64,000 nt of DNA from the NCBI GenBank assembly GCA_026392465.1, contig JAPLCA010000026.1, forward strand, positions 62,001 to 126,000, read 5' to 3'. Shown piece after piece: positions 1 to 64,000 of this stretch. The translations under genes were made by a program, and so were the position numbers. This stretch comes from Propionibacteriales bacterium. Its GTDB lineage: Bacteria > Actinomycetota > Actinomycetes > Propionibacteriales > Nocardioidaceae. The notes below the pieces were generated by a model. It was not told where the DNA came from. It ran no database searches and was given only the letters and a program-made list of their open reading frames with translations. Positions within the stretch are counted from its first letter, which is position 1. Each line of letters starts with the position of its first letter.

Positions 1-162
1 GAAGCGACCCCTCCCGCGCCCGTGACCGAGCAGCAGATCCAGGACTGGGCGGACGAGGCCGAGGCAGGGTACGACGTCGCCGTGCTCAAGAAGCCTCCAG
101 GAGCGCCGGCCGACGAGACCACCGCCCGGGAACCCGACGACGTCCTTGACCGTTCTCGCACC
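1..162 (+). other. open frame resembling the N-terminus of a ribbon-helix-helix protein, running into the zinc-ribbon gene
   Basis: The frame of the zinc-ribbon gene is open from base 1, with a possible GTG start at 22. The stretch IQDWADEAEAGYDVAVLKK resembles, from memory, the N-terminal segment of actinobacterial CopG-type (RHH) proteins. The RHH domain that should follow is missing and is replaced by a proline/glutamate-rich link. This could be a relic of an RHH gene fused to the next gene, or an N-terminal extension of that gene. The window edge prevents a decision. Confidence 0.35.
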
Positions 163-459
163 ATGAAGTGCCCCACCGACGGTTCCACCCTGACCATGAG
201 CGAGCGCGCCGGCGTCGAGATCGACTACTGCCCCGAGTGCCGTGGCGTCTGGCTCGACCGCGGCGAGCTCGACAAGATCCTCGACCGCGCGACGGCCGAC
301 GTCCCCGCGGCGCCCGCGCCGCTCCCGGCACCGCCGCGCGACGAGCGTCGTCCCGAGCGCGACCGGGACGACCGCTACCGCTCCGACGACCGGTACCGCG
401 ACGACCGCTACCGCAAGCCCAAGAAGAAGGAGCACTGGCTGATGGAGATCCTCGGCTGA
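163..459 (+). CDS. TFIIB-type zinc-ribbon protein
   Basis: 98 residues from ATG 163, where the conserved family begins (MKCPTDGSTL). The zinc ribbon spans about residues 1-45, with CPTD and CPEC metal-ligand pairs followed by RGVWLDRGELDKIL, the hallmark of the zf-TFIIB family of small bacterial proteins. The C-terminal half is a charged, arginine/[13 protein letters not shown] repeat (RYRSDDRYRDDRYR) ending in a basic patch and HWLMEILG. The family has no defined biochemical role. The frame continues upstream to base 1, so a longer product is possible, but the extra part matches a different family. Confidence 0.75.
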   Translation: MKCPTDGSTLTMSERAGVEIDYCPECRGVWLDRGELDKILDRATADVPAAPAPLPAPPRDERRPERDRDDRYRSDDRYRDDRYRKPKKKEHWLMEILG

Positions 460-517
460 GCCGTCCACGGAGCGGACACGCCGGAACACCGCACCGCCCG
501 CGGCGGTTGACCCGTCC

Positions 518-1369
518 ATGAAGATCCTGCTCACCGGGGGAACCGGGTTCGTGGGCGCAGCCGTGCTGCGCCGCCTCGTCGACGACGGTCACGCCGTCAC
601 CGCCGTCGTCCGGAGCCAGGGCTCCGGGGAGACCGTCGCCGCCGCGGGCGCCACCCCGCTGCAGGGCGACCTGTTCGACGGCGCCTGGCTGGCCGCGCAG
701 CTGCGCGAGCACGACGCCGGCGTGCACACCGCCGCCCCCGGTGACGAGACGTCGGCGACCATGGACGACGCGGTCGTCGACGCCGCGATCAAGGCGTTCA
801 GCGGCATCGACAAGCCCTTCGTGCACACCGGAGGGGTCTGGACGTACGGCTCCGGCGCCGACCTCGACGAGGAGACGCCGTACGACGCACCCGCCATCAC
901 CGCCTGGCGCCAGGCGCGCGAGGACCGCCTGCTCGACTCCTCGGTCCGCGCCACCGTCGTGCAGCCCGGCATCGTGCACGCGCCCGGCCGGGGCATCCCG
1001 CAGCAGCTCGTGGCTGCCTCCCGCACCGGCGAGGGCGCGCTCGAGCTGATCGGCTCCGGGGCGCAGCACTGGACCACGATCCACGTCGACGACCTGGCCG
1101 ACCTCTACGCGCTGGTCGTCACGAGCGGCTCCGGCCACGGACGCCTGCTCGGCGTCAGCGGCCACTCCCCCAGCGTCCGCGACCTCGGTCTCGCGCTCGC
1201 CGACGCCGTCGCGGGCACCTCCGTCGACACCGTGCACGCGCGGCTCGGCGAGGCCTTCGGCGACGCGCTGCTGCTCGACCAGCAGGCCAGCGGCGCCAAG
1301 GCTCGCTCGCTGGGCTGGACGCCGACGCGTCCGACCCTCGTCGACGAGCTGCGGGCCACCCGCGCCTGA
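518..1369 (+). CDS. NAD(P)-dependent epimerase/dehydratase-like SDR protein
   Basis: 283 residues, ATG start. The N-terminus KILLTGGTGFVGAAVLRRL is the glycine-rich Rossmann dinucleotide-binding motif of extended short-chain dehydrogenases. Conserved regions around residues 100-150 (HTGGVWTYGSG) and WTTIHVDDLADLY near residue 190 are typical of atypical extended SDRs of the epimerase type. I do not see a clean YxxxK catalytic pair, which is common in this atypical group, so the substrate cannot be named. The gene stands alone, 58 bases after the zinc-ribbon gene and 14 bases before the DUF503 gene. Confidence 0.85.
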   Translation: MKILLTGGTGFVGAAVLRRLVDDGHAVTAVVRSQGSGETVAAAGATPLQGDLFDGAWLAAQLREHDAGVHTAAPGDETSATMDDAVVDAAIKAFSGIDKPFVHTGGVWTYGSGADLDEETPYDAPAITAWRQAREDRLLDSSVRATVVQPGIVHAPGRGIPQQLVAASRTGEGALELIGSGAQHWTTIHVDDLADLYALVVTSGSGHGRLLGVSGHSPSVRDLGLALADAVAGTSVDTVHARLGEAFGDALLLDQQASGAKARSLGWTPTRPTLVDELRATRA

Positions 1370-1383
1370 GCGCCGTGGCAGCC

Positions 1384-1683
1384 ATGTGGGTCGGGTGGCT
1401 CGAGGCCGAGCTGCTCCTCGGCGACGTGCACACGCTCAAGCAGAAGCGGGCGGTCGTGCGACCGGTCGTCGCCGAGCTGCGTCGGGCGCTCGACGTGTCG
1501 GTGGCCGAGGTCGGCCACACCGACCTCTACCGACGGACCGTCGTCGGCGTGGCCCTGACGTCCGGCGACCACGCGCACGCCGACGCCCTGCTCGACCGGG
1601 CCGAGCGGCTCCTCGCCTCGCGTCCCGACGTCGACCTGCTGTCGGTGCGTCGTCGCCTCGTGCGCAGCGACGACCTCGACTGA
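1384..1683 (+). CDS. DUF503 (YlxP-like) protein
   Basis: 99 residues from ATG 1384; an in-frame GTG at 1375 would add three residues, but the family starts at MWVGWLE. The segment LLGDVHTLKQKRAVVRPVVAEL followed by a conserved V-x-EVG block and a C-terminal DLLSVRRRLVRSDD matches DUF503. This is a small conserved bacterial protein often encoded near infB/rbfA; here it sits apart from those genes. Function unknown. Confidence 0.85.
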   Translation: MWVGWLEAELLLGDVHTLKQKRAVVRPVVAELRRALDVSVAEVGHTDLYRRTVVGVALTSGDHAHADALLDRAERLLASRPDVDLLSVRRRLVRSDDLD

Positions 1684-1687
1684 GACG

Positions 1688-1858
1688 TCACCCGACGACG
1701 ACGCGTGCGGTGAGGGCCACCGCCCCGACCACGGTCGTCACGCCGGCCGCCAGCCACGCGCCGCCGAACTGCTCCAGGCTCTCCTGCAGCGTGTGCGGAG
1801 GTCGCGGCTCGTCGGCGGGTGCGGCGGGGGCGGGACGGTGGTCGGGTGCGGCGGTCAT
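1688..1858 (-). CDS. small single-span membrane protein downstream of kdpE
   Basis: A 56-residue frame too short for routine ORF calling. ATG at 1858, stop at 1688-1690. The first 28 residues are proline/alanine-rich and hydrophilic, then QESLEQFGGAWLAAGVTT leads into a hydrophobic segment of about 20 residues (AWLAAGVTTVVGAVALTARV) that ends two codons before the stop, so a single membrane span with a cytoplasmic N-terminus is likely. It is the last frame after kdpE on the same strand, 59 bases downstream, and is preceded by three TGACGCG heptamers also found upstream of kdpF. I infer a Kdp-associated small protein. No family is recognised. Confidence 0.5.
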   Translation of the reverse strand: MTAAPDHRPAPAAPADEPRPPHTLQESLEQFGGAWLAAGVTTVVGAVALTARVVVG

Positions 1859-1879
1859 GCTCAGAGCCTGCGCCCGCGA

Positions 1880-1920
1880 CGCGTCAAGGATCCAGCGGGC
1901 GGCGCGTCAGGATCGCGTCA
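1880..1920 (-). promoter_or_regulatory. three TGACGCG repeats upstream of the small membrane protein (putative KdpE site)
   Basis: On the minus strand TGACGCG begins at 1920, 1909 and 1886, i.e. 11 and 23 bases apart, about one and two helical turns. The first copy overlaps the kdpE stop codon. An 18-base block (minus 1914-1897) differs at one position from 9581-9598 upstream of kdpF. OmpR/PhoB-family regulators such as KdpE bind direct repeats of about 11-base period, so a KdpE operator is the inferred role. Confidence 0.45.
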
Positions 1921-2598
1921 GGACAGGTCGGACAGCAACCGGTAGCCCAGGCCGGGATCGGTGATGAGCATGCGCGGGTGCGCGGGGTCGTCCTCGAGCT
2001 TGCGACGCAGCTGCGCGAGGTAGACCCGCAGGTAGTGCGTCTCCCGCTCGTACGACGGACCCCACACCTCCGTGAGGAGGGTCGTCTGGCGCACCAGACG
2101 GCCCTCGGCCCGCGCGAGGACCTCCACGATCTTCCACTCCGTCGGCGTGAGGTGCACCGGCTCGCCCGCCCGGGTAGCCCGCCGGTCCTCGACGTCGAGC
2201 ACCAGGTCGCCCACCGTCACGACGGGGGCCCGCGACGGCGCGGCCCGGCGCAGCGCCGCCCTGACTCGCGCCAGGAGCTCCTCCATGCCGAACGGCTTCG
2301 TCACGTAGTCGTCGGCCCCGAGGTCGAGCGCCTCGACCTTGTCGTCGGACTCGTGCCGTGCCGAGAGCACGACCACCGGCACCTGCGACGTCTCCCGGAT
2401 CCGCCGCAGCACCTCCGTGCCGTCGAGGTCGGGCAGGCCCAGGTCGAGCAGCACGACGTCCGGCACCCGCTCGGCCAGCGACTGCAGCGCCGACCGGCCG
2501 TCCGCGACCGTCTCGACCTCGTAGCCCCGCGCGCGCATCGCGATGCCCAAGGTCCGCAGGATCGCCGCGTCGTCGTCGACCGCCAGCACGACCGTCAT
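1918..2598 (-). CDS. kdpE: KdpE, OmpR-family response regulator
   Basis: 226 residues. Receiver domain at residues 1-115, with the acidic pair at D9/D10, phospho-acceptor D52 in VVLLDLGLPDLDG and the conserved lysine in TKPFG at K101. C-terminal winged-helix DNA-binding domain at about 130-226 (VHLTPTEWKIVEVLAR, ETHYLRVYLAQLRRKLE, LGYRLLSDLS). ATG at 2598 overlaps the kdpD stop by four bases (ATGA), so the two are translationally coupled. It is the transcriptional activator of kdpFABC in known systems; tandem TGACGCG repeats upstream of kdpF and just past this gene are candidate targets. Confidence 0.93.
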   Translation of the reverse strand: MTVVLAVDDDAAILRTLGIAMRARGYEVETVADGRSALQSLAERVPDVVLLDLGLPDLDGTEVLRRIRETSQVPVVVLSARHESDDKVEALDLGADDYVTKPFGMEELLARVRAALRRAAPSRAPVVTVGDLVLDVEDRRATRAGEPVHLTPTEWKIVEVLARAEGRLVRQTTLLTEVWGPSYERETHYLRVYLAQLRRKLEDDPAHPRMLITDPGLGYRLLSDLS

Positions 2599-5150
2599 GC
2601 GTCACCGCCTTCCGTCGTCAGCGGCACGGCGCCCTCCCGGGGCAGCTCGACCACGAGCGTGAGCCCGCCGCCGGGCGTGTCCTCGGCGGTGAGGCTACCG
2701 CCCATCGCCTCCGTCAGACCCCGAGCCACCGCCAGTCCCAGCCCGACGCCGGCGCCCCGCGGGACGTCGCCGAGCCGCTGGAACGGCTCGAACATCTGCT
2801 CGCGGCGGTGCTCCGGCACGCCCGGTCCCCCGTCGACCACGCGCACCACCACGTGCTCGCGCGTCGCGGTCGCGTCGACGCGCACCGTCGAGCCCGCCGC
2901 GTGCTTGTGGGCGTTCTCCACGACGTTGGCCAGCACCCGCTCGAGCAGAGCGGCGTCGGCCTGCGCCTCCGGCAGGTCGTCCGGCACCTCCAGCACCGTC
3001 GGCGTGCCGGCGGCGGCGCGCTGGACGACCGCCAGCACGTCGACGGGCTCCGAGCGCGCGACGACCGCCCCGGTCTGGAGCCGGCTCATGTCGAGCAGGT
3101 CGACCACGAGCGCGTCGAGCCGGTCGGCGCCGTCCTCGATGGTCTCCAGCAGGTCGGCGCGGTCCTGGTCGGACCAGTCCACGCCGGGGTCGCGCAGGCT
3201 GCTGACCGCCGCCTTGACGGCTGCCAAGGGCGTCCGCAGGTCGTGGGAGACGGCGGCCAGGAGGGCCGTCCGCGTGCGCGCCGCCTCCGCGAGGACCCGG
3301 CGCTCGGCCTTCAGGGCCACGGCCGCCCGGCGCTCCACGAGCACCGTCGCGTGGGCCACCACGGCAGCCAGCAGCGACTCCTCGACGGACTCAGCCGCCG
3401 GACCCCACAGCACCAGGACGTGCTCCTCCCCCACCGGAACCGTCCGTTCGGGACCGGACGTCACGCCGTGCTCCCCGAGCACGCGGCCGTCGGCCGTGCG
3501 CAGCTGGGCACCGTCGACGCCGAACAGCTCGACGGTCGTGCGCAGGAGGCGTCGCAGGTCGTTGCCCGCGTGCACGAGCTGGTGCGCCAGAACGCTCAGG
3601 CTGTCGGCCTCCGCCCGTGCCCGGCTCGCGAGACCCGCGAGCCGCGCGGCACGGTCGACGACGAGCGCCACCGACATGCCGACCACGACGAAGAGGACGA
3701 CCGCCACCGCGTTCTCCCCGGTGGCGATGCGCAACGTCTGCACCGGTGGGGTGAAGAAGTAGTTCAGCACGCCGCCGCTCACGAACGCGGCCACGACGGC
3801 CGGGCGCACACCACCGACGAGGGCGGTGCCGATGACCAGCACCATGAAGAGCATGGCCTCGGTGGGCAGCCCGTGGAGGTCGCGCGTGGCGAGCAGCAGG
3901 CCCGCGAGCACGAACGGGCCGAGGAGCGCCACGGCGAACCCCGCCCAGGTCCGTCGACGCCCGAGGGCCGACTCCTCGCGCACCCGCGCCTGACGGCGAC
4001 GGGCCTCGTCGTGCGTGACGATGTGCACGTCGATGTCGCCGGACTCGGACACGATCGTCTCGCCGATGCCGGGTCGTAGCAGCGTCGACAGCCGTCCGCG
4101 CCGGCTCGCCCCGATGAGCACCTGGGTCGCGTTGCGGGCGCGCGCGAAGTCGAGGATGGCGGCCGCGGCGTCGTCCCCGACCACCGTGTGGAAGCCGCCG
4201 CCCAGCTCCTGCGCCGTCGTGCGCAGCTCCTCCAGCCGGTCCGGTCCCGTCTGGCGCAGACCGTCCCCGCGCGAGACGTACAGCGCGGTCCAGGGCGCTC
4301 CCCCGTCACCCGACGGACCCGATCCGCGCGACGCGATCCGCGCGGCGCGCCGCATCAGCGGCTCCGACTCCGGGCCGCCCGTGACCCCCACGACGATCCG
4401 CTCGCGGGTCGCCCACGTGGCCTCGATCTCGTGGCGCGCCCGGTACCGCTCCAGCCCCTCGTCGACCCGCTCGGCGAGCCACAGCAGGGCCAGCTCGCGC
4501 AGCGCCGCCAGGTTGCCCTCGCGGAAGAACTGCGCCAGCGCGGCGTCGACGCGCTCGGCCGGGTAGACGTTCCCGTGCGCCAGTCGCCGGCGCAGCGCCG
4601 ACGGGCTCATGTCGACGAGCTCGATGGCCTCCGCGGAGCGCACGAACGCGTCGGGCACGGTCTCGCGCTGGCGGACGCCGGTGATCGCCTCGGTGACGTC
4701 GTTGAGCGACTCCAGGTGCTGCACGTTCACGGTGGTGACGACGTCGATGCCGGCCGCGAGCAGCTGGTCGACGTCCTGCCAGCGCTTCACGTGCCCGGAC
4801 CCCGGAGCGTTGGTGTGCGCCAGCTCGTCGACGAGGCACACCTGCGGCGCGCGGGCCAGGACCGCGTCGACGTCGAGCTCCGTCAGGGTGGTCGCACCGT
4901 GCTGGACGGTGCGTCGCGGCACCACCTCGAGCCCGCCGATCCGCTCCTGCGTCAACGCCCTGCCGTGCGTCTCGACGATCCCGACCACGACGTCGGTGCC
5001 GCGCGCCGCCCGGCGACAGCCCTCGTCGAGCATCCTGTACGTCTTGCCGACGCCGGGGGCGGCGCCGAGGTAGACGCGCAGGCAGCCGCGCCCCTGCTCG
5101 GGCGTCCCGTCGCCCTGCACCTGAACCGTCTGCACAGCGTCAGTCTGCAC
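2595..5150 (-). CDS. kdpD: KdpD, potassium/turgor sensor histidine kinase
   Basis: 851 residues from GTG 5150, overlapping the end of kdpC by 11 bases. Order of domains: KdpD N-terminal domain with a Walker A motif GAAPGVGKT at residues 29-37; a universal-stress-like domain at about 230-370; a DUF4118 membrane block of four spans at about 400-505, with the FFTPP loop; a GAF-like region; HisKA with the phospho-acceptor histidine in SHDLRTPLAAVK; and the HATPase domain with NVVENAHKHA, GGPGVP and GVGLGLAV boxes. In known systems it senses low K+ or osmotic stress and phosphorylates KdpE. Downstream GTG codons could be the true start. Confidence 0.93.
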   Translation of the reverse strand: MQTDAVQTVQVQGDGTPEQGRGCLRVYLGAAPGVGKTYRMLDEGCRRAARGTDVVVGIVETHGRALTQERIGGLEVVPRRTVQHGATTLTELDVDAVLARAPQVCLVDELAHTNAPGSGHVKRWQDVDQLLAAGIDVVTTVNVQHLESLNDVTEAITGVRQRETVPDAFVRSAEAIELVDMSPSALRRRLAHGNVYPAERVDAALAQFFREGNLAALRELALLWLAERVDEGLERYRARHEIEATWATRERIVVGVTGGPESEPLMRRAARIASRGSGPSGDGGAPWTALYVSRGDGLRQTGPDRLEELRTTAQELGGGFHTVVGDDAAAAILDFARARNATQVLIGASRRGRLSTLLRPGIGETIVSESGDIDVHIVTHDEARRRQARVREESALGRRRTWAGFAVALLGPFVLAGLLLATRDLHGLPTEAMLFMVLVIGTALVGGVRPAVVAAFVSGGVLNYFFTPPVQTLRIATGENAVAVVLFVVVGMSVALVVDRAARLAGLASRARAEADSLSVLAHQLVHAGNDLRRLLRTTVELFGVDGAQLRTADGRVLGEHGVTSGPERTVPVGEEHVLVLWGPAAESVEESLLAAVVAHATVLVERRAAVALKAERRVLAEAARTRTALLAAVSHDLRTPLAAVKAAVSSLRDPGVDWSDQDRADLLETIEDGADRLDALVVDLLDMSRLQTGAVVARSEPVDVLAVVQRAAAGTPTVLEVPDDLPEAQADAALLERVLANVVENAHKHAAGSTVRVDATATREHVVVRVVDGGPGVPEHRREQMFEPFQRLGDVPRGAGVGLGLAVARGLTEAMGGSLTAEDTPGGGLTLVVELPREGAVPLTTEGGDA

Positions 5151-5721
5151 CCGGCAGGCTCGCGTTCAGCTCGAGGACGTTCACCGTGGGCTCCCCGAGG
5201 AACCCGAGCTGGCGTCCGGAGGTGGCCTCGGCCACGAGGCGCCGCACGGTCGCCTCGTCGAGTCCGCGCTCCCGGGCGACCCGCGGCACCTGCAGCGCCG
5301 CGTAGGCGGGGCTGATGTCGGGGTCGAGCCCGGAGCCCGACGCGGTCACGGCGTCGGCGGGCACGGCCGACGGCGACACGCCGTCCTCCTGCGCCACGGC
5401 GGCACGTCGCTCGCGGATCGCGGCGAGGAGGTCCGGGTTCGAGGGCCCGAGGTTCGACGGGGCCGACGCGAGGCCGTCGTAGTCGTTGGCCGACGGGCGC
5501 GGGTGGAACCACTGACCGCCCTCGAATGCCTGGCCGAGGAGCCGGGAGCCGACGGCGACGCCGTCGACGCGCAGGAGGCTGCCGTCGGCGCGGTCGGGCA
5601 CGACCCGGCCCACGGCCCAGACGGCGGCCGGGTAGAGGACGCCGAGCAGCACGGTGAGCACGAGCAGCACACGGACGGCGGCGAGGGACTGACGCAGGAG
5701 GTCGCGGATCACGACGGTCAC
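5140..5721 (-). CDS. kdpC: KdpC, potassium-transporting ATPase subunit C
   Basis: 193 residues, GTG start overlapping the kdpB stop by four bases (GTGA). One N-terminal membrane span at about residues 14-36 ([20 protein letters not shown]) is followed by an extracytoplasmic domain with conserved blocks [32 protein letters not shown] and the C-terminal [10 protein letters not shown]-type ending ([14 protein letters not shown]). KdpC stabilises the KdpAB complex and raises its ATP affinity in characterised systems. Length matches the family. Confidence 0.95.
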
Positions 5722-7748
5722 CTGATTCCTGGGATCTGGGAGACGAGCAGGTCGATGAGCTTGATGCCGACGAACGGGACGACCACGCCGCCGACGCCGA
5801 ACACGAGCAGGTTGCGCCGCAGGACGCTCGCCGCGTCCGCGGCCCGGCTGCGCACGCCCTTGAGGGCCACCGGGATGAGCCCGACGATGACGAGCGCGTT
5901 GAAGATGACGGCCGAGAGGATCGCCGACTCCGGCGTGGCCAGCCGCATGACGTTGAGCGCGTCGAGCGACGGGTAGGCCGTCACGAACATGGCCGGCACG
6001 ATCGCGAAGTACTTGGCGAGGTCGTTGGCGATGGAGAACGTGGTGAGCGCGCCGCGCGTGATGAGCAGCTGCTTGCCGATGCGCACCACGTCGATGAGCT
6101 TCGTCGGGTCGGAGTCGAGGTCGACCATGTTGCCGGCCTCCTTCGCCGCCGACGTGCCCGACGCCATCGCGACGCCGACGTCGGCGGCCGCGAGCGCGGG
6201 CGCGTCGTTGGTGCCGTCGCCGGTCATGGCCACGAGGCGACCGCCCGACTGCTCCTCGCGGATGAGCCGCATCTTGTCCTCGGGGGTGGCCTCCGCGAGC
6301 ACGTCGTCGACCCCGGCCTCCGCGGCGATCGCCCGCGCCGTGAGCGCGTTGTCGCCGGTGACCATCACGGTGCGGATGCCCATGCGCCGCAGCTCGGCGA
6401 ACCGCTCGACCATGCCCTCCTTGACGACGTCCTTGAGGTGGACCACGCCGAGCACGCGGGTGTCCCCGGCGCGACGCTCGGCGACGAGCAGGGGCGTCCC
6501 GCCGGACATCGAGATCTCGTAGCCGGCCGCCCCGACCTCCGCGGGGAGCGCGGCACCGCTCCAGGCCTCCACGGCGCTCCCGGCGCCCTTGCGCAGCTCG
6601 CGTCCGTCGGGCAGGTCGACGCCCGACATGCGCGTCTGGGCGGTGAACTCGACCGGCTCCGCACCGTCGGGCAGCGGTGCACCCGTGCCGGTGGCGCCCG
6701 TGTCGGCGACCGCGAGGTCGACGATGGAGCGACCCTCCGGCGTGAGGTCGGCCAGCGAGGCGATGCGGGCGGCCTCGGTCAGCTCGGCCAGGGTGACGCC
6801 CTCGGCGGGCACGAACCGCGAGGCCCGTCGGTTGCCGTACGTGATCGTGCCGGTCTTGTCGAGCAGCAGCGTGCTGACGTCGCCCGCGGCCTCGACCGCA
6901 CGACCCGACATCGCCAGCACGTTCACCCGGACCAGGCGGTCCATGCCGGCGATGCCGATCGCCGAGAGCAGCGCCCCGATGGTGGTCGGGATCAGGCAGA
7001 CGAGCAGCGCGACGAGCACCACCGTGGGCTGCGGCGCACCTGCGTAGTCGGCCATCGGGGAGATCGTCACGACGGCGAGCAGGAAGATGATCGTCAGGCT
7101 CACCAGCAGGATCGACAGGGCGATCTCGTTGGGCGTCTTGCGACGCTCGGCGCCCTCGACGAGGGAGATCATCCGGTCGAGGAAGGTCTCGCCGGGCGCG
7201 GAGGTGATCCGCACGACGATCTCGTCGGAGAGGACGCGCGTGCCACCCGTGACGGCGGACCGGTCCCCACCGGCCTCGCGCACGACCGGCGCGGACTCGC
7301 CGGTGATCGCCGACTCGTCGACCGTGGCGACGCCCTCGACGACGTCGCCGTCACCGGGGATCACCTCGCCGGCGCTCACCCGCACGAGGTCGCCCACGGC
7401 CAGCTCCGTGCCGGCGACGACCGACTCGCTGCCGTCGGCGGCCACCCGGCGGGCGGTGACGTCGGTGCGTGCCGCGCGCAGCGAGTCGGCCTGCGCCTTC
7501 CCCCGGCCCTCGGCGACCGCCTCGGCGAGGTTGCCGAACACGACCGTGAGCCAGAGCCAGACGGCGATGGCGACGGCGAACACGCTCGGGTCGACGACCG
7601 CCGAGACGGTCGTGACGAGCGAGCCGATCCACACGACGAACATCACCGGGCTGCGCCACAGGTGCCGGGGGTCGAGCTTGCGCAGCGCCGCGGGGAGCTG
7701 CTGGACGAGCTGCCGCGACAGCGGCGTGGCAGCGGAGGTGCGGGTCAT
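5718..7748 (-). CDS. kdpB: KdpB, P-type ATPase subunit of the K+ pump
   Basis: 676 residues from ATG 7748, which overlaps the kdpA stop by four bases. The same frame stays open far upstream through kdpA, but those residues are low-complexity and carry no KdpB sequence. P-type ATPase hallmarks: TGESAPV actuator loop, phosphorylated aspartate in [19 protein letters not shown], and the hinge [17 protein letters not shown]. About seven hydrophobic segments, including [16 protein letters not shown] near the N-terminus. It supplies ATP hydrolysis for high-affinity K+ uptake. Confidence 0.96.
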
Positions 7749-9415
7749 CGCGGGGCTCCTGTCAGGGCCTCGGCCACGGGGCCGAGGGCGAGGGTCGGGA
7801 AGAAGGTGAGGGCCGAGACGAGCAGCACGACGCCGACCACGAGCCCGCCGAACAGGAGGGTCGCGGTGGGCAGGGTGCCTGCCGTGGTCGGCACCCTGCG
7901 CTGGCGGGCCAGCGAGCCGGCGAGCAGCACGACGAGGACGATCGGCACGAACCGGCCGAGCAGCATCGCCGCGGCGAGCGTCAGCTGGAAGAACGTCGAC
8001 GTCACGGTGATCCCGCCGAACGCGCTGCCGTTGTTGTTCGCCGCGGACGTGAAGGCGTAGACGACCTCGGAGAAGCCGTGGCCTCCCGGGTTGCCCATCG
8101 CGTCGGCGGTCGACGGCAGCGCGATGGCGGTGCCGATGCCGACGAGCACGAGCGCCGGGACCACGAGCGTGTAGAGCGCGACGTAGGTCATCTCCCGCGA
8201 GCCGATCTTCTTGCCGAGCAGCTCGGGGGTCCGCCCCACCATGAGGCCGGCCACGAACACCGCGAGGATCGCGGCGACGAGGATGCCGTAGAGGCCGGAG
8301 CCGACGCCACCGGGCGAGACCTCGCCGAGCATCATGTGCGCCATCACCGTGCCGCCGCCGAGTGGGGACATCGAGTCGTGGGAGGCGTTGACGGCGCCGG
8401 TCGAGGTGCCCGTCGTGGAGACGGCGAACAGCGCCGACGCCCACTCCCCGAAGCGGGTCTCCTTGCCCTCCATCGCGGCGCCCGCGGCCTGCGCGGCCTG
8501 CCCCTGGCCGCCGACCTCGGCCCACGTCGTCACGGCGAGGGCACCGGCCCACAGCACGCCCATCGCGCCGAGCAGCACCAGACCCTGCCGCCGGGAGCCC
8601 ACCAGCGTGCCGAAGGTGCGGGTGAGGCTGACGGGCACGACCAGCATGAGGAAGACCTGCAGCAGGTTCGTCAGCGCGGTCGGGTTCTCGAACGGGTGCG
8701 CCGAGTTCGCGTTGAAGAACCCGCCACCGTTCGTGCCGAGCTGCTTGACCGCCTCCTGGCTGGCGACGAGACCGCCCGGCACCACCTGGGTGCCGCCGCC
8801 GAGGGCGCGCACCGTGACGTCGGAGAGGTTCTGGACCACGCCGCCGAGCAGGAGCAGCACCGCCGCGACCAGGGCCAGCGGCAGCAGCACCCGCACGGTG
8901 CCGCGGACGAGGTCGACCCAGAAGCTGCCGAGTGTGCTCGACTCCGCCCGCGCGAAGCCCCGGACCAGCGCGACCGCGACGGCGAGGCCGACCGCGGCGG
9001 AGACGACGTTCTGCACCGTCAGGCCGAGCGCCTGGGTCGCGAAGCCGAGCGTCGACTCGCCGGCGTAGGACTGCCAGTTGGTGTTGGTGACGAAGGAGAC
9101 CGCGGTGTTGACCGCCATGTCCCAGGGCATCCCGGGCAGGCCGCGGTCCCACGGGAGCGCGGCCTGGCCCACGAGGATGGCCAGGAGGAGCACGATGCTG
9201 ACGACGGAGAACGCGACCAGGCTCAGCACGTAGCCGCGGGCGCTCTGCTCGGCGTCGGGGTCGATGCCGCCGACGCGGTAGAGCGCGCGCTCGACGCGCA
9301 GGTGGCGGGTCGAGGTGAACACGCGAGCCATGTGGTCGCCGAGGGGCACGTAGACGACGGCGAGCAGGGTCAGCAGCGCCGCGATCGTCAGCAGGCCGGA
9401 GACGGTGTCGGACAT
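7745..9415 (-). CDS. kdpA: KdpA, potassium-binding and translocating subunit
   Basis: 556 residues from ATG 9415, seven bases after the kdpF stop. Ten or so membrane spans. The potassium-selectivity loops are recognisable: [42 protein letters not shown] and [12 protein letters not shown], each with the glycine-rich filter of the SKT superfamily. Length equals that of the well-studied KdpA proteins. Together with KdpB, C and F it forms the Kdp pump in the cytoplasmic membrane. Confidence 0.96.
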
Positions 9416-9422
9416 GGGCGGC

Positions 9423-9512
9423 TCAGAACCGGTCGGGCCGCACGAGGGCCACGACGAGGTAGACCAGCAGGGCGGCGACGCCGAGCAGCTGGAGTGCGGT
9501 GACGAGGGACAT
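9423..9512 (-). CDS. kdpF: KdpF, small Kdp subunit
   Basis: 29 residues, missed by ordinary length cut-offs. ATG 9512, stop 9423-9425, seven bases before kdpA. The peptide begins MSLVTALQLLGVAALLVYLV and ends ALVRPDRF: one membrane span followed by the P-x-[RK]-F ending seen in KdpF proteins. KdpF stabilises the complex. A weak ribosome-binding site (GGAG) lies two bases before the start. Confidence 0.9.
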   Translation of the reverse strand: MSLVTALQLLGVAALLVYLVVALVRPDRF

Positions 9513-9550
9513 GGCTCCACACCACACCCGGCACCGCCGCGCGACGTCGC

Positions 9551-9592
9551 TCCTGACGAGCCCCTGACGCGTCTTGACGCGATCTTGACGCG
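9551..9592 (-). promoter_or_regulatory. four phased TGACG repeats upstream of kdpF (putative KdpE operator)
   Basis: TGACG starts at plus-strand positions 9554, 9565, 9575 and 9586, spaced 11, 10 and 11 bases; the last three are extended to TGACGCG. They lie about 40-80 bases upstream of the kdpF start, where an activator of the OmpR/PhoB family would bind. The repeats read away from kdpF, and no clear -10 element is visible between them and the gene. The role is inferred from position, period and the second copy of the array after kdpE. Confidence 0.6.
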
Positions 9593-9644
9593 CCGCCCGA
9601 CCGACGGACCCGCGGGCGTCGCGGCCGACGGACCGCAGCCCCGG

Positions 9645-10907
9645 TCAGAGGGCGCCGACGTCGGGCGGGGCGTCGCCGAAGTACCGGTGCAGCTGCTCCT
9701 GCCGGTAGCGGGCGGCCCACGCGTCGAGGCGACGCCGCCCGCGCGCGGTGCGGGCGACGAGGCGGTAGAGCACCGTGTTCGCCGCGACCACCTGCACCGT
9801 CGCCCAGGGCAGACGCACCGGCAGGTCGAGCTCACGCATGCTGGCCGTGCCGAGGAAGGGTCGCAGCATGCTGAGCAGCCGCGCCGGCGCGTACCGGCGC
9901 TGCAGCCGGGCGAGACGTCGGAAGTGCAGGTCGGCCTGGGCGTCGACGATGCTGTGGGTGAGCAGACGCCCCGCCTCGGTGAGCCCGTCCTGGCTGCACA
10001 GCACGTGGTAGCCGAAGCGGTGCTGGGCCCGCTCGTCGTCGAAGAGCCACGCGTCGTCGACGCCCAGGAGCCAGCCGACGTACCGCCACAGGTGCATGAC
10101 GGCCCTCGAGTCCTCCCGGCTCACGGGCACGCCCAGCGCACGCACGCCGAGGAGCAGCGTCCCCGAGAACAGCGCGAGCGTGGCCGCCTGGTCGGACTGG
10201 TTGATCGGCTCGCCCCAGTGCCGCCGGTCCCAGCGGGGGTCATCGCGCAGCCGTGCGTTGACGAGCGCGTGCATCAGCCGCACGTGCACCGTGAGCCGCC
10301 AGCCGTCGGCCCACGGGCGCAGCGCTCCCGGCTCCGTGACCGCCATGGTCCAGTGCTGGGTCTCGGCGAGCCGCCTCATCGTCGACGGCCCCGTCAGCCC
10401 ACCGGTCAGGACGAGCAGGTCCGTGGGTCCTCCGAAGCGGTAGCCGCCGATCAGCGACAGCTGCAGCAGCACGTCGCCGGCGTTGCGACCGAGCCGACGG
10501 TAGAACCGGGCCCCCTCCTCGAGCAGCGCGAGGTCGAGCCAGTCCGGCGGCTGCGCCAGCTGCTCGACGAGGTCGCGGAGCACGTCCGGCAGGTCGTCGA
10601 GCTCGCCGCGCAGCGCACGTCGCAGGTGGGCGTGCGTCACGCGGTCCGTGCGACCGGGCGCGCAGAGGGCTGCCACCTCCGCGCCGCGCTCGTCGACCCG
10701 GAGGTAGCCCTCGCCGATGTCGCGCATCAGCGACTCGTCGAGGTCGCGCACCCGGCCGAGGACACGCAGCGGGCGGCCGAGCCTCGCTCCACGCGCCTCG
10801 GCGGCACGGTGCCGCGTCGGGACGGTGCTGGGTGCGGGGAGGTCGGACGGGGGGAGGTCGGACGGGAGGAGGTCGGGGGCCGGGGTCGACGGCCGGAGGC
10901 GTTCCAT
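9645..10907 (-). CDS. MpaB-like oxygenase (DUF2236) family protein
   Basis: 420 residues from ATG 10907; the frame extends further upstream but would run into the divergent regulator gene. After a proline-rich N-terminus of about 30 residues the protein has the all-helical DUF2236 pattern: DLALLEEGARFYRRLGRN, GGYRFGGPTDLLVLTGGL, HVRLMHALVNARLR and MHLWRYVGWLLGVDD. Members related to MpaB and latex-clearing protein are haem-type oxygenases, while many others are uncharacterised, so the substrate is unknown. A TetR regulator is transcribed divergently from a 43-base gap and is the likely regulator. Confidence 0.75.
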   Translation of the reverse strand: MERLRPSTPAPDLLPSDLPPSDLPAPSTVPTRHRAAEARGARLGRPLRVLGRVRDLDESLMRDIGEGYLRVDERGAEVAALCAPGRTDRVTHAHLRRALRGELDDLPDVLRDLVEQLAQPPDWLDLALLEEGARFYRRLGRNAGDVLLQLSLIGGYRFGGPTDLLVLTGGLTGPSTMRRLAETQHWTMAVTEPGALRPWADGWRLTVHVRLMHALVNARLRDDPRWDRRHWGEPINQSDQAATLALFSGTLLLGVRALGVPVSREDSRAVMHLWRYVGWLLGVDDAWLFDDERAQHRFGYHVLCSQDGLTEAGRLLTHSIVDAQADLHFRRLARLQRRYAPARLLSMLRPFLGTASMRELDLPVRLPWATVQVVAANTVLYRLVARTARGRRRLDAWAARYRQEQLHRYFGDAPPDVGAL

Positions 10908-10950
10908 GTCGGCAGCGTGACACGAGTTTTTGCTCGCATACCATTCGCGT
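10908..10950. promoter_or_regulatory. shared control region of the MpaB-like gene and its TetR regulator
   Basis: The 43-base gap is unusually AT-rich for this window. It contains the inverted repeat CATAC-N7-GTATG (10937-10953, reaching the tetR start codon) and CGAG-N6-CTCG (10922-10935). Either could be the TetR operator. The gap is so short that both promoters must overlap it. Confidence 0.4.
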
Positions 10951-11562
10951 ATGAGCGACCTGCCCCGCAGCCTGCGCAAGGAACCGACGCAGGAGCGCTC
11001 GCGCCTGATGGTGGAGCGGATCCTGGAGGCGGCGCGGGCGGTACTGGCGGAGGAGGGCTACGAGCGCGCGAGCACCAATCGCGTCGCCTCGCGTGCCGGC
11101 ATCAGCCCAGGGTCCCTCTACCAGTACTTCCCCGACAAGCAGGCGGTGCTGTCGGGCGTCATCGACCGGTACGCACGCGAGCTCGGCGACGAGCTGACCG
11201 CCGTGCTCGCCGACCGGCTCGACCTGCCCCCGGACGACCTCGTGCGGGCCGCGTACGACGGCCTGCTCGACGTCCTCGAGGAACACCGCGAGTACCTCAG
11301 GCTCGTCACCCGCGAGCTGCCGGTGTCGCGCGTGGCCGGCCACGTCGACGCGGCCGAGCAGCGCGTGGCCGAGCTGGTGGGCGCGTACCTCACCGTCTCC
11401 CGCACCCCGACTCCCTGGCCGCCGGCGGCGACCGCCTGGCTGCTCGTGCGGATGGTCGAGCACCTGGCGGTCGACTACGTGCTCCAGCGTCCGGAGCTCG
11501 ACCGTGACGTCTTCGTCGACGAGCTGGTGCATCTCACGCAGGCGCACCTCGTCCGCCCGTGA
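10951..11562 (+). CDS. TetR/AcrR-family transcriptional regulator
   Basis: 203 residues from ATG 10951; an upstream in-frame TTG at 10930 is less likely. N-terminal TetR helix-turn-helix at about residues 18-64 (RILEAARAVLAEEGYERAST, VASRAGISPGSLYQYFPDKQ). The C-terminal ligand domain is divergent, as usual. It is divergent to the MpaB-like oxygenase and shares a 43-base control region with it, so autoregulation plus control of that gene is likely. Confidence 0.88.
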   Translation: MSDLPRSLRKEPTQERSRLMVERILEAARAVLAEEGYERASTNRVASRAGISPGSLYQYFPDKQAVLSGVIDRYARELGDELTAVLADRLDLPPDDLVRAAYDGLLDVLEEHREYLRLVTRELPVSRVAGHVDAAEQRVAELVGAYLTVSRTPTPWPPAATAWLLVRMVEHLAVDYVLQRPELDRDVFVDELVHLTQAHLVRP

Positions 11563-11620
11563 CGGGGGTGCGAGTCGGCACGCACGGCGCGCTCGACGGG
11601 TGCCGCGAGGACGGTCGGCG

Positions 11621-12724
11621 TCAGGCGGACAGACGCGCCACGGCAGCGGCCACGCGCTCGTCCGTGGCCGTGAACGCGACGCGCACGTGCTGCGCACCGC
11701 GCTCGCCGTAGAAGTCGCCCGGCGCCACGAGGATGCCCCGCTCGGCGAGCCAGGCGACGGTCTCGCGACAGCCCTCGCCGCGCGTGGCCCACAGGTACAG
11801 CGAGCCCTCGGAGTGGGTGATGGTGAAGCCGGCCGACTCCAGCGCACGGCGCAGGGCGACGCGACGCTCCGCGTAGCGACGACGCTGCAGCACGACGTGC
11901 TCGTCGTCGGCGATGGCGGCGGCGAACGCCTGCTGCACGGGGGTCGGGAGCATGAACCCGAGGTGCTTGCGCACGGCCAGCAGCTCGGCGACGACCGACG
12001 CGTCGCCCGCCACGAACCCGGCACGGTAGCCCGCGAGGTTCGAGCGCTTCGACGTCGAGTGCACGGCGAGCAGGCCGTCGTGGCTGCCCTCGCAGACGTC
12101 GGGGTGCAGGACGGAGACGGGCTCGCGCTCCCAGCCGAAGTCGGCGTAGCACTCGTCGGAGACCAGGAGCGCCCCCCGCTCGCGGCACCAGCGGACGACC
12201 TCGCGCAGGTGCTCGGCCGACAGCACCTCGCCGTGCGGGTTCGCCGGGGAGTTCACGTAGACGAGCGCCGGCACGTCGGTGAGACCGTCGGCGACCGGGT
12301 CGCCGAGCACGACCCGGGCCCCGGCGTAGCGGGCCCCGACCTCGTAGGTGGGGTACGCGAGGGACGGCAGCACGACGGTGTCGGCCGGTCCGAGCGCGAG
12401 CTGCGACGGCAGGTTGGCGATGAGCTCCTTGGAACCGACCGTGAGGAGCACCTGGTCGACGCCGAGGCCGGTGACCCCGAGACGGCGTGCGAGCCAGTCG
12501 ACGGCCGCCTGGCGCACGGCCTCGGGGGCCGCCACCGTCGGGTAGCCCGGGGCGTCCGAGGCCGCGGCCAGCGCCTCGCGGGCGACCGCCGGCGTGGGGT
12601 CGACCGGCGTCCCGATGGAGAGGTCGACGATGCCGTCGGGGTGCGCGTGGGCGCGCTGCTTCGCGGCCGCGAGGGTGTCCCACGGGAAGTCGGGGAAGCG
12701 GGAGGAGAGACGGGGTCGGTCCAT
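11621..12724 (-). CDS. dapC: succinyldiaminopimelate transaminase (DapC-type, PLP)
   Basis: 367 residues, ATG start. Fold-type I aminotransferase: substrate/cofactor blocks LSIGTPVDPTP, YPTVAAPEAVRQA, the NSPANPHGEV asparagine and the SDECYADFGWE aspartate/tyrosine. The PLP lysine lies in STSKRSNLAGYRAGF, and a late arginine in HVRVAFTATDERV binds the carboxylate. It lies just downstream of the ferredoxin gene on the same strand, the arrangement in which actinobacterial DapC is usually found. It catalyses the glutamate-dependent amination step of lysine/diaminopimelate biosynthesis. Confidence 0.88.
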   Translation of the reverse strand: MDRPRLSSRFPDFPWDTLAAAKQRAHAHPDGIVDLSIGTPVDPTPAVAREALAAASDAPGYPTVAAPEAVRQAAVDWLARRLGVTGLGVDQVLLTVGSKELIANLPSQLALGPADTVVLPSLAYPTYEVGARYAGARVVLGDPVADGLTDVPALVYVNSPANPHGEVLSAEHLREVVRWCRERGALLVSDECYADFGWEREPVSVLHPDVCEGSHDGLLAVHSTSKRSNLAGYRAGFVAGDASVVAELLAVRKHLGFMLPTPVQQAFAAAIADDEHVVLQRRRYAERRVALRRALESAGFTITHSEGSLYLWATRGEGCRETVAWLAERGILVAPGDFYGERGAQHVRVAFTATDERVAAAVARLSA

Positions 12725-12759
12725 CAGGACGCTCCTTCGCGGGTGGCCTCGGGGGTGGC

Positions 12760-12777
12760 GGGCCGACGGTGCGGCCC
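12760..12777 (-). terminator. stem-loop between ferredoxin and dapC
   Basis: GGGCCG-N6-CGGCCC forms a perfect 6-bp GC stem in the 58-base gap. No U-run follows. It could attenuate read-through from the ferredoxin gene into dapC or only be a processing hairpin. Confidence 0.35.
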
Positions 12778-12782
12778 GGCCG

Positions 12783-13106
12783 TCACTCCTGGTTCTGCGG
12801 GGGAAGTGCGGCGATGAAGGCGTGGTCCTTGTCGATCACGCCCATCTTCGCGGCACCGCCCGGCGAACCGAGGTCGTCGAAGAAGTTCACGTTCGCGTCG
12901 TAGTACTCCTTCCACTCCGACGGGGTGTCGTCCTCGTAGAAGATGGCCTCGACCGGGCACACCGGCTCGCAGGCACCGCAGTCGACGCACTCGTCGGGGT
13001 GGATGTAGAGCATCCGCTTGCCCTCGTAGATGCAGTCGACGGGACACTCGTCCACGCATGCGCGGTCCTTGACGTCCACACACGGCTGGGCGATCACGTA
13101 GGTCAC
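12783..13106 (-). CDS. fdxA: seven-iron ferredoxin FdxA
   Basis: 107 residues, GTG 13106 with AAGGAG six bases upstream. Cysteines C9, C17 and C50 fit the [3Fe-4S] cluster; C21, C40, C43 and C46 fit the [4Fe-4S] cluster; the pattern is that of Azotobacter-type 7Fe ferredoxins (CVDECPVDC and CVDCGACEPVCP). The C-terminal extension with WKEYYDANVNFFDDLGSPGGA is typical of actinobacterial FdxA. Cytosolic electron carrier. It precedes dapC and probably shares a transcript with it. Confidence 0.93.
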   Translation of the reverse strand: MTYVIAQPCVDVKDRACVDECPVDCIYEGKRMLYIHPDECVDCGACEPVCPVEAIFYEDDTPSEWKEYYDANVNFFDDLGSPGGAAKMGVIDKDHAFIAALPPQNQE

Positions 13107-13191
13107 GACGGCTCCTTCGACGGCAACGCTGGTCCGCCCTGGTCGGCGGCGGACCGTCCCAGTATCCCGCCTGCTCGACGGGGCGCCGTAC

Positions 13192-13205
13192 TGAGGTATG
13201 CCTCA
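13192..13205. promoter_or_regulatory. palindrome upstream of the GNAT gene
   Basis: TGAGGTATGCCTCA has matching 5-base arms around TATG and sits 16 bases before the GNAT start, in the gap shared with fdxA. It overlaps any GNAT promoter, so an operator is possible. No known consensus is recognised. Confidence 0.3.
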
Positions 13206-13220
13206 TGAGACGGTGGCGTC

Positions 13221-14165
13221 GTGGCAGACCACCAGGACCTCCTCGGCCGACGGGTGACCGTGCGGCACCGGCTCGCCGACGGGAGCGCCACCGACGTCGT
13301 CGGCCGGGTCGTCGCGGTCGACGCAGCGGGCCTGGTCGTGCAGCGTCGCGACGGGTCCGAGACGTCCGTGGCCGCCGACCGGGTGGTCGCGCTCAAGGTG
13401 GTCCCCCTGCGCCCCGCCCGCAGCCGACGCGCGTCCGACGTCGACGTGGACGAGCTCGTCCGGGTCACCTCGCGCGGCTGGCCCGCCCCGGAGTCGGTGC
13501 CGCTCGGCGAGTGGGAGCTGCGGGCCGCGGGGGCCTTCACGGGCCGCGCGAACTCCGTCGCCGTCGTCGGCGACCCTGGTGTGCCCGACGCCGAGGCGTT
13601 CGCCGCCGTGCTCGACTTCTACACGTCCCGGGGCCTGGAGCCGCAGGCGCAGGTCGTCGTCGACTCCGCCTGGGAGCGCCGCTTCCTCGCCGCGGGCTGG
13701 ACGCCGCGCACCGACTACCTCGGCGGCGCCGTCGTGCAGGTGGCCGACCTCCCGGACGCCCCGCAGCCGGACGACCGGGCGACCGTGACGGCACGGGCGT
13801 CGGACGCCTGGCTGTCCCGCTACGGCCGGGTCGACGACGTCGAGGCCGCACGGCGGGTGCTCGAGGGACCCCGCACCGTCGGCTTCGTCGAGCTCGTCGA
13901 CGACGGTGTCCCGGCCGCAGCCGTCGGACGGGTCGTGGTGACCGGCGAGTGGGCCGGCGTGGCCGCCGTCGAGACGCTGCCCGCGCACCGCAGACGCGGC
14001 CTCGCCGACGCCGTCGTGCGCACCAGCCTCGCGTGGGCGCACGAGCGCGGCGCCACCCGGGTCTACCTGCAGACCATGCCCGACAACCACGCGGCGCTGG
14101 CCCTGTACGCCCCGCACGGCTTCGTCACGCACCACCGGTACCGCTACCTCGTGCCCGCCTCCTGA
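13221..14165 (+). CDS. GNAT-family acetyltransferase with N-terminal SH3-like domain
   Basis: 314 residues, GTG start. The first 65 residues form a small beta domain (RRVTVRHRLADGSATDVVGR, VVAVDAAGLVV) like the N-terminal part of mycobacterial Rv0428c. The C-terminal GNAT domain at about residues 190-310 contains the acetyl-CoA loop VETLPAHRRRGLADAVV and the YLQTMPDNHAALALYAPHGF signature. A target substrate cannot be deduced. Divergent from fdxA and convergent with the nuclease gene. Confidence 0.85.
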   Translation: MADHQDLLGRRVTVRHRLADGSATDVVGRVVAVDAAGLVVQRRDGSETSVAADRVVALKVVPLRPARSRRASDVDVDELVRVTSRGWPAPESVPLGEWELRAAGAFTGRANSVAVVGDPGVPDAEAFAAVLDFYTSRGLEPQAQVVVDSAWERRFLAAGWTPRTDYLGGAVVQVADLPDAPQPDDRATVTARASDAWLSRYGRVDDVEAARRVLEGPRTVGFVELVDDGVPAAAVGRVVVTGEWAGVAAVETLPAHRRRGLADAVVRTSLAWAHERGATRVYLQTMPDNHAALALYAPHGFVTHHRYRYLVPAS

Positions 14166-14228
14166 GCTCCGCGGGCCGGTCCGGAGCGACCGGCCGGGCC
14201 GGCCCCCGCGCAGACGCGACCCGCTCGC

Positions 14229-14267
14229 CCGGCTCCCGGCACCCCACGAGGAGGTGACGGGAGCCGG
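14229..14267. terminator. bidirectional stem-loop between convergent genes
   Basis: CCGGCTCCCG (14229-14238) and CGGGAGCCGG (14258-14267) are perfect inverted 10-mers around a 19-base loop. They sit between the ends of the GNAT gene and the secreted nuclease gene, which converge here, so a shared terminator is the likely role. There is no poly-U tail. Confidence 0.6.
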
Positions 14268-14278
14268 ACGGGCGGACG

Positions 14279-17200
14279 TCAGCGCCGGACGACGCGGATG
14301 GTCAGCGGAGCCGTGGCCGACCCGGTGCGACGGTCACCGAGGTACTCCACGGTGAGCCGCTTGGTGCCGCTGCTGCGCATCGGACGCAGGCGCACCTCGG
14401 CGACACCGTCGCGCACCGTCGCCGCGCCGAGGACCGTCGAGCCGATCCGCACGCGCACGGTGCCACCGTCGGGCCGGAAGCCGTCGGCACTCACCCGGAC
14501 CGGGACGACGGCCCGGGTGCGGCCGACGACGACCTTCCCGCGCGGCGCCGAGGCGCGCACGGTCGACCTGGCCTTGGTCACGGTGTGCTCCACCATCACG
14601 TCGTCGGGCTCGACCCCGTCGTTGCCGGCGTAGAAGACCCCCAGCCGGTGGGTGCCGGGCTCGAGCGCCGTGCCGTCGATGCGCACCTGCGCAGCGCCGG
14701 CGCGCAGCGAGCCGCGGCCGACGACCGTCGAGCCGGACACCACGTAGACCAGTCCCGACGCGGCTGGGTCGGCGGTGACCTCCAGCGTGGCGTCCGTCCC
14801 GAACGGGGTGGACCCGATGGTGGCGGCGAGGTCGGCCTCGGCCTTGAGCACCGTGATCCGGTACTCGCCCTCGAGCGCGCGGGTCTCGGTGTCGCCGGCG
14901 TACTCGACGCGCAGCACGTGCGTGCCGACACCGAGGTCCGTGGTGTCGAGCGGGATCGTCGCGCGGCCGCCGTCCAGGGTGGCCGTGCCGAGCTCGGTGT
15001 CACCGTCGCGCAGCGTCACCGTGCCCGTGGGCACGACGCCCTCGAGCGAGGAGCGGACCTGAACGTCGACGTCGACCTCTCCGCCGAGGCGGCGGCTGCG
15101 GGGTCCGTCCACGACCACCTCGCCGTCGACCGGGGCGACGTCGAAGCCGACGAGCGTCGGGTCGTGGTCGCTGGAGCGGAACGGCGAGTCGTCGTAGAGG
15201 TTGGTGACGTTGTAGTTGAACCGGCTGTACTCGCGGGCGATCGCCTCGGGGGCGTTGATGCGCCACACGTCGGCGTCGCGGACCCGGCGTGCCGCCGAGG
15301 GCGAGGCGAAGACGTGGTCGAGCGAGCCGAGCAGGCCGCCGAACTGGTAGGTGTCCTCGTCGCTGAGCTCGTCGGTGACGTTCGTGAACCCGGCCTCCTC
15401 CAGGACCACCATCGGGTCCTCCTTGGCGTAGGAGTTGAAGTCGCCCGCCAGGAGCACGCGGTCGGTCCCGGTGGCCTTCTCGACCTCCTCGGTGAACGCC
15501 ACCAGGGCGCGTGCCTGACGGATGCGGTCGGGGTTGGACGCCCCCTGGCCGTCGCGCTGGTCGGCGTTCTCCCCGGTGCCCGAGCCCTTGGACTTGAAGT
15601 GGTTGGCGATCACCACGAAGTCGCTGCCGGCCACGCCCTTGGCGCGGAACTCCTGCGCGAGCGGGGCGCGGGCGTTGCTGAACGCGGCGTCGTCGGCGAT
15701 GCGGGCCTCACCGGCCGTCTCCACGGTCGCGGTGCGGTAGATGAACGCCGGACGGATCACGTCCTCGCCCGTGCGGGGGACGACGCTCGGCGAGGCCGCT
15801 CCGGCCCAGGTCCCGGCGCCTGCGTCGGCGTTGAGCGCCTCGACGAGCGTCGTCAGCGCCGTGTCGCGAGGCTGGCCCAAGGTCGCGGAGTTCTCCAGCT
15901 CCTGCAGGGACACGACGTCGGCGTCGAGGGCGTTGATCGCCTTGACGATCTTGACCTGCTGGCGCGCCAGGCTGGCGTCGTTCGCCGCACCGCGCGGACC
16001 GTTGTTGGTGCACGTGTTGTTCGTGATCGGCGTGCCGGTGCGGTCGGTGTAGTAGGTGCAGGTCCCGCGGCCGGAGGCGACGTACTTCTCGCCGGTGGTC
16101 GGGAAGTAGTTCAGCACGTTGAAGGACGCCAGCTTCAGCTCGCCCTTCACGGGCTCGGGCGTGCGCTCCTGCGCGCGCGTCGCGCCGAAGGTGGCCGGTG
16201 CGTCGGCGACCCCGGTGAGGCGGGTCGTGGGCTGCAGCTTCCAGCCGAAGCGGAAGTCCAGCACCACGGGGGCCACGAAGGTCGCCGGAGCTCCCTGCCG
16301 GACCTCGTTGTCGGCGGTCAGCCACGGGAGCGGCACGTCCTTGCTGCCGTTGACGTAGTTGACGCTCGCGCCGTCGTCCAGGGTGACCAGCCGGCGGGCG
16401 TTGTCGGCCACCAGGTCGGTGTAGGCCTGGGTGCGCGGACGGACGACGTCGGTCGGCTGGCGCAGCGGCTCCGCGCCGGCTGCGAGACCCACCTCACCGA
16501 AGGAGTTCGTCGCGAAGTTGTTGGTGACCGTGTACCTGCCCTGCGGTGCCAGGAGCATGCCCTCGAGCGACTCACGCTGCGCCTCGTCCAGGGGGAACGT
16601 GACCTGGGCGGCCTTCGGGGCGACGGCGGGCTCGGTGAGCACGCTCCAGCCCCCGGCCGGGACGGCCAGCTGGGTCAGCCCGCTGCTCTCCTGCACGGTG
16701 CCCGTCACCTGCAGGTGGTCCCCGATCTCGACGTCGTCGGCCAGGGCGGCCGAGGCGACGAACAGCCCGGTGGAGGCCCGGTGAGTCGCGAGGTCGACGT
16801 CGCCGGTGCCCTCGGTCTGCAGGTAGGCACCGTCGAAGCCACCGTCGGGGTAGACCGCGGTCACGACGCCGCGAGTGGTGGCCCGCTGGCCGACGACCGG
16901 GCTGGCGGACCCCGTGCCCTGGATCTCCGCGATCGGGACGACGGGCGTCGGCTCCACCGGCGCGGGCGCGGTGTCGCACGCCGTGCCGCAGGCGGTGGGC
17001 GTGGGCGTGACGGCCGTGAGATCGGCCTTGTTGTCGTTCGTGTCGGCGCCACCGGTGCGCCCGACGGCGGAGGTGAGGCCCGTCCCGGACGCCGGTGCCG
17101 AGCCCTCGAACGTGAGGGAGCTGCCGTACCCCACGAGGTCGACCACCGACGCGTCCGCGAGCACGGCGGACGGGGCCCCGGTGAGCGGCGTCGCGGAGCG

Positions 17201-17623
17201 CGAGAGCGCGATCGTCCCACCGCCGCCTGCGAAGGCCACGGTCGAGGAGACGTCGGGGTCCGGGAGGTTCGCACCCGGGTTGGTGGAGGCGTTGTTGCTG
17301 TTGGCTCCCACCAGCAGCGTGCCGCCGGCGGGGACCGTGTGGTCACCGAGCGGGATCACGCCCGTGAAGCCGGCCGAGCTGCTCGCCGAGCGGTACTGGA
17401 CGGACCAGCCCGCGACGTCGACGGCCTTGGCTGTCGGGTTGTGCACCTCGACGTACTTGTTCTTGAACGACGCCCCGCTGGACCCGCCGTTGACGTAGAC
17501 CTCGTCGATCACGAGGTGGTCGGCCGGCACCGCCTGGGCTGCCGGCGCTGCGGCGAGCGCGCCGGCGGCCAGGCCGCCGGCCAGGGCGAGCCGCAGTGCA
17601 CGCGAGAAGGGTGATCTGGACAC
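14279..17623 (-). CDS. secreted ExeM/NucH-type endonuclease with lamin-tail and Ig-like domains
   Basis: 1114 residues, GTG 17623. Sec signal peptide at residues 1-31, ending AAPAAQA. Then a lamin-tail domain at about 33-150 (VYVNGGSSGASFKNKYVEVHN), an OB-fold segment at about 225-315, and the endonuclease/exonuclease/phosphatase domain at about 490-830. Catalytic features: FNVLNYF, SLQELEN, ANHFKSKG, AGDFNSYAKEDP and the SSDHDPTLVG histidine. The remaining ~280 residues are Ig-like repeats ending in an IRVVRR beta strand; no LPxTG or other anchor is seen. The family comprises extracellular DNases. It lies 41 bases after the secreted 5'-nucleotidase gene on the same strand and is likely co-transcribed. 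Confidence 0.88.
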   Translation of the reverse strand: MSRSPFSRALRLALAGGLAAGALAAAPAAQAVPADHLVIDEVYVNGGSSGASFKNKYVEVHNPTAKAVDVAGWSVQYRSASSSAGFTGVIPLGDHTVPAGGTLLVGANSNNASTNPGANLPDPDVSSTVAFAGGGGTIALSRSATPLTGAPSAVLADASVVDLVGYGSSLTFEGSAPASGTGLTSAVGRTGGADTNDNKADLTAVTPTPTACGTACDTAPAPVEPTPVVPIAEIQGTGSASPVVGQRATTRGVVTAVYPDGGFDGAYLQTEGTGDVDLATHRASTGLFVASAALADDVEIGDHLQVTGTVQESSGLTQLAVPAGGWSVLTEPAVAPKAAQVTFPLDEAQRESLEGMLLAPQGRYTVTNNFATNSFGEVGLAAGAEPLRQPTDVVRPRTQAYTDLVADNARRLVTLDDGASVNYVNGSKDVPLPWLTADNEVRQGAPATFVAPVVLDFRFGWKLQPTTRLTGVADAPATFGATRAQERTPEPVKGELKLASFNVLNYFPTTGEKYVASGRGTCTYYTDRTGTPITNNTCTNNGPRGAANDASLARQQVKIVKAINALDADVVSLQELENSATLGQPRDTALTTLVEALNADAGAGTWAGAASPSVVPRTGEDVIRPAFIYRTATVETAGEARIADDAAFSNARAPLAQEFRAKGVAGSDFVVIANHFKSKGSGTGENADQRDGQGASNPDRIRQARALVAFTEEVEKATGTDRVLLAGDFNSYAKEDPMVVLEEAGFTNVTDELSDEDTYQFGGLLGSLDHVFASPSAARRVRDADVWRINAPEAIAREYSRFNYNVTNLYDDSPFRSSDHDPTLVGFDVAPVDGEVVVDGPRSRRLGGEVDVDVQVRSSLEGVVPTGTVTLRDGDTELGTATLDGGRATIPLDTTDLGVGTHVLRVEYAGDTETRALEGEYRITVLKAEADLAATIGSTPFGTDATLEVTADPAASGLVYVVSGSTVVGRGSLRAGAAQVRIDGTALEPGTHRLGVFYAGNDGVEPDDVMVEHTVTKARSTVRASAPRGKVVVGRTRAVVPVRVSADGFRPDGGTVRVRIGSTVLGAATVRDGVAEVRLRPMRSSGTKRLTVEYLGDRRTGSATAPLTIRVVRR

Positions 17624-17664
17624 AGGTGTCTCCTGGTTCGAGGGATGCTGACGACGGCCGCCGG

Positions 17665-20600
17665 TCAGCGGGAGCGGACCGTGAGCGTGGCGCGGCCCGT
17701 CGACGGCTTCGCGAGATCGTTGCCGGCGTAGGAGACCGTCAGGGTCCTGCGGCCGGTGCTCGTGAACGGACGCAGGGTCACCGACGCCTTGCCGTCGCGC
17801 AGCTCGCCGCGACCGACGACCTTCGAACCGACACGCACCACGATCGCGCCGCCGTCGGCGGTGAAGCCGGCGGTGCGGACGGAGACCGCCACCGTGGCCT
17901 TGCCGCGGTTGCGGACGACGCTCGTCGGCCGCACGGACGCCGAGGTGGCGGAGGCCGCCTGGGTGATCGTCACCGTGACCGGGACCTTCACCGGCTCGAA
18001 GTCGGCGCTGCCGTTGAAGTACACCTCGAGCGTGTGCTCGCCGGGCCGCAGGGCGGTCCGGTCGAGGCTGACGCGTCCCGAGCCGTCGGCGATCGTGCCG
18101 ACGCCGACGACGGTGCCGTCCGACGTGGAGGCGAAGACGAGGCCGCGGGCGTCGTCGTCGCTGCTCAGCTCGATCACGGACGAGGTGCCGTAGGGCGTGG
18201 CGGCCGGCGCAGTCACGGCGAGGCTCACGACGCCCTTGGCGAGGTCGACGGCTGCCGTCGTCGTCGACGTGGCGTGGTCGTCGTCGCCGACGTAGACGAT
18301 CTCGACGGTGGTGGTGCCGATCGGCAGGCTGGACGTGTCGGCCTCGATGGTGGCCTTCCCGTCGGACAGCGTCGCGGTGCCGAGGACCGTGCCGTCGTGC
18401 TCGGCACGGACCTCCCCCGTGGGCTGCGTGCCGGTGGCCGAGGCCACGTCGACCGTCAGCTCGACGGGTGCGCCGCGGCGCGGGTTCGCCTCGACGCCGA
18501 CCTCGGCGGACGTGGCCGCCTTCTCGACGACCACGGTGACCGTGCCGGTCGCGGCGGGCAGGTCGGTGTCGCCCGCGTAGCCGACCTCGAGCTCGTGCGA
18601 GCCGGCGCCGAGACGCTCGGTGTCGATGCTGACGTCGGCGCGACCCTCTGCGTCGAGTGTGCCCGTGCCGAGCACGGTGTCGCCGTCACGGACCTCCACG
18701 GCGCCGGTGGGCGCGGCACCCGGGGCGCCGACCGTCACGGCGACGGTCGCGTCCTCGCCGAAGGCGACCGTGGCGGCCTCGGCCTTCACCGAGGCGCCCT
18801 GGATGGAGATCGGGACCGTCGCGAGCGTGCCGCTGCGCGACGCGCGGACCTCCAGGACGAGGTCGCCGGCGACCTTGCTGGGCAGGCGGCCGGCGATGGT
18901 GACCGCACCGTTGGCGACGGCGCGGGCACCGAGGTTCGCGACGACACGGTCGCCGTCGAGCAGACGCGCCGACACCGAGCGGTTGGCGGGGCTGCCCGAG
19001 GACGTGAGGTCCAGACGCGGCAGCGTGATCTCGTAGGCGCCACCCGCGCGGTAGGACGCCTGCAGACCGCGCAGCTCGACGGCGTGGCGCGCGAACGACG
19101 GCGACACGGGCTGGTTCCTCGACAGGTACGTCGTCCAGGCGTCGAGATCGGCCAGGCCGGTGTCACGACGCGCGCCCGAGGCGAAGGCGCGGAAGTTGTC
19201 GCCACCGGAGGCCAGGAAGCTCGGCACCGCGACGGTGTAGGTGCGCTCGGGGACGACCTTCTCGCCGTCCACCCACAGGGAGGTGATCCGGTCGCCCTCA
19301 GGCCGCGTGGCGTCGAACGTGTAGCGGACGTTGTCGGAGGTGCCGAGCTGCAGGTAGGCGCGGCTCGGGACGGTGCCCGCCGCGGTGCGCTGCCACTGCT
19401 GCTCGAAGACCGTCTTCAGCTGCGAGCCGTCGAGGTCGACGACGAAGAGGCTGTTGGCGAAGGGCAGCACGGAGACCGCCTCGCCGAAGGTGACGACACC
19501 GTCGGTGTTGGTGCCGCCGGTGCCCGCGAACTCGAGGTCGTCGCGCAGGCCGCCGGGGTTGACGATGCCGAGGTCGACGTCCCGGCCGACGGCCGTCCTG
19601 GACACCTCGGAGCGGTACATCTCGGCCACGAGGTTGCCGAGCGTGGACTCGTTGGCGCGGTCGTCGCGCTTCGCACCACCGTCGGCGTAGCCCGCCGTGG
19701 TGATGTCCTCGGTGACCTCGCCGACCGGACGACGGCCGACCTCGGTCGCGTTGGCGAGGGCGGCGTCGGTGATCCGGGCGACCTCGGCCACCCGCGGGTA
19801 GGTGGCGACGAGCGTCTCGTTGGCCGTCGTGAGGCGGGCGACGTTCGACTGGGTGTGCCCGGTGACCGCACCGGTGGCGGGGTCGACGGTCAGCTGGACC
19901 CGGCCGACGTTCTCACCGTAGCTGCCGGTCTGCACCACCGGTCGGGTGCCGGAGCGCCCGGGGATCGGCGCCTCCCACGCGTAGGTCTGGTGGGTGTGCC
20001 CGTTGAAGATGGCGTCGACGTCGGGATCGGTCTTGGTGACGATGTCGGCGAAGGCGCCGCCCTTGGCGAGCTCGCTCTCGAGGGTGCCGCCTGCGGTGGT
20101 GCCGCTCTGGGCACCCTCGTGGTAGCTGGCGACGATGACGTCGGGGGCGTCGGTCAGGCCCTCGAGGCGCTCGACCTCGGTGTTCACGGCCTCGACCGGG
20201 TCCGTGAAGCGCAGGCCGGCGATGCCGTCGGGCGAGACGAGTGCCGGGGTCTCCTGGGTGACCGCGCCGACGACGGCCACGTCGAGGCCGCCGACCTCGA
20301 AGGTGGCCGACGGCGGGAGCACCGGTCGACCGGTGGAGGCGTCGACGACGTTGGCCGCGAGGTGGGGGAAGTCCGACCGGTCCGCCACACGACCGAGGAG
20401 GTCGGCGGCACCTCGGTCGAACTCGTGGTTGCCGACGGTGGAGGTGTCCAGGTCCAGCGCGTTCAGCACGTCGAGGGTCGGCCCGTCCTGCTGCACCTGC
20501 GACGGGAACAGCGAGGCGCCGATGTCGTCGCCGGAGGAGATGAACAGGGTGTTGTCCTCGCCGCCCTGCGCACGGAGCTGCTCGACCGTGCCGGCGAACT

Positions 20601-20754
20601 TGACCGTGTTGGCGTCGAGGCGACCGTGGAAGTCGTTGATGTCGAGCACCTGGATGGTGACGGGGTCGGCCGCGGAGGCCGGGACGGCGCCGAGCACCGA
20701 GGTGGCGGTGACCGCCGCGAGCGTGGCGGCGGCGCAGCGCAGGACGTTCTTCAC
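17665..20754 (-). CDS. secreted 5'-nucleotidase/metallophosphatase with C-terminal Ig-like repeats
   Basis: 1029 residues, GTG 20754 with AAGGA about seven bases upstream. Signal peptide at residues 1-28 (ending VPASA). Metallophosphatase domain at about 33-280 with DINDFHGR, GDDIG, GNHEFDRG, and NGHTHQTYAWE metal-site motifs. 5'-nucleotidase C-terminal domain at about 320-520 with NPGGLRDDLEF, FGEAVSVLPFANSL and ASGGDNFRAF. Residues ~560-1029 are Ig-like repeats. The last ~90 residues closely resemble the C-terminal domain of the neighbouring nuclease. It would release nucleosides and phosphate from nucleotides outside the cell. Ends in a plain beta strand with no sortase signal. Confidence 0.88.
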   Translation of the reverse strand: MKNVLRCAAATLAAVTATSVLGAVPASAADPVTIQVLDINDFHGRLDANTVKFAGTVEQLRAQGGEDNTLFISSGDDIGASLFPSQVQQDGPTLDVLNALDLDTSTVGNHEFDRGAADLLGRVADRSDFPHLAANVVDASTGRPVLPPSATFEVGGLDVAVVGAVTQETPALVSPDGIAGLRFTDPVEAVNTEVERLEGLTDAPDVIVASYHEGAQSGTTAGGTLESELAKGGAFADIVTKTDPDVDAIFNGHTHQTYAWEAPIPGRSGTRPVVQTGSYGENVGRVQLTVDPATGAVTGHTQSNVARLTTANETLVATYPRVAEVARITDAALANATEVGRRPVGEVTEDITTAGYADGGAKRDDRANESTLGNLVAEMYRSEVSRTAVGRDVDLGIVNPGGLRDDLEFAGTGGTNTDGVVTFGEAVSVLPFANSLFVVDLDGSQLKTVFEQQWQRTAAGTVPSRAYLQLGTSDNVRYTFDATRPEGDRITSLWVDGEKVVPERTYTVAVPSFLASGGDNFRAFASGARRDTGLADLDAWTTYLSRNQPVSPSFARHAVELRGLQASYRAGGAYEITLPRLDLTSSGSPANRSVSARLLDGDRVVANLGARAVANGAVTIAGRLPSKVAGDLVLEVRASRSGTLATVPISIQGASVKAEAATVAFGEDATVAVTVGAPGAAPTGAVEVRDGDTVLGTGTLDAEGRADVSIDTERLGAGSHELEVGYAGDTDLPAATGTVTVVVEKAATSAEVGVEANPRRGAPVELTVDVASATGTQPTGEVRAEHDGTVLGTATLSDGKATIEADTSSLPIGTTTVEIVYVGDDDHATSTTTAAVDLAKGVVSLAVTAPAATPYGTSSVIELSSDDDARGLVFASTSDGTVVGVGTIADGSGRVSLDRTALRPGEHTLEVYFNGSADFEPVKVPVTVTITQAASATSASVRPTSVVRNRGKATVAVSVRTAGFTADGGAIVVRVGSKVVGRGELRDGKASVTLRPFTSTGRRTLTVSYAGNDLAKPSTGRATLTVRSR

Positions 20755-20834
20755 AGGGGATCCTTCGACGTTCGGACGGGCAGGCCTATCTGAGAAGGTC
20801 GAGGCGTCCCTGGGGGACCGTCGAGGCGACGTCC

Positions 20835-20842
20835 GGGTGAAC
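20835..20842 (-). promoter_or_regulatory. possible PhoP-box half-site upstream of the 5'-nucleotidase gene
   Basis: On the minus strand GTTCACCC begins at 20842, about 80 bases before the nucleotidase start. This equals the conserved unit of the streptomycete PHO box, which normally occurs as at least two 11-base direct repeats. A good second unit is not visible, so the call is weak. Phosphate control would suit a nucleotidase-nuclease operon. Confidence 0.25.
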
Positions 20843-21056
20843 CGCAGACATCGGGTCGGGGCCAGGGCCGCGCGTGGCGGTCCGGCCCGTCGTGGTGCCG
20901 TCGGTCCCCCCGCACCCTTCGGCGCCGGACCAATGGAGGAATCTCACCCGAAGCCCCAGCCCGCGTCAATGGCGTGGCAGGTTGCGATCAGGTGACGAAG
21001 CCCCGGGCGGGCCAGGTCGACCGCCCAGGCGTCCGGACGGCCTAGGATCGTGGACC

Positions 21057-21728
21057 GTGCGTGAGCGTCGGGACGTCCGGGTGGGGGGCCGCGTGGTGGT
21101 CGTGGCCGGACCGTCGGGCGTCGGGAAGTCCCACCTGGCCCAGGTGCTCGGGTGGGCCGTCCTGCGGCTCGACGACTTCTACCGCGACGGGGACGACCCT
21201 CGCCTCCCCCGGTCCACCCTCGGGATCCCGGACTGGGACGACCCCGCGTCGTGGGACGCCGTGGCGGCCGTCGGGACGATCGCCGAGCTGTGCGCCGCCG
21301 GGGAGGCCGACGTGCCGGTCTACGACATCGCGGCCAGCCGGAGGACGGGGACGCAGCACCTCGAGGTCGGCGAGCGGTTCATCGCCGAGGGCCTGTTCGC
21401 CCCTGTCGTGGTGACCGCGTGCCGCGACGCCGGGCTGCTCGACCAGGCGATCTGCCTGCGGCGGCACCGGCTCGTCACGTTCGCGCTGCGTCTCGCGCGC
21501 GACCTCCGCGAGGGCCGCAAGAGCCCGTGGGTGCTCGTGCGACGCGGCTGGCGGCTGAAGAACGAGGACGACCGGATCGTCGCCGAGGCGGTGGCCGCGG
21601 GCTGCACCCCGATGACCCCGCGCCAGGCGCGGCGGGTGCTGCGCCGCTCGCCCACCCCACGTTTCGGAACGTCATCACCCCTTTTCTCGAGGAGAAAGGG
21701 CGATGACGTTCCGAAACGCGGGGACTAG
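21057..21728 (+). CDS. uridine-kinase-like P-loop protein
   Basis: 223 residues from GTG 21057. Walker A motif GPSGVGKS at residues 18-25, then LRLDDFYRDGDDP, which resembles the LDDFY substrate-binding motif of uridine/pantothenate kinase relatives. A later FIAEGLFAP block may hold the catalytic acidic residue. RLARDLREGRKSP and LVRRGWRLKNEDD follow, typical of actinobacterial uridine-kinase-like proteins. The substrate is unproven, but the position next to adenosine deaminase suits a nucleoside kinase. The final ~23 codons are encoded by a long palindrome, so the native C-terminus may have been lost or extended. Confidence 0.75.
   Translation: MRERRDVRVGGRVVVVAGPSGVGKSHLAQVLGWAVLRLDDFYRDGDDPRLPRSTLGIPDWDDPASWDAVAAVGTIAELCAAGEADVPVYDIAASRRTGTQHLEVGERFIAEGLFAPVVVTACRDAGLLDQAICLRRHRLVTFALRLARDLREGRKSPWVLVRRGWRLKNEDDRIVAEAVAAGCTPMTPRQARRVLRRSPTPRFGTSSPLFSRRKGDDVPKRGD
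21660..21718. terminator. long hairpin at the 3' end of the kinase-like gene
   Basis: CGTTTCGGAACGTCATC (21660-21676) and its exact complement (21702-21718) form a perfect 17-bp stem. The interior adds a bulged CCCTTTTCTC/GAGAAAGGG pairing, so almost all 59 bases can fold. It lies between convergent genes and 17 bases from the end of the adenosine deaminase gene, so it may terminate both. Unusually, most of it is inside the open frame of the upstream gene. Confidence 0.6.
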
Positions 21729-21734
21729 CGGGGA

Positions 21735-22820
21735 CTAGAGGGCGGCGTAGCGCGGTTTGATGACGTCGTCGATCAGCGCGAGACGTTCGTCGAACGGCAG
21801 GAAGGCGCTCTTCATGGCGTTGACCGTGAACCAGCGCAGGTCGTCGGCGCCGTACCCGAAGGCGTCGACGAGCAGCTGCATCTCCCGGCTCATGGACGTG
21901 CCGCTCATCAGCCGGTTGTCGCAGTTGACCGTCACCCGGAAGCCGAGCTCCTTGAGCAGGCCGATCGGGTGGTCCGCGATGGAGCGCATGCCCGGGACCG
22001 CCGACGTCTGCAGGTTCGAGGAGGGGCACATCTCCAGCGGGATGCGCCGGTCGCGCACGTAGGCGGCGAGCAGGCCCAGCCGGGGTCCGCCCTCGGCCGC
22101 AAGGTCGATGTCGTCGATGATGCGCACGCCGTGGCCCAGCCGGTCGGCGCCGCAGCGCTGGATGGCCTGCCAGATGGACGGCAGGCCGAACGCCTCGCCG
22201 GCGTGGATGGTGAAGTGGGCGTTCTCGCGGCGCAGGTACTCGAACGCCTCGAGGTGCAGGATGGGCGGGAAGCCGTCCTCGGCCCCCGCGATGTCGAAAC
22301 CGCACACGCCCCGGTCGCGGTACTCGACGACGAGCTCCGCGATCTCGAGTCCGTGCTGCGCGTGCCGCATCGCCGTGAGCAGCTGCCCCACGACGATCGG
22401 GGTGCCCTCGGCAGCCGCCTCGGCGCGCCCCTCGTCGATGCCGGCCTGCACGGCCTCGACCGTCTCGGCGAGGGTCATGCCGCCCTGGAGGTGCTGCTCG
22501 GGCGCCCAGCGCAGCTCGGCGTAGACGACGCCGTCGGCGGCGAGGTCGAGCACCGACTCGCGGGCCACGCGGGCGAGGTCCTGCGGACGCTGCATGACCG
22601 CCACCGTGTGCTCGAACGTCTCGAGGTAGCGCGGGAGGGAGCCTGAGCTGGCGGCGTCGGCGAACCACATGCCGAGCCGGTCCGGCGGGGCGGGCAGCGG
22701 GTGCCCGACCTCCTGCGCGATCTCGGCGACGGTCGACGGGCGGACGCCGCCGTCGAGGTGTTCGTGGAGCGCCACCTTCGGGGCGCGGCGGATCTGGTCG
22801 GCGGTCAGGCTCACGCGCAC
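21735..22820 (-). CDS. add: adenosine deaminase
   Basis: 361 residues, GTG start. Metal-dependent hydrolase of the adenosine deaminase family: zinc ligands in HEHLDGG, the TIHAGEAFG histidine/glutamate, DRLGHGVRI and the [15 protein letters not shown] aspartates. The MRHAQHG and CPSSNLQT segments are typical. Deaminates (deoxy)adenosine to (deoxy)inosine in the cytosol. Divergent from the deoC-aldehyde dehydrogenase operon, 167 bases away, and part of the nucleoside-use stretch. Confidence 0.93.
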
Positions 22821-22987
22821 ATCGTGGCACGCCTCCGGGAGCGACCCGGGAGTACCTCACCGGGACGGCAGCGACGGCGAGATGACCATGCACACGCGAG
22901 GTGGCAGACTTCATGGGTCCGCGGCCACCCCCGCGCCCGCCCGACGACCCTCACCCCGCGTCGCACCGTCTCACCCGGAGGCCACCC

Positions 22988-23971
22988 ATGAGCCCGACGT
23001 CCACCCCGACCGGCAGCACCGACGCTGCCGCGCTGCGCGCCGCGATGGGTCTCGGCGGCACCGACAACGCGGCGCTGCGCACCTTCCTCGACGGGCTGCC
23101 CGCCGTCGACCCCGTCGGCGTCGAGGCCCGCGCGACCCAGCTCGCGACCCGCTCGATCAAGAAGGACACCAAGCGCGCCCTCATCGACCTGGCCATCTCG
23201 ATGGTCGACCTGACCACGCTCGAGGGCGCCGACACCCCCGGCAAGGTGCGCAACCTGTGCCGCAAGGCCGTGCAGCCCGACCGGGAGGTCGCGGGGACTC
23301 CCTCGACCGCGGCCGTCTGCGTCTACCCCGACATGGTGGCCGTGGCCGCCGAGGCCGTGGCCGGCACGGGCGTCAAGGTCGCGTCGGTGGCCACCGCGTT
23401 CCCCGCCGGCCGGTCGTCGCTGGAGGTCAAGCTCGCGGACACCCGGCTCGCCGTCGAGGCCGGTGCCGACGAGGTCGACATGGTGATCGACCGCGGCGCG
23501 TTCCTGGCCGGCGACTACGCCACCGTGTTCGAGCAGGTCGTCGCCGTGAAGGAGGCCTGCGGGGACGCTCGGCTGAAGGTGATCCTCGAGACCGGCGAGC
23601 TCGCCACGTACGACCACGTGCGCCGCGCGTCGTGGCTCGCGCTGCTGGCCGGCGGCGACTTCATCAAGACCTCCACCGGCAAGATCGCGCCCGCTGCCAC
23701 GCTGCCCGTCACCCACGTGATGCTGCAGGCGGTGCGCGACCTCTTCGACCTCACCGGCGTGCAGCGCGCGGTGAAGCCCGCCGGCGGCATCCGCACCACG
23801 AAGGACGCCATCGCCTACCTCGTCGCCGTGCACGAGGTCGCCGGGCCGCAGTGGCTCGACCCGCACTGGTTCCGCTTCGGCGCCTCGGGCGTCGTCAACG
23901 ACCTGCTGCTGCAGCGCCGCACCCAGACCCAGGGCCACTACAGCGGCCCCCGCTACGTCAGCGTCGACTGA
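22988..23971 (+). CDS. deoC: deoxyribose-phosphate aldolase
   Basis: 327 residues from ATG 22988, preceded by CGGAGG at a proper distance; an upstream in-frame ATG lacks such a site. TIM-barrel class I aldolase: VCVYPDMV, ATAFPAGRSSLEVKL, GADEVDMVIDRGAFLAG, the Schiff-base lysine in GGDFIKTSTGK and the second active lysine in VKPAGGIRTTKDA. The protein is longer than the short bacterial type and matches the long (actinobacterial/eukaryotic-like) type. Splits deoxyribose-5-phosphate into glyceraldehyde-3-phosphate and acetaldehyde. First gene of an operon with two aldehyde dehydrogenase genes. Confidence 0.93.
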   Translation: MSPTSTPTGSTDAAALRAAMGLGGTDNAALRTFLDGLPAVDPVGVEARATQLATRSIKKDTKRALIDLAISMVDLTTLEGADTPGKVRNLCRKAVQPDREVAGTPSTAAVCVYPDMVAVAAEAVAGTGVKVASVATAFPAGRSSLEVKLADTRLAVEAGADEVDMVIDRGAFLAGDYATVFEQVVAVKEACGDARLKVILETGELATYDHVRRASWLALLAGGDFIKTSTGKIAPAATLPVTHVMLQAVRDLFDLTGVQRAVKPAGGIRTTKDAIAYLVAVHEVAGPQWLDPHWFRFGASGVVNDLLLQRRTQTQGHYSGPRYVSVD

Positions 23972-24004
23972 CCCCGTCGACCGACACCACCGAAGGACCC
24001 ACCC

Positions 24005-25453
24005 ATGGACCTCACCTACGCACCGGCCCTGGAGTCGGCCGCCCTCGCGGGGATCAAGCCGCGCTACCAGCTGTTCCTCGACGGCGCGTTCGTCGATGGC
24101 GGCGGCGACGACCTGACCTCCGTCAACCCCGCCACCGGCGAGACCCTCACCACCGTCAGCACCGCGTCCGCGGCCGACGTCGACCGGGCGGTGGCCGCCG
24201 CCCGCCGCGCCTACGACGGCCCCTGGTCGCGCATGGGCGGAGCGGAGCGCGGCAAGTACCTGTTCCGCATCGCCCGTGCGATCGCGGAGCGCTCCCGCGA
24301 GCTGGCCGTCGCCGAGACCCTCGACAACGGCAAGCCGATCCGCGAGACCCGCGACTTCGACGTGCCCACCGCGGCACAGCACTTCTTCCACCACGCCGGC
24401 TGGGCCGACAAGCTCGGCCACCTCGGGCTCGGACCCGCGCCGCGTCCCCTCGGCGTGGCCGGTCAGGTGATCCCCTGGAACTTCCCGCTGCTCATGGCGG
24501 CATGGAAGATCGCCCCCGCCCTGGCCGCCGGCAACACCGTCGTGCTGAAGCCTGCGGAGACCACGCCCGTCACCGCGCTGATCCTCGCGGAGATCCTCGC
24601 CGACGCCGACCTGCCGCCCGGCGTCGTCAACATCCTCCCCGGAGCCGGCGACGTCGGCAGCGCCATCGTCAACCACGACGGCGTCGACAAGGTCGCGTTC
24701 ACGGGTTCCACGCCGGTGGGCAAGCGCATCCAGTCCGAGCTCGCGGGCACCGGCAAGAAGCTGACCCTCGAGCTCGGCGGCAAGGGCGCGAACATCGTGT
24801 TCGCGGACGCCGCCATCGACCAGGCCGTCGAGGGGATCGTCTCGGGCATCTTCTTCAACCAGGGCCAGGTGTGCTGCGCCGGCTCGCGGCTGCTCGTGCA
24901 GGAGTCGGTGGCCGAGGAGGTCGTCGAGAAGCTCAAGAGGCGGATCGAGACGCTGCGCGTCGGCGAGCCGCTCGACAAGAACACCGACGTCGGGGCGCTC
25001 AACAGCCAGATGCAGTACGACAAGGTGACCGGGCTCGTCGAGGTCGGCGCACAGGAGGGCGCCGGCGTCTGGACGAGCAGCTGCACCCTCCCGCAGAAGG
25101 GCTGGTTCGTGGCCCCCACCGTGTTCACCGACGCGACCGCGTCGATGCGGGTCGCGCGCGAGGAGATCTTCGGCCCCGTGCTCACCACCCTCACCTTCCG
25201 CACGCCCGAGGAGGCGCTCGCGAAGGCCAACAACACGCCCTACGGGCTGTCGGCCGGCGTCTGGACCGAGAAGGGGTCGCGCGCGATGGGCATGGCCGCG
25301 GGTCTGAAGGCCGGCGTCGTCTGGGACAACACGTTCAACAAGTTCGACCCGACCGCCTCCTTCGGCGGCTACGGCGAGTCCGGCTTCGGCCGCGAGGGTG
25401 GGACTGCCGGGATGGCCGCCTACCTCGACACCGACGACGAGGGAGCGTTCTGA
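24005..25453 (+). CDS. aldehyde dehydrogenase
   Basis: 482 residues, ATG start 33 bases after deoC. Complete ALDH fold: PWNFPLLMAAWKIAPALAAG, KPAETTPVTAL, FTGSTPVGKRI, the glutamate in LELGGKGANIV, and the catalytic cysteine in FFNQGQVCCAGSR. EEIFGPVL and NKFDPTASFGGYGESGFGRE complete the pattern. The position directly after deoC suggests oxidation of the acetaldehyde that DeoC releases, an inference from context. The stop overlaps the start of the next gene (TGATG). Confidence 0.92.
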   Translation: MDLTYAPALESAALAGIKPRYQLFLDGAFVDGGGDDLTSVNPATGETLTTVSTASAADVDRAVAAARRAYDGPWSRMGGAERGKYLFRIARAIAERSRELAVAETLDNGKPIRETRDFDVPTAAQHFFHHAGWADKLGHLGLGPAPRPLGVAGQVIPWNFPLLMAAWKIAPALAAGNTVVLKPAETTPVTALILAEILADADLPPGVVNILPGAGDVGSAIVNHDGVDKVAFTGSTPVGKRIQSELAGTGKKLTLELGGKGANIVFADAAIDQAVEGIVSGIFFNQGQVCCAGSRLLVQESVAEEVVEKLKRRIETLRVGEPLDKNTDVGALNSQMQYDKVTGLVEVGAQEGAGVWTSSCTLPQKGWFVAPTVFTDATASMRVAREEIFGPVLTTLTFRTPEEALAKANNTPYGLSAGVWTEKGSRAMGMAAGLKAGVVWDNTFNKFDPTASFGGYGESGFGREGGTAGMAAYLDTDDEGAF

Positions 25454-26355
25454 TGGCACGTCTGGCGGTCGCGAAGACCTACAAGCTCTACCTCGGCGGC
25501 GCGTTCCCGCGCTCGGAGTCCGGCCGTACGTACCAGGTGCACGACACGAAGGGTTCGCTCATGGCCAACGCCGCGCTCGCCTCCCGCAAGGACGCCCGCA
25601 ACGCCGTCGTCGCCGCCCGGTCGGGCCTGGCGAAGTGGGCCGGGGCGACGCCCTACAACCGCGGGCAGGTGCTCTACCGCGTCGCCGAGATGCTCGAGTC
25701 GCGCCGGGCCGACGTCGTCGAGCTCATCGTGCGGAGCCGGGGCGTGAAGGCCGCCGAGGCGCGCGCCGAGGTCGACGCGGCGGTCGACCGGATCGTGCAC
25801 TACGCCGGCTGGACCGACAAGCTGTCGGCCGTCTTCGGTGGCGCGAACGCGGTGTCGGGCCCCTACTTCAGCTACTCGGCTCCCGAGCCGACGGGCGTCG
25901 TCGCGGTGGCCGCGTCGTCCGCGTCGCCCCTGTTGCCCCTGGTGGGTGCGGTGCTGCCGGTGCTGGCGGGCGGCAACACGGCCGTCGTCGTCGCGTCGCA
26001 GGCCGACCCGACGGTGGCGGTGACGTTCGCGGAGGTGCTGGCGACCAGCGACGTCCCCGCGGGCGTCGTCAACCTGCTGACCGGCGACCAGGCCGAGATC
26101 ATGCCGTGGCTCGCCAGCCACGGCGACGTGAACGGCCTCGACCTGACCGGCGTCCCCGCGGACCAGCGCGTCGCCCTGGAGCGCGCGGCCGCCGACACGG
26201 TGAAGCGCGTCTACTCCCCGCGAGCACGGTCGGGTGGGGGCGAGCCCGACGTCACCGCCGCCCCCGGCACCGCCCGCCTCCGCGCCTTCCTCGAGACCAA
26301 GACCGTCTGGCACCCCGTCGGCGCGGTCTCACTGGCCGGCGGGTCGGCGTACTGA
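25453..26355 (+). CDS. truncated aldehyde dehydrogenase paralogue without catalytic domain
   Basis: 300 residues, starting on the last base of the preceding stop. Clear ALDH homology over the N-terminal NAD-binding part: KLYLGGAFPRSESGRTYQV, VVAARSGLAKWAGATPYNRG, YAGWTDKLSAVFGG, GNTAVVVASQADP, VPAGVVNLLTG. It ends near residue 300 with a short linker and KTVWHPVGA, so the catalytic cysteine and general-base glutamate of active ALDHs are absent. Codon use and tight coupling suggest a maintained gene, not decay. A structural or regulatory partner of the upstream enzyme is my inference. Confidence 0.85.
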   Translation: MARLAVAKTYKLYLGGAFPRSESGRTYQVHDTKGSLMANAALASRKDARNAVVAARSGLAKWAGATPYNRGQVLYRVAEMLESRRADVVELIVRSRGVKAAEARAEVDAAVDRIVHYAGWTDKLSAVFGGANAVSGPYFSYSAPEPTGVVAVAASSASPLLPLVGAVLPVLAGGNTAVVVASQADPTVAVTFAEVLATSDVPAGVVNLLTGDQAEIMPWLASHGDVNGLDLTGVPADQRVALERAAADTVKRVYSPRARSGGGEPDVTAAPGTARLRAFLETKTVWHPVGAVSLAGGSAY

Positions 26356-26363
26356 CCCCGTGA

Positions 26364-26430
26364 CCCGCGTTTCGTGCGGTTGACGACGATCTCTCGTCGA
26401 ACTTTCGTCATCGTCTCCACACAACGCGGG
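26364..26430 (+). terminator. nested inverted repeats after the aldehyde dehydrogenase operon
   Basis: CCCGCGTT (26364-26371) pairs with AACGCGGG (26423-26430), and inside it CGACGA-TCTC-TCGTCG (26384-26399) forms a tight hairpin. The structure starts nine bases after the stop of the last gene, so a terminator is likely. Confidence 0.5.
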
Positions 26431-26628
26431 GTGGGTGGGGGCTTTACGGGGCCTGTGGTTGCTGGTGCGGTGACGTAGGGGGTCTCGTCCTGCTGGTGCG
26501 CTGGCGCAGGGGGTCTGTCCTTGCTGGTGCGCTGCCTCGGCTCACGCTGGGGGTGGTCTCCGAAAGGGCCTCGACCGGGCGGCTGGGTGGGGCGCTCGTC
26601 TGGGGTCTCGGGCTGCGGCCCGCGTGGG

Positions 26629-26750
26629 ACGCAGGATTCTGCGTTCGTGCGTTGGGGTTCGAAGGATGCTGCGTTTGCTACGGGATCCCGTCGTGAACGC
26701 AGAGGCGTTCGGTCTGGTTCGCGTGAAGGCAGAATCTTGGGTGCCCTTTG
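26629..26750 (+). repeat. dispersed palindromic repeat, copy 1
   Basis: Contains ACGCAGGATTCTGCGT (26629-26644) and a nested palindrome: TGCGTTT/GAACGCA arms (26670-26676, 26695-26701) around a perfect ACGGGATCCCGT (26680-26691). A second copy in inverted orientation lies at about 53165-53300, and a partial copy at 26888-26920. Confidence 0.7.
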
Positions 26751-26762
26751 GGTTGGGGGGAC

Positions 26763-26812
26763 GAAGGATTCTTCCTTCTCGTGGACCGTTCCACGAGAAG
26801 GAAGAATCCTTC
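26763..26812. repeat. perfect 23-bp hairpin with 4-base loop
   Basis: Bases 26763-26785 and 26790-26812 are exact inverted copies around the loop CCGT. The arm is relatively AT-rich (it contains GGATTCTTCCTTCTCG). No gene ends here, so it is not an obvious terminator; it is near the centre of the inverted element. Confidence 0.85.
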
Positions 26813-26821
26813 ACACGCCTC

Positions 26822-26879
26822 GCCCCTCGTCGGTGGATCTGCCACCTGTAGAGCGCTCAGAAGGTGGCGCATCCACCGC
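26822..26879. repeat. double stem CGGTGGAT/ATCCACCG with inner CCACCT/AGGTGG
   Basis: CCCCTCGTCGGTGGATC at 26823-26839 starts a two-step hairpin closed by ATCCACCG (26870-26877). The same CCCCTC-TCGGTGG ... ATCCACCGA design occurs twice at 39.4-39.6 kb, so this belongs to the same repeat family. Confidence 0.55.
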
Positions 26880-27000
26880 CGGCACGCGCAAACGCAGAAC
26901 CTTGCGTCCACAGCGCGAGCCACACCCCGAGAACCCAGACCAGGTCGCGCCCAGCCGCCCGGTCGAGGCCCTTTCGGAGACCACCCCCAGCGAAGGCCGA

Positions 27001-27217
27001 GGCAGCGCACCAGCAACCCCAGACCCCCTGCGGCAGCGCACCAGCAAGACGAGACGCCCTACGGCAGCGCACCAGCAGGACGAGACCACCCGCGGCAGCG
27101 CACCAGCAGGACGAGACCACCCGCGACAGCGCACCAGCAGGACGAGACCACCCGCGACAGCGCACCAGCAGGACGAGACCACCCGCGACAGCGCACCACC
27201 GAGCCGAGACCCCCGCA
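27001..27217. repeat. seven tandem copies of a 31-base repeat
   Basis: Units start at 27001, 27032, 27063, 27094, 27125, 27156 and 27187. Each contains GCGCACCAGCA followed by a GACGAGACCACC-like segment. Units 3-6 are nearly identical; units 1, 2 and 7 are divergent, as expected for repeats homogenised from the middle. Three diverged copies in inverse orientation lie at about 26446-26536. There are no unique spacers. Confidence 0.9.
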
Positions 27218-27225
27218 GGCGCTGC

Positions 27226-27696
27226 TCAGCCGGACTGGCTGCCCGCCTCGATGAGGACGGTGACGGTCTCGGCGACGCAGGCGGGCTTGTCCTGACCCTT
27301 GATCTCGATCTGGTGGCGGAGGGTGACCTGCTGGCCGCGGTCGGTGTCGTGGACGTCGACGACGCTGACGCGGTTGCGGATCTTCGAGCCGACCTTCACG
27401 GGGGTCATGAAGCGGACCTTGTTGAGGCCGTAGTTGACCCGCGCGACGTCGCCGGCGAAGGCGTACACCTGGGCGCCGAGGAAGGGAAGCATCGACAGCG
27501 TCAGGTAGCCGTGCGCGATGGTCGCGCCGAAGGGGCCCTGCGCGGCGCGCTCGGGGTCGACGTGGATCCACTGACGGTCACCGGTCGCGTCGGCGAAGAG
27601 GTCGATCCGCTCCTGGGAGACCTGCACCCACTCGCTCACGCCGAGCTCGGTCCCCACCGACTCGGCGACCTCCTGCCGGTCGTTCAGCACACGCAT
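27226..27696 (-). CDS. MaoC-family (R)-hydratase-like hot-dog protein
   Basis: 156 residues, ATG start. Single hot-dog fold of the MaoC type, with the hydratase-2 motif ADATGDRQWIHVDPERA (catalytic aspartate and histidine) and GPFGATIAHGYLTLSMLPF. Close to the NodN/MaoC-like enoyl-CoA hydratases of actinobacteria. It follows deoA by 20 bases on the same strand, so it may be the last gene of the nucleoside operon, although its usual substrate class is acyl-CoA. It ends only nine bases from the 31-base tandem repeats. Confidence 0.85.
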   Translation of the reverse strand: MRVLNDRQEVAESVGTELGVSEWVQVSQERIDLFADATGDRQWIHVDPERAAQGPFGATIAHGYLTLSMLPFLGAQVYAFAGDVARVNYGLNKVRFMTPVKVGSKIRNRVSVVDVHDTDRGQQVTLRHQIEIKGQDKPACVAETVTVLIEAGSQSG

Positions 27697-27716
27697 GTCT
27701 CGACCCTAGGCCATCG

Positions 27717-29000
27717 TCACTCGACGCGACCCAGCACGACGTCGCGCGGGACGAACGGGCCGGAGCCGATCTCCGCAGCGCCGTCGAGTGCCTCCAGCGC
27801 ACGCTCGAAGCGCTCCGGAGTGTCGGTGTGCAGCGTCATCAGCGGTGCACCGACGCGCACCTCGTCGCCCGGCTTGGCGTGCAGCTCGACGCCCGCGCCG
27901 GCCTGCACGTCCTCACCGGGGCGCGACCGGCCGGCGCCGAGACGCCAGGCGGCGATGCCGACGGCGAAGGCGTCGAGCGACGTGAGCACGCCGTCGGCCT
28001 GCGCCGTCACGACGTGCGTCTCGCGGGCAGTCGGCAGCGGCGCGTCCTGGTCGCCGTCCTGCGCGACGATCATCCGCCGCCAGGCGTCCATCGCGCGCCC
28101 GTCGGCGAGGGCGTCGGCGGGGTCGACGTCGCCGCGACCGGCGGCGGCCAGCATCTCGCGGGCGAGCGCGAGCGTCAGGTCCACGACGTCCGACGGTCCC
28201 CCGCCCGCCAGCACCTCGACCGACTCGCGCACCTCCAGGGCGTTGCCGGCGGTCAGGCCCAGCGGGGTCGACATGTCGGTCAGCAGAGCGACGGTCGTGA
28301 CGCCCGCGTCGGTGCCGAGCGCGACCATGGTCTCGGCCAGCTCGCGGGCGCGCGACTCGTCCTTCATGAACGCACCGGACCCGACCTTGACGTCGAGCAC
28401 GAGCGCGCCGGTGCCCTCGGCGATCTTCTTGCTCATGATCGAGCTGGCGATGAGCGGGATCGCCTCCACGGTGCCCGTGACGTCGCGCAGCGCGTAGAGC
28501 TTCTTGTCGGCGGGCGCGAGCCCCGAGCCGGCCGCGCAGATCACGGCGCCGACGTCCTCGAGCTGGGCGAACATCTCCTCGTTGCTCAGCGCCGCCCGCC
28601 AGCCGGGGATCGACTCGAGCTTGTCGAGCGTGCCGCCCGTGTGCCCGAGGCCTCGTCCCGACAGCTGCGGCACCGCGACGCCGCAGGCGGCCACGAGCGG
28701 GGCGAGCGGCAGCGTGATCTTGTCGCCGACGCCGCCCGTGGAGTGCTTGTCGGCCGTGGGCCGGCTGAGGGAGGAGAAGTCCATGCGCTCGCCGCTGGCG
28801 ATCATGGCGCCGGTCCAGCGGGAGATCTCGTCGCGGTCCATCCCGTTGAGCAGGATCGCCATGGCGAGCGCCGACATCTGCTCCGGGGCGACGACGCCGC
28901 GCGTGTAGGCGTCGACGACCCAGTCGATCTGTGCGTCGGTGAGCCGGTGCCGGTCGCGCTTGGCAGCGATGACGGCGGGGGCGTCGAACGGTTCGGTCAC
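27717..29000 (-). CDS. deoA: thymidine phosphorylase
   Basis: 427 residues from GTG 29000, overlapping the P450 stop by four bases (GTGA). Family signature SGRGLGHTGGTLDKLESIPG is intact. KHSTGGVGDKITLPLAPLVA, SIMSKKIAEGTGALVLDVKVGSGAFMK and the C-terminal beta-alpha domain (QAGAGVELHAKPGDEVRVG) are all present. Phosphorolysis of thymidine/deoxyuridine gives the base and deoxyribose-1-phosphate. Last step before sugar catabolism by DeoC; no phosphopentomutase gene is in the window. Confidence 0.93.
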   Translation of the reverse strand: MTEPFDAPAVIAAKRDRHRLTDAQIDWVVDAYTRGVVAPEQMSALAMAILLNGMDRDEISRWTGAMIASGERMDFSSLSRPTADKHSTGGVGDKITLPLAPLVAACGVAVPQLSGRGLGHTGGTLDKLESIPGWRAALSNEEMFAQLEDVGAVICAAGSGLAPADKKLYALRDVTGTVEAIPLIASSIMSKKIAEGTGALVLDVKVGSGAFMKDESRARELAETMVALGTDAGVTTVALLTDMSTPLGLTAGNALEVRESVEVLAGGGPSDVVDLTLALAREMLAAAGRGDVDPADALADGRAMDAWRRMIVAQDGDQDAPLPTARETHVVTAQADGVLTSLDAFAVGIAAWRLGAGRSRPGEDVQAGAGVELHAKPGDEVRVGAPLMTLHTDTPERFERALEALDGAAEIGSGPFVPRDVVLGRVE

Positions 29001-30199
29001 AGGGTCACCTCGAGGGACTCGTAGCCGCGCAGCACCCACGTGGGGCGGCGCGGGGCGGCGCCGTGCAGCGCGATGGTCGGGAAGCGGTCGAGCAGCCGGC
29101 GCACGGTGATCTCCAGCTCCACGCGGGCGAGGGGTGCGCCCAGGCAGAAGTGCAGGCCCATGCCGAAGCCGACGTGCGGGTTGGGGTCGCGGCCGACGTC
29201 GAAGGTGTCGGCTCGCTCGAACGCGGCGGGGTCGCGGTTGGCCGAGCCCATGAGGCACGCGACGGTCTCGCCCGCGCGCACCGTGACGCCCGCGACCTCG
29301 ACGTCCTTCGTGGCCGTCCGCTCGAACATCTGCAGCGGGGCGTCGAAGCGGATGAGCTCCTCCAGCGCGGTGGCCGCGCTGACCTCGCCGCCCGTCACCC
29401 GGGCCTGCTGGTCGGGGTGGGAGAGCAGCGCGTGCATGCCGTTGCCGAACACGTTCACCGACGCCTCGTGGCCCGCGTTGAGCAGCAGCACCACGGTCGC
29501 GACGAGCTCGTCGTCGGAGAAGCCCTTCCCCTGCTCCCTCTCGGCCAGCAGGTCGCTGACGAGGTCCTCGCCCGGCTCCGCCCGGCGCAGCGCGACCACG
29601 TCGCGCACGTACGCGGCGAACTCGCTGCTCGCCCGCACCGCTGCCGCCCGCACGTCGTCGCCGACGCCCTGCTCGTACATGTGCACGATGGCCTGCGACC
29701 AGTCGCGCAGACGCTCGTGGTCCTCACGCGGCACGCCCAGCAGGTCGGCGATGACGAACACCGGCATCGGCTCCGCGTAGCGGGCGAGCAGGTCGACGGG
29801 ACGTCCGTCCCGCAGGTCGGCCTCGAGGTCGTCGAGCATGGCGTCGGCGAGGGTCTCGATGCGCGGACCCATCCGCTCGACGTGACCGCGCGCGAACGCT
29901 CCGGCGAGGAGCCGCCGCATGCGGGTGTGCTCCGGTGGCTCGTTCTCCATGAGCTGGTTGCGGTGGAGCGTGTTGAAGGGCTCCATCTGCTCCGCCGGTT
30001 CCCAGTCGGTCCACAGCCTGCCCAGGGCGCGGTTGCGCAGCACCGCACCGACGGCGGCGTGGGTGGTGGCCACCCAACGTCCCTCGCCGCTGCGTAGCAT
30101 CGCTCCGGCGGCCCGCCACTGTGCGAGCAGCGGGTACGGGTCGTCGAGGAGTGCGGGGTCGGTGAGGTCGGGTGCGGGCAGGTCGAGCGCTGCGCTCAC
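28997..30199 (-). CDS. cytochrome P450 within the nucleoside operon
   Basis: 400 residues from GTG 30199, overlapping cdd upstream and deoA downstream by four bases each. Haem-binding loop GFGMGLHFCLGAPLARVE with the axial cysteine, ExxR motif in EELIRF, and the C-helix region ENEPPEHTRMRRLL are intact. In the I helix the usual acid-threonine pair is replaced: AGHEAS, with alanine where most P450s have threonine. No membrane anchor. Soluble bacterial class, so it needs separate ferredoxin and reductase. Substrate unknown. The tight coupling suggests a substrate or product linked to nucleosides, or a newcomer that uses this promoter. Confidence 0.92.
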   Translation of the reverse strand: MSAALDLPAPDLTDPALLDDPYPLLAQWRAAGAMLRSGEGRWVATTHAAVGAVLRNRALGRLWTDWEPAEQMEPFNTLHRNQLMENEPPEHTRMRRLLAGAFARGHVERMGPRIETLADAMLDDLEADLRDGRPVDLLARYAEPMPVFVIADLLGVPREDHERLRDWSQAIVHMYEQGVGDDVRAAAVRASSEFAAYVRDVVALRRAEPGEDLVSDLLAEREQGKGFSDDELVATVVLLLNAGHEASVNVFGNGMHALLSHPDQQARVTGGEVSAATALEELIRFDAPLQMFERTATKDVEVAGVTVRAGETVACLMGSANRDPAAFERADTFDVGRDPNPHVGFGMGLHFCLGAPLARVELEITVRRLLDRFPTIALHGAAPRRPTWVLRGYESLEVTL

Positions 30200-30669
30200 G
30201 CGGGGTTCTCCTGGTCGGAGGCGGACGGGTCGTCGAGGTGGGTGCCGTCGAGGTCGCTGCTGTCGAAGGCGTCCGGCAGCACCTGGTCCATCGTGACCAC
30301 GCCGCGGGCGGTCAGCAGCTGCATGGTCGGGCCGCCGTTCTCCCACAGGAGCTGTCGGCAGCGGCCGCAGGGCATGAGGGGACGGCCCTGGCCGTCGACG
30401 CACGCGACGGCCCGCAGACGTCCGCCGCCGGTCGCGTGCAGGGCCGAGACCATGCCGCACTCCGCGCACAGGGCGACGCCGTACGCGGCGTTCTCGACGT
30501 TGCAGCCGAGCACGACACGACCGTCGTCGACGAGCCCGGCCACGCCGACCTTGTACTGCGAGTAGGGCGCGTAGGCCCGCTGCATCACCTCGGTGGCGTA
30601 CCGGGTGAGCGCGTCCCAGTCGACGGGGTCGTCGGCGGTGCTGATGCCGAGCCCGAACGAGCCGGCCAC
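30196..30669 (-). CDS. cdd: cytidine deaminase
   Basis: 157 residues from GTG 30669, sharing bases with the stop of the permease gene (TAGTG). Zinc-site motifs CAECGMVSAL (Cys/Glu) and PCGRCRQLL, and substrate motif GCNVENAAYG, are all present after the YAPYSQYKVGVAGL segment. It is a homotetrameric-type CDA with a C-terminal extension of about 30 acidic residues. Converts (deoxy)cytidine to (deoxy)uridine, feeding the downstream thymidine phosphorylase. Confidence 0.93.
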   Translation of the reverse strand: MAGSFGLGISTADDPVDWDALTRYATEVMQRAYAPYSQYKVGVAGLVDDGRVVLGCNVENAAYGVALCAECGMVSALHATGGGRLRAVACVDGQGRPLMPCGRCRQLLWENGGPTMQLLTARGVVTMDQVLPDAFDSSDLDGTHLDDPSASDQENPA

Positions 30670-31931
30670 TATCCCGCACTCCCCTTGCGGTACGGCTTGC
30701 CGTCCGCGGCCGGCATCCGCAGGCGCTGCGAGAACAGGGCGAGCACCAGGAGGGTGGTCAGGTACGGCGTCATGCCGGTCAGGTCCTCCGGCACCGAGCT
30801 GGTGAGGAAGTACCAGAGCGCCACGACGACGCCCAGCACCGCGGCGACCAGCGCGGACCGACGGCCGTGCTGGCGCCACTGCCACACCGCGAGCGCGACG
30901 AGGCCGACGGCCACGAGCAGCAGCAGGCCGTGGATCGTGTCGCCACCGCCGCGCAGGCGCAGCGTGTCGGTGTAGCCGAACAGGCCGGCACCGGCCAGCA
31001 GCCCGCCCGGACGCCAGTTGCCGAAGATCATGGCGGCCAGGCCGATGTAGCCTCGTCCGCCGGTCTGCCCATCGCGGAACCCGTTGGCGGCGACCAGCGC
31101 GAGGAACCCGCCCGCCAGGCCGGCGAAGGCGCCGGACGTGACGACGGCGACGAACTTGTAGCGGATGACGTCGATGCCGAGCGACTCGGCCGCCGCCGGG
31201 CTCTCGCCGACCGACCGCAGGCGCAGGCCGAACCGGGTGCGCCACAGGACGTACCAGGTGAGCGCGAACAGGGCCAACGAGATCAACGTCAGGACGCTGA
31301 GGTTCGAGACGAGGGCACGCAGGAGCGCTGCCGCGTCGGAGACCAGGAACCAGTTCTTCGCCTCGAGGTCACCGAGCGGGTCGGCGAGCGCGCTGATCGT
31401 GATCGCCGGGAGGTCGTCGACGCGCGGCGACTGCGTCTGCCCACCTCCGGGAACGCCGGTGAACGCCAGGACGGCCAGGTACTGGACGGCACCGAGGGAG
31501 ATGATGTTGATGGCGACGCCGGAGACGATGTGGTCGACGCCGAACAGGACCGTCGCGATCGCGTGCAGCAGCCCGCCCGCGGCACCCAGGAGGATCGCGC
31601 CGAGCACGCCCTGCCACGGCCCGTAGAAGTAGCCGAAGTACCCGGCACCGAACGTGCCGAGGATCATCATGCCCTCGAGGCCGATGTTGACGACGCCCGC
31701 GCGCTCGGCCCAGAGCCCGCCGAGACCGGCCAGGCCGATGGGCACGGCGGCGACCAGCGTCGCGCGCAGGGTGCCCGACGACGCGAGGTCGTCGGCGCCG
31801 GTGACGACGCGCAGCACCGCCATCAGGACGAGCAGTCCTGCCAGGCCGAGCAGCACCTTGGCGAACGAGACACGGGAGCGGCCCGCGGCGGCGGTCGGCG
31901 CCCCGCCGACCGGAGGAGTCGCGACGCTCAT
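30669..31931 (-). CDS. nucleoside ABC transporter permease (second subunit)
   Basis: 420 residues, ATG 31931 overlapping the upstream permease stop by four bases (ATGA). About nine membrane segments and the BPD_transp_2 blocks GLWAERAGVVNIGLEGMMI, GVDHIVSGVAINIISLGA and GFLALVAANGFRDGQTGGRGYIGLAAMIFG, typical of the YufQ/NupQ type permeases that work with BMP lipoproteins. The N-terminal ~20 residues are alanine/proline-rich. Partner of the adjacent permease and ATPase in nucleoside import. Confidence 0.9.
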   Translation of the reverse strand: MSVATPPVGGAPTAAAGRSRVSFAKVLLGLAGLLVLMAVLRVVTGADDLASSGTLRATLVAAVPIGLAGLGGLWAERAGVVNIGLEGMMILGTFGAGYFGYFYGPWQGVLGAILLGAAGGLLHAIATVLFGVDHIVSGVAINIISLGAVQYLAVLAFTGVPGGGQTQSPRVDDLPAITISALADPLGDLEAKNWFLVSDAAALLRALVSNLSVLTLISLALFALTWYVLWRTRFGLRLRSVGESPAAAESLGIDVIRYKFVAVVTSGAFAGLAGGFLALVAANGFRDGQTGGRGYIGLAAMIFGNWRPGGLLAGAGLFGYTDTLRLRGGGDTIHGLLLLVAVGLVALAVWQWRQHGRRSALVAAVLGVVVALWYFLTSSVPEDLTGMTPYLTTLLVLALFSQRLRMPAADGKPYRKGSAG

Positions 31932-33046
31932 CCCGTGACCTCCTTGCTCGTGGAGCCTGTTCGTCGCTCCGCGTCGAGGGCGGCGGCGACCTGGCGCTGC
32001 TCGAGGCGCACCCCGTAGCGGCGCACCACCTCGTACGCGATGACGACCGTCAGCACGATGACACCCTGCGTGATCTTGACGATGTCGGGCGACACGTCCT
32101 GCACGATCTGCAGCGGGTTGGACTGCTCGTCGAGGAAGGCGAACAGCAGCGCGCCGAGGGCGATGCCGACGGGGTGGTTGCGTCCGAGCAGCGCGATCGC
32201 GATGCCGGCGAAGCCCAGCCCGGACTGGAAGGTCGAGCCGTAGGCGAACGCCTCGCCGAACAGGATCGGCAGGCCCACCAGGCCGGCGGCGGCGCCGGAG
32301 AGCAGCATCGAGACGAGGATCATCTTCTTGACGTCGATGCCGGACGCCACGGCGGCGGTCTCCGAGAGCCCGGTCGCCCGCAGGTCGAAGCCGAACCGGG
32401 TCTTGTTGATGACGAGCCAGTACACGACGCCGACGACGATCGCGATGAACACGAAGCCGTACACCTGGTTCGGCGCGCCGGGGAAGAGCGTGAAGCCGGG
32501 GATGCGGCTGCCCTCCGGGATCTCCTTCGTCGCGGTGATGTTCGAGCCGGGGTCGTCGACGGCCGCCTTGCGCAGCAGGAAGGCGACGAGGGCCGTGGCG
32601 ATGGCGTTGAGCATGATCGTCGAGATCACCTCCGAGACGCCACGGGTCACGCGGAGCAGGCCCGCGATGCCAGCCCAGGCGGCACCCACGAGCATCGCGG
32701 CCAGGATGGCGGCGGCCGTGTTGAGCCAGCCCGGCAGCCACGCCTCGCCGGCCACGACCGCCGCGGCGAACGACGCCACGCGGTACTGGCCGTCGACGCC
32801 GATGTTGAAGAGGTTCATCCGGAAGCCGATGGCCACCGCGACGCCCGACAGGTAGTAGACGGTGGCGCTGTTGACGATGTTCGTCAGGCCGCGGGCTTCG
32901 GGGATGCTGAGGATCTGCCCCCACACCCCGCCGACGGAGTCGCCGGCCACCACGAGCACGAGGCTCGTGATCAGGAAGGCCGCCACGAGGGCGAGCGCGG
33001 GTGCCGCGAGCGCGAGGCCGAGGCGCTTGAGTCGCTGGTCGGTCAT
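31928..33046 (-). CDS. nucleoside ABC transporter permease (first subunit)
   Basis: 372 residues, ATG 33046 overlapping the ATPase stop by four bases. Hydrophobic protein with about eight to nine spans; GVAVAIGFRMNLFNIGVDGQ and LLRVTRGVSEVISTIMLNAI match YufP/NupP-type permeases. It pairs with the downstream permease as a heterodimeric channel. C-terminal 35 residues are charged and cytoplasmic. Confidence 0.9.
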   Translation of the reverse strand: MTDQRLKRLGLALAAPALALVAAFLITSLVLVVAGDSVGGVWGQILSIPEARGLTNIVNSATVYYLSGVAVAIGFRMNLFNIGVDGQYRVASFAAAVVAGEAWLPGWLNTAAAILAAMLVGAAWAGIAGLLRVTRGVSEVISTIMLNAIATALVAFLLRKAAVDDPGSNITATKEIPEGSRIPGFTLFPGAPNQVYGFVFIAIVVGVVYWLVINKTRFGFDLRATGLSETAAVASGIDVKKMILVSMLLSGAAAGLVGLPILFGEAFAYGSTFQSGLGFAGIAIALLGRNHPVGIALGALLFAFLDEQSNPLQIVQDVSPDIVKITQGVIVLTVVIAYEVVRRYGVRLEQRQVAAALDAERRTGSTSKEVTG

Positions 33047-34629
33047 GCGACGTCTCCTGCTGCGTCGTCGCCGGCGCCGGTCATGGCGGAGCCGAGCTGC
33101 TGGGGGGTCACGGTCGCCGGGTCGAACGCGCCGGGGACGAGACGGCCGCGCAGGATGACGCGGATGGTGTCGGACAGGCCGATGAGCTCGTCGAGGTCGG
33201 CGGAGATGAGCAGCACCGCCAGGCCGTCGCGTCGGGCCCGCTTGATGTGGTCCCAGATCGCGGCCTGGGCGCCGACGTCGACGCCGCGCGTCGGGTGGGC
33301 GGCGACGAGCAGGCTCGGCTCACCGGTCATCTCACGACCGATGATGAGCTTCTGCTGGTTGCCACCCGACAGCGCCCTGGCCAGCACGTCGATGCCGGGC
33401 GTGCGGACGTCGTACTCCTCGACGATGCGCTGGGTGTCGGTGCGCGCGCCCTTGCGGTCGATGAACGGCCCCGAGACGTTGGGCTCGCGTGTCTGGTGGC
33501 CGAGCACCCGGTTCTCCCAGAGCGGCGCGTCGAGCAGCAGCGCGTGACGGTGCCGGTCCTCGGGGATGTAGCCGATGCCGGCCTCCCGGCGTCGGCGCGT
33601 CGACAGCCCGCCGAGGTCGGCACCGAAGAGGCGCACGGAGCCGGTGGCACCGGGCCGCATGCCCATGATCGCCTCGACGAGCTCCGCCTGACCGTTGCCC
33701 TCGACACCGGCCACGCCGAGGATCTCGCCACGGTGGATGGTCAGGTCGACGTCGGACAGCAGCGGACGGCCGCCGGTGCCGGCGAGCCCGGCCGTCGGTG
33801 CGGGCAGCGTCAGGTCGCGGACCTCGAGGACGGGCTGGTCCGTCACGGTCGACGTCTCGGTGCTGGGGCTCGGCAGCTCGGAGCCGACCATCAGCTCGGC
33901 CAGCTGGCGCGAGGTGACGCCGGCGGCGGGGCGGGTGTCGACGGTCGTGCCACGGCGCACGACCGTGACCGTGTCCGCGACCGACAGCACCTCGTCGAGC
34001 TTGTGGGAGATGAAGATGACCGCGAGGCCCTCGGCCTTCAGCTCGCGCAGGTTGTCGAAGAGCTCGTCGACCTCCTGCGGGACCAGCACGGCCGTCGGCT
34101 CGTCGAGGATGATCACCGACGCGCCGCGGTAGAGCACCTTGAGGATCTCGATGCGCTGGCGTGCGCCGACGCCGAGGTCCTCGACGAGCACGTCGGGGTC
34201 GACGTCGAGGCCGTACGCCTCGGACAGGCGCCGGATCTCCGCGCGCGCCGCGTCGCCGATGCCGTGCAGCTTCTCGGCACCCAGCACGACGTTCTCGAGC
34301 ACCGTGAAGTTGTCGGCCAGCATGAAGTGCTGGAAGACCATGCCCACGCCGGCGCCGATCGCGTCCGACGGGGAGCCCAGGTCGACGGGGCGGCCGTGGA
34401 TCTCGATCGTCCCGGAGTCCGGCTTCTGGACGCCGTAGAGGATCTTCATGAGCGTCGACTTGCCGGCGCCGTTCTCGCCGACGATGGCGTGCACGGTGCC
34501 GCGGCGGACGTCGATGTCGATGTCGTGGTTGGCGATGACGCCCGGGAACGTCTTGCCGATGCCCCGCAGCCGGACGACGACGTCGCCGGTCTCGGGGTTC
34601 GTGGTGCCGTCGGGGACGGACGTGGTCAC
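33043..34629 (-). CDS. nucleoside ABC transporter ATP-binding protein (two domains)
   Basis: 528 residues from GTG 34629, with GAGGAG upstream; the frame is open further but begins at this site by homology. Two ATPase domains in tandem: the first with Walker A GENGAGKSTLMK and Walker B VIILDEPTAVL, and a non-canonical signature (VGARQRIEI); the second with a degenerate P-loop GVEGNGQAELVE and intact LSGGNQQKLIIGRE. This is the RbsA/YufO arrangement used for sugar and nucleoside import. Order: BMP lipoprotein, ATPase, permease, permease. Confidence 0.92.
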   Translation of the reverse strand: MTTSVPDGTTNPETGDVVVRLRGIGKTFPGVIANHDIDIDVRRGTVHAIVGENGAGKSTLMKILYGVQKPDSGTIEIHGRPVDLGSPSDAIGAGVGMVFQHFMLADNFTVLENVVLGAEKLHGIGDAARAEIRRLSEAYGLDVDPDVLVEDLGVGARQRIEILKVLYRGASVIILDEPTAVLVPQEVDELFDNLRELKAEGLAVIFISHKLDEVLSVADTVTVVRRGTTVDTRPAAGVTSRQLAELMVGSELPSPSTETSTVTDQPVLEVRDLTLPAPTAGLAGTGGRPLLSDVDLTIHRGEILGVAGVEGNGQAELVEAIMGMRPGATGSVRLFGADLGGLSTRRRREAGIGYIPEDRHRHALLLDAPLWENRVLGHQTREPNVSGPFIDRKGARTDTQRIVEEYDVRTPGIDVLARALSGGNQQKLIIGREMTGEPSLLVAAHPTRGVDVGAQAAIWDHIKRARRDGLAVLLISADLDELIGLSDTIRVILRGRLVPGAFDPATVTPQQLGSAMTGAGDDAAGDVA

Positions 34630-34709
34630 GCAGCACTCCTCTGCGGAGGGCCCGACCGTCGGCCGGGCGAGGGGGAGCAGGGGTCGAACAGGTCGGACGA
34701 ACGGCTCAC

Positions 34710-34743
34710 GGTCCGGCCCCACGCTCGCGCGCAGGGCCGGACC
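34710..34743 (-). terminator. stem-loop between the lipoprotein and ATPase genes
   Basis: GGTCCGGCCC (34710-34719) and GGGCCGGACC (34734-34743) form a perfect 10-bp stem with a 14-base loop in the 146-base gap. In binding-protein transporters such hairpins limit read-through or protect the upstream mRNA, so that the lipoprotein is made in excess. Confidence 0.6.
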
Positions 34744-34775
34744 GCGTCAAGCCGTCAGGATCGCAGGGATCCTCG

Positions 34776-35828
34776 TCACTCGCTCGGGACGGTGATGGAG
34801 CCGTCCACGATCTGCTTCTTGTACTCGTCCAGCTTGCTGGCGATGTCGTCGACCTGGCCACCGGTCTTGGAGTAGCCGACGCCGTCGACCTTGAGGTCGT
34901 AGACGGTCGGGCCGGTCGGCGCCTTGCCGTCGGCGACACCCTGCAGGTAGGAGAACACGGCGACGTCGATGTTCTTGAGCATCGAGGTCAGGATGACGTC
35001 GCGCACGGACGGGTCGGCCGTGAGGGCCTGGTCGGAGTCGACGCCGATCGCCTTCGCGTCGGCGTCCTTCGCCGCCTCGAAGACACCCGCGCCGGAGCCG
35101 CCGGCCGCGTGGTAGACGATGTCGGCGCCCTTGTCGAACATGCCCTCGGCGGCCGTCTTGCCCTTGGCCGGGTCGCCGAAGCCGCTGAAGTCCGGCGGCT
35201 GCGTCAGGTAGCGGCTCTGGATCTTGATGTCGGGGTTGACGGCCTTGGCGCCCGCCTCGTAGCCGACCTCGAACTTCTTGATGAGCGGCGTCTCGACGCC
35301 ACCGACGAAGCCGATGTTGTCGGACTCGGTCTTCAGCGCCGCAGCGGCGCCGACGAGGAAGGAGCCCTGCTCCTCGGCGAAGAGCAGGTTCGCGATGTTG
35401 TCGCCCTCGACCGCGTCGTCGACGATGGCGAAGTTGACGTCGGGGTTCTCCTTGGCGATCTTGCCGACCGCGGAGGAGTAGGCGAAGCCCACAGCGATGA
35501 CGGGGTTGTAGCCCGCGTCGACCAGCTGCTGGAGGCGGCCCTCACGCGCCGACTCGGCCTCGCCGTCCTGCGCCTCGGCGGTCTGCACCTCGAAGCCCAG
35601 CTCGCACTCGGCCTTGTCGAGGCCCTTGGCGGCGGAGTCGTTGAACGACTGGTCACCGCGACCGCCCACGTCGAAGGCCATGCCGACCTTGGTGTCGACC
35701 TTGGCGACGCAGTCCTTGCCGCTGGCGCTGCTGTCCTCGCTGTCGGTGCTCTTCTTGGCGCAGCCCGCACCAGCGAGCACGAGCACGGCCACACCGGCGA
35801 CGGCGGTGACCTTCGTGAGACGACGCAA
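34776..35828 (-). CDS. BMP-family nucleoside-binding lipoprotein
   Basis: 350 residues from a TTG start at 35828, chosen because GGAGG lies four bases before it; an in-frame ATG 12 codons further upstream has no such site. Signal sequence with a lipobox-like VLAGAGC, acylated cysteine about residue 22. Then the BMP fold: KVGMAFDVGGRGDQSFNDSA, IAVGFAYSSAV, GFVGGVETPLIKKFEVGYEAG, DIVYHAAGGSGAGVFEAA. Relatives (BmpA/PnrA) bind purine and other nucleosides at the membrane. First gene of the nucleoside uptake operon. Confidence 0.9.
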   Translation of the reverse strand: MRRLTKVTAVAGVAVLVLAGAGCAKKSTDSEDSSASGKDCVAKVDTKVGMAFDVGGRGDQSFNDSAAKGLDKAECELGFEVQTAEAQDGEAESAREGRLQQLVDAGYNPVIAVGFAYSSAVGKIAKENPDVNFAIVDDAVEGDNIANLLFAEEQGSFLVGAAAALKTESDNIGFVGGVETPLIKKFEVGYEAGAKAVNPDIKIQSRYLTQPPDFSGFGDPAKGKTAAEGMFDKGADIVYHAAGGSGAGVFEAAKDADAKAIGVDSDQALTADPSVRDVILTSMLKNIDVAVFSYLQGVADGKAPTGPTVYDLKVDGVGYSKTGGQVDDIASKLDEYKKQIVDGSITVPSE

Positions 35829-35963
35829 TGTTCCTCCTCGAGACTTCGCCGGCGAGCCCGGCACGCCTGCACCCTAACCGCGCACAGGGTCCCGCGGGAG
35901 GGCCTCGCGTCGATTGCCCCGGGCCGTAACCGGATCGTCACCTTGCCGGGTCGGGGCGGTGCG

Positions 35964-37127
35964 CTAGTGCAGCGTGGAGCAGGCCAGGACCTTCGCGCCG
36001 ACCGCGATCGCGCGCTCGTCGATGCGCAGGTTGCCCTGGTGCAGGTCGTACGTCGGGCCGTCCGGCGTGCGGGTGCCGAGCCGCCCCATGGCCCCCGGCA
36101 CGGCCTCGACGTACCAGGCGAAGTCCTCCCCGCCGAGGCTCTGGCTCGTGGTGGCGACGGCGGCGGGTCCGATGGCGTCGGAGACGGCACGACGCAGGAC
36201 CTCGGTGACGCCGAAGTCGTTGACCACGGGTGGGACGCCGCGCACGTAGGTCACGTCGGCGCTGACGCCGAACGGCTCGATGATGTCGGCGATGAGGCCG
36301 CGGACGAGGTGCTCCGCCTGGTGCCACGCTGCGGAGTCGAGCATGCGCAGCGTGCCGCTCAGCTCACCGGTCGAGGGGATGACGTTGGGCGCGTTGCCCG
36401 CGCGGACGGCGCCCCACACGAGGCTCGCGCCGGAGCGCGGGTCGAAGCGGCGCGAGAGCACGGCGGGCAGCTGGGTGACCAGGCTCGCGAGCGCGTAGGT
36501 GAGGTCCTCGGTGAGGTGTGGACGCGACGTGTGCCCACCGCGACCGGAGAGGGTCACCTGGATCCGGTCGGACGCGCCGGTGATCGGGCCCTCGCGCAGG
36601 CCGACCTGGCCGACGTCGAGCGAGGGGTCGCAGTGCAGCGCCACGATGCGTGAGACGCCGCGGAGCACCCCGGCGGACAGGAGCCGCAGCGCACCACCGG
36701 GCATGACCTCCTCGGCCGGCTGGAAGATCAGCCGCACCCGGCGGGGCAGGCCGCCGGACTGGTGGAGCTCCTGCAGCGCCACCGCGGCGCCGACCAGTGC
36801 GGAGACGTGGACGTCGTGGCCGCAGGCGTGGGCGACGCCGGGGACCGTGGAGCGCCACGGGTCGGAGGTGGTGTCGTCGACGGGCAGCGCGTCGAGGTCG
36901 GCGCGCAGGGCCACGATCGGACCCTCCTCGGGGCCGACCTCGGCGACCAGCCCGGTGCCCTCGAACCGCTCGTGGGCGAGACCCAGCTTGTCCATCCACC
37001 CGGCCACCACGTCGGTGGTGCGCTCCTCGTGCCACGACAGCTCGGGGCTGGCGTGCAGGTCGCGGCGCAGCTCGATCAGGTCGGGCGTGACGACCTCGAT
37101 CGAGCGGGCGATGGCTTCGACGGACAT
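35964..37127 (-). CDS. M20-family metal-dependent amidohydrolase
   Basis: 387 residues from ATG 37127. Metal-binding motifs of the M20D peptidases: ACGHDVHVS (Cys/His/Asp), the PAEEVMPGG glutamates, and a late histidine in TYDLHQGNLRID. Dimerisation domain at about 175-290 (GRGGHTSRPHLTEDL). Relatives hydrolyse N-acyl amino acids or indole-acetyl conjugates; the substrate here is unknown. Upstream of and in line with the BMP gene, with a 135-base gap, so it could be transcribed separately. Confidence 0.9.
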   Translation of the reverse strand: MSVEAIARSIEVVTPDLIELRRDLHASPELSWHEERTTDVVAGWMDKLGLAHERFEGTGLVAEVGPEEGPIVALRADLDALPVDDTTSDPWRSTVPGVAHACGHDVHVSALVGAAVALQELHQSGGLPRRVRLIFQPAEEVMPGGALRLLSAGVLRGVSRIVALHCDPSLDVGQVGLREGPITGASDRIQVTLSGRGGHTSRPHLTEDLTYALASLVTQLPAVLSRRFDPRSGASLVWGAVRAGNAPNVIPSTGELSGTLRMLDSAAWHQAEHLVRGLIADIIEPFGVSADVTYVRGVPPVVNDFGVTEVLRRAVSDAIGPAAVATTSQSLGGEDFAWYVEAVPGAMGRLGTRTPDGPTYDLHQGNLRIDERAIAVGAKVLACSTLH

Positions 37128-37228
37128 TCGGCCAGGATAGTCCCGCCCGGCAGGTCCCGCGGGAGGTGTCCGCGGAGGACGCGTCGGGTGCGGTGGGGGC
37201 GCAGCCGGGTGCGGGGTCCGCGTCAGGG

Positions 37229-37657
37229 TCAGGAGAGGGCGCGGCGGATCGAGTCGACCGTCTCGTCGGCCAGCCGGTCCAGCGGCCGACGCAGGACGAG
37301 CGGCGCGAGCTGGTGCAGCGGGAACGGGAAGTCGAACTGCGCCCGGTAGTGCACCTGCGTGGCGGTGTCGTCGACGGGCGTGAACGACATGACGTCGGTG
37401 GCGGTCGTGCGCCCGTTCACGCCCTTGCACGCGAAGAACGCCGGCGGGTCGAAGCCGACCGTCTCGTACGTGAGGGTGACGGTGCGCCCCATGAACCGGG
37501 ACCGGTTCCTGTAGCGGGTGCCCATGCCCCCGTCACCCGACAGGCGCGTCGTCTCGATCGTGCCGGGGTCCCAGTGCTCGGTGTTCTCGAAGTCGCTGAG
37601 GAAGGCGAAGACCTCCTCGACCGGCCGGGGCAGGGTGAAGGTGCGCTCGACGTCCAT
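37229..37657 (-). CDS. SRPBCC (polyketide cyclase-like) protein
   Basis: 142 residues from ATG 37657, the family start (MDVERTFTLPRPVEEVFAFL). START-like helix-grip fold, with SDFENTEHWDPGTIETTRLS and VHYRAQFDFPFPLHQL. Such proteins bind small hydrophobic ligands. Its first 125 bases overlap the 3' end of the MFS gene in another frame. Last gene of the marR-MFS operon. Confidence 0.85.
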   Translation of the reverse strand: MDVERTFTLPRPVEEVFAFLSDFENTEHWDPGTIETTRLSGDGGMGTRYRNRSRFMGRTVTLTYETVGFDPPAFFACKGVNGRTTATDVMSFTPVDDTATQVHYRAQFDFPFPLHQLAPLVLRRPLDRLADETVDSIRRALS

Positions 37658-38915
37658 GCTGCGAGCGTAGGCGAGCCACGAGCTCGGCGACGTCGCGGCG
37701 CTGGATCTCACGCCCTCGCGCGTACAGCAGCAGGGCGACGGCCACGCCCAGCAGCGACAGGGCTCCGCCGCCGATCAGCGTCCACCGGGCGCCGAACGTC
37801 TCCCCCACCCAGCCGATGAACGGGGAGCCGAGCGGCGTGCCGCCCATGAAGATCATGAGGTACAGCGCCGCGACGCGGCCGCGCATGACCGGCTCGGTCG
37901 TGATCTGGATCGTGGCGTTGGCGGCGGTGATCATCGTGAGCGCGCAGAGGCCCAGCAGCGGGAGCACGAGCGCGTAGGTGAGGTAGTCGGGCATCAGGCC
38001 CGCGACGATCTCGACGACGCCGAACGCGATGGCCGCGCCCACCACGAACCGCAGCCGTGGACGCTCACGTCGGGCCGCCAGGAGCGCACCGGCCAGCGAT
38101 CCGATCGCCATGACCGAGCCGAGGATGCCGTACTCCCCCGCGCCCTTGTCGAACACGTCGGTCGCCATGAGCGCGCTGGTCATCTGGAAGTTCAGGCCGA
38201 AGGTGCCGACCGCGAACACGATGGACAGGACCAGCACGAGGTCGGGCCGGGCGCGCACGTACCGCACGCCCTCGCGCACCGCACCCTTGCGGCTGCCCAT
38301 GACGGGGGCCGGGGAGAGCCGGGCGGGGTCGAGCCGCTGCAGCGAGGCGATGACGGCCAGGTAGCTGACGGCGTTCGCCAGGATGACCCACCCCGTCGCC
38401 TCGACGCCCGACCCGCCGGCGGCGATGAGCAGGCCCGCGAGTGCCGGACCGATCATCCGCGCGGAGTTGAACGAGGCCGAGTTGAGGCCGACGGCGTTGG
38501 AGAGGTCGTCGGGTCCGACCATCTCGACGACGAACGACTGGCGGGCGGGCGCGTCGAAGGCGGTGCCCACGCCGAACACGAACGCGAGCACGTACACGTG
38601 CCAGGCCTGCGCGGCACCGGTGACGGCGAGGACGCCGAGGATCGCGGCGGGCACGGCCATGGCCACCTGCGTGCAGCGCAGCACCGTCCGCTTCGGGTAC
38701 CGGTCGGCGACCACCCCGGCGACCGGCGACAGCAGCAGCGCGGGCAGGAACTGCAGCCCGGTCGTGATGCCGAGGGCGGTGCCGCTGGAGGTCAGCTGGA
38801 GGACGAGCCAGTCCTGCGCGACGCGCTGCATCCACGTGCCGACGTTGGAGACGAGGGCTCCGGCGGCGTAGACCCGGTAGTTGCGGACGTGCAGGGCGCG
38901 GAAGGTGGGGCTCAC
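37533..38915 (-). CDS. MFS transporter (DHA3/enterobactin-exporter type)
   Basis: 460 residues, GTG start overlapping the MarR stop by four bases. Twelve predicted spans. Begins FRALHVRNYRVYAAGALVSN and has GVVADRYPKRTVLR and FDAPARQSFVVEMV, typical of the EntS/MFS_3 group. The last 45 residues are read from the SRPBCC gene in a different frame and are arginine/histidine-rich, unlike any MFS tail; the natural end may be near RDVAELVARLRS. Probably exports a toxic compound sensed by the MarR protein. Confidence 0.88.
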   Translation of the reverse strand: MSPTFRALHVRNYRVYAAGALVSNVGTWMQRVAQDWLVLQLTSSGTALGITTGLQFLPALLLSPVAGVVADRYPKRTVLRCTQVAMAVPAAILGVLAVTGAAQAWHVYVLAFVFGVGTAFDAPARQSFVVEMVGPDDLSNAVGLNSASFNSARMIGPALAGLLIAAGGSGVEATGWVILANAVSYLAVIASLQRLDPARLSPAPVMGSRKGAVREGVRYVRARPDLVLVLSIVFAVGTFGLNFQMTSALMATDVFDKGAGEYGILGSVMAIGSLAGALLAARRERPRLRFVVGAAIAFGVVEIVAGLMPDYLTYALVLPLLGLCALTMITAANATIQITTEPVMRGRVAALYLMIFMGGTPLGSPFIGWVGETFGARWTLIGGGALSLLGVAVALLLYARGREIQRRDVAELVARLRSQHGRRAHLHPAPAGRGGLRLPQRLREHRALGPRHDRDDAPVG

Positions 38916-39322
38916 GACTCGGTGATCCGGGTCAGGATCGCCGACGCCTCCCGCAGCAGGGCCCGCTCGCGGGCGTCGAGCTCGGCGAGGCGCTGGTGCA
39001 GCCAGGCGTCGCGACGGCGGCGCTCCTCGGCGAGCGTCTTCTCGCCGAGGTCGGAGAGGCTGACGACGACCTGGCGGCCGTCCTGGGGGTGCGGCGACCG
39101 CTCGACGAGGCCGTCCTCGGCGAGGCAGTTCAGGGTGCGGGTCACGCTGGGGGCGCTCACGCGCTCACGGGCGGCGATCGACGACGGCGACGTCGGGCCC
39201 AGCTGGCGCAGCGTGCCCAGCACGGACAGCTGCGTCGGGGTCAGGTCGGAGTGCCGCTCCTGCCGGAGCCTGCGGTTGAGTCGGGCCACCGCCAGCGCGA
39301 GGTTCTGGGAGTCGGTGGGCAT
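38912..39322 (-). CDS. MarR-family transcriptional regulator
   Basis: 136 residues from ATG 39322. An ATG at 39340 is in frame but falls inside the -10 element TAATGA (39337-39342) of a promoter with TTGCAG at 39360-39365 and a 17-base spacer, so the shorter start is preferred. Winged helix at about 30-100: DLTPTQLSVLGTLRQLG, SAPSVTRTLNCLAEDGLVER and the wing DGRQVVVSLSDLG. First gene of the operon with the MFS exporter and SRPBCC protein, which it probably represses. Confidence 0.9.
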   Translation of the reverse strand: MPTDSQNLALAVARLNRRLRQERHSDLTPTQLSVLGTLRQLGPTSPSSIAARERVSAPSVTRTLNCLAEDGLVERSPHPQDGRQVVVSLSDLGEKTLAEERRRRDAWLHQRLAELDARERALLREASAILTRITES

Positions 39323-39326
39323 GTCC

Positions 39327-39365
39327 TTAGCGTAGGTCATTAACCATGCTAATTCAAATCTGCAA
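39327..39365 (-). promoter_or_regulatory. promoter and palindromic operator of the marR operon
   Basis: -35 TTGCAG (39360-39365), 17-base spacer, -10 TAATGA (39337-39342), read on the minus strand. Over the -10 and start region lies an imperfect palindrome with TTAGC/GCTAA ends (39327-39352), a plausible MarR operator. Confidence 0.6.
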
Positions 39366-39768
39366 CCATCTGCGTCGGGCTCGACGAGACGGACGCCGGA
39401 GCCCCTCGTCGGTGGGTCGGCAACCCCAGGAAGCGGCCTGCGGTTGAGGATCCACCGATGGAGGGGTCGGGGCTGCGTCGGCGCGGGTGGTCGTGGCCCT
39501 GCGTCTGGAGCGGCCTCGACGGGGCAGGGGCCCTGGCGTGACCGAGCACGCCGGAGCCCCTCATCGGTGGGTCAGCAACGCCAGGAGGCGACTTGCGGTT
39601 GAGGATCCACCGATCAGCGCGGTGCCGGGCGCTGCGGTTGCAGATCCACCGATGGAAGGGCTTCGAGCACGGCGCGTAGGCGCGTCGGGCGGTGAGTTCT
39701 CCACTGAAAGCCCGCGAGCGGTGGAGAAGTCACCGCTCGGGGGCACGGGGCACCCGGCGGCCCGAACA
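39366..39768. repeat. gene-free region with hairpin-forming direct repeats
   Basis: Two ~70-base direct repeats (39393-39463 and 39548-39617) differ at about six positions over their shared length plus their last few bases; a partial third copy lies at about 39630-39660. In the first, CCCCTC and TCGGTGGGTC (39402-39418) can pair with GATCCACCGATGGAGGGG (39449-39466) to form a long hairpin. Further on GCGGTGA-TTCTCCAC (39689-39704) pairs with GTGGAGAA-TCACCGC (39721-39736). No gene is visible. The motif also occurs at 26.82 kb. Confidence 0.75.
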
Positions 39769-39806
39769 CGACCGCCCGCCACCCCCGGAGGGGTGACGGG
39801 CGGTCG
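39769..39806 (-). terminator. terminator of the sdhCAB operon
   Basis: CGACCGCCCG and CGGGCGGTCG pair, then CACCCC-CGGA-GGGGTG closes the loop after one mismatch: 16 base pairs around a 4-base loop, 13 bases past the sdhB stop. Strong stem, no U-run, as usual in high-GC actinobacteria. Confidence 0.75.
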
Positions 39807-39818
39807 AGGGGTGGTGCG

Positions 39819-40565
39819 TCAGGCCTGGCCGGCGGCCAGCGCCCCGAGCAGGTCGCGGTTGAGGCGCGAGATGACGTCGAGCGGGATGCCCTTGGGGCAG
39901 GCCGCCGTGCACTCGCCGATGTTGGTGCAGGAGCCGAAGCCCTCCGCGTCGTGCTGGGCGACCATGCTGGCCACGCGCGACTCGCGCTCCGGCTGGCCCT
40001 GCGGCAGCAGGCCCAGGTGGGTCACCTTGGCCGCGGTGAACAGCATCGCCGAGCCGTTCGGGCACGCCGCGACGCAGGCACCGCAGCCGATGCAGGTCGC
40101 CGCCGCGAACGCGTGGTCGGCGTCCTCCTTCGGCACCGGGAGGTTGTTGGCCTCCGGGGCCGAGCCGGTGTTGACGCTGATGTAGCCGCCGGCCTGGATG
40201 ATGCGGTCGAACGCGCCGCGGTCGACCACGAGGTCCTTGACGATCGGGAACGCGCCCGCGCGCCACGGCTCGATGTCGATGACGTCGCCGTCCTTGAACG
40301 AGCGCATGTGCAGCTGGCACGTCGTCGTGACCTCGGGACCGTGCGCGATGCCGTTGATGACGACACCGCACGACCCGCAGATGCCCTCACGGCAGTCGTG
40401 GTCGAACGCGACCGGCTCCTCACCGGCGAGCGTGAGCTGCTCGTTCAGCACGTCGAGCATCTCCAGGAACGACATGTCCTCGGAGACGTCGTCGAGGTGG
40501 TACCCGACCATCTCGCCCTTCGCGTCGGCGTTCTTCTGACGCCAGACGTTGACGGTGATCTTCAC
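39819..40565 (-). CDS. sdhB: succinate dehydrogenase iron-sulfur subunit
   Basis: 248 residues, GTG start. [2Fe-2S] ligands in [10 protein letters not shown] and the later TTCQLH cysteine; [4Fe-4S] ligands in [15 protein letters not shown]; third-cluster cysteines in [16 protein letters not shown]. The order sdhC-sdhA-sdhB and single cytochrome subunit fit the type B complex of Gram-positives, which reduces menaquinone. Transfers electrons from SdhA to the membrane subunit. Confidence 0.94.
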
Positions 40566-40578
40566 TTGCAGCTCCTGT

Positions 40579-42542
<1,964 letters not shown>

Positions 42543-42543
<1 letters not shown>

Positions 42544-43259
42544 CAGGAACCAGCTCCGAAGAAGAAGACGGCGAAGGGGACGATCAGGAAGCCACCGGCG
42601 ATGACCACCGAGAGCACCCAGGACGCGATGGTGATGACGGAGTCCTTGCGGGTGCTGCTGCGGTTCTGGCCGAGCGTCGTGAGGGCGCTCCAGAAGCCGT
42701 GCCACAGGTGGAAGCCGACCGCGACCAGACCGATCGTGTACAGCAGGACGACCCACCAGATCTCGAACCCGTTGACCACGCGCTCGTACTTGCTGTCCGA
42801 CGCTCCGCCGGGGGCGAGCCAGTTCGGCAGCATCTGGGCGAGGTGCCCGATGATGAAGAGCAGCAGGATCACGCCGCCCCAGCGCATCGTGAACGACGCG
42901 TAGGAGCGCTGGATGCCGGTGCGGTTCTGCTTGGAGTGGTAGCGCTTGCCGCCGGTGTAGCCCGCCGCCACCTTGTTGCGCCGCCAGAGCGTGACCGCGC
43001 AGTAGACGTGCGCGACCAGCGACACGAGGAGCACCACGCGGAGGATCCACAGGGCGCCGCCGTGCGGCAGGTAGGGGTAGAAGATGTTCTCCAGGCCCTC
43101 CAGGTAGGAGTCGAAGAACTCCTTGCCCTCGAAGAACTTGAGGTTGCCGTACATGTGGACGAGCAGGTAGCCGAGCATGATCAGCCCGGACACGGCCATC
43201 GTGTACTTGAGCACGACGGTCGACCTGCGCGCCGACGCGCGAGTCAGAGTAGTGGCCAC
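42543..43259 (-). CDS. sdhC: succinate dehydrogenase cytochrome b558 subunit
   Basis: 238 residues, GTG start. Five membrane segments with haem-ligand histidines, e.g. [41 protein letters not shown] and [14 protein letters not shown]. This is the single, larger cytochrome subunit of type B succinate:menaquinone reductases, so no sdhD is expected. First gene of the operon and divergent to a LysR regulator. Confidence 0.93.
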
Positions 43260-43315
43260 GATCCGACGTTAACGCGATTCTTACCTAGGCGCTAAGTCAT
43301 CATGAGGCCAACCTT

Positions 43316-43332
43316 CATAGCCTGCGGCTATG
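43316..43332. promoter_or_regulatory. LysR-type T-N11-A box between lysR and sdhCAB
   Basis: CATAGCC-TGC-GGCTATG is a perfect 7-bp inverted repeat containing T-N11-A, the classic LysR-family recognition pattern. It ends 10 bases before the lysR start and is about 57 bases upstream of sdhC, so it may control both. Confidence 0.6.
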
Positions 43333-43342
43333 GAGGAGTAGG

Positions 43343-44239
43343 GTGGAGGACGTGCAGTTCCAGCAGCTCTCCTACTTCGTCGCGGTCGCCCGCACGCGCA
43401 ACTTCACCCGGGCGGCCGCCGAGGTCGGCGTCGCCCAGCCGAGCCTGTCCAAGCAGGTCCGCGTGCTGGAGAACTCCCTCGGCACGCCGCTGTTCGTGCG
43501 CCAGCCCGGCGGCATCGAGCTGACGAGCGCCGGCGAGGCGCTCCTCCCCCACGCCGAGCGCATCCTCATCGACGTCGAGTCGGCCCAGCGGGCCGTCCAC
43601 GAGGTGGCCGGCCTGCGGCGGGGGCGGGTCCGCCTCGGCGCCACCCCGTCCATCTGCGACGGCCTGCTCCCGGAGGTCCTGACCCGGTTCCACGAGTCGC
43701 ACCCGTTGATCGAGCTGGAGGTGCACGAGAGCGGGTCGCGCGTGCTCACCCACGAGCTCGCCCAGGGCCGGCTCGACGTCGCCCTGCTCATCACGCCGCT
43801 GTCCGAGGAGCGACCCGACCTCGAGACCGTGCTGCTGCGCCGCGACCGGCTCGTGCTCGCGGCACCCGTCGACGACGTCCTGCCCGACGCGGTCGACGTC
43901 TGCGCGCTGCGCGACCTGCCGCTCGTGATGTTCCGCACCGGCTACGACCTCCGCGAGACCACGCTCGCCGCCTGCGCCGCCGCCGGGTTCACGCCCCAGG
44001 TCTCGGTCGAGGGCGGGGAGATGCTGTCCGTGCTCCGCTTCGTGGAGGCCGGGCTCGGCTACGCGGTGGTGCCGGAGATGGTGCTGGCGAACCGCCCAGC
44101 GCTGCGTCCCGTGGCCCTGCGCAACCCGACGCTCGACCGGCACATCGCGCTGGCCCACCGTCGCGACACCCTTCAGCTCGCGGCGCTCGCGTTCCACGAC
44201 GAGCTGCTGCTCTCGCTGCAGGAGGGCGTGCAGCCCTGA
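43343..44239 (+). CDS. LysR-family transcriptional regulator
   Basis: 298 residues from GTG 43343 with GGAGGAG upstream; a GTG three codons later is also possible. N-terminal winged helix-turn-helix at about residues 5-65 (FQQLSYFVAVARTRNFTRAA, VAQPSLSKQVRVLE). Effector domain at about 90-298 with the two-lobed substrate-binding fold. Divergent from sdhCAB across an 83-base gap that contains a LysR box, so control of succinate dehydrogenase is possible but unproven. Confidence 0.9.
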   Translation: MEDVQFQQLSYFVAVARTRNFTRAAAEVGVAQPSLSKQVRVLENSLGTPLFVRQPGGIELTSAGEALLPHAERILIDVESAQRAVHEVAGLRRGRVRLGATPSICDGLLPEVLTRFHESHPLIELEVHESGSRVLTHELAQGRLDVALLITPLSEERPDLETVLLRRDRLVLAAPVDDVLPDAVDVCALRDLPLVMFRTGYDLRETTLAACAAAGFTPQVSVEGGEMLSVLRFVEAGLGYAVVPEMVLANRPALRPVALRNPTLDRHIALAHRRDTLQLAALAFHDELLLSLQEGVQP

Positions 44240-44245
44240 CGGGCG

Positions 44246-44821
44246 TCACCGACCCGAGCGGCGGACGTGCTCCTCCACGACGACGCCGGACTCGAACGGG
44301 CGCAGCCGGGTCGGGGTGAAGCGGGTCGCCTCGACGTCGACCCTGCCGAAGAGCGGGATCCCGGCGCCGAGCACCACCGGATGACGCTTCAGGACGAGCC
44401 GGTCGATCTCCGGGAGCAGCGCACCGGCCAGCTCGCCTCCGCCGCACAGCCAGACGTCGAGACCGTCGGCTGCCTTGAGGTCGCGCACGCAGGCCAGCGG
44501 GTCGCGCACGAGCGAGATCGCCGGGTCCACCGTCCGCCCGCGGCGGCTGGCGACGACCTGGCGCAGGTGCGGGTAGGGGCTCGCGATGCCCGCGTCGAGC
44601 GCCGGCAGCAGGGTGTTCCACCCCATGACGACGGTGTCGAAGCGCGTCCTCGGCGGCAGGGTGCCCAGCGCGGCGTGCGCGTGGGCGGGGAGTGCGTCCG
44701 CGTACTCCTGCAGCACGACCGCGTCGTGGTCGCCGCCGACCATGAACGCCTCGAAGCCGCCCGCGGTGTCGGCGATGAAGCCGTCGATGCTGACGGCCAC
44801 GTAGTAGACGAGCTCTCGCAC
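44246..44821 (-). CDS. dihydrofolate-reductase-like (RibD C-terminal) family protein
   Basis: 191 residues, GTG start. Begins RELVYYVAVSIDGFIADTAG, the strand-helix start of RibD_C/DHFR-like proteins; VVMGWNTLLPALDAG and WLCGGGELAGALLPEIDRLV match the NADPH-binding core. Not a housekeeping DHFR; members are often stress or resistance related. Divergent from a TetR gene across a gap with two strong palindromes, so it is probably induced by that regulator's ligand. Confidence 0.88.
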   Translation of the reverse strand: MRELVYYVAVSIDGFIADTAGGFEAFMVGGDHDAVVLQEYADALPAHAHAALGTLPPRTRFDTVVMGWNTLLPALDAGIASPYPHLRQVVASRRGRTVDPAISLVRDPLACVRDLKAADGLDVWLCGGGELAGALLPEIDRLVLKRHPVVLGAGIPLFGRVDVEATRFTPTRLRPFESGVVVEEHVRRSGR

Positions 44822-44835
44822 CGTTCCCCCTGTTC

Positions 44836-44872
44836 ACGACATCTGTCGTGGTCAGAGTACGACAGATGTCGT
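44836..44872. promoter_or_regulatory. twin TetR operator between reductase and tetR
   Basis: ACGACATCTGTCGT (44836-44849) and ACGACAGATGTCGT (44859-44872) are each ACGACA-NN-TGTCGT palindromes and are reverse complements of each other. Their centres are 23 bases apart, about two helical turns, suited to two TetR dimers on one face. Confidence 0.85.
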
Positions 44873-44892
44873 GGTCGCGCTAGGGTGGCCCC

Positions 44893-45459
44893 ATGCCTCG
44901 CAACGACGACCGACGTGCCGCGCTCGCCGACGCCGGGATCCGCGTGCTCGCGGAGCAGGGGGCGCGGGGCCTGACGCACCGCGCCGTCGACGCCGCCGCG
45001 GGCACGCCGGTCGGGACCGCCTCGAACTACTTCCCGCGCCGTGACGACCTCGTCGCCGCACTGGTCGACCGCATCGGCCGACGACTCGCGCCCTCCCCCG
45101 AGGCCGTCACGCCGCGGGACGGCGTCCCGGCCGACCGCGCCCTGTTCGCCGCCTACGTCCACGACGTCGTGCGACGACTCCGCGCCGACCCGCACGTGGC
45201 GCTGGCCCTGTTCGAGCTTCGGCTCGAGGCGGCTCGCCGGCCGCACGTCGCCGCCACCCTCGGCACCTGGCGGCAGCGCGCCTTCGAGGACGACGTCGCC
45301 TTCAACACGGAGGCCGGGCTCCCTGGCGGACGCACCGAGCTCGCCCTGCTCCACCACGCCGTCGACGGCCTGGTGCTGGACCAGCTCACGGTCCCGCTGG
45401 ACACCGGCGTGCCGCTCGAGGCCGCGGTCGACGAGCTGGTGGACCGGATCCTGCGCTGA
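44893..45459 (+). CDS. TetR/AcrR-family transcriptional regulator
   Basis: 188 residues, ATG start. N-terminal HTH at about 9-55: ALADAGIRVLAEQGARGLTH, VDAAAGTPVGTASNYFPRRDD. C-terminal domain of the TetR_C type found in YcdC/Rv-like regulators. Adjacent twin palindromic operators indicate control of itself and the divergent reductase gene. Confidence 0.9.
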   Translation: MPRNDDRRAALADAGIRVLAEQGARGLTHRAVDAAAGTPVGTASNYFPRRDDLVAALVDRIGRRLAPSPEAVTPRDGVPADRALFAAYVHDVVRRLRADPHVALALFELRLEAARRPHVAATLGTWRQRAFEDDVAFNTEAGLPGGRTELALLHHAVDGLVLDQLTVPLDTGVPLEAAVDELVDRILR

Positions 45460-45481
45460 GGCGGGCCGGAACGGGTCGGGG

Positions 45482-46048
45482 TCAGTCGACCCGCGGTCCC
45501 TGGAGCGCGAAGGTCCGGTGCGTGGACCACCCCTCGCCCTCGCGGTGCAGGTAGAGGGCCACCTCGGTGACCTCGAAGTCGCAGCCGAAGTCCTCGAGCG
45601 TCGCGTAGGCGTGGTCGAGGGCGGTGTCGTCGAGGTGGTGCGCCACCGTCACGTGGGGGTGGAACGGAAACAGCGGCTCGGGCGCGTCGAGCGCCGCGCG
45701 CAGGTCGGCCGCCAGGACGCCCGCCTCGGCGATCCCCCGGCTGACCGCCACGAAGACGACCGGCGACACGGGCCGGAACGTGCCGGTGCCCCGCAGCGTC
45801 ACCTCGAACGGCGCCGTCCGGTCGGCCACGTGCTCGAGCCGCGCCGCGAGGTCGTCGAGCCCCTCCTCCGTGACCTGGTCGGGCGGCAGCAGCGTGATGT
45901 GGCTGGGGATCTGCGCGGCAGCGGGGTCGCCGAACGACGCCCGATGGGCGCGCAGCTGCTCACCGAACGGCTCCGGGACGGCGATCGCCACACCGAAGGT
46001 CAGCGCCCCGTCCTGCGACGGCACGCCCTCCACGCACGGGTCAGACAC
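45482..46048 (-). CDS. 2'-5' RNA ligase/2H phosphoesterase-like protein
   Basis: 188 residues from GTG 46048, overlapping the trpS end by eight bases; later GTG codons are alternatives. Two H-x-[TS]-x motifs define the 2H phosphoesterase fold: SHITLL at about residue 57 and HPHVTVAH at about residue 133. Related bacterial proteins act on cyclic phosphodiester or 2'-5' RNA bonds; the physiological target is not known. Downstream of trpS in the same orientation. Confidence 0.85.
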   Translation of the reverse strand: MSDPCVEGVPSQDGALTFGVAIAVPEPFGEQLRAHRASFGDPAAAQIPSHITLLPPDQVTEEGLDDLAARLEHVADRTAPFEVTLRGTGTFRPVSPVVFVAVSRGIAEAGVLAADLRAALDAPEPLFPFHPHVTVAHHLDDTALDHAYATLEDFGCDFEVTEVALYLHREGEGWSTHRTFALQGPRVD

Positions 46049-47063
46049 CGCGGACGAGCCCGACCTTGTCGTACACGTCCACCACCACCGGCGCCGCGAC
46101 CTCACGGGCCCGGACGGCGCCCGCGGCCAGCACGCGGTCGAGCTCGGCGAGATCGTCGAGGTAGGCGCGCGTGCGCTCGCCGAAGCCGGCCACGAAGTCG
46201 GCCACGACGTCGCCCAGCTCGACCTTCAGGTGTCCGTACTGGCGCCCCTCGAACCGAGCCACGATCGTCTCGACGTCCTCGCCGGTGATGGCCGAGAAGA
46301 TCGTGAGCAGGTTGGAGATCCCCGGCTTGGTCTCCGGGTCGAACACGATCTCGCTCCCGGAGTCCGTGACCGCCGAGCGGATCTTCTTGCGCGCGCGGGC
46401 GGGGTCGTCGAGCAGGTCGATGATGCCGTTGGGGCTGGACGCCGACTTGCTCATCTTCGACGTCGGGTCCTGCAGGTCGAGGATGCGTGCCGTGCCCTTC
46501 ACGATGTAGGGCTCCGGGAGCCGGAAGGTCTCGCCGTAGTGATGGTTGAACCGCTGCGCCAGGTTGCGCGAGAGCTCCAGGTGCTGGCGCTGGTCCTCAC
46601 CCACCGGGACGTGGTGCGGGTTGTAGAGCAGGATGTCGGCGGCCTGCAGGATCGGGTAGGTGAAGAGCGCGACGTTGGCGTTCTCCTCGCCCCGCCGACC
46701 GACCTTGTCCTTGAACTGGGTCATCCGGCCGGCCTCGCCGAAGCCCGTCAGACCGTTGAACACCCACGCGAGCTGGGTGTGCTCCACGACCTGGCTCTGG
46801 CAGAAGAGCGTCGACCGCTCGACGTCGACACCGGCTGCCAGGAGCTGCGCGACGGACGCGTAGGTCCGCTGACGCAGGAGCGAGGGGTCCGGACGCTCGT
46901 TCAGCGAGTGCAGGTCCGCGATGAAGTAGAAGGCGTCGTGGTCCTCCTGGAGCCCCACCCATTGCCGCAGGGCCCCGAAGTAGTTCCCGAAGTGGAACGA
47001 GTCGGCCGTCGGCTGGATGCCGGACAGCGAGCGTGGACGGGTGCTGCTGGACATGCTGTGCAT
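46041..47063 (-). CDS. trpS: tryptophanyl-tRNA synthetase
   Basis: 340 residues from ATG 47063; the next ATG three codons on is also possible, but a GAGGAG site lies 11 bases before 47063. Class I synthetase: SGIQPTADSFHFGNYFGAL holds the HIGH-like signature, and KMSKSASSPNG holds the KMSKS loop. Conserved GRMTQFKDK and PILQAADILLYNPHHVPVG are present. Charges tRNA-Trp in the cytosol. Divergent to galK with only a 43-base gap. Confidence 0.94.
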   Translation of the reverse strand: MHSMSSSTRPRSLSGIQPTADSFHFGNYFGALRQWVGLQEDHDAFYFIADLHSLNERPDPSLLRQRTYASVAQLLAAGVDVERSTLFCQSQVVEHTQLAWVFNGLTGFGEAGRMTQFKDKVGRRGEENANVALFTYPILQAADILLYNPHHVPVGEDQRQHLELSRNLAQRFNHHYGETFRLPEPYIVKGTARILDLQDPTSKMSKSASSPNGIIDLLDDPARARKKIRSAVTDSGSEIVFDPETKPGISNLLTIFSAITGEDVETIVARFEGRQYGHLKVELGDVVADFVAGFGERTRAYLDDLAELDRVLAAGAVRAREVAAPVVVDVYDKVGLVRGV

Positions 47064-47106
47064 TGTGCCAGTGGCTCCTCGCGGGACAGGTCCTAGGCTC
47101 GGGGCC

Positions 47107-48252
47107 GTGGACGACGTACGCACGTGGCAGGTTCCGGGTCGGGTCAACCTCGTCGGGGAGCACCTCGACTACAACGGCGGCCCCTCGGTGCCGTTCGCGA
47201 TCGACCGCTTCCTCACGGTGAAGGTCCGCCGCCGCGACGACGACGCGGTCAACGTCTGGAGCACGCTGCCCGACGGCACGCGCGAGCGCGCCACCTTCGG
47301 CATCGGCGTCGCACCCGACGACGGCACGGTGTCGGCCGACGACTGGGCCGCCTACCCCGCGGGAGCGGTGTGGGCGCTCGGGACCGTGGGCCCGCTGCCG
47401 GGCGTCGACCTGGTGCTGGAGTCGACGCTGCCGCTGGGCTCGGGACTCTCCTCGTCGGCAGCGCTCACCGTGGGCGTCGTCTCGGCCCTGGCCGACGTGG
47501 CCGGCCTCGACGTCGCGCCGCTGCAGGTGGCCCGTCTCGCGCAGCGCGCTGAGAACGACTTCGTGGGTGCGCCCACCGGGCTCATGGACCAGCTCGCCGT
47601 CACGTTCGGCCGGGCGGGCGAGGCGGTCGTCACCGACCCGCTCTCCGACGACGCCCCGGCCCGCGTGCCGTTCGACCTCGCCGCCGCCGACCTCGCACTC
47701 CTCGTCATCGCGACCGGTGTCGACCACTCGCACCGCAGCGCCCCGGCGGCCCAGGGCTCCGCACCCCTGCCGGGCGGCGGGTACGGCGAGCGTCGCGCGG
47801 AGTGCGAGCGCGCCGCAGCCGAGCTCGGTCTCGACCACCTCGCGAAGGCCGGGCTCGACGCGCTCGTGCGCCTCGAGGACCCGGTGCTGCGTCGCCGCAC
47901 CCAGCACGTCTTCACCGAGACCGCGCGGGTCAAGGCCGCGCTGCGGACGCTCGGCGAGGCCGACTTCGAGCAGCTGGGCACCATCCTCACCGCGTCGCAC
48001 GTCTCGCTGCGCGACGACTTCGAGGTCAGCTGCGCCGAGCTCGACGTCGCGGTCGAGGCGGCCGTCGAGGGCGGGGCCCTGGGCGCCCGCATGACCGGGG
48101 GCGGGTTCGGCGGGTCGGCCATCGCCCTCGTCCCCCAGACCAAGGCGCGCGCCGTGCGCGAGCTCGTCGAGCAGCGCTACGACGCCCTGGGGTGGAAGGC
48201 GCCGGAGGTCTTCGCCGTCCGGCCCGCAGCAGGAGCCCACCGCACCGCCTGA
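47107..48252 (+). CDS. galK: galactokinase
   Basis: 381 residues from GTG 47107. GHMP kinase motifs in order: GRVNLVGEHLDYNGGPSVPF (galactokinase signature), LPLGSGLSSSAAL (ATP loop), and GARMTGGGFGGSAIAL (motif 3). The N-terminus is short, with the signature starting at about residue 10, so the usual leader helix is reduced. Phosphorylates galactose in the Leloir pathway; no galT or galE lies beside it here. Confidence 0.9.
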   Translation: MDDVRTWQVPGRVNLVGEHLDYNGGPSVPFAIDRFLTVKVRRRDDDAVNVWSTLPDGTRERATFGIGVAPDDGTVSADDWAAYPAGAVWALGTVGPLPGVDLVLESTLPLGSGLSSSAALTVGVVSALADVAGLDVAPLQVARLAQRAENDFVGAPTGLMDQLAVTFGRAGEAVVTDPLSDDAPARVPFDLAAADLALLVIATGVDHSHRSAPAAQGSAPLPGGGYGERRAECERAAAELGLDHLAKAGLDALVRLEDPVLRRRTQHVFTETARVKAALRTLGEADFEQLGTILTASHVSLRDDFEVSCAELDVAVEAAVEGGALGARMTGGGFGGSAIALVPQTKARAVRELVEQRYDALGWKAPEVFAVRPAAGAHRTA

Positions 48253-48275
48253 CGCGGCGGTGCGACACTGGGCGC

Positions 48276-49121
48276 GTGACCGCCCGCCGCATCGCGTACC
48301 AGGGAGAGCCCGGCGCCAACTCCCACATCGTCTGCCAGCAGCACCACCCCGACGCCGAGGCCGTGGCCTGCGCGTCGTTCGAGGACGTGTTCGCGGCGGT
48401 CACCGGCGGCGACGCCGACCTCGCCATGATCCCGATCGACAACTCGATCGCCGGCCGCGTCGCCGACATCCACCACTTCCTCCCGACGTCCGGTCTGCAC
48501 ATCGTGGGCGAGCACTTCCTGCGCATCCAGTTCATGGTCATGGGGGTTCCCGGCACGACGCTCGAGACGGTCCGCACCGTGCACAGCCACGTGCACGCGC
48601 TCGGCCAGTGCCGCAAGATCATCGGCCAGCACGGCTGGGTCCCCGTCGTCTCCGGCGACACCGCAGGGGCCGCGCGGGAGATCGCCGAGGCGGCCGACGT
48701 CACCTCCGCCGCCATCGCGCCACCCCTCGCGGCCGAGATCTACGGCCTCGACATCCTCGCCGCCGACGTCGAGGACGAGGACCACAACACCACGCGCTTC
48801 GTGGAGCTGTCCCGCGAGCCGGTGCGCGCCCCCCAGGGCGCGGGTCCCGTCGTCACCACCTTCATCTTCAACGTCCGCAACCTCCCCGCCGCCCTCTACA
48901 AGGCGCTCGGCGGGTTCGCCACGAACGGCGTCAACATGACGAAGCTCGAGAGCTACATGGTCGGCGGGGAGTTCACCGCCACCCAGTTCCTCGCCGAGGT
49001 CGACGGGCACCCCGACGACCCGCACGTGGCACGGGCCCTGGAGGAGCTCGGCTTCTTCACCACAGAGACCCGCGTGCTCGGCGTGTACCCGGCCGACCCG
49101 TTCCGCGCCCAGCAGCGCTGA
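48276..49121 (+). CDS. pheA: prephenate dehydratase
   Basis: 281 residues from GTG 48276. Catalytic domain begins IAYQGEPGANSHIV; AMIPIDNSIAGRV and the essential TRF motif in DEDHNTTRFVELSR are present. C-terminal ACT domain at about 195-275 (TTFIFNVRNLPAALYKALGG, VNMTKLESYMVGGEF), with the ESRP phenylalanine-binding motif changed to ESYM. Converts prephenate to phenylpyruvate in phenylalanine biosynthesis. The altered ACT motif may change feedback behaviour. Confidence 0.93.
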   Translation: MTARRIAYQGEPGANSHIVCQQHHPDAEAVACASFEDVFAAVTGGDADLAMIPIDNSIAGRVADIHHFLPTSGLHIVGEHFLRIQFMVMGVPGTTLETVRTVHSHVHALGQCRKIIGQHGWVPVVSGDTAGAAREIAEAADVTSAAIAPPLAAEIYGLDILAADVEDEDHNTTRFVELSREPVRAPQGAGPVVTTFIFNVRNLPAALYKALGGFATNGVNMTKLESYMVGGEFTATQFLAEVDGHPDDPHVARALEELGFFTTETRVLGVYPADPFRAQQR

Positions 49122-49191
49122 GGTCGCGCCTGTCCACAGGTCGACGACGAAGCCCTTGGTCGCGGGCGCGCACCCGCAGTAGCGTGGCCGC

Positions 49192-49476
49192 ATGACCCCG
49201 CCGGACCGTGTGAGCCAGCTGCGCAACGACGTCGACGACCTGTACGAGATCGTCTCGGAGATCCGTTCGACCGTCGACGGTCACACGGGCACCCTCGCCG
49301 GACACACGCAGACCCTGGACGAGCACACCCGGACCCTCGCCGACCACACCCGCATCCTCGACGAGCACACCCGCATCCTCGACGAGCACACCCGGACCCT
49401 CGACGAGCACACCCGGACCTTGGACGAGCACGGCGGCAAGCTCGACGAGATCCTCGACATCCTGCGCGCGCGGTGA
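49192..49476 (+). CDS. heptad-repeat coiled-coil protein
   Basis: 94 residues, ATG start. After MTPPDRVSQLRNDVDDLYEI the protein is built from about eight near-perfect heptads of the form HTRTLDE (residues ~30-85), matched at DNA level by 21-base tandem repeats. Leucine or isoleucine recurs every seven residues with threonine/histidine polar positions, predicting a long parallel coiled coil. No membrane segment. The stop overlaps the start of the following GNAT gene (GTGA), so they are coupled. Function unknown. Confidence 0.75.
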   Translation: MTPPDRVSQLRNDVDDLYEIVSEIRSTVDGHTGTLAGHTQTLDEHTRTLADHTRILDEHTRILDEHTRTLDEHTRTLDEHGGKLDEILDILRAR

Positions 49477-50603
49477 ACGGCCTGCCGTTCCCGCTGTCGG
49501 TCCCGGTGCTGACCGACGGCGTCGTCACCCTGCGCGCGGCCACCCCGGCCGACATCGAGGCGATGTGGGAGATGACGCAGGACCCCGACATGCAGCGGTG
49601 GACCGCCGTGCCGATCCCGAACACGCGCGAGATGAGCGAGCAGTTCGCCCTGCACGTCGGCGCTCGCGCCTGGGACGAGGGCACCGCCCGCATGTGGGTC
49701 GTGGAGGCCGAGGACGACGACGGACGTCCGCGCTTCGCCGGGAACGTCGACGTGCGCGGCGGCCCCGTCGCCGACATCGGCTTCACGCTCCACCCGTGGG
49801 CGCGGGGTCGGGGCATCATGACCGCCGCCGTGCGGCTCGCCGTCGGCCACGGCTTCACCGAGGCCGGGATCGAGGCGGTGCACTGGCGGGCCCACGTGGG
49901 CAACGAGGCATCCCTACGGGTCGCGCACGCCTGCGGCTTCGAGCTGGTCGGCACCGCGCCCGCCCTGCTGCACGAGCGTGGCCGCACCCTCGACGCCTGG
50001 ACGGCCGTGCTGCGCTTCGGCGACGCGCCCTACGCCCGCCGGCCGTGGCAGGACGCACCGAGGCTCAGGACCGACCGCCTGCGGCTGCGACCGCTCGTGG
50101 AGACCGACGCGCACCGCGTGGCGCAGGCGTGCTCCGACCCGACCACCCGGCACTGGCTGCGGTCACTGCCCCATCCCTACACGCCCGACGTGGCCCGCGC
50201 CTTCGTGGCCGACTGCACGTGGCGCGCCGCCACCGGGGAGAAGATCACCTGGGCCGTGGCCGACCCGGTCTCCGACGACCTCGTCGCCCTCGTGACGCTC
50301 ATGCACCTCGGCGGCGTGAACCCCGGCACGGCCGAGGTGGGCTACTGGGCGCACCCCGACGCGCGGGGTCGCGGACTCGTCGCCGAGGCCGTCGAGGCGG
50401 TGACGCGCTGGGCGTTCTCGCCCGACGGCCCCGGACTGCACCGACTCAGCCTGCTGGCCGCCGCGGGCAACGTCGCCAGCAACCGCGTGGCCGAGCGGTC
50501 CGGCTTCCGCCGGCTCGGGGTCGAGCGTCAGGCCGAGATGCTGGGCGACGACACGCTCGACGACCTCGTCTCCTACGACCTGCTGGCCAGCGAGCGGCGG
50601 TAG
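49473..50603 (+). CDS. tandem GNAT-domain acetyltransferase
   Basis: 376 residues, GTG start within the preceding stop overlap. Two GNAT domains of the RimJ/RimL type: first at about 5-180 (VVTLRAATPADIEAMWEMTQ, GFTLHPWARGRGIMTAAVRL, ASLRVAHACGFELVG), second at about 195-370 (LRTDRLRLRPLVETDAHRVA, GYWAHPDARGRGLVAEAVEA, ASNRVAERSGFRRLGV). Each contains its own acetyl-CoA loop. Likely modifies protein N-termini or small amines; target unknown. Confidence 0.87.
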   Translation: MNGLPFPLSVPVLTDGVVTLRAATPADIEAMWEMTQDPDMQRWTAVPIPNTREMSEQFALHVGARAWDEGTARMWVVEAEDDDGRPRFAGNVDVRGGPVADIGFTLHPWARGRGIMTAAVRLAVGHGFTEAGIEAVHWRAHVGNEASLRVAHACGFELVGTAPALLHERGRTLDAWTAVLRFGDAPYARRPWQDAPRLRTDRLRLRPLVETDAHRVAQACSDPTTRHWLRSLPHPYTPDVARAFVADCTWRAATGEKITWAVADPVSDDLVALVTLMHLGGVNPGTAEVGYWAHPDARGRGLVAEAVEAVTRWAFSPDGPGLHRLSLLAAAGNVASNRVAERSGFRRLGVERQAEMLGDDTLDDLVSYDLLASERR

Positions 50604-50736
50604 CGGACCCGCGGCCCGGGCGGGACCGGCTGCGATCGGCGCAGGTCCCGAGCGTCACCCGACGGCTCGGGCGAGCCCGGGTGAGACGTCGGCCACTGGT
50701 GCTGCTTCTGTCGGCGCACGACGGCACACTGGTTGC

Positions 50737-52272
50737 GTGACCCAACTGAGCGAGCCGCAGCAGCCCGGCGCCACCTCCTCGACGACGTCGTCCCCCTGGC
50801 CCGCCCTCTGGGCGATGGTCATCGGGTTCTTCATGATCCTCGTCGACAACACGATCGTGTCGGTCGCGACGCCGGCGATCATCGAGGACCTGCGCACCGA
50901 CTACAACAGCGGCATCTGGGTCACGAGTGCCTACCTGCTCGCCTACGCGGTGCCCCTGCTGGTGACCGGCCGCCTCGGCGACCGCTTCGGCCCCAAGAAC
51001 GTCTACCTGCTGGGCCTGACGATCTTCACCCTCGCCTCGCTGTGGTGCGGCCTGACGGACTCGATCGGCGGGCTCATCGCGGCTCGTGTCGTCCAGGGGG
51101 TCGGGGCGTCCCTCCTCACGCCGCAGACCATGGCGGTCATCACCCGCACCTTCCCGGCGGCCAAGCGCGGCAGCGCCATGGCCCTCTGGGGAGCCGCCGC
51201 GGGTGTCGCGACGCTCGTCGGGCCGATCCTCGGCGGCGTGCTCGTCGACGCCGCCGGCTGGGAGTGGATCTTCTTCGTCAACATCCCGGTCGGCCTGATC
51301 GGCTTCGTCCTGGCCGTGCGCCTGGTCCCGGTGCTCGAGACGCACGCCCACACCATCGACTGGCTCGGCGTCGCGCTCAGCGCAGCCGGCATGTTCCTGC
51401 TCGTGTTCGGCATCCAGGAGGGTGAGCGGTACGACTGGGGCACCATCACCGGACCGATCAGCGTCCCCCTGCTCATCGCGCTCGGCGTCGTCGTGCTCGG
51501 CCTGTTCGTCGCCTGGCAGGCGCGGGTGCGCCGCGAGCCGCTCGTGCCCCTCGGACTGTTCCGCGACCGCAACTTCTCGGTCGGCAACGTCGCCATCGCG
51601 ATGGTCTCCCTCGCCATCACCGCCATGAGCCTGCCGTTCATGTTCTACGCGCAGGGCGCCCGCGGCTGGAGCCCCACGGAGTCGGCGCTCTTCATGACGC
51701 CCATGGCGGTCGTGCTCCTGCTGCTCTCCCCCGTCGTGGGCAAGCTCTCCGACCGCGTCCACCCCCGCCTCCTGACGCTGGTGGGCTTCGGCACCGCCGC
51801 CGTCGCCATGCGGTGGCTCGGGAGCCTGGTCGACCCATCGACGCCGGCCTGGCAGCTGCTGCTGCCGATGGCCCTGTTCGGCGTGTCGAACGCGTTCCTC
51901 TGGGCGCCGCTCAGCGCCACGGCCACCCGGAACCTGCCCATGTCGTCGGCCGGTGCCGGCGCCGGGGTCTACAACACGACGCGCCAGGTGGCCGCAGCGC
52001 TCGGCAGCGCCGCGGTCGCCGCCCTCATCGGGTCGCGCCTGGCCGCGAACGGGCTGCAGGGCGACGCGTCCGCGTTCCAGTCGGCGGCCGGCGGGTCCGG
52101 ATCGATGCCTGCGCCGGTGGCCGAGGCCTTCTCCCGGGCGATGTCCGAGGCCTTCTGGCTGCCGGCCGCCGCCTTCGTCGTCGGGCTGGTCGTCGTGCTG
52201 CTCTTCGAGCGCCCCCGTCACCAGGGCGTCGCGCCGGCGACCGCCCCCACGCAGGCCGCACCCGCTGCCTAG
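50737..52272 (+). CDS. DHA2-family MFS drug efflux transporter
   Basis: 511 residues, GTG start. Fourteen predicted spans. Motif FFMILVDNTIVSVATPAIIE early in helix 1, GRLGDRFGPKNVYLLGL loop, and GVGASLLTPQTMAVITRTFP are hallmarks of the EmrB/QacA (DHA2) group. A central hydrophobic block has AGVATLVGPILGGVLVDAAG (motif C). Proton-driven multidrug export is the family role. No regulator sits next to it. Confidence 0.9.
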   Translation: MTQLSEPQQPGATSSTTSSPWPALWAMVIGFFMILVDNTIVSVATPAIIEDLRTDYNSGIWVTSAYLLAYAVPLLVTGRLGDRFGPKNVYLLGLTIFTLASLWCGLTDSIGGLIAARVVQGVGASLLTPQTMAVITRTFPAAKRGSAMALWGAAAGVATLVGPILGGVLVDAAGWEWIFFVNIPVGLIGFVLAVRLVPVLETHAHTIDWLGVALSAAGMFLLVFGIQEGERYDWGTITGPISVPLLIALGVVVLGLFVAWQARVRREPLVPLGLFRDRNFSVGNVAIAMVSLAITAMSLPFMFYAQGARGWSPTESALFMTPMAVVLLLLSPVVGKLSDRVHPRLLTLVGFGTAAVAMRWLGSLVDPSTPAWQLLLPMALFGVSNAFLWAPLSATATRNLPMSSAGAGAGVYNTTRQVAAALGSAAVAALIGSRLAANGLQGDASAFQSAAGGSGSMPAPVAEAFSRAMSEAFWLPAAAFVVGLVVVLLFERPRHQGVAPATAPTQAAPAA

Positions 52273-52281
52273 ACTGCGGCG

Positions 52282-53145
52282 GTGACCAGCACCCACGTCC
52301 TGACGCTGTCCTGCCCCGACCGGCCGGGACTCGTGTACGCCGTGACCCGGTGGATCCACGAGACCGGCGGCAACATCCTCGACTCCCAGCAGTACACGGA
52401 GCAGCCGGCCGACGACGGGTCGGGCGAGTTCTTCCTGCGCCTGCACGTCGACTTCGGCGAGGACGCGCGGACGGCCGCGCTGGCCGACGGGTTCGAGCAG
52501 GTGGCCGCGGAGCTGGCCATGGACTTCCGGCTCGTGGAGGCGGAGCGGCCCGCGCGCACGCTCGTGATGGTCTCCAAGGAGGGCCACTGCCTGAACGACC
52601 TGCTCTACCGGCAGAGCTCCGGCACCCTCAACATCGAGGTGCCGGCCGTGGTGTCCAACCACCGCGACCTCGAGCGGCTCGCCGACGCGTACGACGTGCC
52701 GTTCCACCACCTGCCGGTCACCCGCGAGACGAAGGCCGACGTGGAGGCCGAGGTGCTCCGGCTCGTCGAGGCCCTCGACGTCGACCTCGTGGTGCTCGCG
52801 CGCTACATGCAGATCCTCAGCGACGACCTCTGCCGTGCGCTGGCCGGGCGGGCCATCAACATCCACCACAGCTTCCTGCCCAGCTTCAAGGGCGCACGGC
52901 CCTACCACCAGGCCCACGCGCGCGGTGTCAAGCTCATCGGCGCCACGGCGCACTACGTCACGGCCGACCTCGACGAGGGCCCGATCATCGAGCAGGGTGT
53001 CCAGCGCGTCGACCACCGCATGGGCCCGGCCGACCTCGCGCGCGCCGGTCGCGACGTGGAGGCCCAGACGCTCTCCCGCGCCGTGCGCCTGCACGCCGAG
53101 TCACGCGTGCTGATGAACGGTCCCCGCACCGTCGTCTTCGCCTGA
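52282..53145 (+). CDS. purU: formyltetrahydrofolate deformylase
   Basis: 287 residues, GTG start nine bases after the MFS stop. N-terminal ACT domain (LSCPDRPGLVYAVTRWIHET) and C-terminal formyl-transferase domain with VSNHRDLERLADAYDVPFHH, LARYMQILSDDLCR, the catalytic NIHHSFLPSFKGARPYHQA block, and GATAHYVTADLDEGPII. Releases formate from 10-formyltetrahydrofolate, balancing the one-carbon pool. Confidence 0.93.
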   Translation: MTSTHVLTLSCPDRPGLVYAVTRWIHETGGNILDSQQYTEQPADDGSGEFFLRLHVDFGEDARTAALADGFEQVAAELAMDFRLVEAERPARTLVMVSKEGHCLNDLLYRQSSGTLNIEVPAVVSNHRDLERLADAYDVPFHHLPVTRETKADVEAEVLRLVEALDVDLVVLARYMQILSDDLCRALAGRAINIHHSFLPSFKGARPYHQAHARGVKLIGATAHYVTADLDEGPIIEQGVQRVDHRMGPADLARAGRDVEAQTLSRAVRLHAESRVLMNGPRTVVFA

Positions 53146-53164
53146 CCCGCCGCGGCCGGCCCGC

Positions 53165-53300
53165 GGGGGACGCAGGATCCTGCGTCTGCGCGCTGGAGGC
53201 CGAACGCTTCTGCGTTCACGACGGGATCCCGTAGCGAACGCAGCATCCTCGACCCTGCCGCACATGAACGCAGAACCTTGCGTCCCACAGCGCGGGCGAC
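53165..53300 (-). repeat. dispersed palindromic repeat, copy 2
   Basis: Read on the minus strand this aligns with 26610-26750 over about 130 bases. Shared landmarks: the ACGCAGGATCCTGCGT perfect palindrome (53170-53185), TGCGTTC/GAACGCA arms (53211-53217, 53236-53242) enclosing the perfect ACGGGATCCCGT (53221-53232), and AACGCAGAACCTTGCGTC at 53267-53284. Confidence 0.75.
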
Positions 53301-53341
53301 CACGCCGAGCGACGGCCGAGGTGCCGGCCGCCCCATCCCCC

Positions 53342-53378
53342 GTCTCACTCAGCGACCCCGGAGTCCACATGATGAGAC
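53342..53378 (+). promoter_or_regulatory. inverted repeat in the sulfate-operon leader
   Basis: GTCTCA and TGAGAC form a 6-bp stem around 25 bases, 88 bases before the substrate-binding protein gene. It could be an RNA leader stem or operator. I do not recognise a riboswitch consensus. Confidence 0.3.
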
Positions 53379-53465
53379 CTGCGTGCGGGGCGGCGTCGGA
53401 CGCCTACGGTCGTACCTCGACGCACCACGCCCCCGGAGGGTGCGCCCGACCCCGAGGACGACCCC

Positions 53466-54548
53466 ATGACGACGCTCCGCCGCCGACTGACGACCGCCGC
53501 CGCGCTCGCGGCTGCCTCCGCCCTGGTGCTCAGCGCCTGCGGCTCGGGGGGATCCAGCAGCGACGAGACGATCAAGATCGTCGGGTTCGCGGTCCCCGAG
53601 GCGGCCAACAAGGCGATCGCCGAGAAGTTCGAGGAGACGCCCCAGGGCAAGGGTGTCTCGTTCAAGACCTCCTACGGGGCCTCCGGCGACCAGAGCCGCG
53701 CCGTGGCCGACGGCCTGCCCGCCGACTACGTGCACCTGTCCGTCGCGACCGACGTCGACCGTCTCGTCGACGCGGGCCTGGTCGACAAGACCTGGGACGA
53801 CGGCCCCAACCAGGGCATCGTGTCGACCTCGGTGGTCGTGCTCGGCGTCCGCAAGGGCAACCCCAAGAACATCCAGGGCTGGGACGACCTGATCAAGCCC
53901 GGCGTCAAGATCGTCACGGCCAACCCCGCCTCCTCCGGCGCGGCCCGCTGGAACGCGCTCGCCGCGTGGGGCAGCGTGACCAGCCAGGGCGGCAGCGACG
54001 CCGAGGCCACCGCGTACGTCGACAAGCTCTTCAAGAACGTCGTGTCCCTGACGAACAGCGGACGCGACGCCACCCAGAGCTTCCTGGGCGGCACGGGCGA
54101 CGTCCTGCTGGCCTACGAGAACGAGGCCATTCTCGCGAACCAGAACGGCGAGGGCTTCGACTACGTCATCCCCGACACCACCGTGCTCATCGAGAACCCG
54201 GGTGCCGTCCTGAAGAAGCACGTCCCCGCCGCGGAGCCCTGGCTCGACTTCGTGCTCGGCGAGACCGGCCAGCGCGAGTTCGCGCTCAAGGGCTTCCGGC
54301 CGCTCAACGAGGAGCAGCCCGGCGTGGCCGACCTGTCCGCCGTGGGCCTGAAGGCGTCCGACGTCAAGGGGGCGGCCGACGCGTCGGACCCGTTCCCGAA
54401 GGTCAAGAACCTCCTCACCCTCGCCGACGACTTCGGCGGGCACGACTGGAGCGGCGTGAAGGACAAGCTCTTCGGCGACGGCAAGGACGGCGCGCCCGTC
54501 GGCATCGTCACCGACGCCATCGCGAAGTCCGGCAAGGCCTCGCAGTAG
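53466..54548 (+). CDS. sulfate ABC transporter substrate-binding lipoprotein
   Basis: 360 residues, ATG start. Lipoprotein signal with the cysteine of SALVLSAC at about residue 25. Then the sulfate-binding fold of the CysP/SubI type: FKTSYGASGDQSRAV, LPADYVHLSVATDVDRLVDAG, SVVVLGVRKGNPKNIQGWDD, TANPASSGAARWNAL, and LLAYENEAIL. Binds the oxyanion outside the membrane for the CysTWA pump encoded next. Confidence 0.9.
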   Translation: MTTLRRRLTTAAALAAASALVLSACGSGGSSSDETIKIVGFAVPEAANKAIAEKFEETPQGKGVSFKTSYGASGDQSRAVADGLPADYVHLSVATDVDRLVDAGLVDKTWDDGPNQGIVSTSVVVLGVRKGNPKNIQGWDDLIKPGVKIVTANPASSGAARWNALAAWGSVTSQGGSDAEATAYVDKLFKNVVSLTNSGRDATQSFLGGTGDVLLAYENEAILANQNGEGFDYVIPDTTVLIENPGAVLKKHVPAAEPWLDFVLGETGQREFALKGFRPLNEEQPGVADLSAVGLKASDVKGAADASDPFPKVKNLLTLADDFGGHDWSGVKDKLFGDGKDGAPVGIVTDAIAKSGKASQ

Positions 54549-54583
54549 CCGACCCCACCCGCCCCGACGACCTCCAGGACGGC

Positions 54584-55429
54584 ATGACCTCCACCGCACC
54601 GGCGCAGCGCCGGCCGGCACGATTCCGGCCGGCGCTGCCGAGCACCCTCACCCGCGCGTCCGGGCTCGGCCTCGGCATCTCGATGCTGTGGTTCAGCCTG
54701 CTCGTCCTCATCCCGCTCTGCGCCGTCGTCGTCACCGCGTCGGAGGGCGGCTGGTCGAACTTCTGGCGCGCCATCACCAACGCGCAGACCCGCTCGGCCA
54801 TCGTGCTGACGCTCGAGGCAGCGGTCGCCGTGACCGCCGTCAACGTGGTCGTCGGCACCGTGATCGCCTGGGTGCTCGTCCGCGACCGCTTCCCCGGCAA
54901 GGGCGTGCTCGAGGTGGTCATCGACATCCCCTTCGCCCTGCCGACCATCGTGGCCGGGCTCGTGCTGCTGTCGCTCTACGGCAAGGACGACAGCCCGCTC
55001 GGGATCAACGTCGCGAACTCGGGCGCGTCGGTCTACCTGGCGTTCCTCTTCGTGACGCTGCCCTTCGTCGTCCGCATGGTCCAGCCCGTGCTGGAGGAGC
55101 TCGACCTCGAGGTGGAGGAGGCGGCAGCGTCGCTCGGCGCCAGCCGCTTCACGACGTTCCGTCGCGTCATCCTGCCCAGCCTCGTCCCGGCCATCACCGC
55201 CGGCGCGGCGCTCTCGTTCGCGCGGGCCGTCGGCGAGTACGGGTCGCTGGTGCTGCTGTCGGGCAACCTGCCCTTCACGTCCGAGGTGGCGTCGGTGCGC
55301 ATCCTCAGCGCGATCGAGAACGACAACCCCGAGGCGGCGGCGTCGATCGCGACCCTGCTGCTGCTCGTCTCGCTGGCGACGATCGTCGTCCTCGACCTGC
55401 TGCAGAGGAGGATCAGCGACCGTGGCTGA
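54584..55429 (+). CDS. cysT: sulfate ABC transporter permease CysT
   Basis: 281 residues from ATG 54584. Six membrane spans and the cytoplasmic EAA loop (VEEAAASLGASRFTTFRRVILPSLVPAI), matching CysT/CysU. LAFLFVTLPFVVRMVQPVLEEL is the typical preceding span. The next gene's GTG overlaps its stop by eight bases. Forms the membrane channel with CysW. Confidence 0.92.
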   Translation: MTSTAPAQRRPARFRPALPSTLTRASGLGLGISMLWFSLLVLIPLCAVVVTASEGGWSNFWRAITNAQTRSAIVLTLEAAVAVTAVNVVVGTVIAWVLVRDRFPGKGVLEVVIDIPFALPTIVAGLVLLSLYGKDDSPLGINVANSGASVYLAFLFVTLPFVVRMVQPVLEELDLEVEEAAASLGASRFTTFRRVILPSLVPAITAGAALSFARAVGEYGSLVLLSGNLPFTSEVASVRILSAIENDNPEAAASIATLLLLVSLATIVVLDLLQRRISDRG

Positions 55430-56252
55430 CCTCAGCACCACCCGCCGCACCCGCGGCCCGGTCACGTACCTGCTGCGCGTCGTCGCCGTCGTGTACCTCG
55501 CGCTGCTCGTGGTGTGGCCGGTCGCGCTCGTCGTGACCAACACGTTCGCCGACGGCCTGACGTCGTTGCGCGGCCTGTTCGAGGACCCCGACATGGTGGC
55601 GGCGCTGCAGCTCACCGCCGTCGCCGCCCTGTGCGCGACGGCCATCAACCTCGTGTTCGGCGTCAGCATGTCGCTCCTGCTGGTGCGCACCGAGTTCCCC
55701 GGCAAGCGTCTGCTCAGCGCGGCGCTCGACCTGCCGCTCTCGGTCTCGCCGATCGTCATCGGCCTCGCCCTCGTGCTCGTCTACGGCGGGCGCGGCGGCT
55801 GGTTCGGCCCGACGCTCGAGGGCTGGGGCTTCCAGGTCATCTTCTCCACGCCCGGCATCGTCATGGCCACGGCGTTCGTCTCGCTGCCCCTCGTCATCCG
55901 CGAGGTGGTGCCGGTGCTGCGCGAGATCGGCACCGAGCAGGAGCAGGCCGCCCGCAGCCTCGGCGCCAACGGCTGGCAGACGTTCTGGCGGATCACCCTG
56001 CCGGGCATCCGCTGGGCGGTCGTCTACGGGGTCGTGCTGACCCTCGCCCGCTCGCTCGGTGAGTTCGGCGCCGTCAAGGTCGTGTCGGGGAACGTGCTCG
56101 GCGAGACCCGGACCGCCACGCTGGCCGTCGAGGAGAAGTACCTCAACTTCGACGTCGAGGGCGCCTACGCGATCGCGTTCCTGCTCGCCAGCGTCTCCGT
56201 CGTCTGCATCGTCGTCGTCCAGGTCCTGCGCTCCCGCGCGGACCGCCACTGA
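55422..56252 (+). CDS. cysW: sulfate ABC transporter permease CysW
   Basis: 276 residues, GTG start inside the end of cysT. Six spans; EAA loop EQEQAARSLGANGWQTFWRI; sulfate-permease block SLGEFGAVKVVSGNVLGETR, characteristic of CysW. Partner of CysT. Confidence 0.92.
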   Translation: MADLSTTRRTRGPVTYLLRVVAVVYLALLVVWPVALVVTNTFADGLTSLRGLFEDPDMVAALQLTAVAALCATAINLVFGVSMSLLLVRTEFPGKRLLSAALDLPLSVSPIVIGLALVLVYGGRGGWFGPTLEGWGFQVIFSTPGIVMATAFVSLPLVIREVVPVLREIGTEQEQAARSLGANGWQTFWRITLPGIRWAVVYGVVLTLARSLGEFGAVKVVSGNVLGETRTATLAVEEKYLNFDVEGAYAIAFLLASVSVVCIVVVQVLRSRADRH

Positions 56253-56264
56253 GAGGGAAGGCCC

Positions 56265-57221
56265 ATGAGCATCGAGGTCGCAGGCGTCAGCAAGCGGTTC
56301 GGCGACTTCGTCGCGCTCGACGACGTCGACCTGTCGATCCCCACCGGCCAGCTCACCGCCCTGCTCGGCCCGAGCGGTGGCGGCAAGACGACGCTGCTGC
56401 GGATCATCGCCGGCCTCGAGACCGCCGACTCCGGCTCGGTCGTGATCGAGGGCGCCGACACCACGGGCGTGCCGGTGCAGAAGCGCAACGTCGGGTTCGT
56501 GTTCCAGCACTACGCCGCGTTCAAGCACCTCAGCGTGCGACGCAACGTCGCCTTCGGCCTGGAGATCCGCAAGCGCCCGAAGGCCGAGGTCGAGGCGAAG
56601 GTCGACGAGCTGCTGCGGCTCGTGCACCTCGAGCAGTTCGCCGACCGTCGCCCGTCGCAGCTGTCCGGCGGTCAGCGCCAGCGAATGGCGCTGGCCCGCG
56701 CGCTCGCCATCGAGCCGTCGGTGCTGCTGCTCGACGAGCCGTTCGGTGCGCTGGACGCCAAGGTCCGCAAGGAGCTGCGGGACTGGCTGCGCCGCCTGCA
56801 CGACGAGATGCACGTGACCACGGTCTTCGTCACGCACGACCAGGAGGAGGCCCTGGAGGTCGCCGACTCCATCGTGGTGATCAACGACGGCCGCATCGAG
56901 CAGGTCGGCACCCCCGACGACCTCTACGACAAGCCGGCGAGCGACTTCGTGCTCTCCTTCCTCGGTCCGGTGACGACGCTCGGCGACCACCTCGTCCGCC
57001 CGCACGACATCGAGATCTCGCGGTACGAGCAGGCGGCGGTCACGGTCGGCACGATCACCCGCTGGACGCGGATCGGGTTCGAGGTGCGCCTGGAGGTCAC
57101 GCCCGAGGACGCCCGCCAGCCGGGCCCGGTCCTGGTGAGCCTCACCCGCACGGACGCGACGGCGCTCGGGCTGCACGAGGGCGACCGGGTGTGGCTGCGG
57201 CTGCGACCCGGCGCCTCCTGA
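56265..57221 (+). CDS. cysA: sulfate ABC transporter ATP-binding protein CysA
   Basis: 318 residues, ATG with GAGGGAAGG upstream. Walker [15 protein letters not shown], signature [15 protein letters not shown], Walker [14 protein letters not shown], and the H-loop [12 protein letters not shown]-terminal ~85 residues form the TOBE-like regulatory domain ([20 protein letters not shown]). Energises sulfate/thiosulfate uptake. Its last 80 bases overlap the 3' end of the oppositely oriented MFS gene. Confidence 0.93.
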
Positions 57222-58353
57222 GCCGCAGCGGCGCTGCCACCAGCGCCCCGGCCGCGGTGAGGCCGGCGGCGGCAGCGAACGCCGCCGCGTGCCCGGGACC
57301 GTCGACGAGGGCCCCCGCCAGCGCGGACCCGAGGGCCTGACCGAGCACGAGCACGACGAACAGGAGTGCCGTCCCCGACGCCGCGCGCCCGGGGTCGACG
57401 TCGAGCGTCCACGCGATCAGCGCGCCCGTCGCGGCGACGAAGCCCCAGCCGAACACCGCGCACGCGACGACGGCGACGACCGCGGAGCCGGACCCCACTC
57501 CGAGCGTCAGCGTCGCGACGGCGGTGACGGCGGCCGTGAGCACCCAGGCGCTCCGCGGACCCCGGCGGCCCAGCCGGCCGGCGGTGGCGACGACGGCGGT
57601 GCCGCCCACGCCCAGCGCGATCCAGGCGACCACCGACGTCGTCGTCCCCGCCCCTGCGTCGAGCACGACGACCCGGCCGTAGCTCCAGACCGCGGCCGAT
57701 CCGGCGCCGAGGAGCAGGCTCGCCACCACCACCTTCCGGTGGCCCCACCACCAGGAGCGCGGCAGCGCCGGGCCCGGCGCGCGGCCGGCGTCCGTGCCGC
57801 CCCGTGCGGCCACCAGCACGAGCGCCGCCACGGCGAGCGTGAGCACGCCCGACCAGGCCCACGCCGCGCGCCAGTCCGGGAGCAGCGTGAGGGCCAGCAC
57901 GCCGGCCGCGACGAGACCGGGCCCGGTGCCCGCGTTGACCGCCGCCTGCGCGGACGGGTCGCCCGCGACGACCGGGTCGCGTCGCAGGATCTCCACGAGC
58001 GCCGGCGAGACGACCCCGGCGCCCACCGAGGCGACGACGGCGAGGGCGGCGAACGTCGTGGCGTCCGGCGCGACGGCGAGACCGAGAGCGCCTCCCCCCG
58101 CGGTCAGCGCGGCGACCACCACGAGGGTCCGCGCCCGTCGGCCGGCGAGCACCAGCCCCAGCAGCGCGCCGAGGCAGTAGGCGAGCGAGGCGCCGCTGGA
58201 CACCAGGCCCGCCGCCGAGGCGCTGAGTCCCAGCTCGTCCTGGACGTCGGGCAGGTACAGCCCGGTCGCGAGCCTGACGAGCCCGTAGGTGGCGGCCACG
58301 AGGGCGAGCCCGCCCGGCACGAGAAGACCTGATAACGAAAACGTACGTTTCAC
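57142..58353 (-). CDS. MFS transporter
   Basis: 403 residues, GTG start. Twelve spans, with [20 protein letters not shown] in helix 1 and [19 protein letters not shown] in the 2-3 loop, giving a cyanate/drug-type MFS pattern. The last ~25 residues ([20 protein letters not shown]) are read antisense to the end of cysA and are basic and low-complexity, so the coding end may be later than needed. A divergent TetR gene and a palindrome over the start codon indicate TetR control. Confidence 0.85.
58339..58350. promoter_or_regulatory. palindromic operator over the MFS start codon
   Basis: AAACGTACGTTT is a perfect 12-base palindrome covering codons 2-5 of the MFS gene and lying 27 bases before the divergent tetR start. 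Binding there would block both genes. Confidence 0.6.
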
Positions 58354-58376
58354 TTTCGTGAGTCTAGGCTGCGACC

Positions 58377-58937
58377 ATGGCCCTGCGCACCTCGACGGAG
58401 ACCCGGCTGCTCGACGCCGCGGACGAGCTCTTCTTCACCGGTGGCGTCGCGGCCACCCCGGTCGACGCGGTCCTGGCGCGCGCCGGCGTCTCGGCCGCCA
58501 CGCTCTACCGCGGCTTCGCGAGCAAGGAGGCGCTGCTCGCGGCAGCGCTCGAGCGTCGCCATCGGGCCTGGACGCGGACCTGGGACGACGCGGTCGCGCA
58601 GCAGACGACCCCGCAGGCCCGGCTGCTGGCGGTCTTCGACGCGCTCGAGACGTTCCGCGACGGACCCTTGGGCTCCCGGTGGTGCGCGTTCCTCGGGACC
58701 GCTGCCGAGCACGCCTCCCCGCCACCGGAGCTCGCGGCCGCACTCCGGCTCGAGACCGACCACCTGCGCCACCGGCTGGTCGACCTCGCCGAGGAGGTGG
58801 CGCCGGGTCGCGGGGAGCAGCTCGGCGAGCAGCTCCTCCTCGTGGTCACCGGCGACCTCGCGATGCGCCTGCGCACCCCTGGACGGAGCACCGACGTCGC
58901 CCGGGCCGTCGCCACCACGCTCGTCCGCGCGGCCTGA
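58377..58937 (+). CDS. TetR-family transcriptional regulator
   Basis: 186 residues, ATG start. HTH at about 8-55: RLLDAADELFFTGGVAATPV, LARAGVSAATLYRGFASKEA. Only 23 bases separate it from the divergent MFS gene, with a 12-base palindrome in the overlap. Likely ligand is the MFS substrate. Confidence 0.9.
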   Translation: MALRTSTETRLLDAADELFFTGGVAATPVDAVLARAGVSAATLYRGFASKEALLAAALERRHRAWTRTWDDAVAQQTTPQARLLAVFDALETFRDGPLGSRWCAFLGTAAEHASPPPELAAALRLETDHLRHRLVDLAEEVAPGRGEQLGEQLLLVVTGDLAMRLRTPGRSTDVARAVATTLVRAA

Positions 58938-58960
58938 GCCGACCGGCGTCCTCCTCCGCG

Positions 58961-60166
58961 TCAGGCCGTGCGGCGCTGGGCCAGCAGACCGACGAGGAAG
59001 ATCAGGAGTCCGGCGACGGCGAGCGCGGCACCGACCAGGCTCGGGGCGCGGTACCCGTAGCCGGCGGCGATGACGACGCCCCCCAGCCAGGCACCCAGCC
59101 CGTTGGCGATGTTGAGCGCGGAGTGGTTGAGCGCCGCGCCCAGCATCTGCGCGTCGCCCGCGGCGTCCATGAGGCGGATCTGCAGGCCGATGGCCACGAG
59201 GCTGCCCAGCGCGCCGATCGCGAAGACCCCGAGAGCGGCGGGCACCACGAGGCCCGCGGTCTGGTGGAAGACGACGAGCACCGCGACCGTCGCCACGAAG
59301 CCCCAGATCACGAGCCGTGGGACGTCCCAGTCGGCGAGGGGGCCGGCCAGCCACGACCCGAGCACCGAGCCGATGCCGAAGGCCAGGAGGAACCACGGGA
59401 TCGAGGAGTCCGAGAGGCCGGTGACGTCGGTGACGATCGGCGCCACGTAGCTGTACATGGCGAAGAGCCCGCCGAAGCCCACCATGCCGGCAGAGACGGC
59501 GAACAGCACCTGCGGACGCCTGAGCGCCGACAGCTCGCCCCGGATGCTGGCCGTGCGGTCGGCGGCCTGGTGCGGCACGAAGAGCAGCATCATCGCCGCG
59601 GCCAGCACCGCCAGCACGACCACGGCCCAGTAGGCGACCCGCCAGCCGAGCTCCTGGCCGAGCCAGGTGGCGGCCGGCACGCCGGCCACGGTCGCGACGG
59701 ACAGGCCGAGCATGACGCGGCTGACCGCACGGCCCCGGCGGTGCGCCGGCACCAGCGAGGCGGCCAGCAGCGAGGCGACGCCGAAGTACGCGCCGTGCGG
59801 GAGGCCGGCGAGGAAGCGTGCGGCGAGCACGGGCACGTACCCGCTCGCGAGCGCGGTGACCGCGTTGCCGACGCCCAGCGCGAGGATCAGGCCGACCGCC
59901 AGCTCGCGGCGCGGGAGCCGTGCACCGAGGGCCACGATGACGGGTGCACCGACCACGACCCCGAAGGCGTACGCCGTGATGACGTGGCCCGTGGTCGGGA
60001 TCGACTCGTCGATGCCGACGGCGATCTCCTTGAGCAGGCCCATCGTGACGAATTCGGTGGTGCCGATCGCGAAGCCGCCGAGCGCGAGGGCGATGATCGC
60101 CAGCCCCACGTGCGCGGCACGCGGGGTGGTCGTCTCAGACGGGGCCAGGTCGACGGAAGAAGTCAC
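58961..60166 (-). CDS. DHA1-type MFS transporter (AraJ/YdhP-like)
   Basis: 401 residues from GTG 60166; a TTG four codons upstream is an alternative. Twelve spans; GLAIIALALGGFAIGTTEFV in helix 1 and the YAFGVVVGAPVIVALGARLP loop are typical of the YdhP/AraJ exporters. GLGAWLGGVVIAAGYGYRAP near the C-terminus matches the same group. Probably exports a sugar-like or aromatic compound; substrate unknown. Convergent with the upstream TetR gene. Confidence 0.88.
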   Translation of the reverse strand: MTSSVDLAPSETTTPRAAHVGLAIIALALGGFAIGTTEFVTMGLLKEIAVGIDESIPTTGHVITAYAFGVVVGAPVIVALGARLPRRELAVGLILALGVGNAVTALASGYVPVLAARFLAGLPHGAYFGVASLLAASLVPAHRRGRAVSRVMLGLSVATVAGVPAATWLGQELGWRVAYWAVVVLAVLAAAMMLLFVPHQAADRTASIRGELSALRRPQVLFAVSAGMVGFGGLFAMYSYVAPIVTDVTGLSDSSIPWFLLAFGIGSVLGSWLAGPLADWDVPRLVIWGFVATVAVLVVFHQTAGLVVPAALGVFAIGALGSLVAIGLQIRLMDAAGDAQMLGAALNHSALNIANGLGAWLGGVVIAAGYGYRAPSLVGAALAVAGLLIFLVGLLAQRRTA

Positions 60167-60240
60167 GTGAAGAGCCAAGCACCGACCCTCGGCGTGTTGT
60201 TCCCGGTGTGGGCGACGTCATGGAGCGAGCACCCGCCGGA

Positions 60241-60849
60241 CTAGGCCACGATGCTGCGCAGCAGGGCAGCCACGCGACGGCCCAGGAGGGTCGCCGCCTC
60301 CTGTGCTGCGTCGTCGCCTCGGGACGCCGCGACGAGGGCCTGCTCGAAGAGGCCGTCGACGGCCGCGTACGCCGTCGCCTCGTCGACGAGGGCCTGTCCC
60401 GCTCCCAGCTCGACGGCGCGGGCGACGATGCGTCCCACCATGGCCTGGAGCAGCAGGTCGATGTCGCGCACGTCCTCGCGCAGACCCGGTTCGAAGATGC
60501 TCTGCGTGCGCAGGTCGTACCAGAGGCGGTGCAGCGCGGCGTCGTCGAGCAGCGTGCGACTCATGATGGCCACGACGTCGTCGACCAGTCCCTGGGGGGT
60601 CGTGGCGGAGGCGACCGCGTCGTCGTAGCGCCGCGAGCAGATCGTCTTGTAGTGGCGCACGCAGAAGGTGATGAGCTCGATCTTGTCGTGGAAGTAGTAG
60701 TGCACGACCCCGTGGCTGAAGGGCGAGTTCGCCGCGATCTCCCGCAGGCCCGTCCGGGCGTAGCCGAGGTCGCCGAGCGTGCGCAGCGCCGACTCCGCCA
60801 GCTCGAGCCGGCGCTGCTCGACCTTGTCGACCCGCGTCGTGAGCACCAT
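60241..60849 (-). CDS. TetR/AcrR-family regulator of the adjacent oxidoreductase operon
   Basis: 202 residues, ATG start. HTH at about 13-60: RRLELAESALRTLGDLGYAR, IAANSPFSHGVVHYYFHDKI. Divergent from the SDR operon across 130 bases that contain a 38-base palindrome overlapping a TTGACA element, so it is the likely repressor of that operon. Confidence 0.9.
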   Translation of the reverse strand: MVLTTRVDKVEQRRLELAESALRTLGDLGYARTGLREIAANSPFSHGVVHYYFHDKIELITFCVRHYKTICSRRYDDAVASATTPQGLVDDVVAIMSRTLLDDAALHRLWYDLRTQSIFEPGLREDVRDIDLLLQAMVGRIVARAVELGAGQALVDEATAYAAVDGLFEQALVAASRGDDAAQEAATLLGRRVAALLRSIVA

Positions 60850-60893
60850 GCCGCACCTCCGTCCCCCGGCAGTGTACGCGGCGGAGGACTCGT

Positions 60894-60931
60894 CTGGACA
60901 GTCGTCAAGAAAAATCTTGACAACTGTCCAG
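60894..60931. promoter_or_regulatory. 38-base palindrome with TTGACA promoter element
   Basis: CTGGACAGTCGTCAAGA (60894-60910) pairs with TCTTGACAACTGTCCAG (60915-60931) with one mismatch around AAAA. The right arm holds a perfect -35 TTGACA (60917-60922) pointing to the SDR operon; the left arm holds TTGACG pointing to tetR. This is a clear TetR-type operator. Confidence 0.85.
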
Positions 60932-60979
60932 AGCGTCCGTGAGTGTGTCCTGCATCACCCTGCAACCACAGGAGCAGAC

Positions 60980-61774
60980 ATGACGACACTCGACCTCACC
61001 GGGCGCACGTGCCTGGTGACCGGAGGGGCCCAGGGCCTTGGACAGGGCATGGCCCAGGCGCTCGCCGCGGCAGGAGGCCGCGTGGTCGTCGCCGACGTGC
61101 AGACCGACGCCGGCCGTGCCACGGCGGAGGCCCTGGGCGACGGCCACGGCTTCGTCGAGCTCGACGTCACCGACGAGTCCGCCTGGGAGGCGGCGGTCGC
61201 GTCCGTCGTGCGCGACCACGGCGGGCTCGACGTGCTGGTCAACAACGCCGGCATCGAGATCACCAGCCTCGTGACCGAGATCGACCCGGTCGACGTCCGG
61301 CGGATGCTCGACGTCAACGTCCTGGGGACCCTGCTCGGCGTGAAGCACGGGCTCCGGGCCATGGGTCCGCAGGGCGCCGCCGGCCGTGGCGGTTCGATCA
61401 TCAACGTCTCGTCGGTCGCCGCGACCATCGCGTTCCCCGGCATCGCGGGCTACTCGGCCACGAAGTCCGCGGTGGACCGCCTGACCCGGGTGGCCGCCAT
61501 GGAGGCCGGCAAGCTCGGACTGGGCGTCCGGGTCAACTGCATCTACCCCGGCCTCGTGCCGACGGCGATGGGAGCGAGCCTCGCCAGCGACGTCGCCGAC
61601 CTCGGGCTCTTCGAGTCGCCCGAGGCCGCCGTCGCCGCCGTGGTCGACCTCACCCCGGCAGGCCGGCTGGGCGAGGTGGCCGACATGGCCGACGCCGTGG
61701 TCTTCCTGGCCTCGGACGCAGCGCGGTTCATCACGGGCGCAGGTCTGCCCGTCGACGGCGGAATGGGGATGTGA
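60980..61774 (+). CDS. short-chain dehydrogenase/reductase
   Basis: 264 residues from ATG 60980, GGAG at a proper distance. Classical SDR: cofactor loop TGGAQGLGQGMA, LDVTDESAW (the aspartate suggests NAD), VNNAGIEI, catalytic Ser in INVSSVAA, and YSATKSA (Tyr/Lys). C-terminal GAGLPVDGGMGM ending is standard. First gene of the operon with a saccharopine-dehydrogenase-like protein and an acyl-CoA ligase. Confidence 0.93.
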   Translation: MTTLDLTGRTCLVTGGAQGLGQGMAQALAAAGGRVVVADVQTDAGRATAEALGDGHGFVELDVTDESAWEAAVASVVRDHGGLDVLVNNAGIEITSLVTEIDPVDVRRMLDVNVLGTLLGVKHGLRAMGPQGAAGRGGSIINVSSVAATIAFPGIAGYSATKSAVDRLTRVAAMEAGKLGLGVRVNCIYPGLVPTAMGASLASDVADLGLFESPEAAVAAVVDLTPAGRLGEVADMADAVVFLASDAARFITGAGLPVDGGMGM

Positions 61775-61775
61775 C

Positions 61776-62906
61776 ATGACGACGAAGCCCGTGGTGGTCT
61801 ACGGAGCGTCCGGCTACACCGGTCGCCTGGTCTGCGAGTACCTCCGCGAGTACGGCGTGCCCTTCGTGGCGGCCGGGCGGAGCGAGGAGACGCTGCACGC
61901 GTCGATGGAGTCCCACGTGGCCGGCATCGAGACCGCCGACTACGAGGTGGTCGAGGTCGAGCACGACGTCGCCTCCCTGACCCGACTCTTCCAGGGGGCC
62001 CAGGTCGTGCTCAACACGGTGGGCCCGTTCAGCGAGCTGGGTCCGGCCGTGGTCGAGGCCTGCCTCGCCGCCGGGACGCACTACACCGACACGACGGGCG
62101 AGCAGGACTGGCTCATCACGTGCGACGAGACCTACGGCGCCGACTTCGCCGCCGCCGGGCTGCTGCTCTCCCCCGGCCTCGCCCAGATGTACACGACCGG
62201 CGAGATCGCGGCCCAGCTGTGCCTCGAGACCCCCGGTCTGGACACGCTCGACATCGCCGTGTTCTGGGGCGGCAGCCCGACGATCGCCTCGACGCGCACC
62301 ATCCTCGTCAACGCCGCCACGTCGGCCGCCCACTACCTGGAGCAGAACGTCTACGTGCCGTTCGACCCCGCCCAGGGGCTCGTCCCGCTGGTCGTCCCCG
62401 GGCAGCACGAGCTGGCTCAGTCACTGCCCTGGGGCGGCACGTCGCACCCCGTCTGGTTCAGGCGCGACCCGCGCGTGGCCAGCTGCAAGGCGCAGGGCGG
62501 GGTGTTCAACGCCGCCCTGATGCACGGTGTGCCGCAGATCGTGGCGGGCGCGCTCGAGGCGACGAAGGACATGGCCCCCGAGGAGCGCGACGCCGCCCTG
62601 ACGGCGACGGCGCGGCAGGTCATGGACACGATGCCGCCCCGCGAGAACCCGCGGGTGAACAAGTCGTTGGACTCCGTCCACGCCTCGGGGCCGCTCGGCC
62701 GCGCCCACTGCGTGATCCACGGCAACAGCAACTACAAGCAGACCGGCCTGCTGCAGGCCTACGCGGCCTACTCGCTGCTCCAGACGCCTCCCCGGCGGGC
62801 TGGTTTCGCCAGCGGCTGCCAGGCGTTCGGACATCGAGAGCTCCTCGGCGTCCTGCGCTCGTTCGGGCTCGTCGCCGCGCCCCGGCTCACGGTGCAGGAG
62901 GCGTGA
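61776..62906 (+). CDS. saccharopine-dehydrogenase-like NAD(P)-binding protein
   Basis: 376 residues, ATG one base after the SDR stop. N-terminal Rossmann motif VVVYGASGYTGRLVCEYL as in the saccharopine dehydrogenase / trans-acting enoyl reductase family; VVLNTVGPFSELGPAVVEACLAAGTHYTDTTGE is the family core. The C-terminal half is without a named domain. Together with an SDR and an acyl-CoA ligase, a role in reducing or rearranging a CoA-bound substrate is plausible. Confidence 0.87.
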   Translation: MTTKPVVVYGASGYTGRLVCEYLREYGVPFVAAGRSEETLHASMESHVAGIETADYEVVEVEHDVASLTRLFQGAQVVLNTVGPFSELGPAVVEACLAAGTHYTDTTGEQDWLITCDETYGADFAAAGLLLSPGLAQMYTTGEIAAQLCLETPGLDTLDIAVFWGGSPTIASTRTILVNAATSAAHYLEQNVYVPFDPAQGLVPLVVPGQHELAQSLPWGGTSHPVWFRRDPRVASCKAQGGVFNAALMHGVPQIVAGALEATKDMAPEERDAALTATARQVMDTMPPRENPRVNKSLDSVHASGPLGRAHCVIHGNSNYKQTGLLQAYAAYSLLQTPPRRAGFASGCQAFGHRELLGVLRSFGLVAAPRLTVQEA

Positions 62907-62907
62907 C

Positions 62908-64000
62908 GTGCGCCTGGTCGACTACCTCGACAAGGGGATCTCGGTGGCAGCCGACCAGGCGTGCCTGACGACCGGGGAGGAGTCGCTGACCTACCGCGAG
63001 GTCGGCGACCTCTCCGGTCGGATCGCGTCGGCGCTCGTGGCACGGGGCGTCGAGCCCGGTGCCAGCGTCGCGATCCTCTCGGCGAACGATCCCGTCGCCT
63101 TCGCGACCGTCTTCGGCATCAGCAGGGCGGGAGCCGTCTGGTGCCCCGTCAACCCCCGCAACGAGGCGGCGGAGAACCGCGAGCTGCTCGAACGCTTCGA
63201 CTGCGAGGTGCTGGTCCACCAGGCCGCCTTCACCGGCCTGGTCGACGCCATCGCCCCCGACCTGCCCGGCCTGCACACGATCGTGTGCCTCGACGGCGAG
63301 CGGGACGGTTCCCACCCGTGGGCGGACTTCCTCGCCGGCGGCCAGGAACCCGTCGACCGGCACGAGCCCGACGACATCGCGATGATCGTCGGCACGGGTG
63401 GGACCACGGGACGTCCCAAGGGCGTGGTGCTCACGCACCAGAACCTCGAGACGATGACCGCGCTGACCCTCATGGGCTACCCGATCGGCGAGCGGCCCGT
63501 CTACCTCGCCGTCGCCCCCCTCACCCACGCGGCCGGCGTCCTCTGCTTCCCGATGCTCGTCAGCGGCGGGGAGATCGTCATCGCGCGCACCCCGGACGTG
63601 GACGCGATCCTCGACCTCGTCCCGCGGCACGGGGTCACGCACCTGTTCCTCCCACCGACGCTGGTCTACATGCTGCTGGACGCCCCGGCGCTCGACACGA
63701 CGGACCTCTCGTCGCTGCGCTGCTTCTGGTACGGAGCCGCCCCCATGTCGGTGGCGCGGCTGACCGAGGCGATCGATCGGGTCGGACCGGTGATGGCCCA
63801 GCTGTTCGGACAGACCGAGGCACCCATGATGCTGACGATGCTGCCCCCGGACGAGCACGTGGACGAGGACGGCGCGCCGATCCCGTCACGGCTCTCGTCC
63901 GCCGGCCGCGCGGCGCCGCTCGTCACGCTCGCGATCGTCGACGAGCACGGCGTGCACCAGCCGACCGGCGAGCGAGGCGAGATCGTCGTGCGCTCGTCGC
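62908..64000 (+). CDS. AMP-dependent acyl-CoA synthetase/ligase, cut by the window end
   Basis: About 364 residues visible from GTG 62908, one base after the previous stop; the C-terminus is outside the window. ANL superfamily motifs: the P-loop IVGTGGTTGRPKGVVLTH, PLTHAAGVLCFP, GAAPMS, and the A5 motif QLFGQTEAPMM. The visible end (TGERGEIVVRSS) precedes the hinge. Activates a carboxylate as acyl-AMP and acyl-CoA. Third gene of the TetR-controlled operon. Confidence 0.9.
   Translation, partial: MRLVDYLDKGISVAADQACLTTGEESLTYREVGDLSGRIASALVARGVEPGASVAILSANDPVAFATVFGISRAGAVWCPVNPRNEAAENRELLERFDCEVLVHQAAFTGLVDAIAPDLPGLHTIVCLDGERDGSHPWADFLAGGQEPVDRHEPDDIAMIVGTGGTTGRPKGVVLTHQNLETMTALTLMGYPIGERPVYLAVAPLTHAAGVLCFPMLVSGGEIVIARTPDVDAILDLVPRHGVTHLFLPPTLVYMLLDAPALDTTDLSSLRCFWYGAAPMSVARLTEAIDRVGPVMAQLFGQTEAPMMLTMLPPDEHVDEDGAPIPSRLSSAGRAAPLVTLAIVDEHGVHQPTGERGEIVVRSS

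What the first reader, a model, noticed from the sequence alone, without database searches (positions are those of the whole stretch)
26443..27217. 770-base imperfect inverted element with 31-base tandem repeats at its ends
Three diverged 31-base units lead into a ~130-base block; the same block and seven units return in inverse order on the other side. The interior contains a perfect 23-bp hairpin and a copy of a repeat found 26 kb away. It has no coding gene, transposase or unique spacers. The pattern suggests a non-autonomous palindromic element or a structured RNA/replication-related locus that is kept by recombination between arms.
Basis: seen in the sequence. Interest (0 to 1): 0.75.

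Follow-up and report, generated by a model that had tools for sequence, protein, structure and literature searches.

The report
Dispersed giant DNA hairpin repeat family
Between two genes of a bacterium related to Aeromicrobium lies one of about fifty large, gene-free, hairpin-shaped DNA repeats scattered over its chromosome; in related species they sit at the same places, but their sequences tend to resemble the other copies in the same genome rather than the copy at the same place.

Summary
Window 26443-27217 is a 775-bp imperfect palindrome: 3 and 7 inverted 31-bp repeats, 128-nt arms 91% complementary, three hairpins at the cap. It is one of about 50 copies in this Aeromicrobium-like genome. 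Three of 48 other genus genomes carry the family; its 19-bp motif is absent (one mismatch) from 45 of 49, some of which show weak partial matches. Of 140 elements none lies inside a called gene; 47 of 119 sit between convergent genes (13% of background pairs). Of 39 sites testable in a second species, 38 hold an element (flanks 93% identical), yet the copy there is the closest relative for 0 of 33 elements one way and 1 of 34 the other. Cores cluster by genome (5 label changes, shuffled mean 39); homogenisation is clear in G000, weaker in G005. Orientation agrees in 22 of 25. Best reading: an old REP/BIME-like intergenic palindrome family evolving in concert by ectopic gene conversion, tolerated or used as a two-way transcription barrier. 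No Y1 transposase was found in 49 genus genomes. The four hosts lack SbcD, but so do 28 others. It fails REP size and transposase tests. New variant of a known kind.

The parts
26443..27217 (.). whole imperfect palindromic element
26445..26537 (-). left array, three 31-bp units (type A, my label)
   Evidence: unit positions
26558..26576 (+). left copy of the 19-bp motif CTCCGAAAGGGCCTCGACC
   Evidence: G000:C38:88558-88576; conservation
26627..26652 (+). inner stem, pairs with 26884-26909
   Evidence: (I11)
26660..26711 (+). hairpin finger 1 (limits read by hand)
26763..26812 (+). hairpin finger 2, perfect 23-bp stem; a C-G to T-A double change in 6 of 30 aligned copies of this genome
26831..26878 (+). 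hairpin finger 3 (limits read by hand)
26884..26909 (+). partner of the inner stem
26961..26979 (-). right, inverted copy of the 19-bp motif
   Evidence: G000:C38:88961-88979
26997..27216 (+). right array, seven 31-bp units (type A)
25453..26355 (+). left neighbour, aldehyde dehydrogenase family, reads toward the element
27226..27696 (-). right neighbour, MaoC-like dehydratase, reads toward the element
53157..53337 (.). small core-only relative in which no copy of the 19-bp motif was found (two mismatches), between two genes on the + strand

Best explanation
The locus is one copy of an old, non-coding, dispersed family of large intergenic palindromes (a BIME-like mosaic: inverted 31-bp arrays, a conserved inverted 19-bp motif, a long stem, three hairpin fingers). 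Shown here: copies occupy the same intergenic slots in two species, mostly in the same orientation, but resemble other copies of their own genome more than the copy in the same slot. Inferred: hairpins or cruciforms formed at these loci during replication or transcription cause breaks or stalls that are repaired by RecA-type recombination from another copy, so copies convert one another in place. Intra-palindrome templating, or selection on pairing, keeps the arms complementary. Inferred too: they survive because they sit at gene 3' ends, above all between convergent genes, where they are harmless or act as a barrier to read-through from both sides.
For: Motif hits forward/reverse 49/53 in G000, 50/48 in G005, 41/40 in G019, 38/48 in G029. 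38 of 39 G000 sites with both flanks found in G005 hold an element, flank identity 93.3%. From G000 the ortholog is best hit in 0 of 33 and the best hit lies in the own genome in 33 of 33; from G005 these are 1 of 34 and 31 of 34. Orthologous cores differ by 0.243 on average (23 pairs), far more than flanks. Tree of 91 cores: 5 genome-label changes, shuffled mean 39.3, minimum 32 of 500. Orientation agrees in 22 of 25 (binomial p 1.6e-4). Array type agrees on 46 of 57 typed sides, of 66 (Fisher p 3e-6). Identity is clustered along 30 G000 cores: 0 of 200 site permutations reach the summed squared run length. Pairing cells 77.7% against 36-47% when slid, double-change cells 320 against 158-211 slid. 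Convergent pairs 47 of 119 against 111 of 832, odds ratio 4.2, p 8e-11; median distance to stop codons 33 bp, to start codons 78 bp. Arms read inward are G+T rich, 0.61 against 0.47 in flanks.
Against: Homogenisation is uneven: mean distance within G005 (0.281) is larger than between G000 and G005 (0.255), and only 36% of G005 paralogs are closer than the G000 ortholog, against 95% in G000; G005 looks like several subfamilies. Copies within a genome still differ by 14-28% on average, minimum 6.5%. In the permutation test the longest identical run (53 sites) is not beyond the permutations (maximum 70), uneven mutation rates can give the same clustering, and six more divergent G000 cores were left out of it. 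The three orientation disagreements, and some agreements, rest on near-equal scores. The number of pairs with a double change (67 against 68.5) and of pair types (189 against 198) do not exceed the shuffles. There is no step in vertical signal at the 19-bp motif: mean ortholog rank 0.30 just outside, 0.44 just inside, 0.31 further inside. No transcription, termination or break data exist.
Confidence: 0.6

Rival explanations
1. A non-autonomous mobile element (MITE-, PATE- or REPIN-like) that invades intergenic hot spots and is still moving with a helper transposase.
For: Dispersed copies, inverted repeats, intergenic bias; in G019 a convergent site filled in G000 and G005 is empty (46-47 bp between flanks); a 7-bp gap at the window's site in G064; G005 copies in several subfamilies.
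Against: 38 of 39 testable sites shared with G005 and orientation mostly kept; no clear target duplication at the empty site (by eye); no Y1 transposase found in 49 genomes (other transposase families were not searched); no match in 50,697 phage or 72,556 plasmid records.
Confidence: 0.16
2. A functional bidirectional transcription terminator or insulator family whose structure is held by selection at the RNA level.
For: Convergent enrichment and closeness to stop codons; fold kept through double changes; G+T-rich inward arms; G.T 438 against A.C 336 over nine of 13 helices.
Against: G.T against A.C in the arms is 126/86, 79/92 and 42/53 in G000, G005 and G019; at the window's site G064 has a 7-bp gap and G029 an unrelated palindrome, so this slot does not need it; 47% of counted copies lie between tandem genes and 13% between divergent ones.
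Confidence: 0.15
3. Sites for a chromosome-organising or recombination protein that binds the inverted 19-bp motif; palindrome and arrays are accessory.
For: The motif is 98% conserved over 44 cores from three genomes where other core columns average 74%; the best other 19-column window reaches 91% (cores were picked by the motif at three mismatches or fewer, which favours it). About 50 mostly paired copies.
Against: The motif is absent, to one mismatch, from 45 of 49 genus genomes; no candidate protein was looked for.
Confidence: 0.08

Closest known systems
REP / BIME (repetitive extragenic palindromes and their mosaics)
   Same: Dispersed, intergenic, palindromic, mosaic, mainly between convergent and unidirectional genes (PMC3733652, passages), targets of insertion sequences (PMC1525189, passages); gene conversion was raised for REPs (Higgins 1988, seen only as a reference title).
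   Different: REPs are 20-40 bp (PMC3733652, start of abstract); here the median is 641 bp with 31-bp arrays, an inverted 19-bp motif and three hairpins; no Y1 transposase found in the genus.
REPINs (PMC3116915, search listing only; that they are paired inverted REPs moved by RAYTs is recalled)
   Same: Inverted pair of short motifs around a variable core, many copies.
   Different: Core mostly about 420-460 bp in G000, no RAYT found, old shared sites.
PATEs / MITEs (recalled)
   Same: Palindromic, gene-free, multi-copy.
   Different: No target duplication seen and no Y1 helper found; within-genome resemblance at fixed sites.
A 246-bp interrupted palindrome in the E. coli chromosome, studied with SbcCD and RecA (PMC3315005, abstract and outline)
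   Same: Interrupted palindrome of hundreds of bp that forms hairpins.
   Different: One palindrome under study there (engineered, recalled); here about 50 natural copies in a genome where no SbcD was found.

Membership tests
REP/BIME | short (20-40 bp) palindromic unit in high copy | tested here: not met
   median 641 bp, range 168-851, n=119; the hairpin fingers are about 50 bp each
REP/BIME | intergenic, favouring convergent and tandem gene pairs | tested here: met
   0 of 140 inside a called gene; convergent 47, tandem 56, divergent 16 of 119
REP/REPIN | RAYT (Y1 transposase, PF01797) in the genome | tested here: not met
   0 of 49 genus genomes; the control search rings in 5 of 14 known genomes
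REP | GTAG or CGTC tag at one end | not tested
   no systematic scan was made
MITE / transposon | target-site duplication and empty sites | tested here: inconclusive
   empty site in G019 and a 7-bp gap in G064 seen; no duplication visible by eye
IS200/IS605-derived (PATE) | related Y1 transposase present | tested here: not met
structured RNA family | match to a known Rfam family | tested here: not met
   two hits, 29.7 and 21.3 bits against gathering scores of 90 and 69; the second lies outside the element
structured RNA family | compensatory changes in stems | tested here: met
   double-change cells 320 against 228 shuffled and 158-211 slid, though not the number of pairs or pair types; DNA-level palindrome correction would give the same
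CRISPR | repeats separated by unique spacers | tested here: not met
   31-bp units abut head to tail

The most novel reading that the evidence does not exclude
A self-homogenising chromosomal network: about 50 giant palindromes act as break or stall points whose repair from one another rewrites them together, in a lineage that lacks the palindrome nuclease SbcCD, with a near-invariant inverted 19-bp motif bound by a protein that uses these loci as paired landmarks or transcription barriers at gene ends.
Probability: 0.17. Interest if true: 0.82.

Novelty: new variant of a known kind. Interest (0 to 1): 0.56.

Why it matters
It is a natural case in which site and orientation evolve apart from content: slots are inherited while sequences come to resemble other copies of the same genome. 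That makes it a bacterial test bed for ectopic gene conversion between non-coding palindromes, an old idea for REP sequences, and for how palindromes of more than 600 bp survive where no SbcD is found. The window's own slot also shows that a site between convergent genes can hold an unrelated palindrome in a relative (G029).

Tried and rejected
Tried and rejected: (1) Autonomous version. G005 has three copies with about 1.1 kb more between the arms; the same 221-aa ORF stands in all three and matches the IS30-family transposase model from position 70, so these are insertions into the hairpins, not an element-coded mobiliser. (2) RAYT/REP and IS200 mobility: no Y1 transposase in 49 genomes. (3) CRISPR: no spacers. 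(4) Known RNA: none. (5) Phage or plasmid origin: no match. Three viral-contig hits and one Acrocarpospora hit of the motif are single 20-bp matches that my gene caller places inside genes. (6) Cassette exchange bounded by the 19-bp motif: no step in vertical signal there. (7) SbcD loss as the specific permissive cause: consistent, but chance of 0 in 4 is 0.17. (8) Strand-specific RNA selection by G.U excess: inconsistent. Passages of PMC12306157 (REP survey; no mention of Aeromicrobium in its main text) and PMC2267715 (stem-loop families) gave nothing nearer.

Rows dropped before counts: 15 contig-edge copies of G000 and 6 IS-split rows of G005 were left out, giving 119 of 140 in the context count. 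49 of 140 elements lacked a recognisable motif pair (three mismatches, 250-700 bp apart) and are not in the 91-core tree. Alignment A1 uses 30 of 36 G000 cores; the six left out by my choice are among the more divergent. A2 uses 44 of 83 (9 of 36 G000, 21 of 33 G005, 14 of 14 G019). G019 was sampled at 20 regions that I chose; G029 copies are in no tree and no context count. Orthologous pairs were copied by hand (25, 33 and 25 pairs; the identity profile used 32). The gene-pair background comes from regions fetched around elements, not whole genomes. In one search only 40 of 174 first-look candidates were scored. Genes were called by my own codon model, not by a published program.

Full report
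WHAT IS THERE. An exact 20-base form of the family's motif finds Aeromicrobium sp. CnD17-E in 13 of 14 stretches of a named collection, so the host is Aeromicrobium-like. At 26443-27217, between an aldehyde dehydrogenase gene on + and a MaoC-like gene on -, lies an imperfect palindrome: three 31-bp units, a 128-nt arm, a core, the same arm inverted (91% complementary) and seven 31-bp units. As a single strand it folds into one long rod capped by three hairpins, -550.6 kcal/mol, z -21 against 20 shuffles; the core alone gives z -17 against 100 shuffles.

HOW MANY AND WHERE. In one search, 41 listed stretches of G000 score above 400 bits, one of them a second reading of the same place; only 40 of 174 first-look candidates were scored. 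The inverted 19-bp motif CTCCGAAAGGGCCTCGACC gives, at two mismatches or fewer, 49 forward and 53 reverse hits in G000, 50/48 in G005, 41/40 in G019 and 38/48 in G029, against 0-1 for the reversed control pattern. At one mismatch or fewer it is in 4 of 49 genus genomes. In one search, 12 of 58 genomes match the 775 bp at E <= 0.001: these four strongly, and seven other genus genomes and one of the same order weakly (E 7e-10 to 9e-4), so fragments of the core may reach further. In fetched regions of three genomes I delimited 140 elements; none lies inside a called gene. Of 119 counted, 47 lie between convergent genes, 56 between tandem and 16 between divergent ones; of 832 element-free gene pairs in the same regions, 111 are convergent (odds ratio 4.2, p 8e-11). 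They lie closer to stop codons (median 33 bp, n=157) than to start codons (78 bp, n=96). Arms read inward are G+T rich, 0.61 against 0.47 in flanks; the first half exceeds the second in 103 of 103 copies above 450 bp.

SITES ARE INHERITED, SEQUENCES MOSTLY NOT. For 39 of 47 non-edge G000 elements both flanks were found at one place in the G005 regions, and 38 of these places hold an element; flank identity averages 93.3%. For G019, sampled in part, 4 of 6 (from G000) and 7 of 9 (from G005) testable places hold one. Yet from G000 the ortholog is never the best match (0 of 33), and the best match is always in the own genome; from G005 these are 1 of 34 and 31 of 34. A tree of 91 cores needs 5 changes of genome label against a shuffled mean of 39.3 and a minimum of 32 in 500. 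Orientation agrees in 22 of 25 pairs, though it was assigned by BLAST score and some margins are small. The array type agrees on 46 of 57 typed sides, of 66, more than chance (p 3e-6). Among 30 of 36 G000 cores identity is clustered along the sequence: no permutation of 200 reaches the summed squared run length, but the longest run (53) is within the permuted range (to 70). I read this as in-place conversion between copies: independent insertion would hardly reproduce 38 sites, and plain divergence would leave orthologs closest.

RESULTS AGAINST THAT READING. The mean distance within G005 (0.281) exceeds that between G000 and G005 (0.255). Seen from orthologous cores, 95% of G000 paralogs but only 36% of G005 paralogs are closer than the ortholog (23 pairs). 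So homogenisation is strong in G000, fair in G019 (0.176 within) and weak in G005, which holds several subfamilies. A sharper version, exchange of a cassette bounded by the 19-bp motif, is not supported: the ortholog's rank does not step at the motif.

STRUCTURE. Across 44 cores from three genomes, 77.7% of 6962 cells of the window's fold pair, against 36-47% when partners are slid; the fold was derived from one of these sequences, which favours it. Shuffles within columns give 75.1%. Double-change cells number 320 against 158-211 slid and 228 shuffled; finger 2 pairs in 88% of cells. The number of pairs with a double change (67) and of pair types (189) do not exceed the shuffles (68.5 and 198). 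Within G000 only 4 of 117 predicted pairs have double changes. Complementarity can be kept by selection or by copying one arm from the other, and the data do not separate these: G.T against A.C mismatches are 126/86, 79/92 and 42/53 in the arms of the three genomes, and 438/336 over nine of 13 helices. The 19-bp motif is 98% conserved where other core columns average 74%; cores were chosen by that motif at up to three mismatches, which favours it.

TURNOVER OF SLOTS. At the window's own site, G005 and G019 hold family members, G064 has 7 bp between the two genes, and G029 holds an unrelated palindrome (GTTTACCACGG..CCGTGGTAAAC) that itself has 21 places in G029 and 22 in G018. Another slot filled in G000 and G005 is empty in G019. 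Three G005 copies carry an IS30-family insertion between the arms.

WHO MOVES OR CLEAVES THEM. No Y1 transposase was found in 49 genomes; other transposase families were not searched. SbcD, part of the hairpin nuclease SbcCD of E. coli (PMC3315005, abstract), scores over cut-off in 17 of 49 genomes, and a genus SbcD finds the same 17 strongly; neither search finds any match in the four hosts. It is also below cut-off in 28 others (14 of them with weak partial matches, and some of the genomes incomplete), and the chance of 0 in 4 is 0.17. The four hosts are near relatives, so this is only consistent with tolerance of palindromes.

HOW IT MOST LIKELY WORKS. Shown: dispersed family, intergenic and 3'-end bias, inherited slots, resemblance within genomes, kept pairing. 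Inferred: hairpin or cruciform formation leads to breaks or stalls, and recombinational repair from other copies rewrites them; placement at gene ends makes them harmless or useful as two-way transcription barriers. Not shown: expression, termination, protein binding, breaks.

COMPARISON. It resembles REP/BIME repeats in place and mosaic build (PMC3733652 and PMC1525189, passages), but it is not a REP by size or transposase; the REP end tag was not tested. Searches listed no report of such a family in Aeromicrobium. Verdict: a new variant of a known kind, of good but not top interest, because mechanism and function are inferred.

Noticed in passing
L195 (G029), about 1237-1489: A second, unrelated palindromic repeat family (24-bp palindrome GTTTACCACGGTCCCGTGGTAAAC, often paired 62 bp apart) fills the window's slot in G029; 21 places in G029, 22 in G018, 6 or fewer in 11 other genomes.
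   Followed up: partly
L136, L161, L166 (G005): IS30-family insertions lie between the arms of three copies, a natural case of an insertion sequence in hairpins.
   Followed up: partly
L023 and L028 (G000, near ends of contigs C24 and C35): Sequence beside two copies near contig ends looks like the start of an IS3-type transposase ORF; seen by eye, name from recall.
   Followed up: no
L240 about 7600-7800 (G005): Where G000 L108 holds an element, G005 has a different hairpin-rich stretch plus what looks like a remnant of type B units.
   Followed up: no
window 49269-49449: Tandem repeat of 21/42/63 bp overlapping a called gene, likely a coding repeat.
   Followed up: no
window 60893-60932 and 44835-44873: Two further strong intergenic hairpins (stems 18 and 16 bp, up to one mismatch) that look unrelated to this family.
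   Followed up: no
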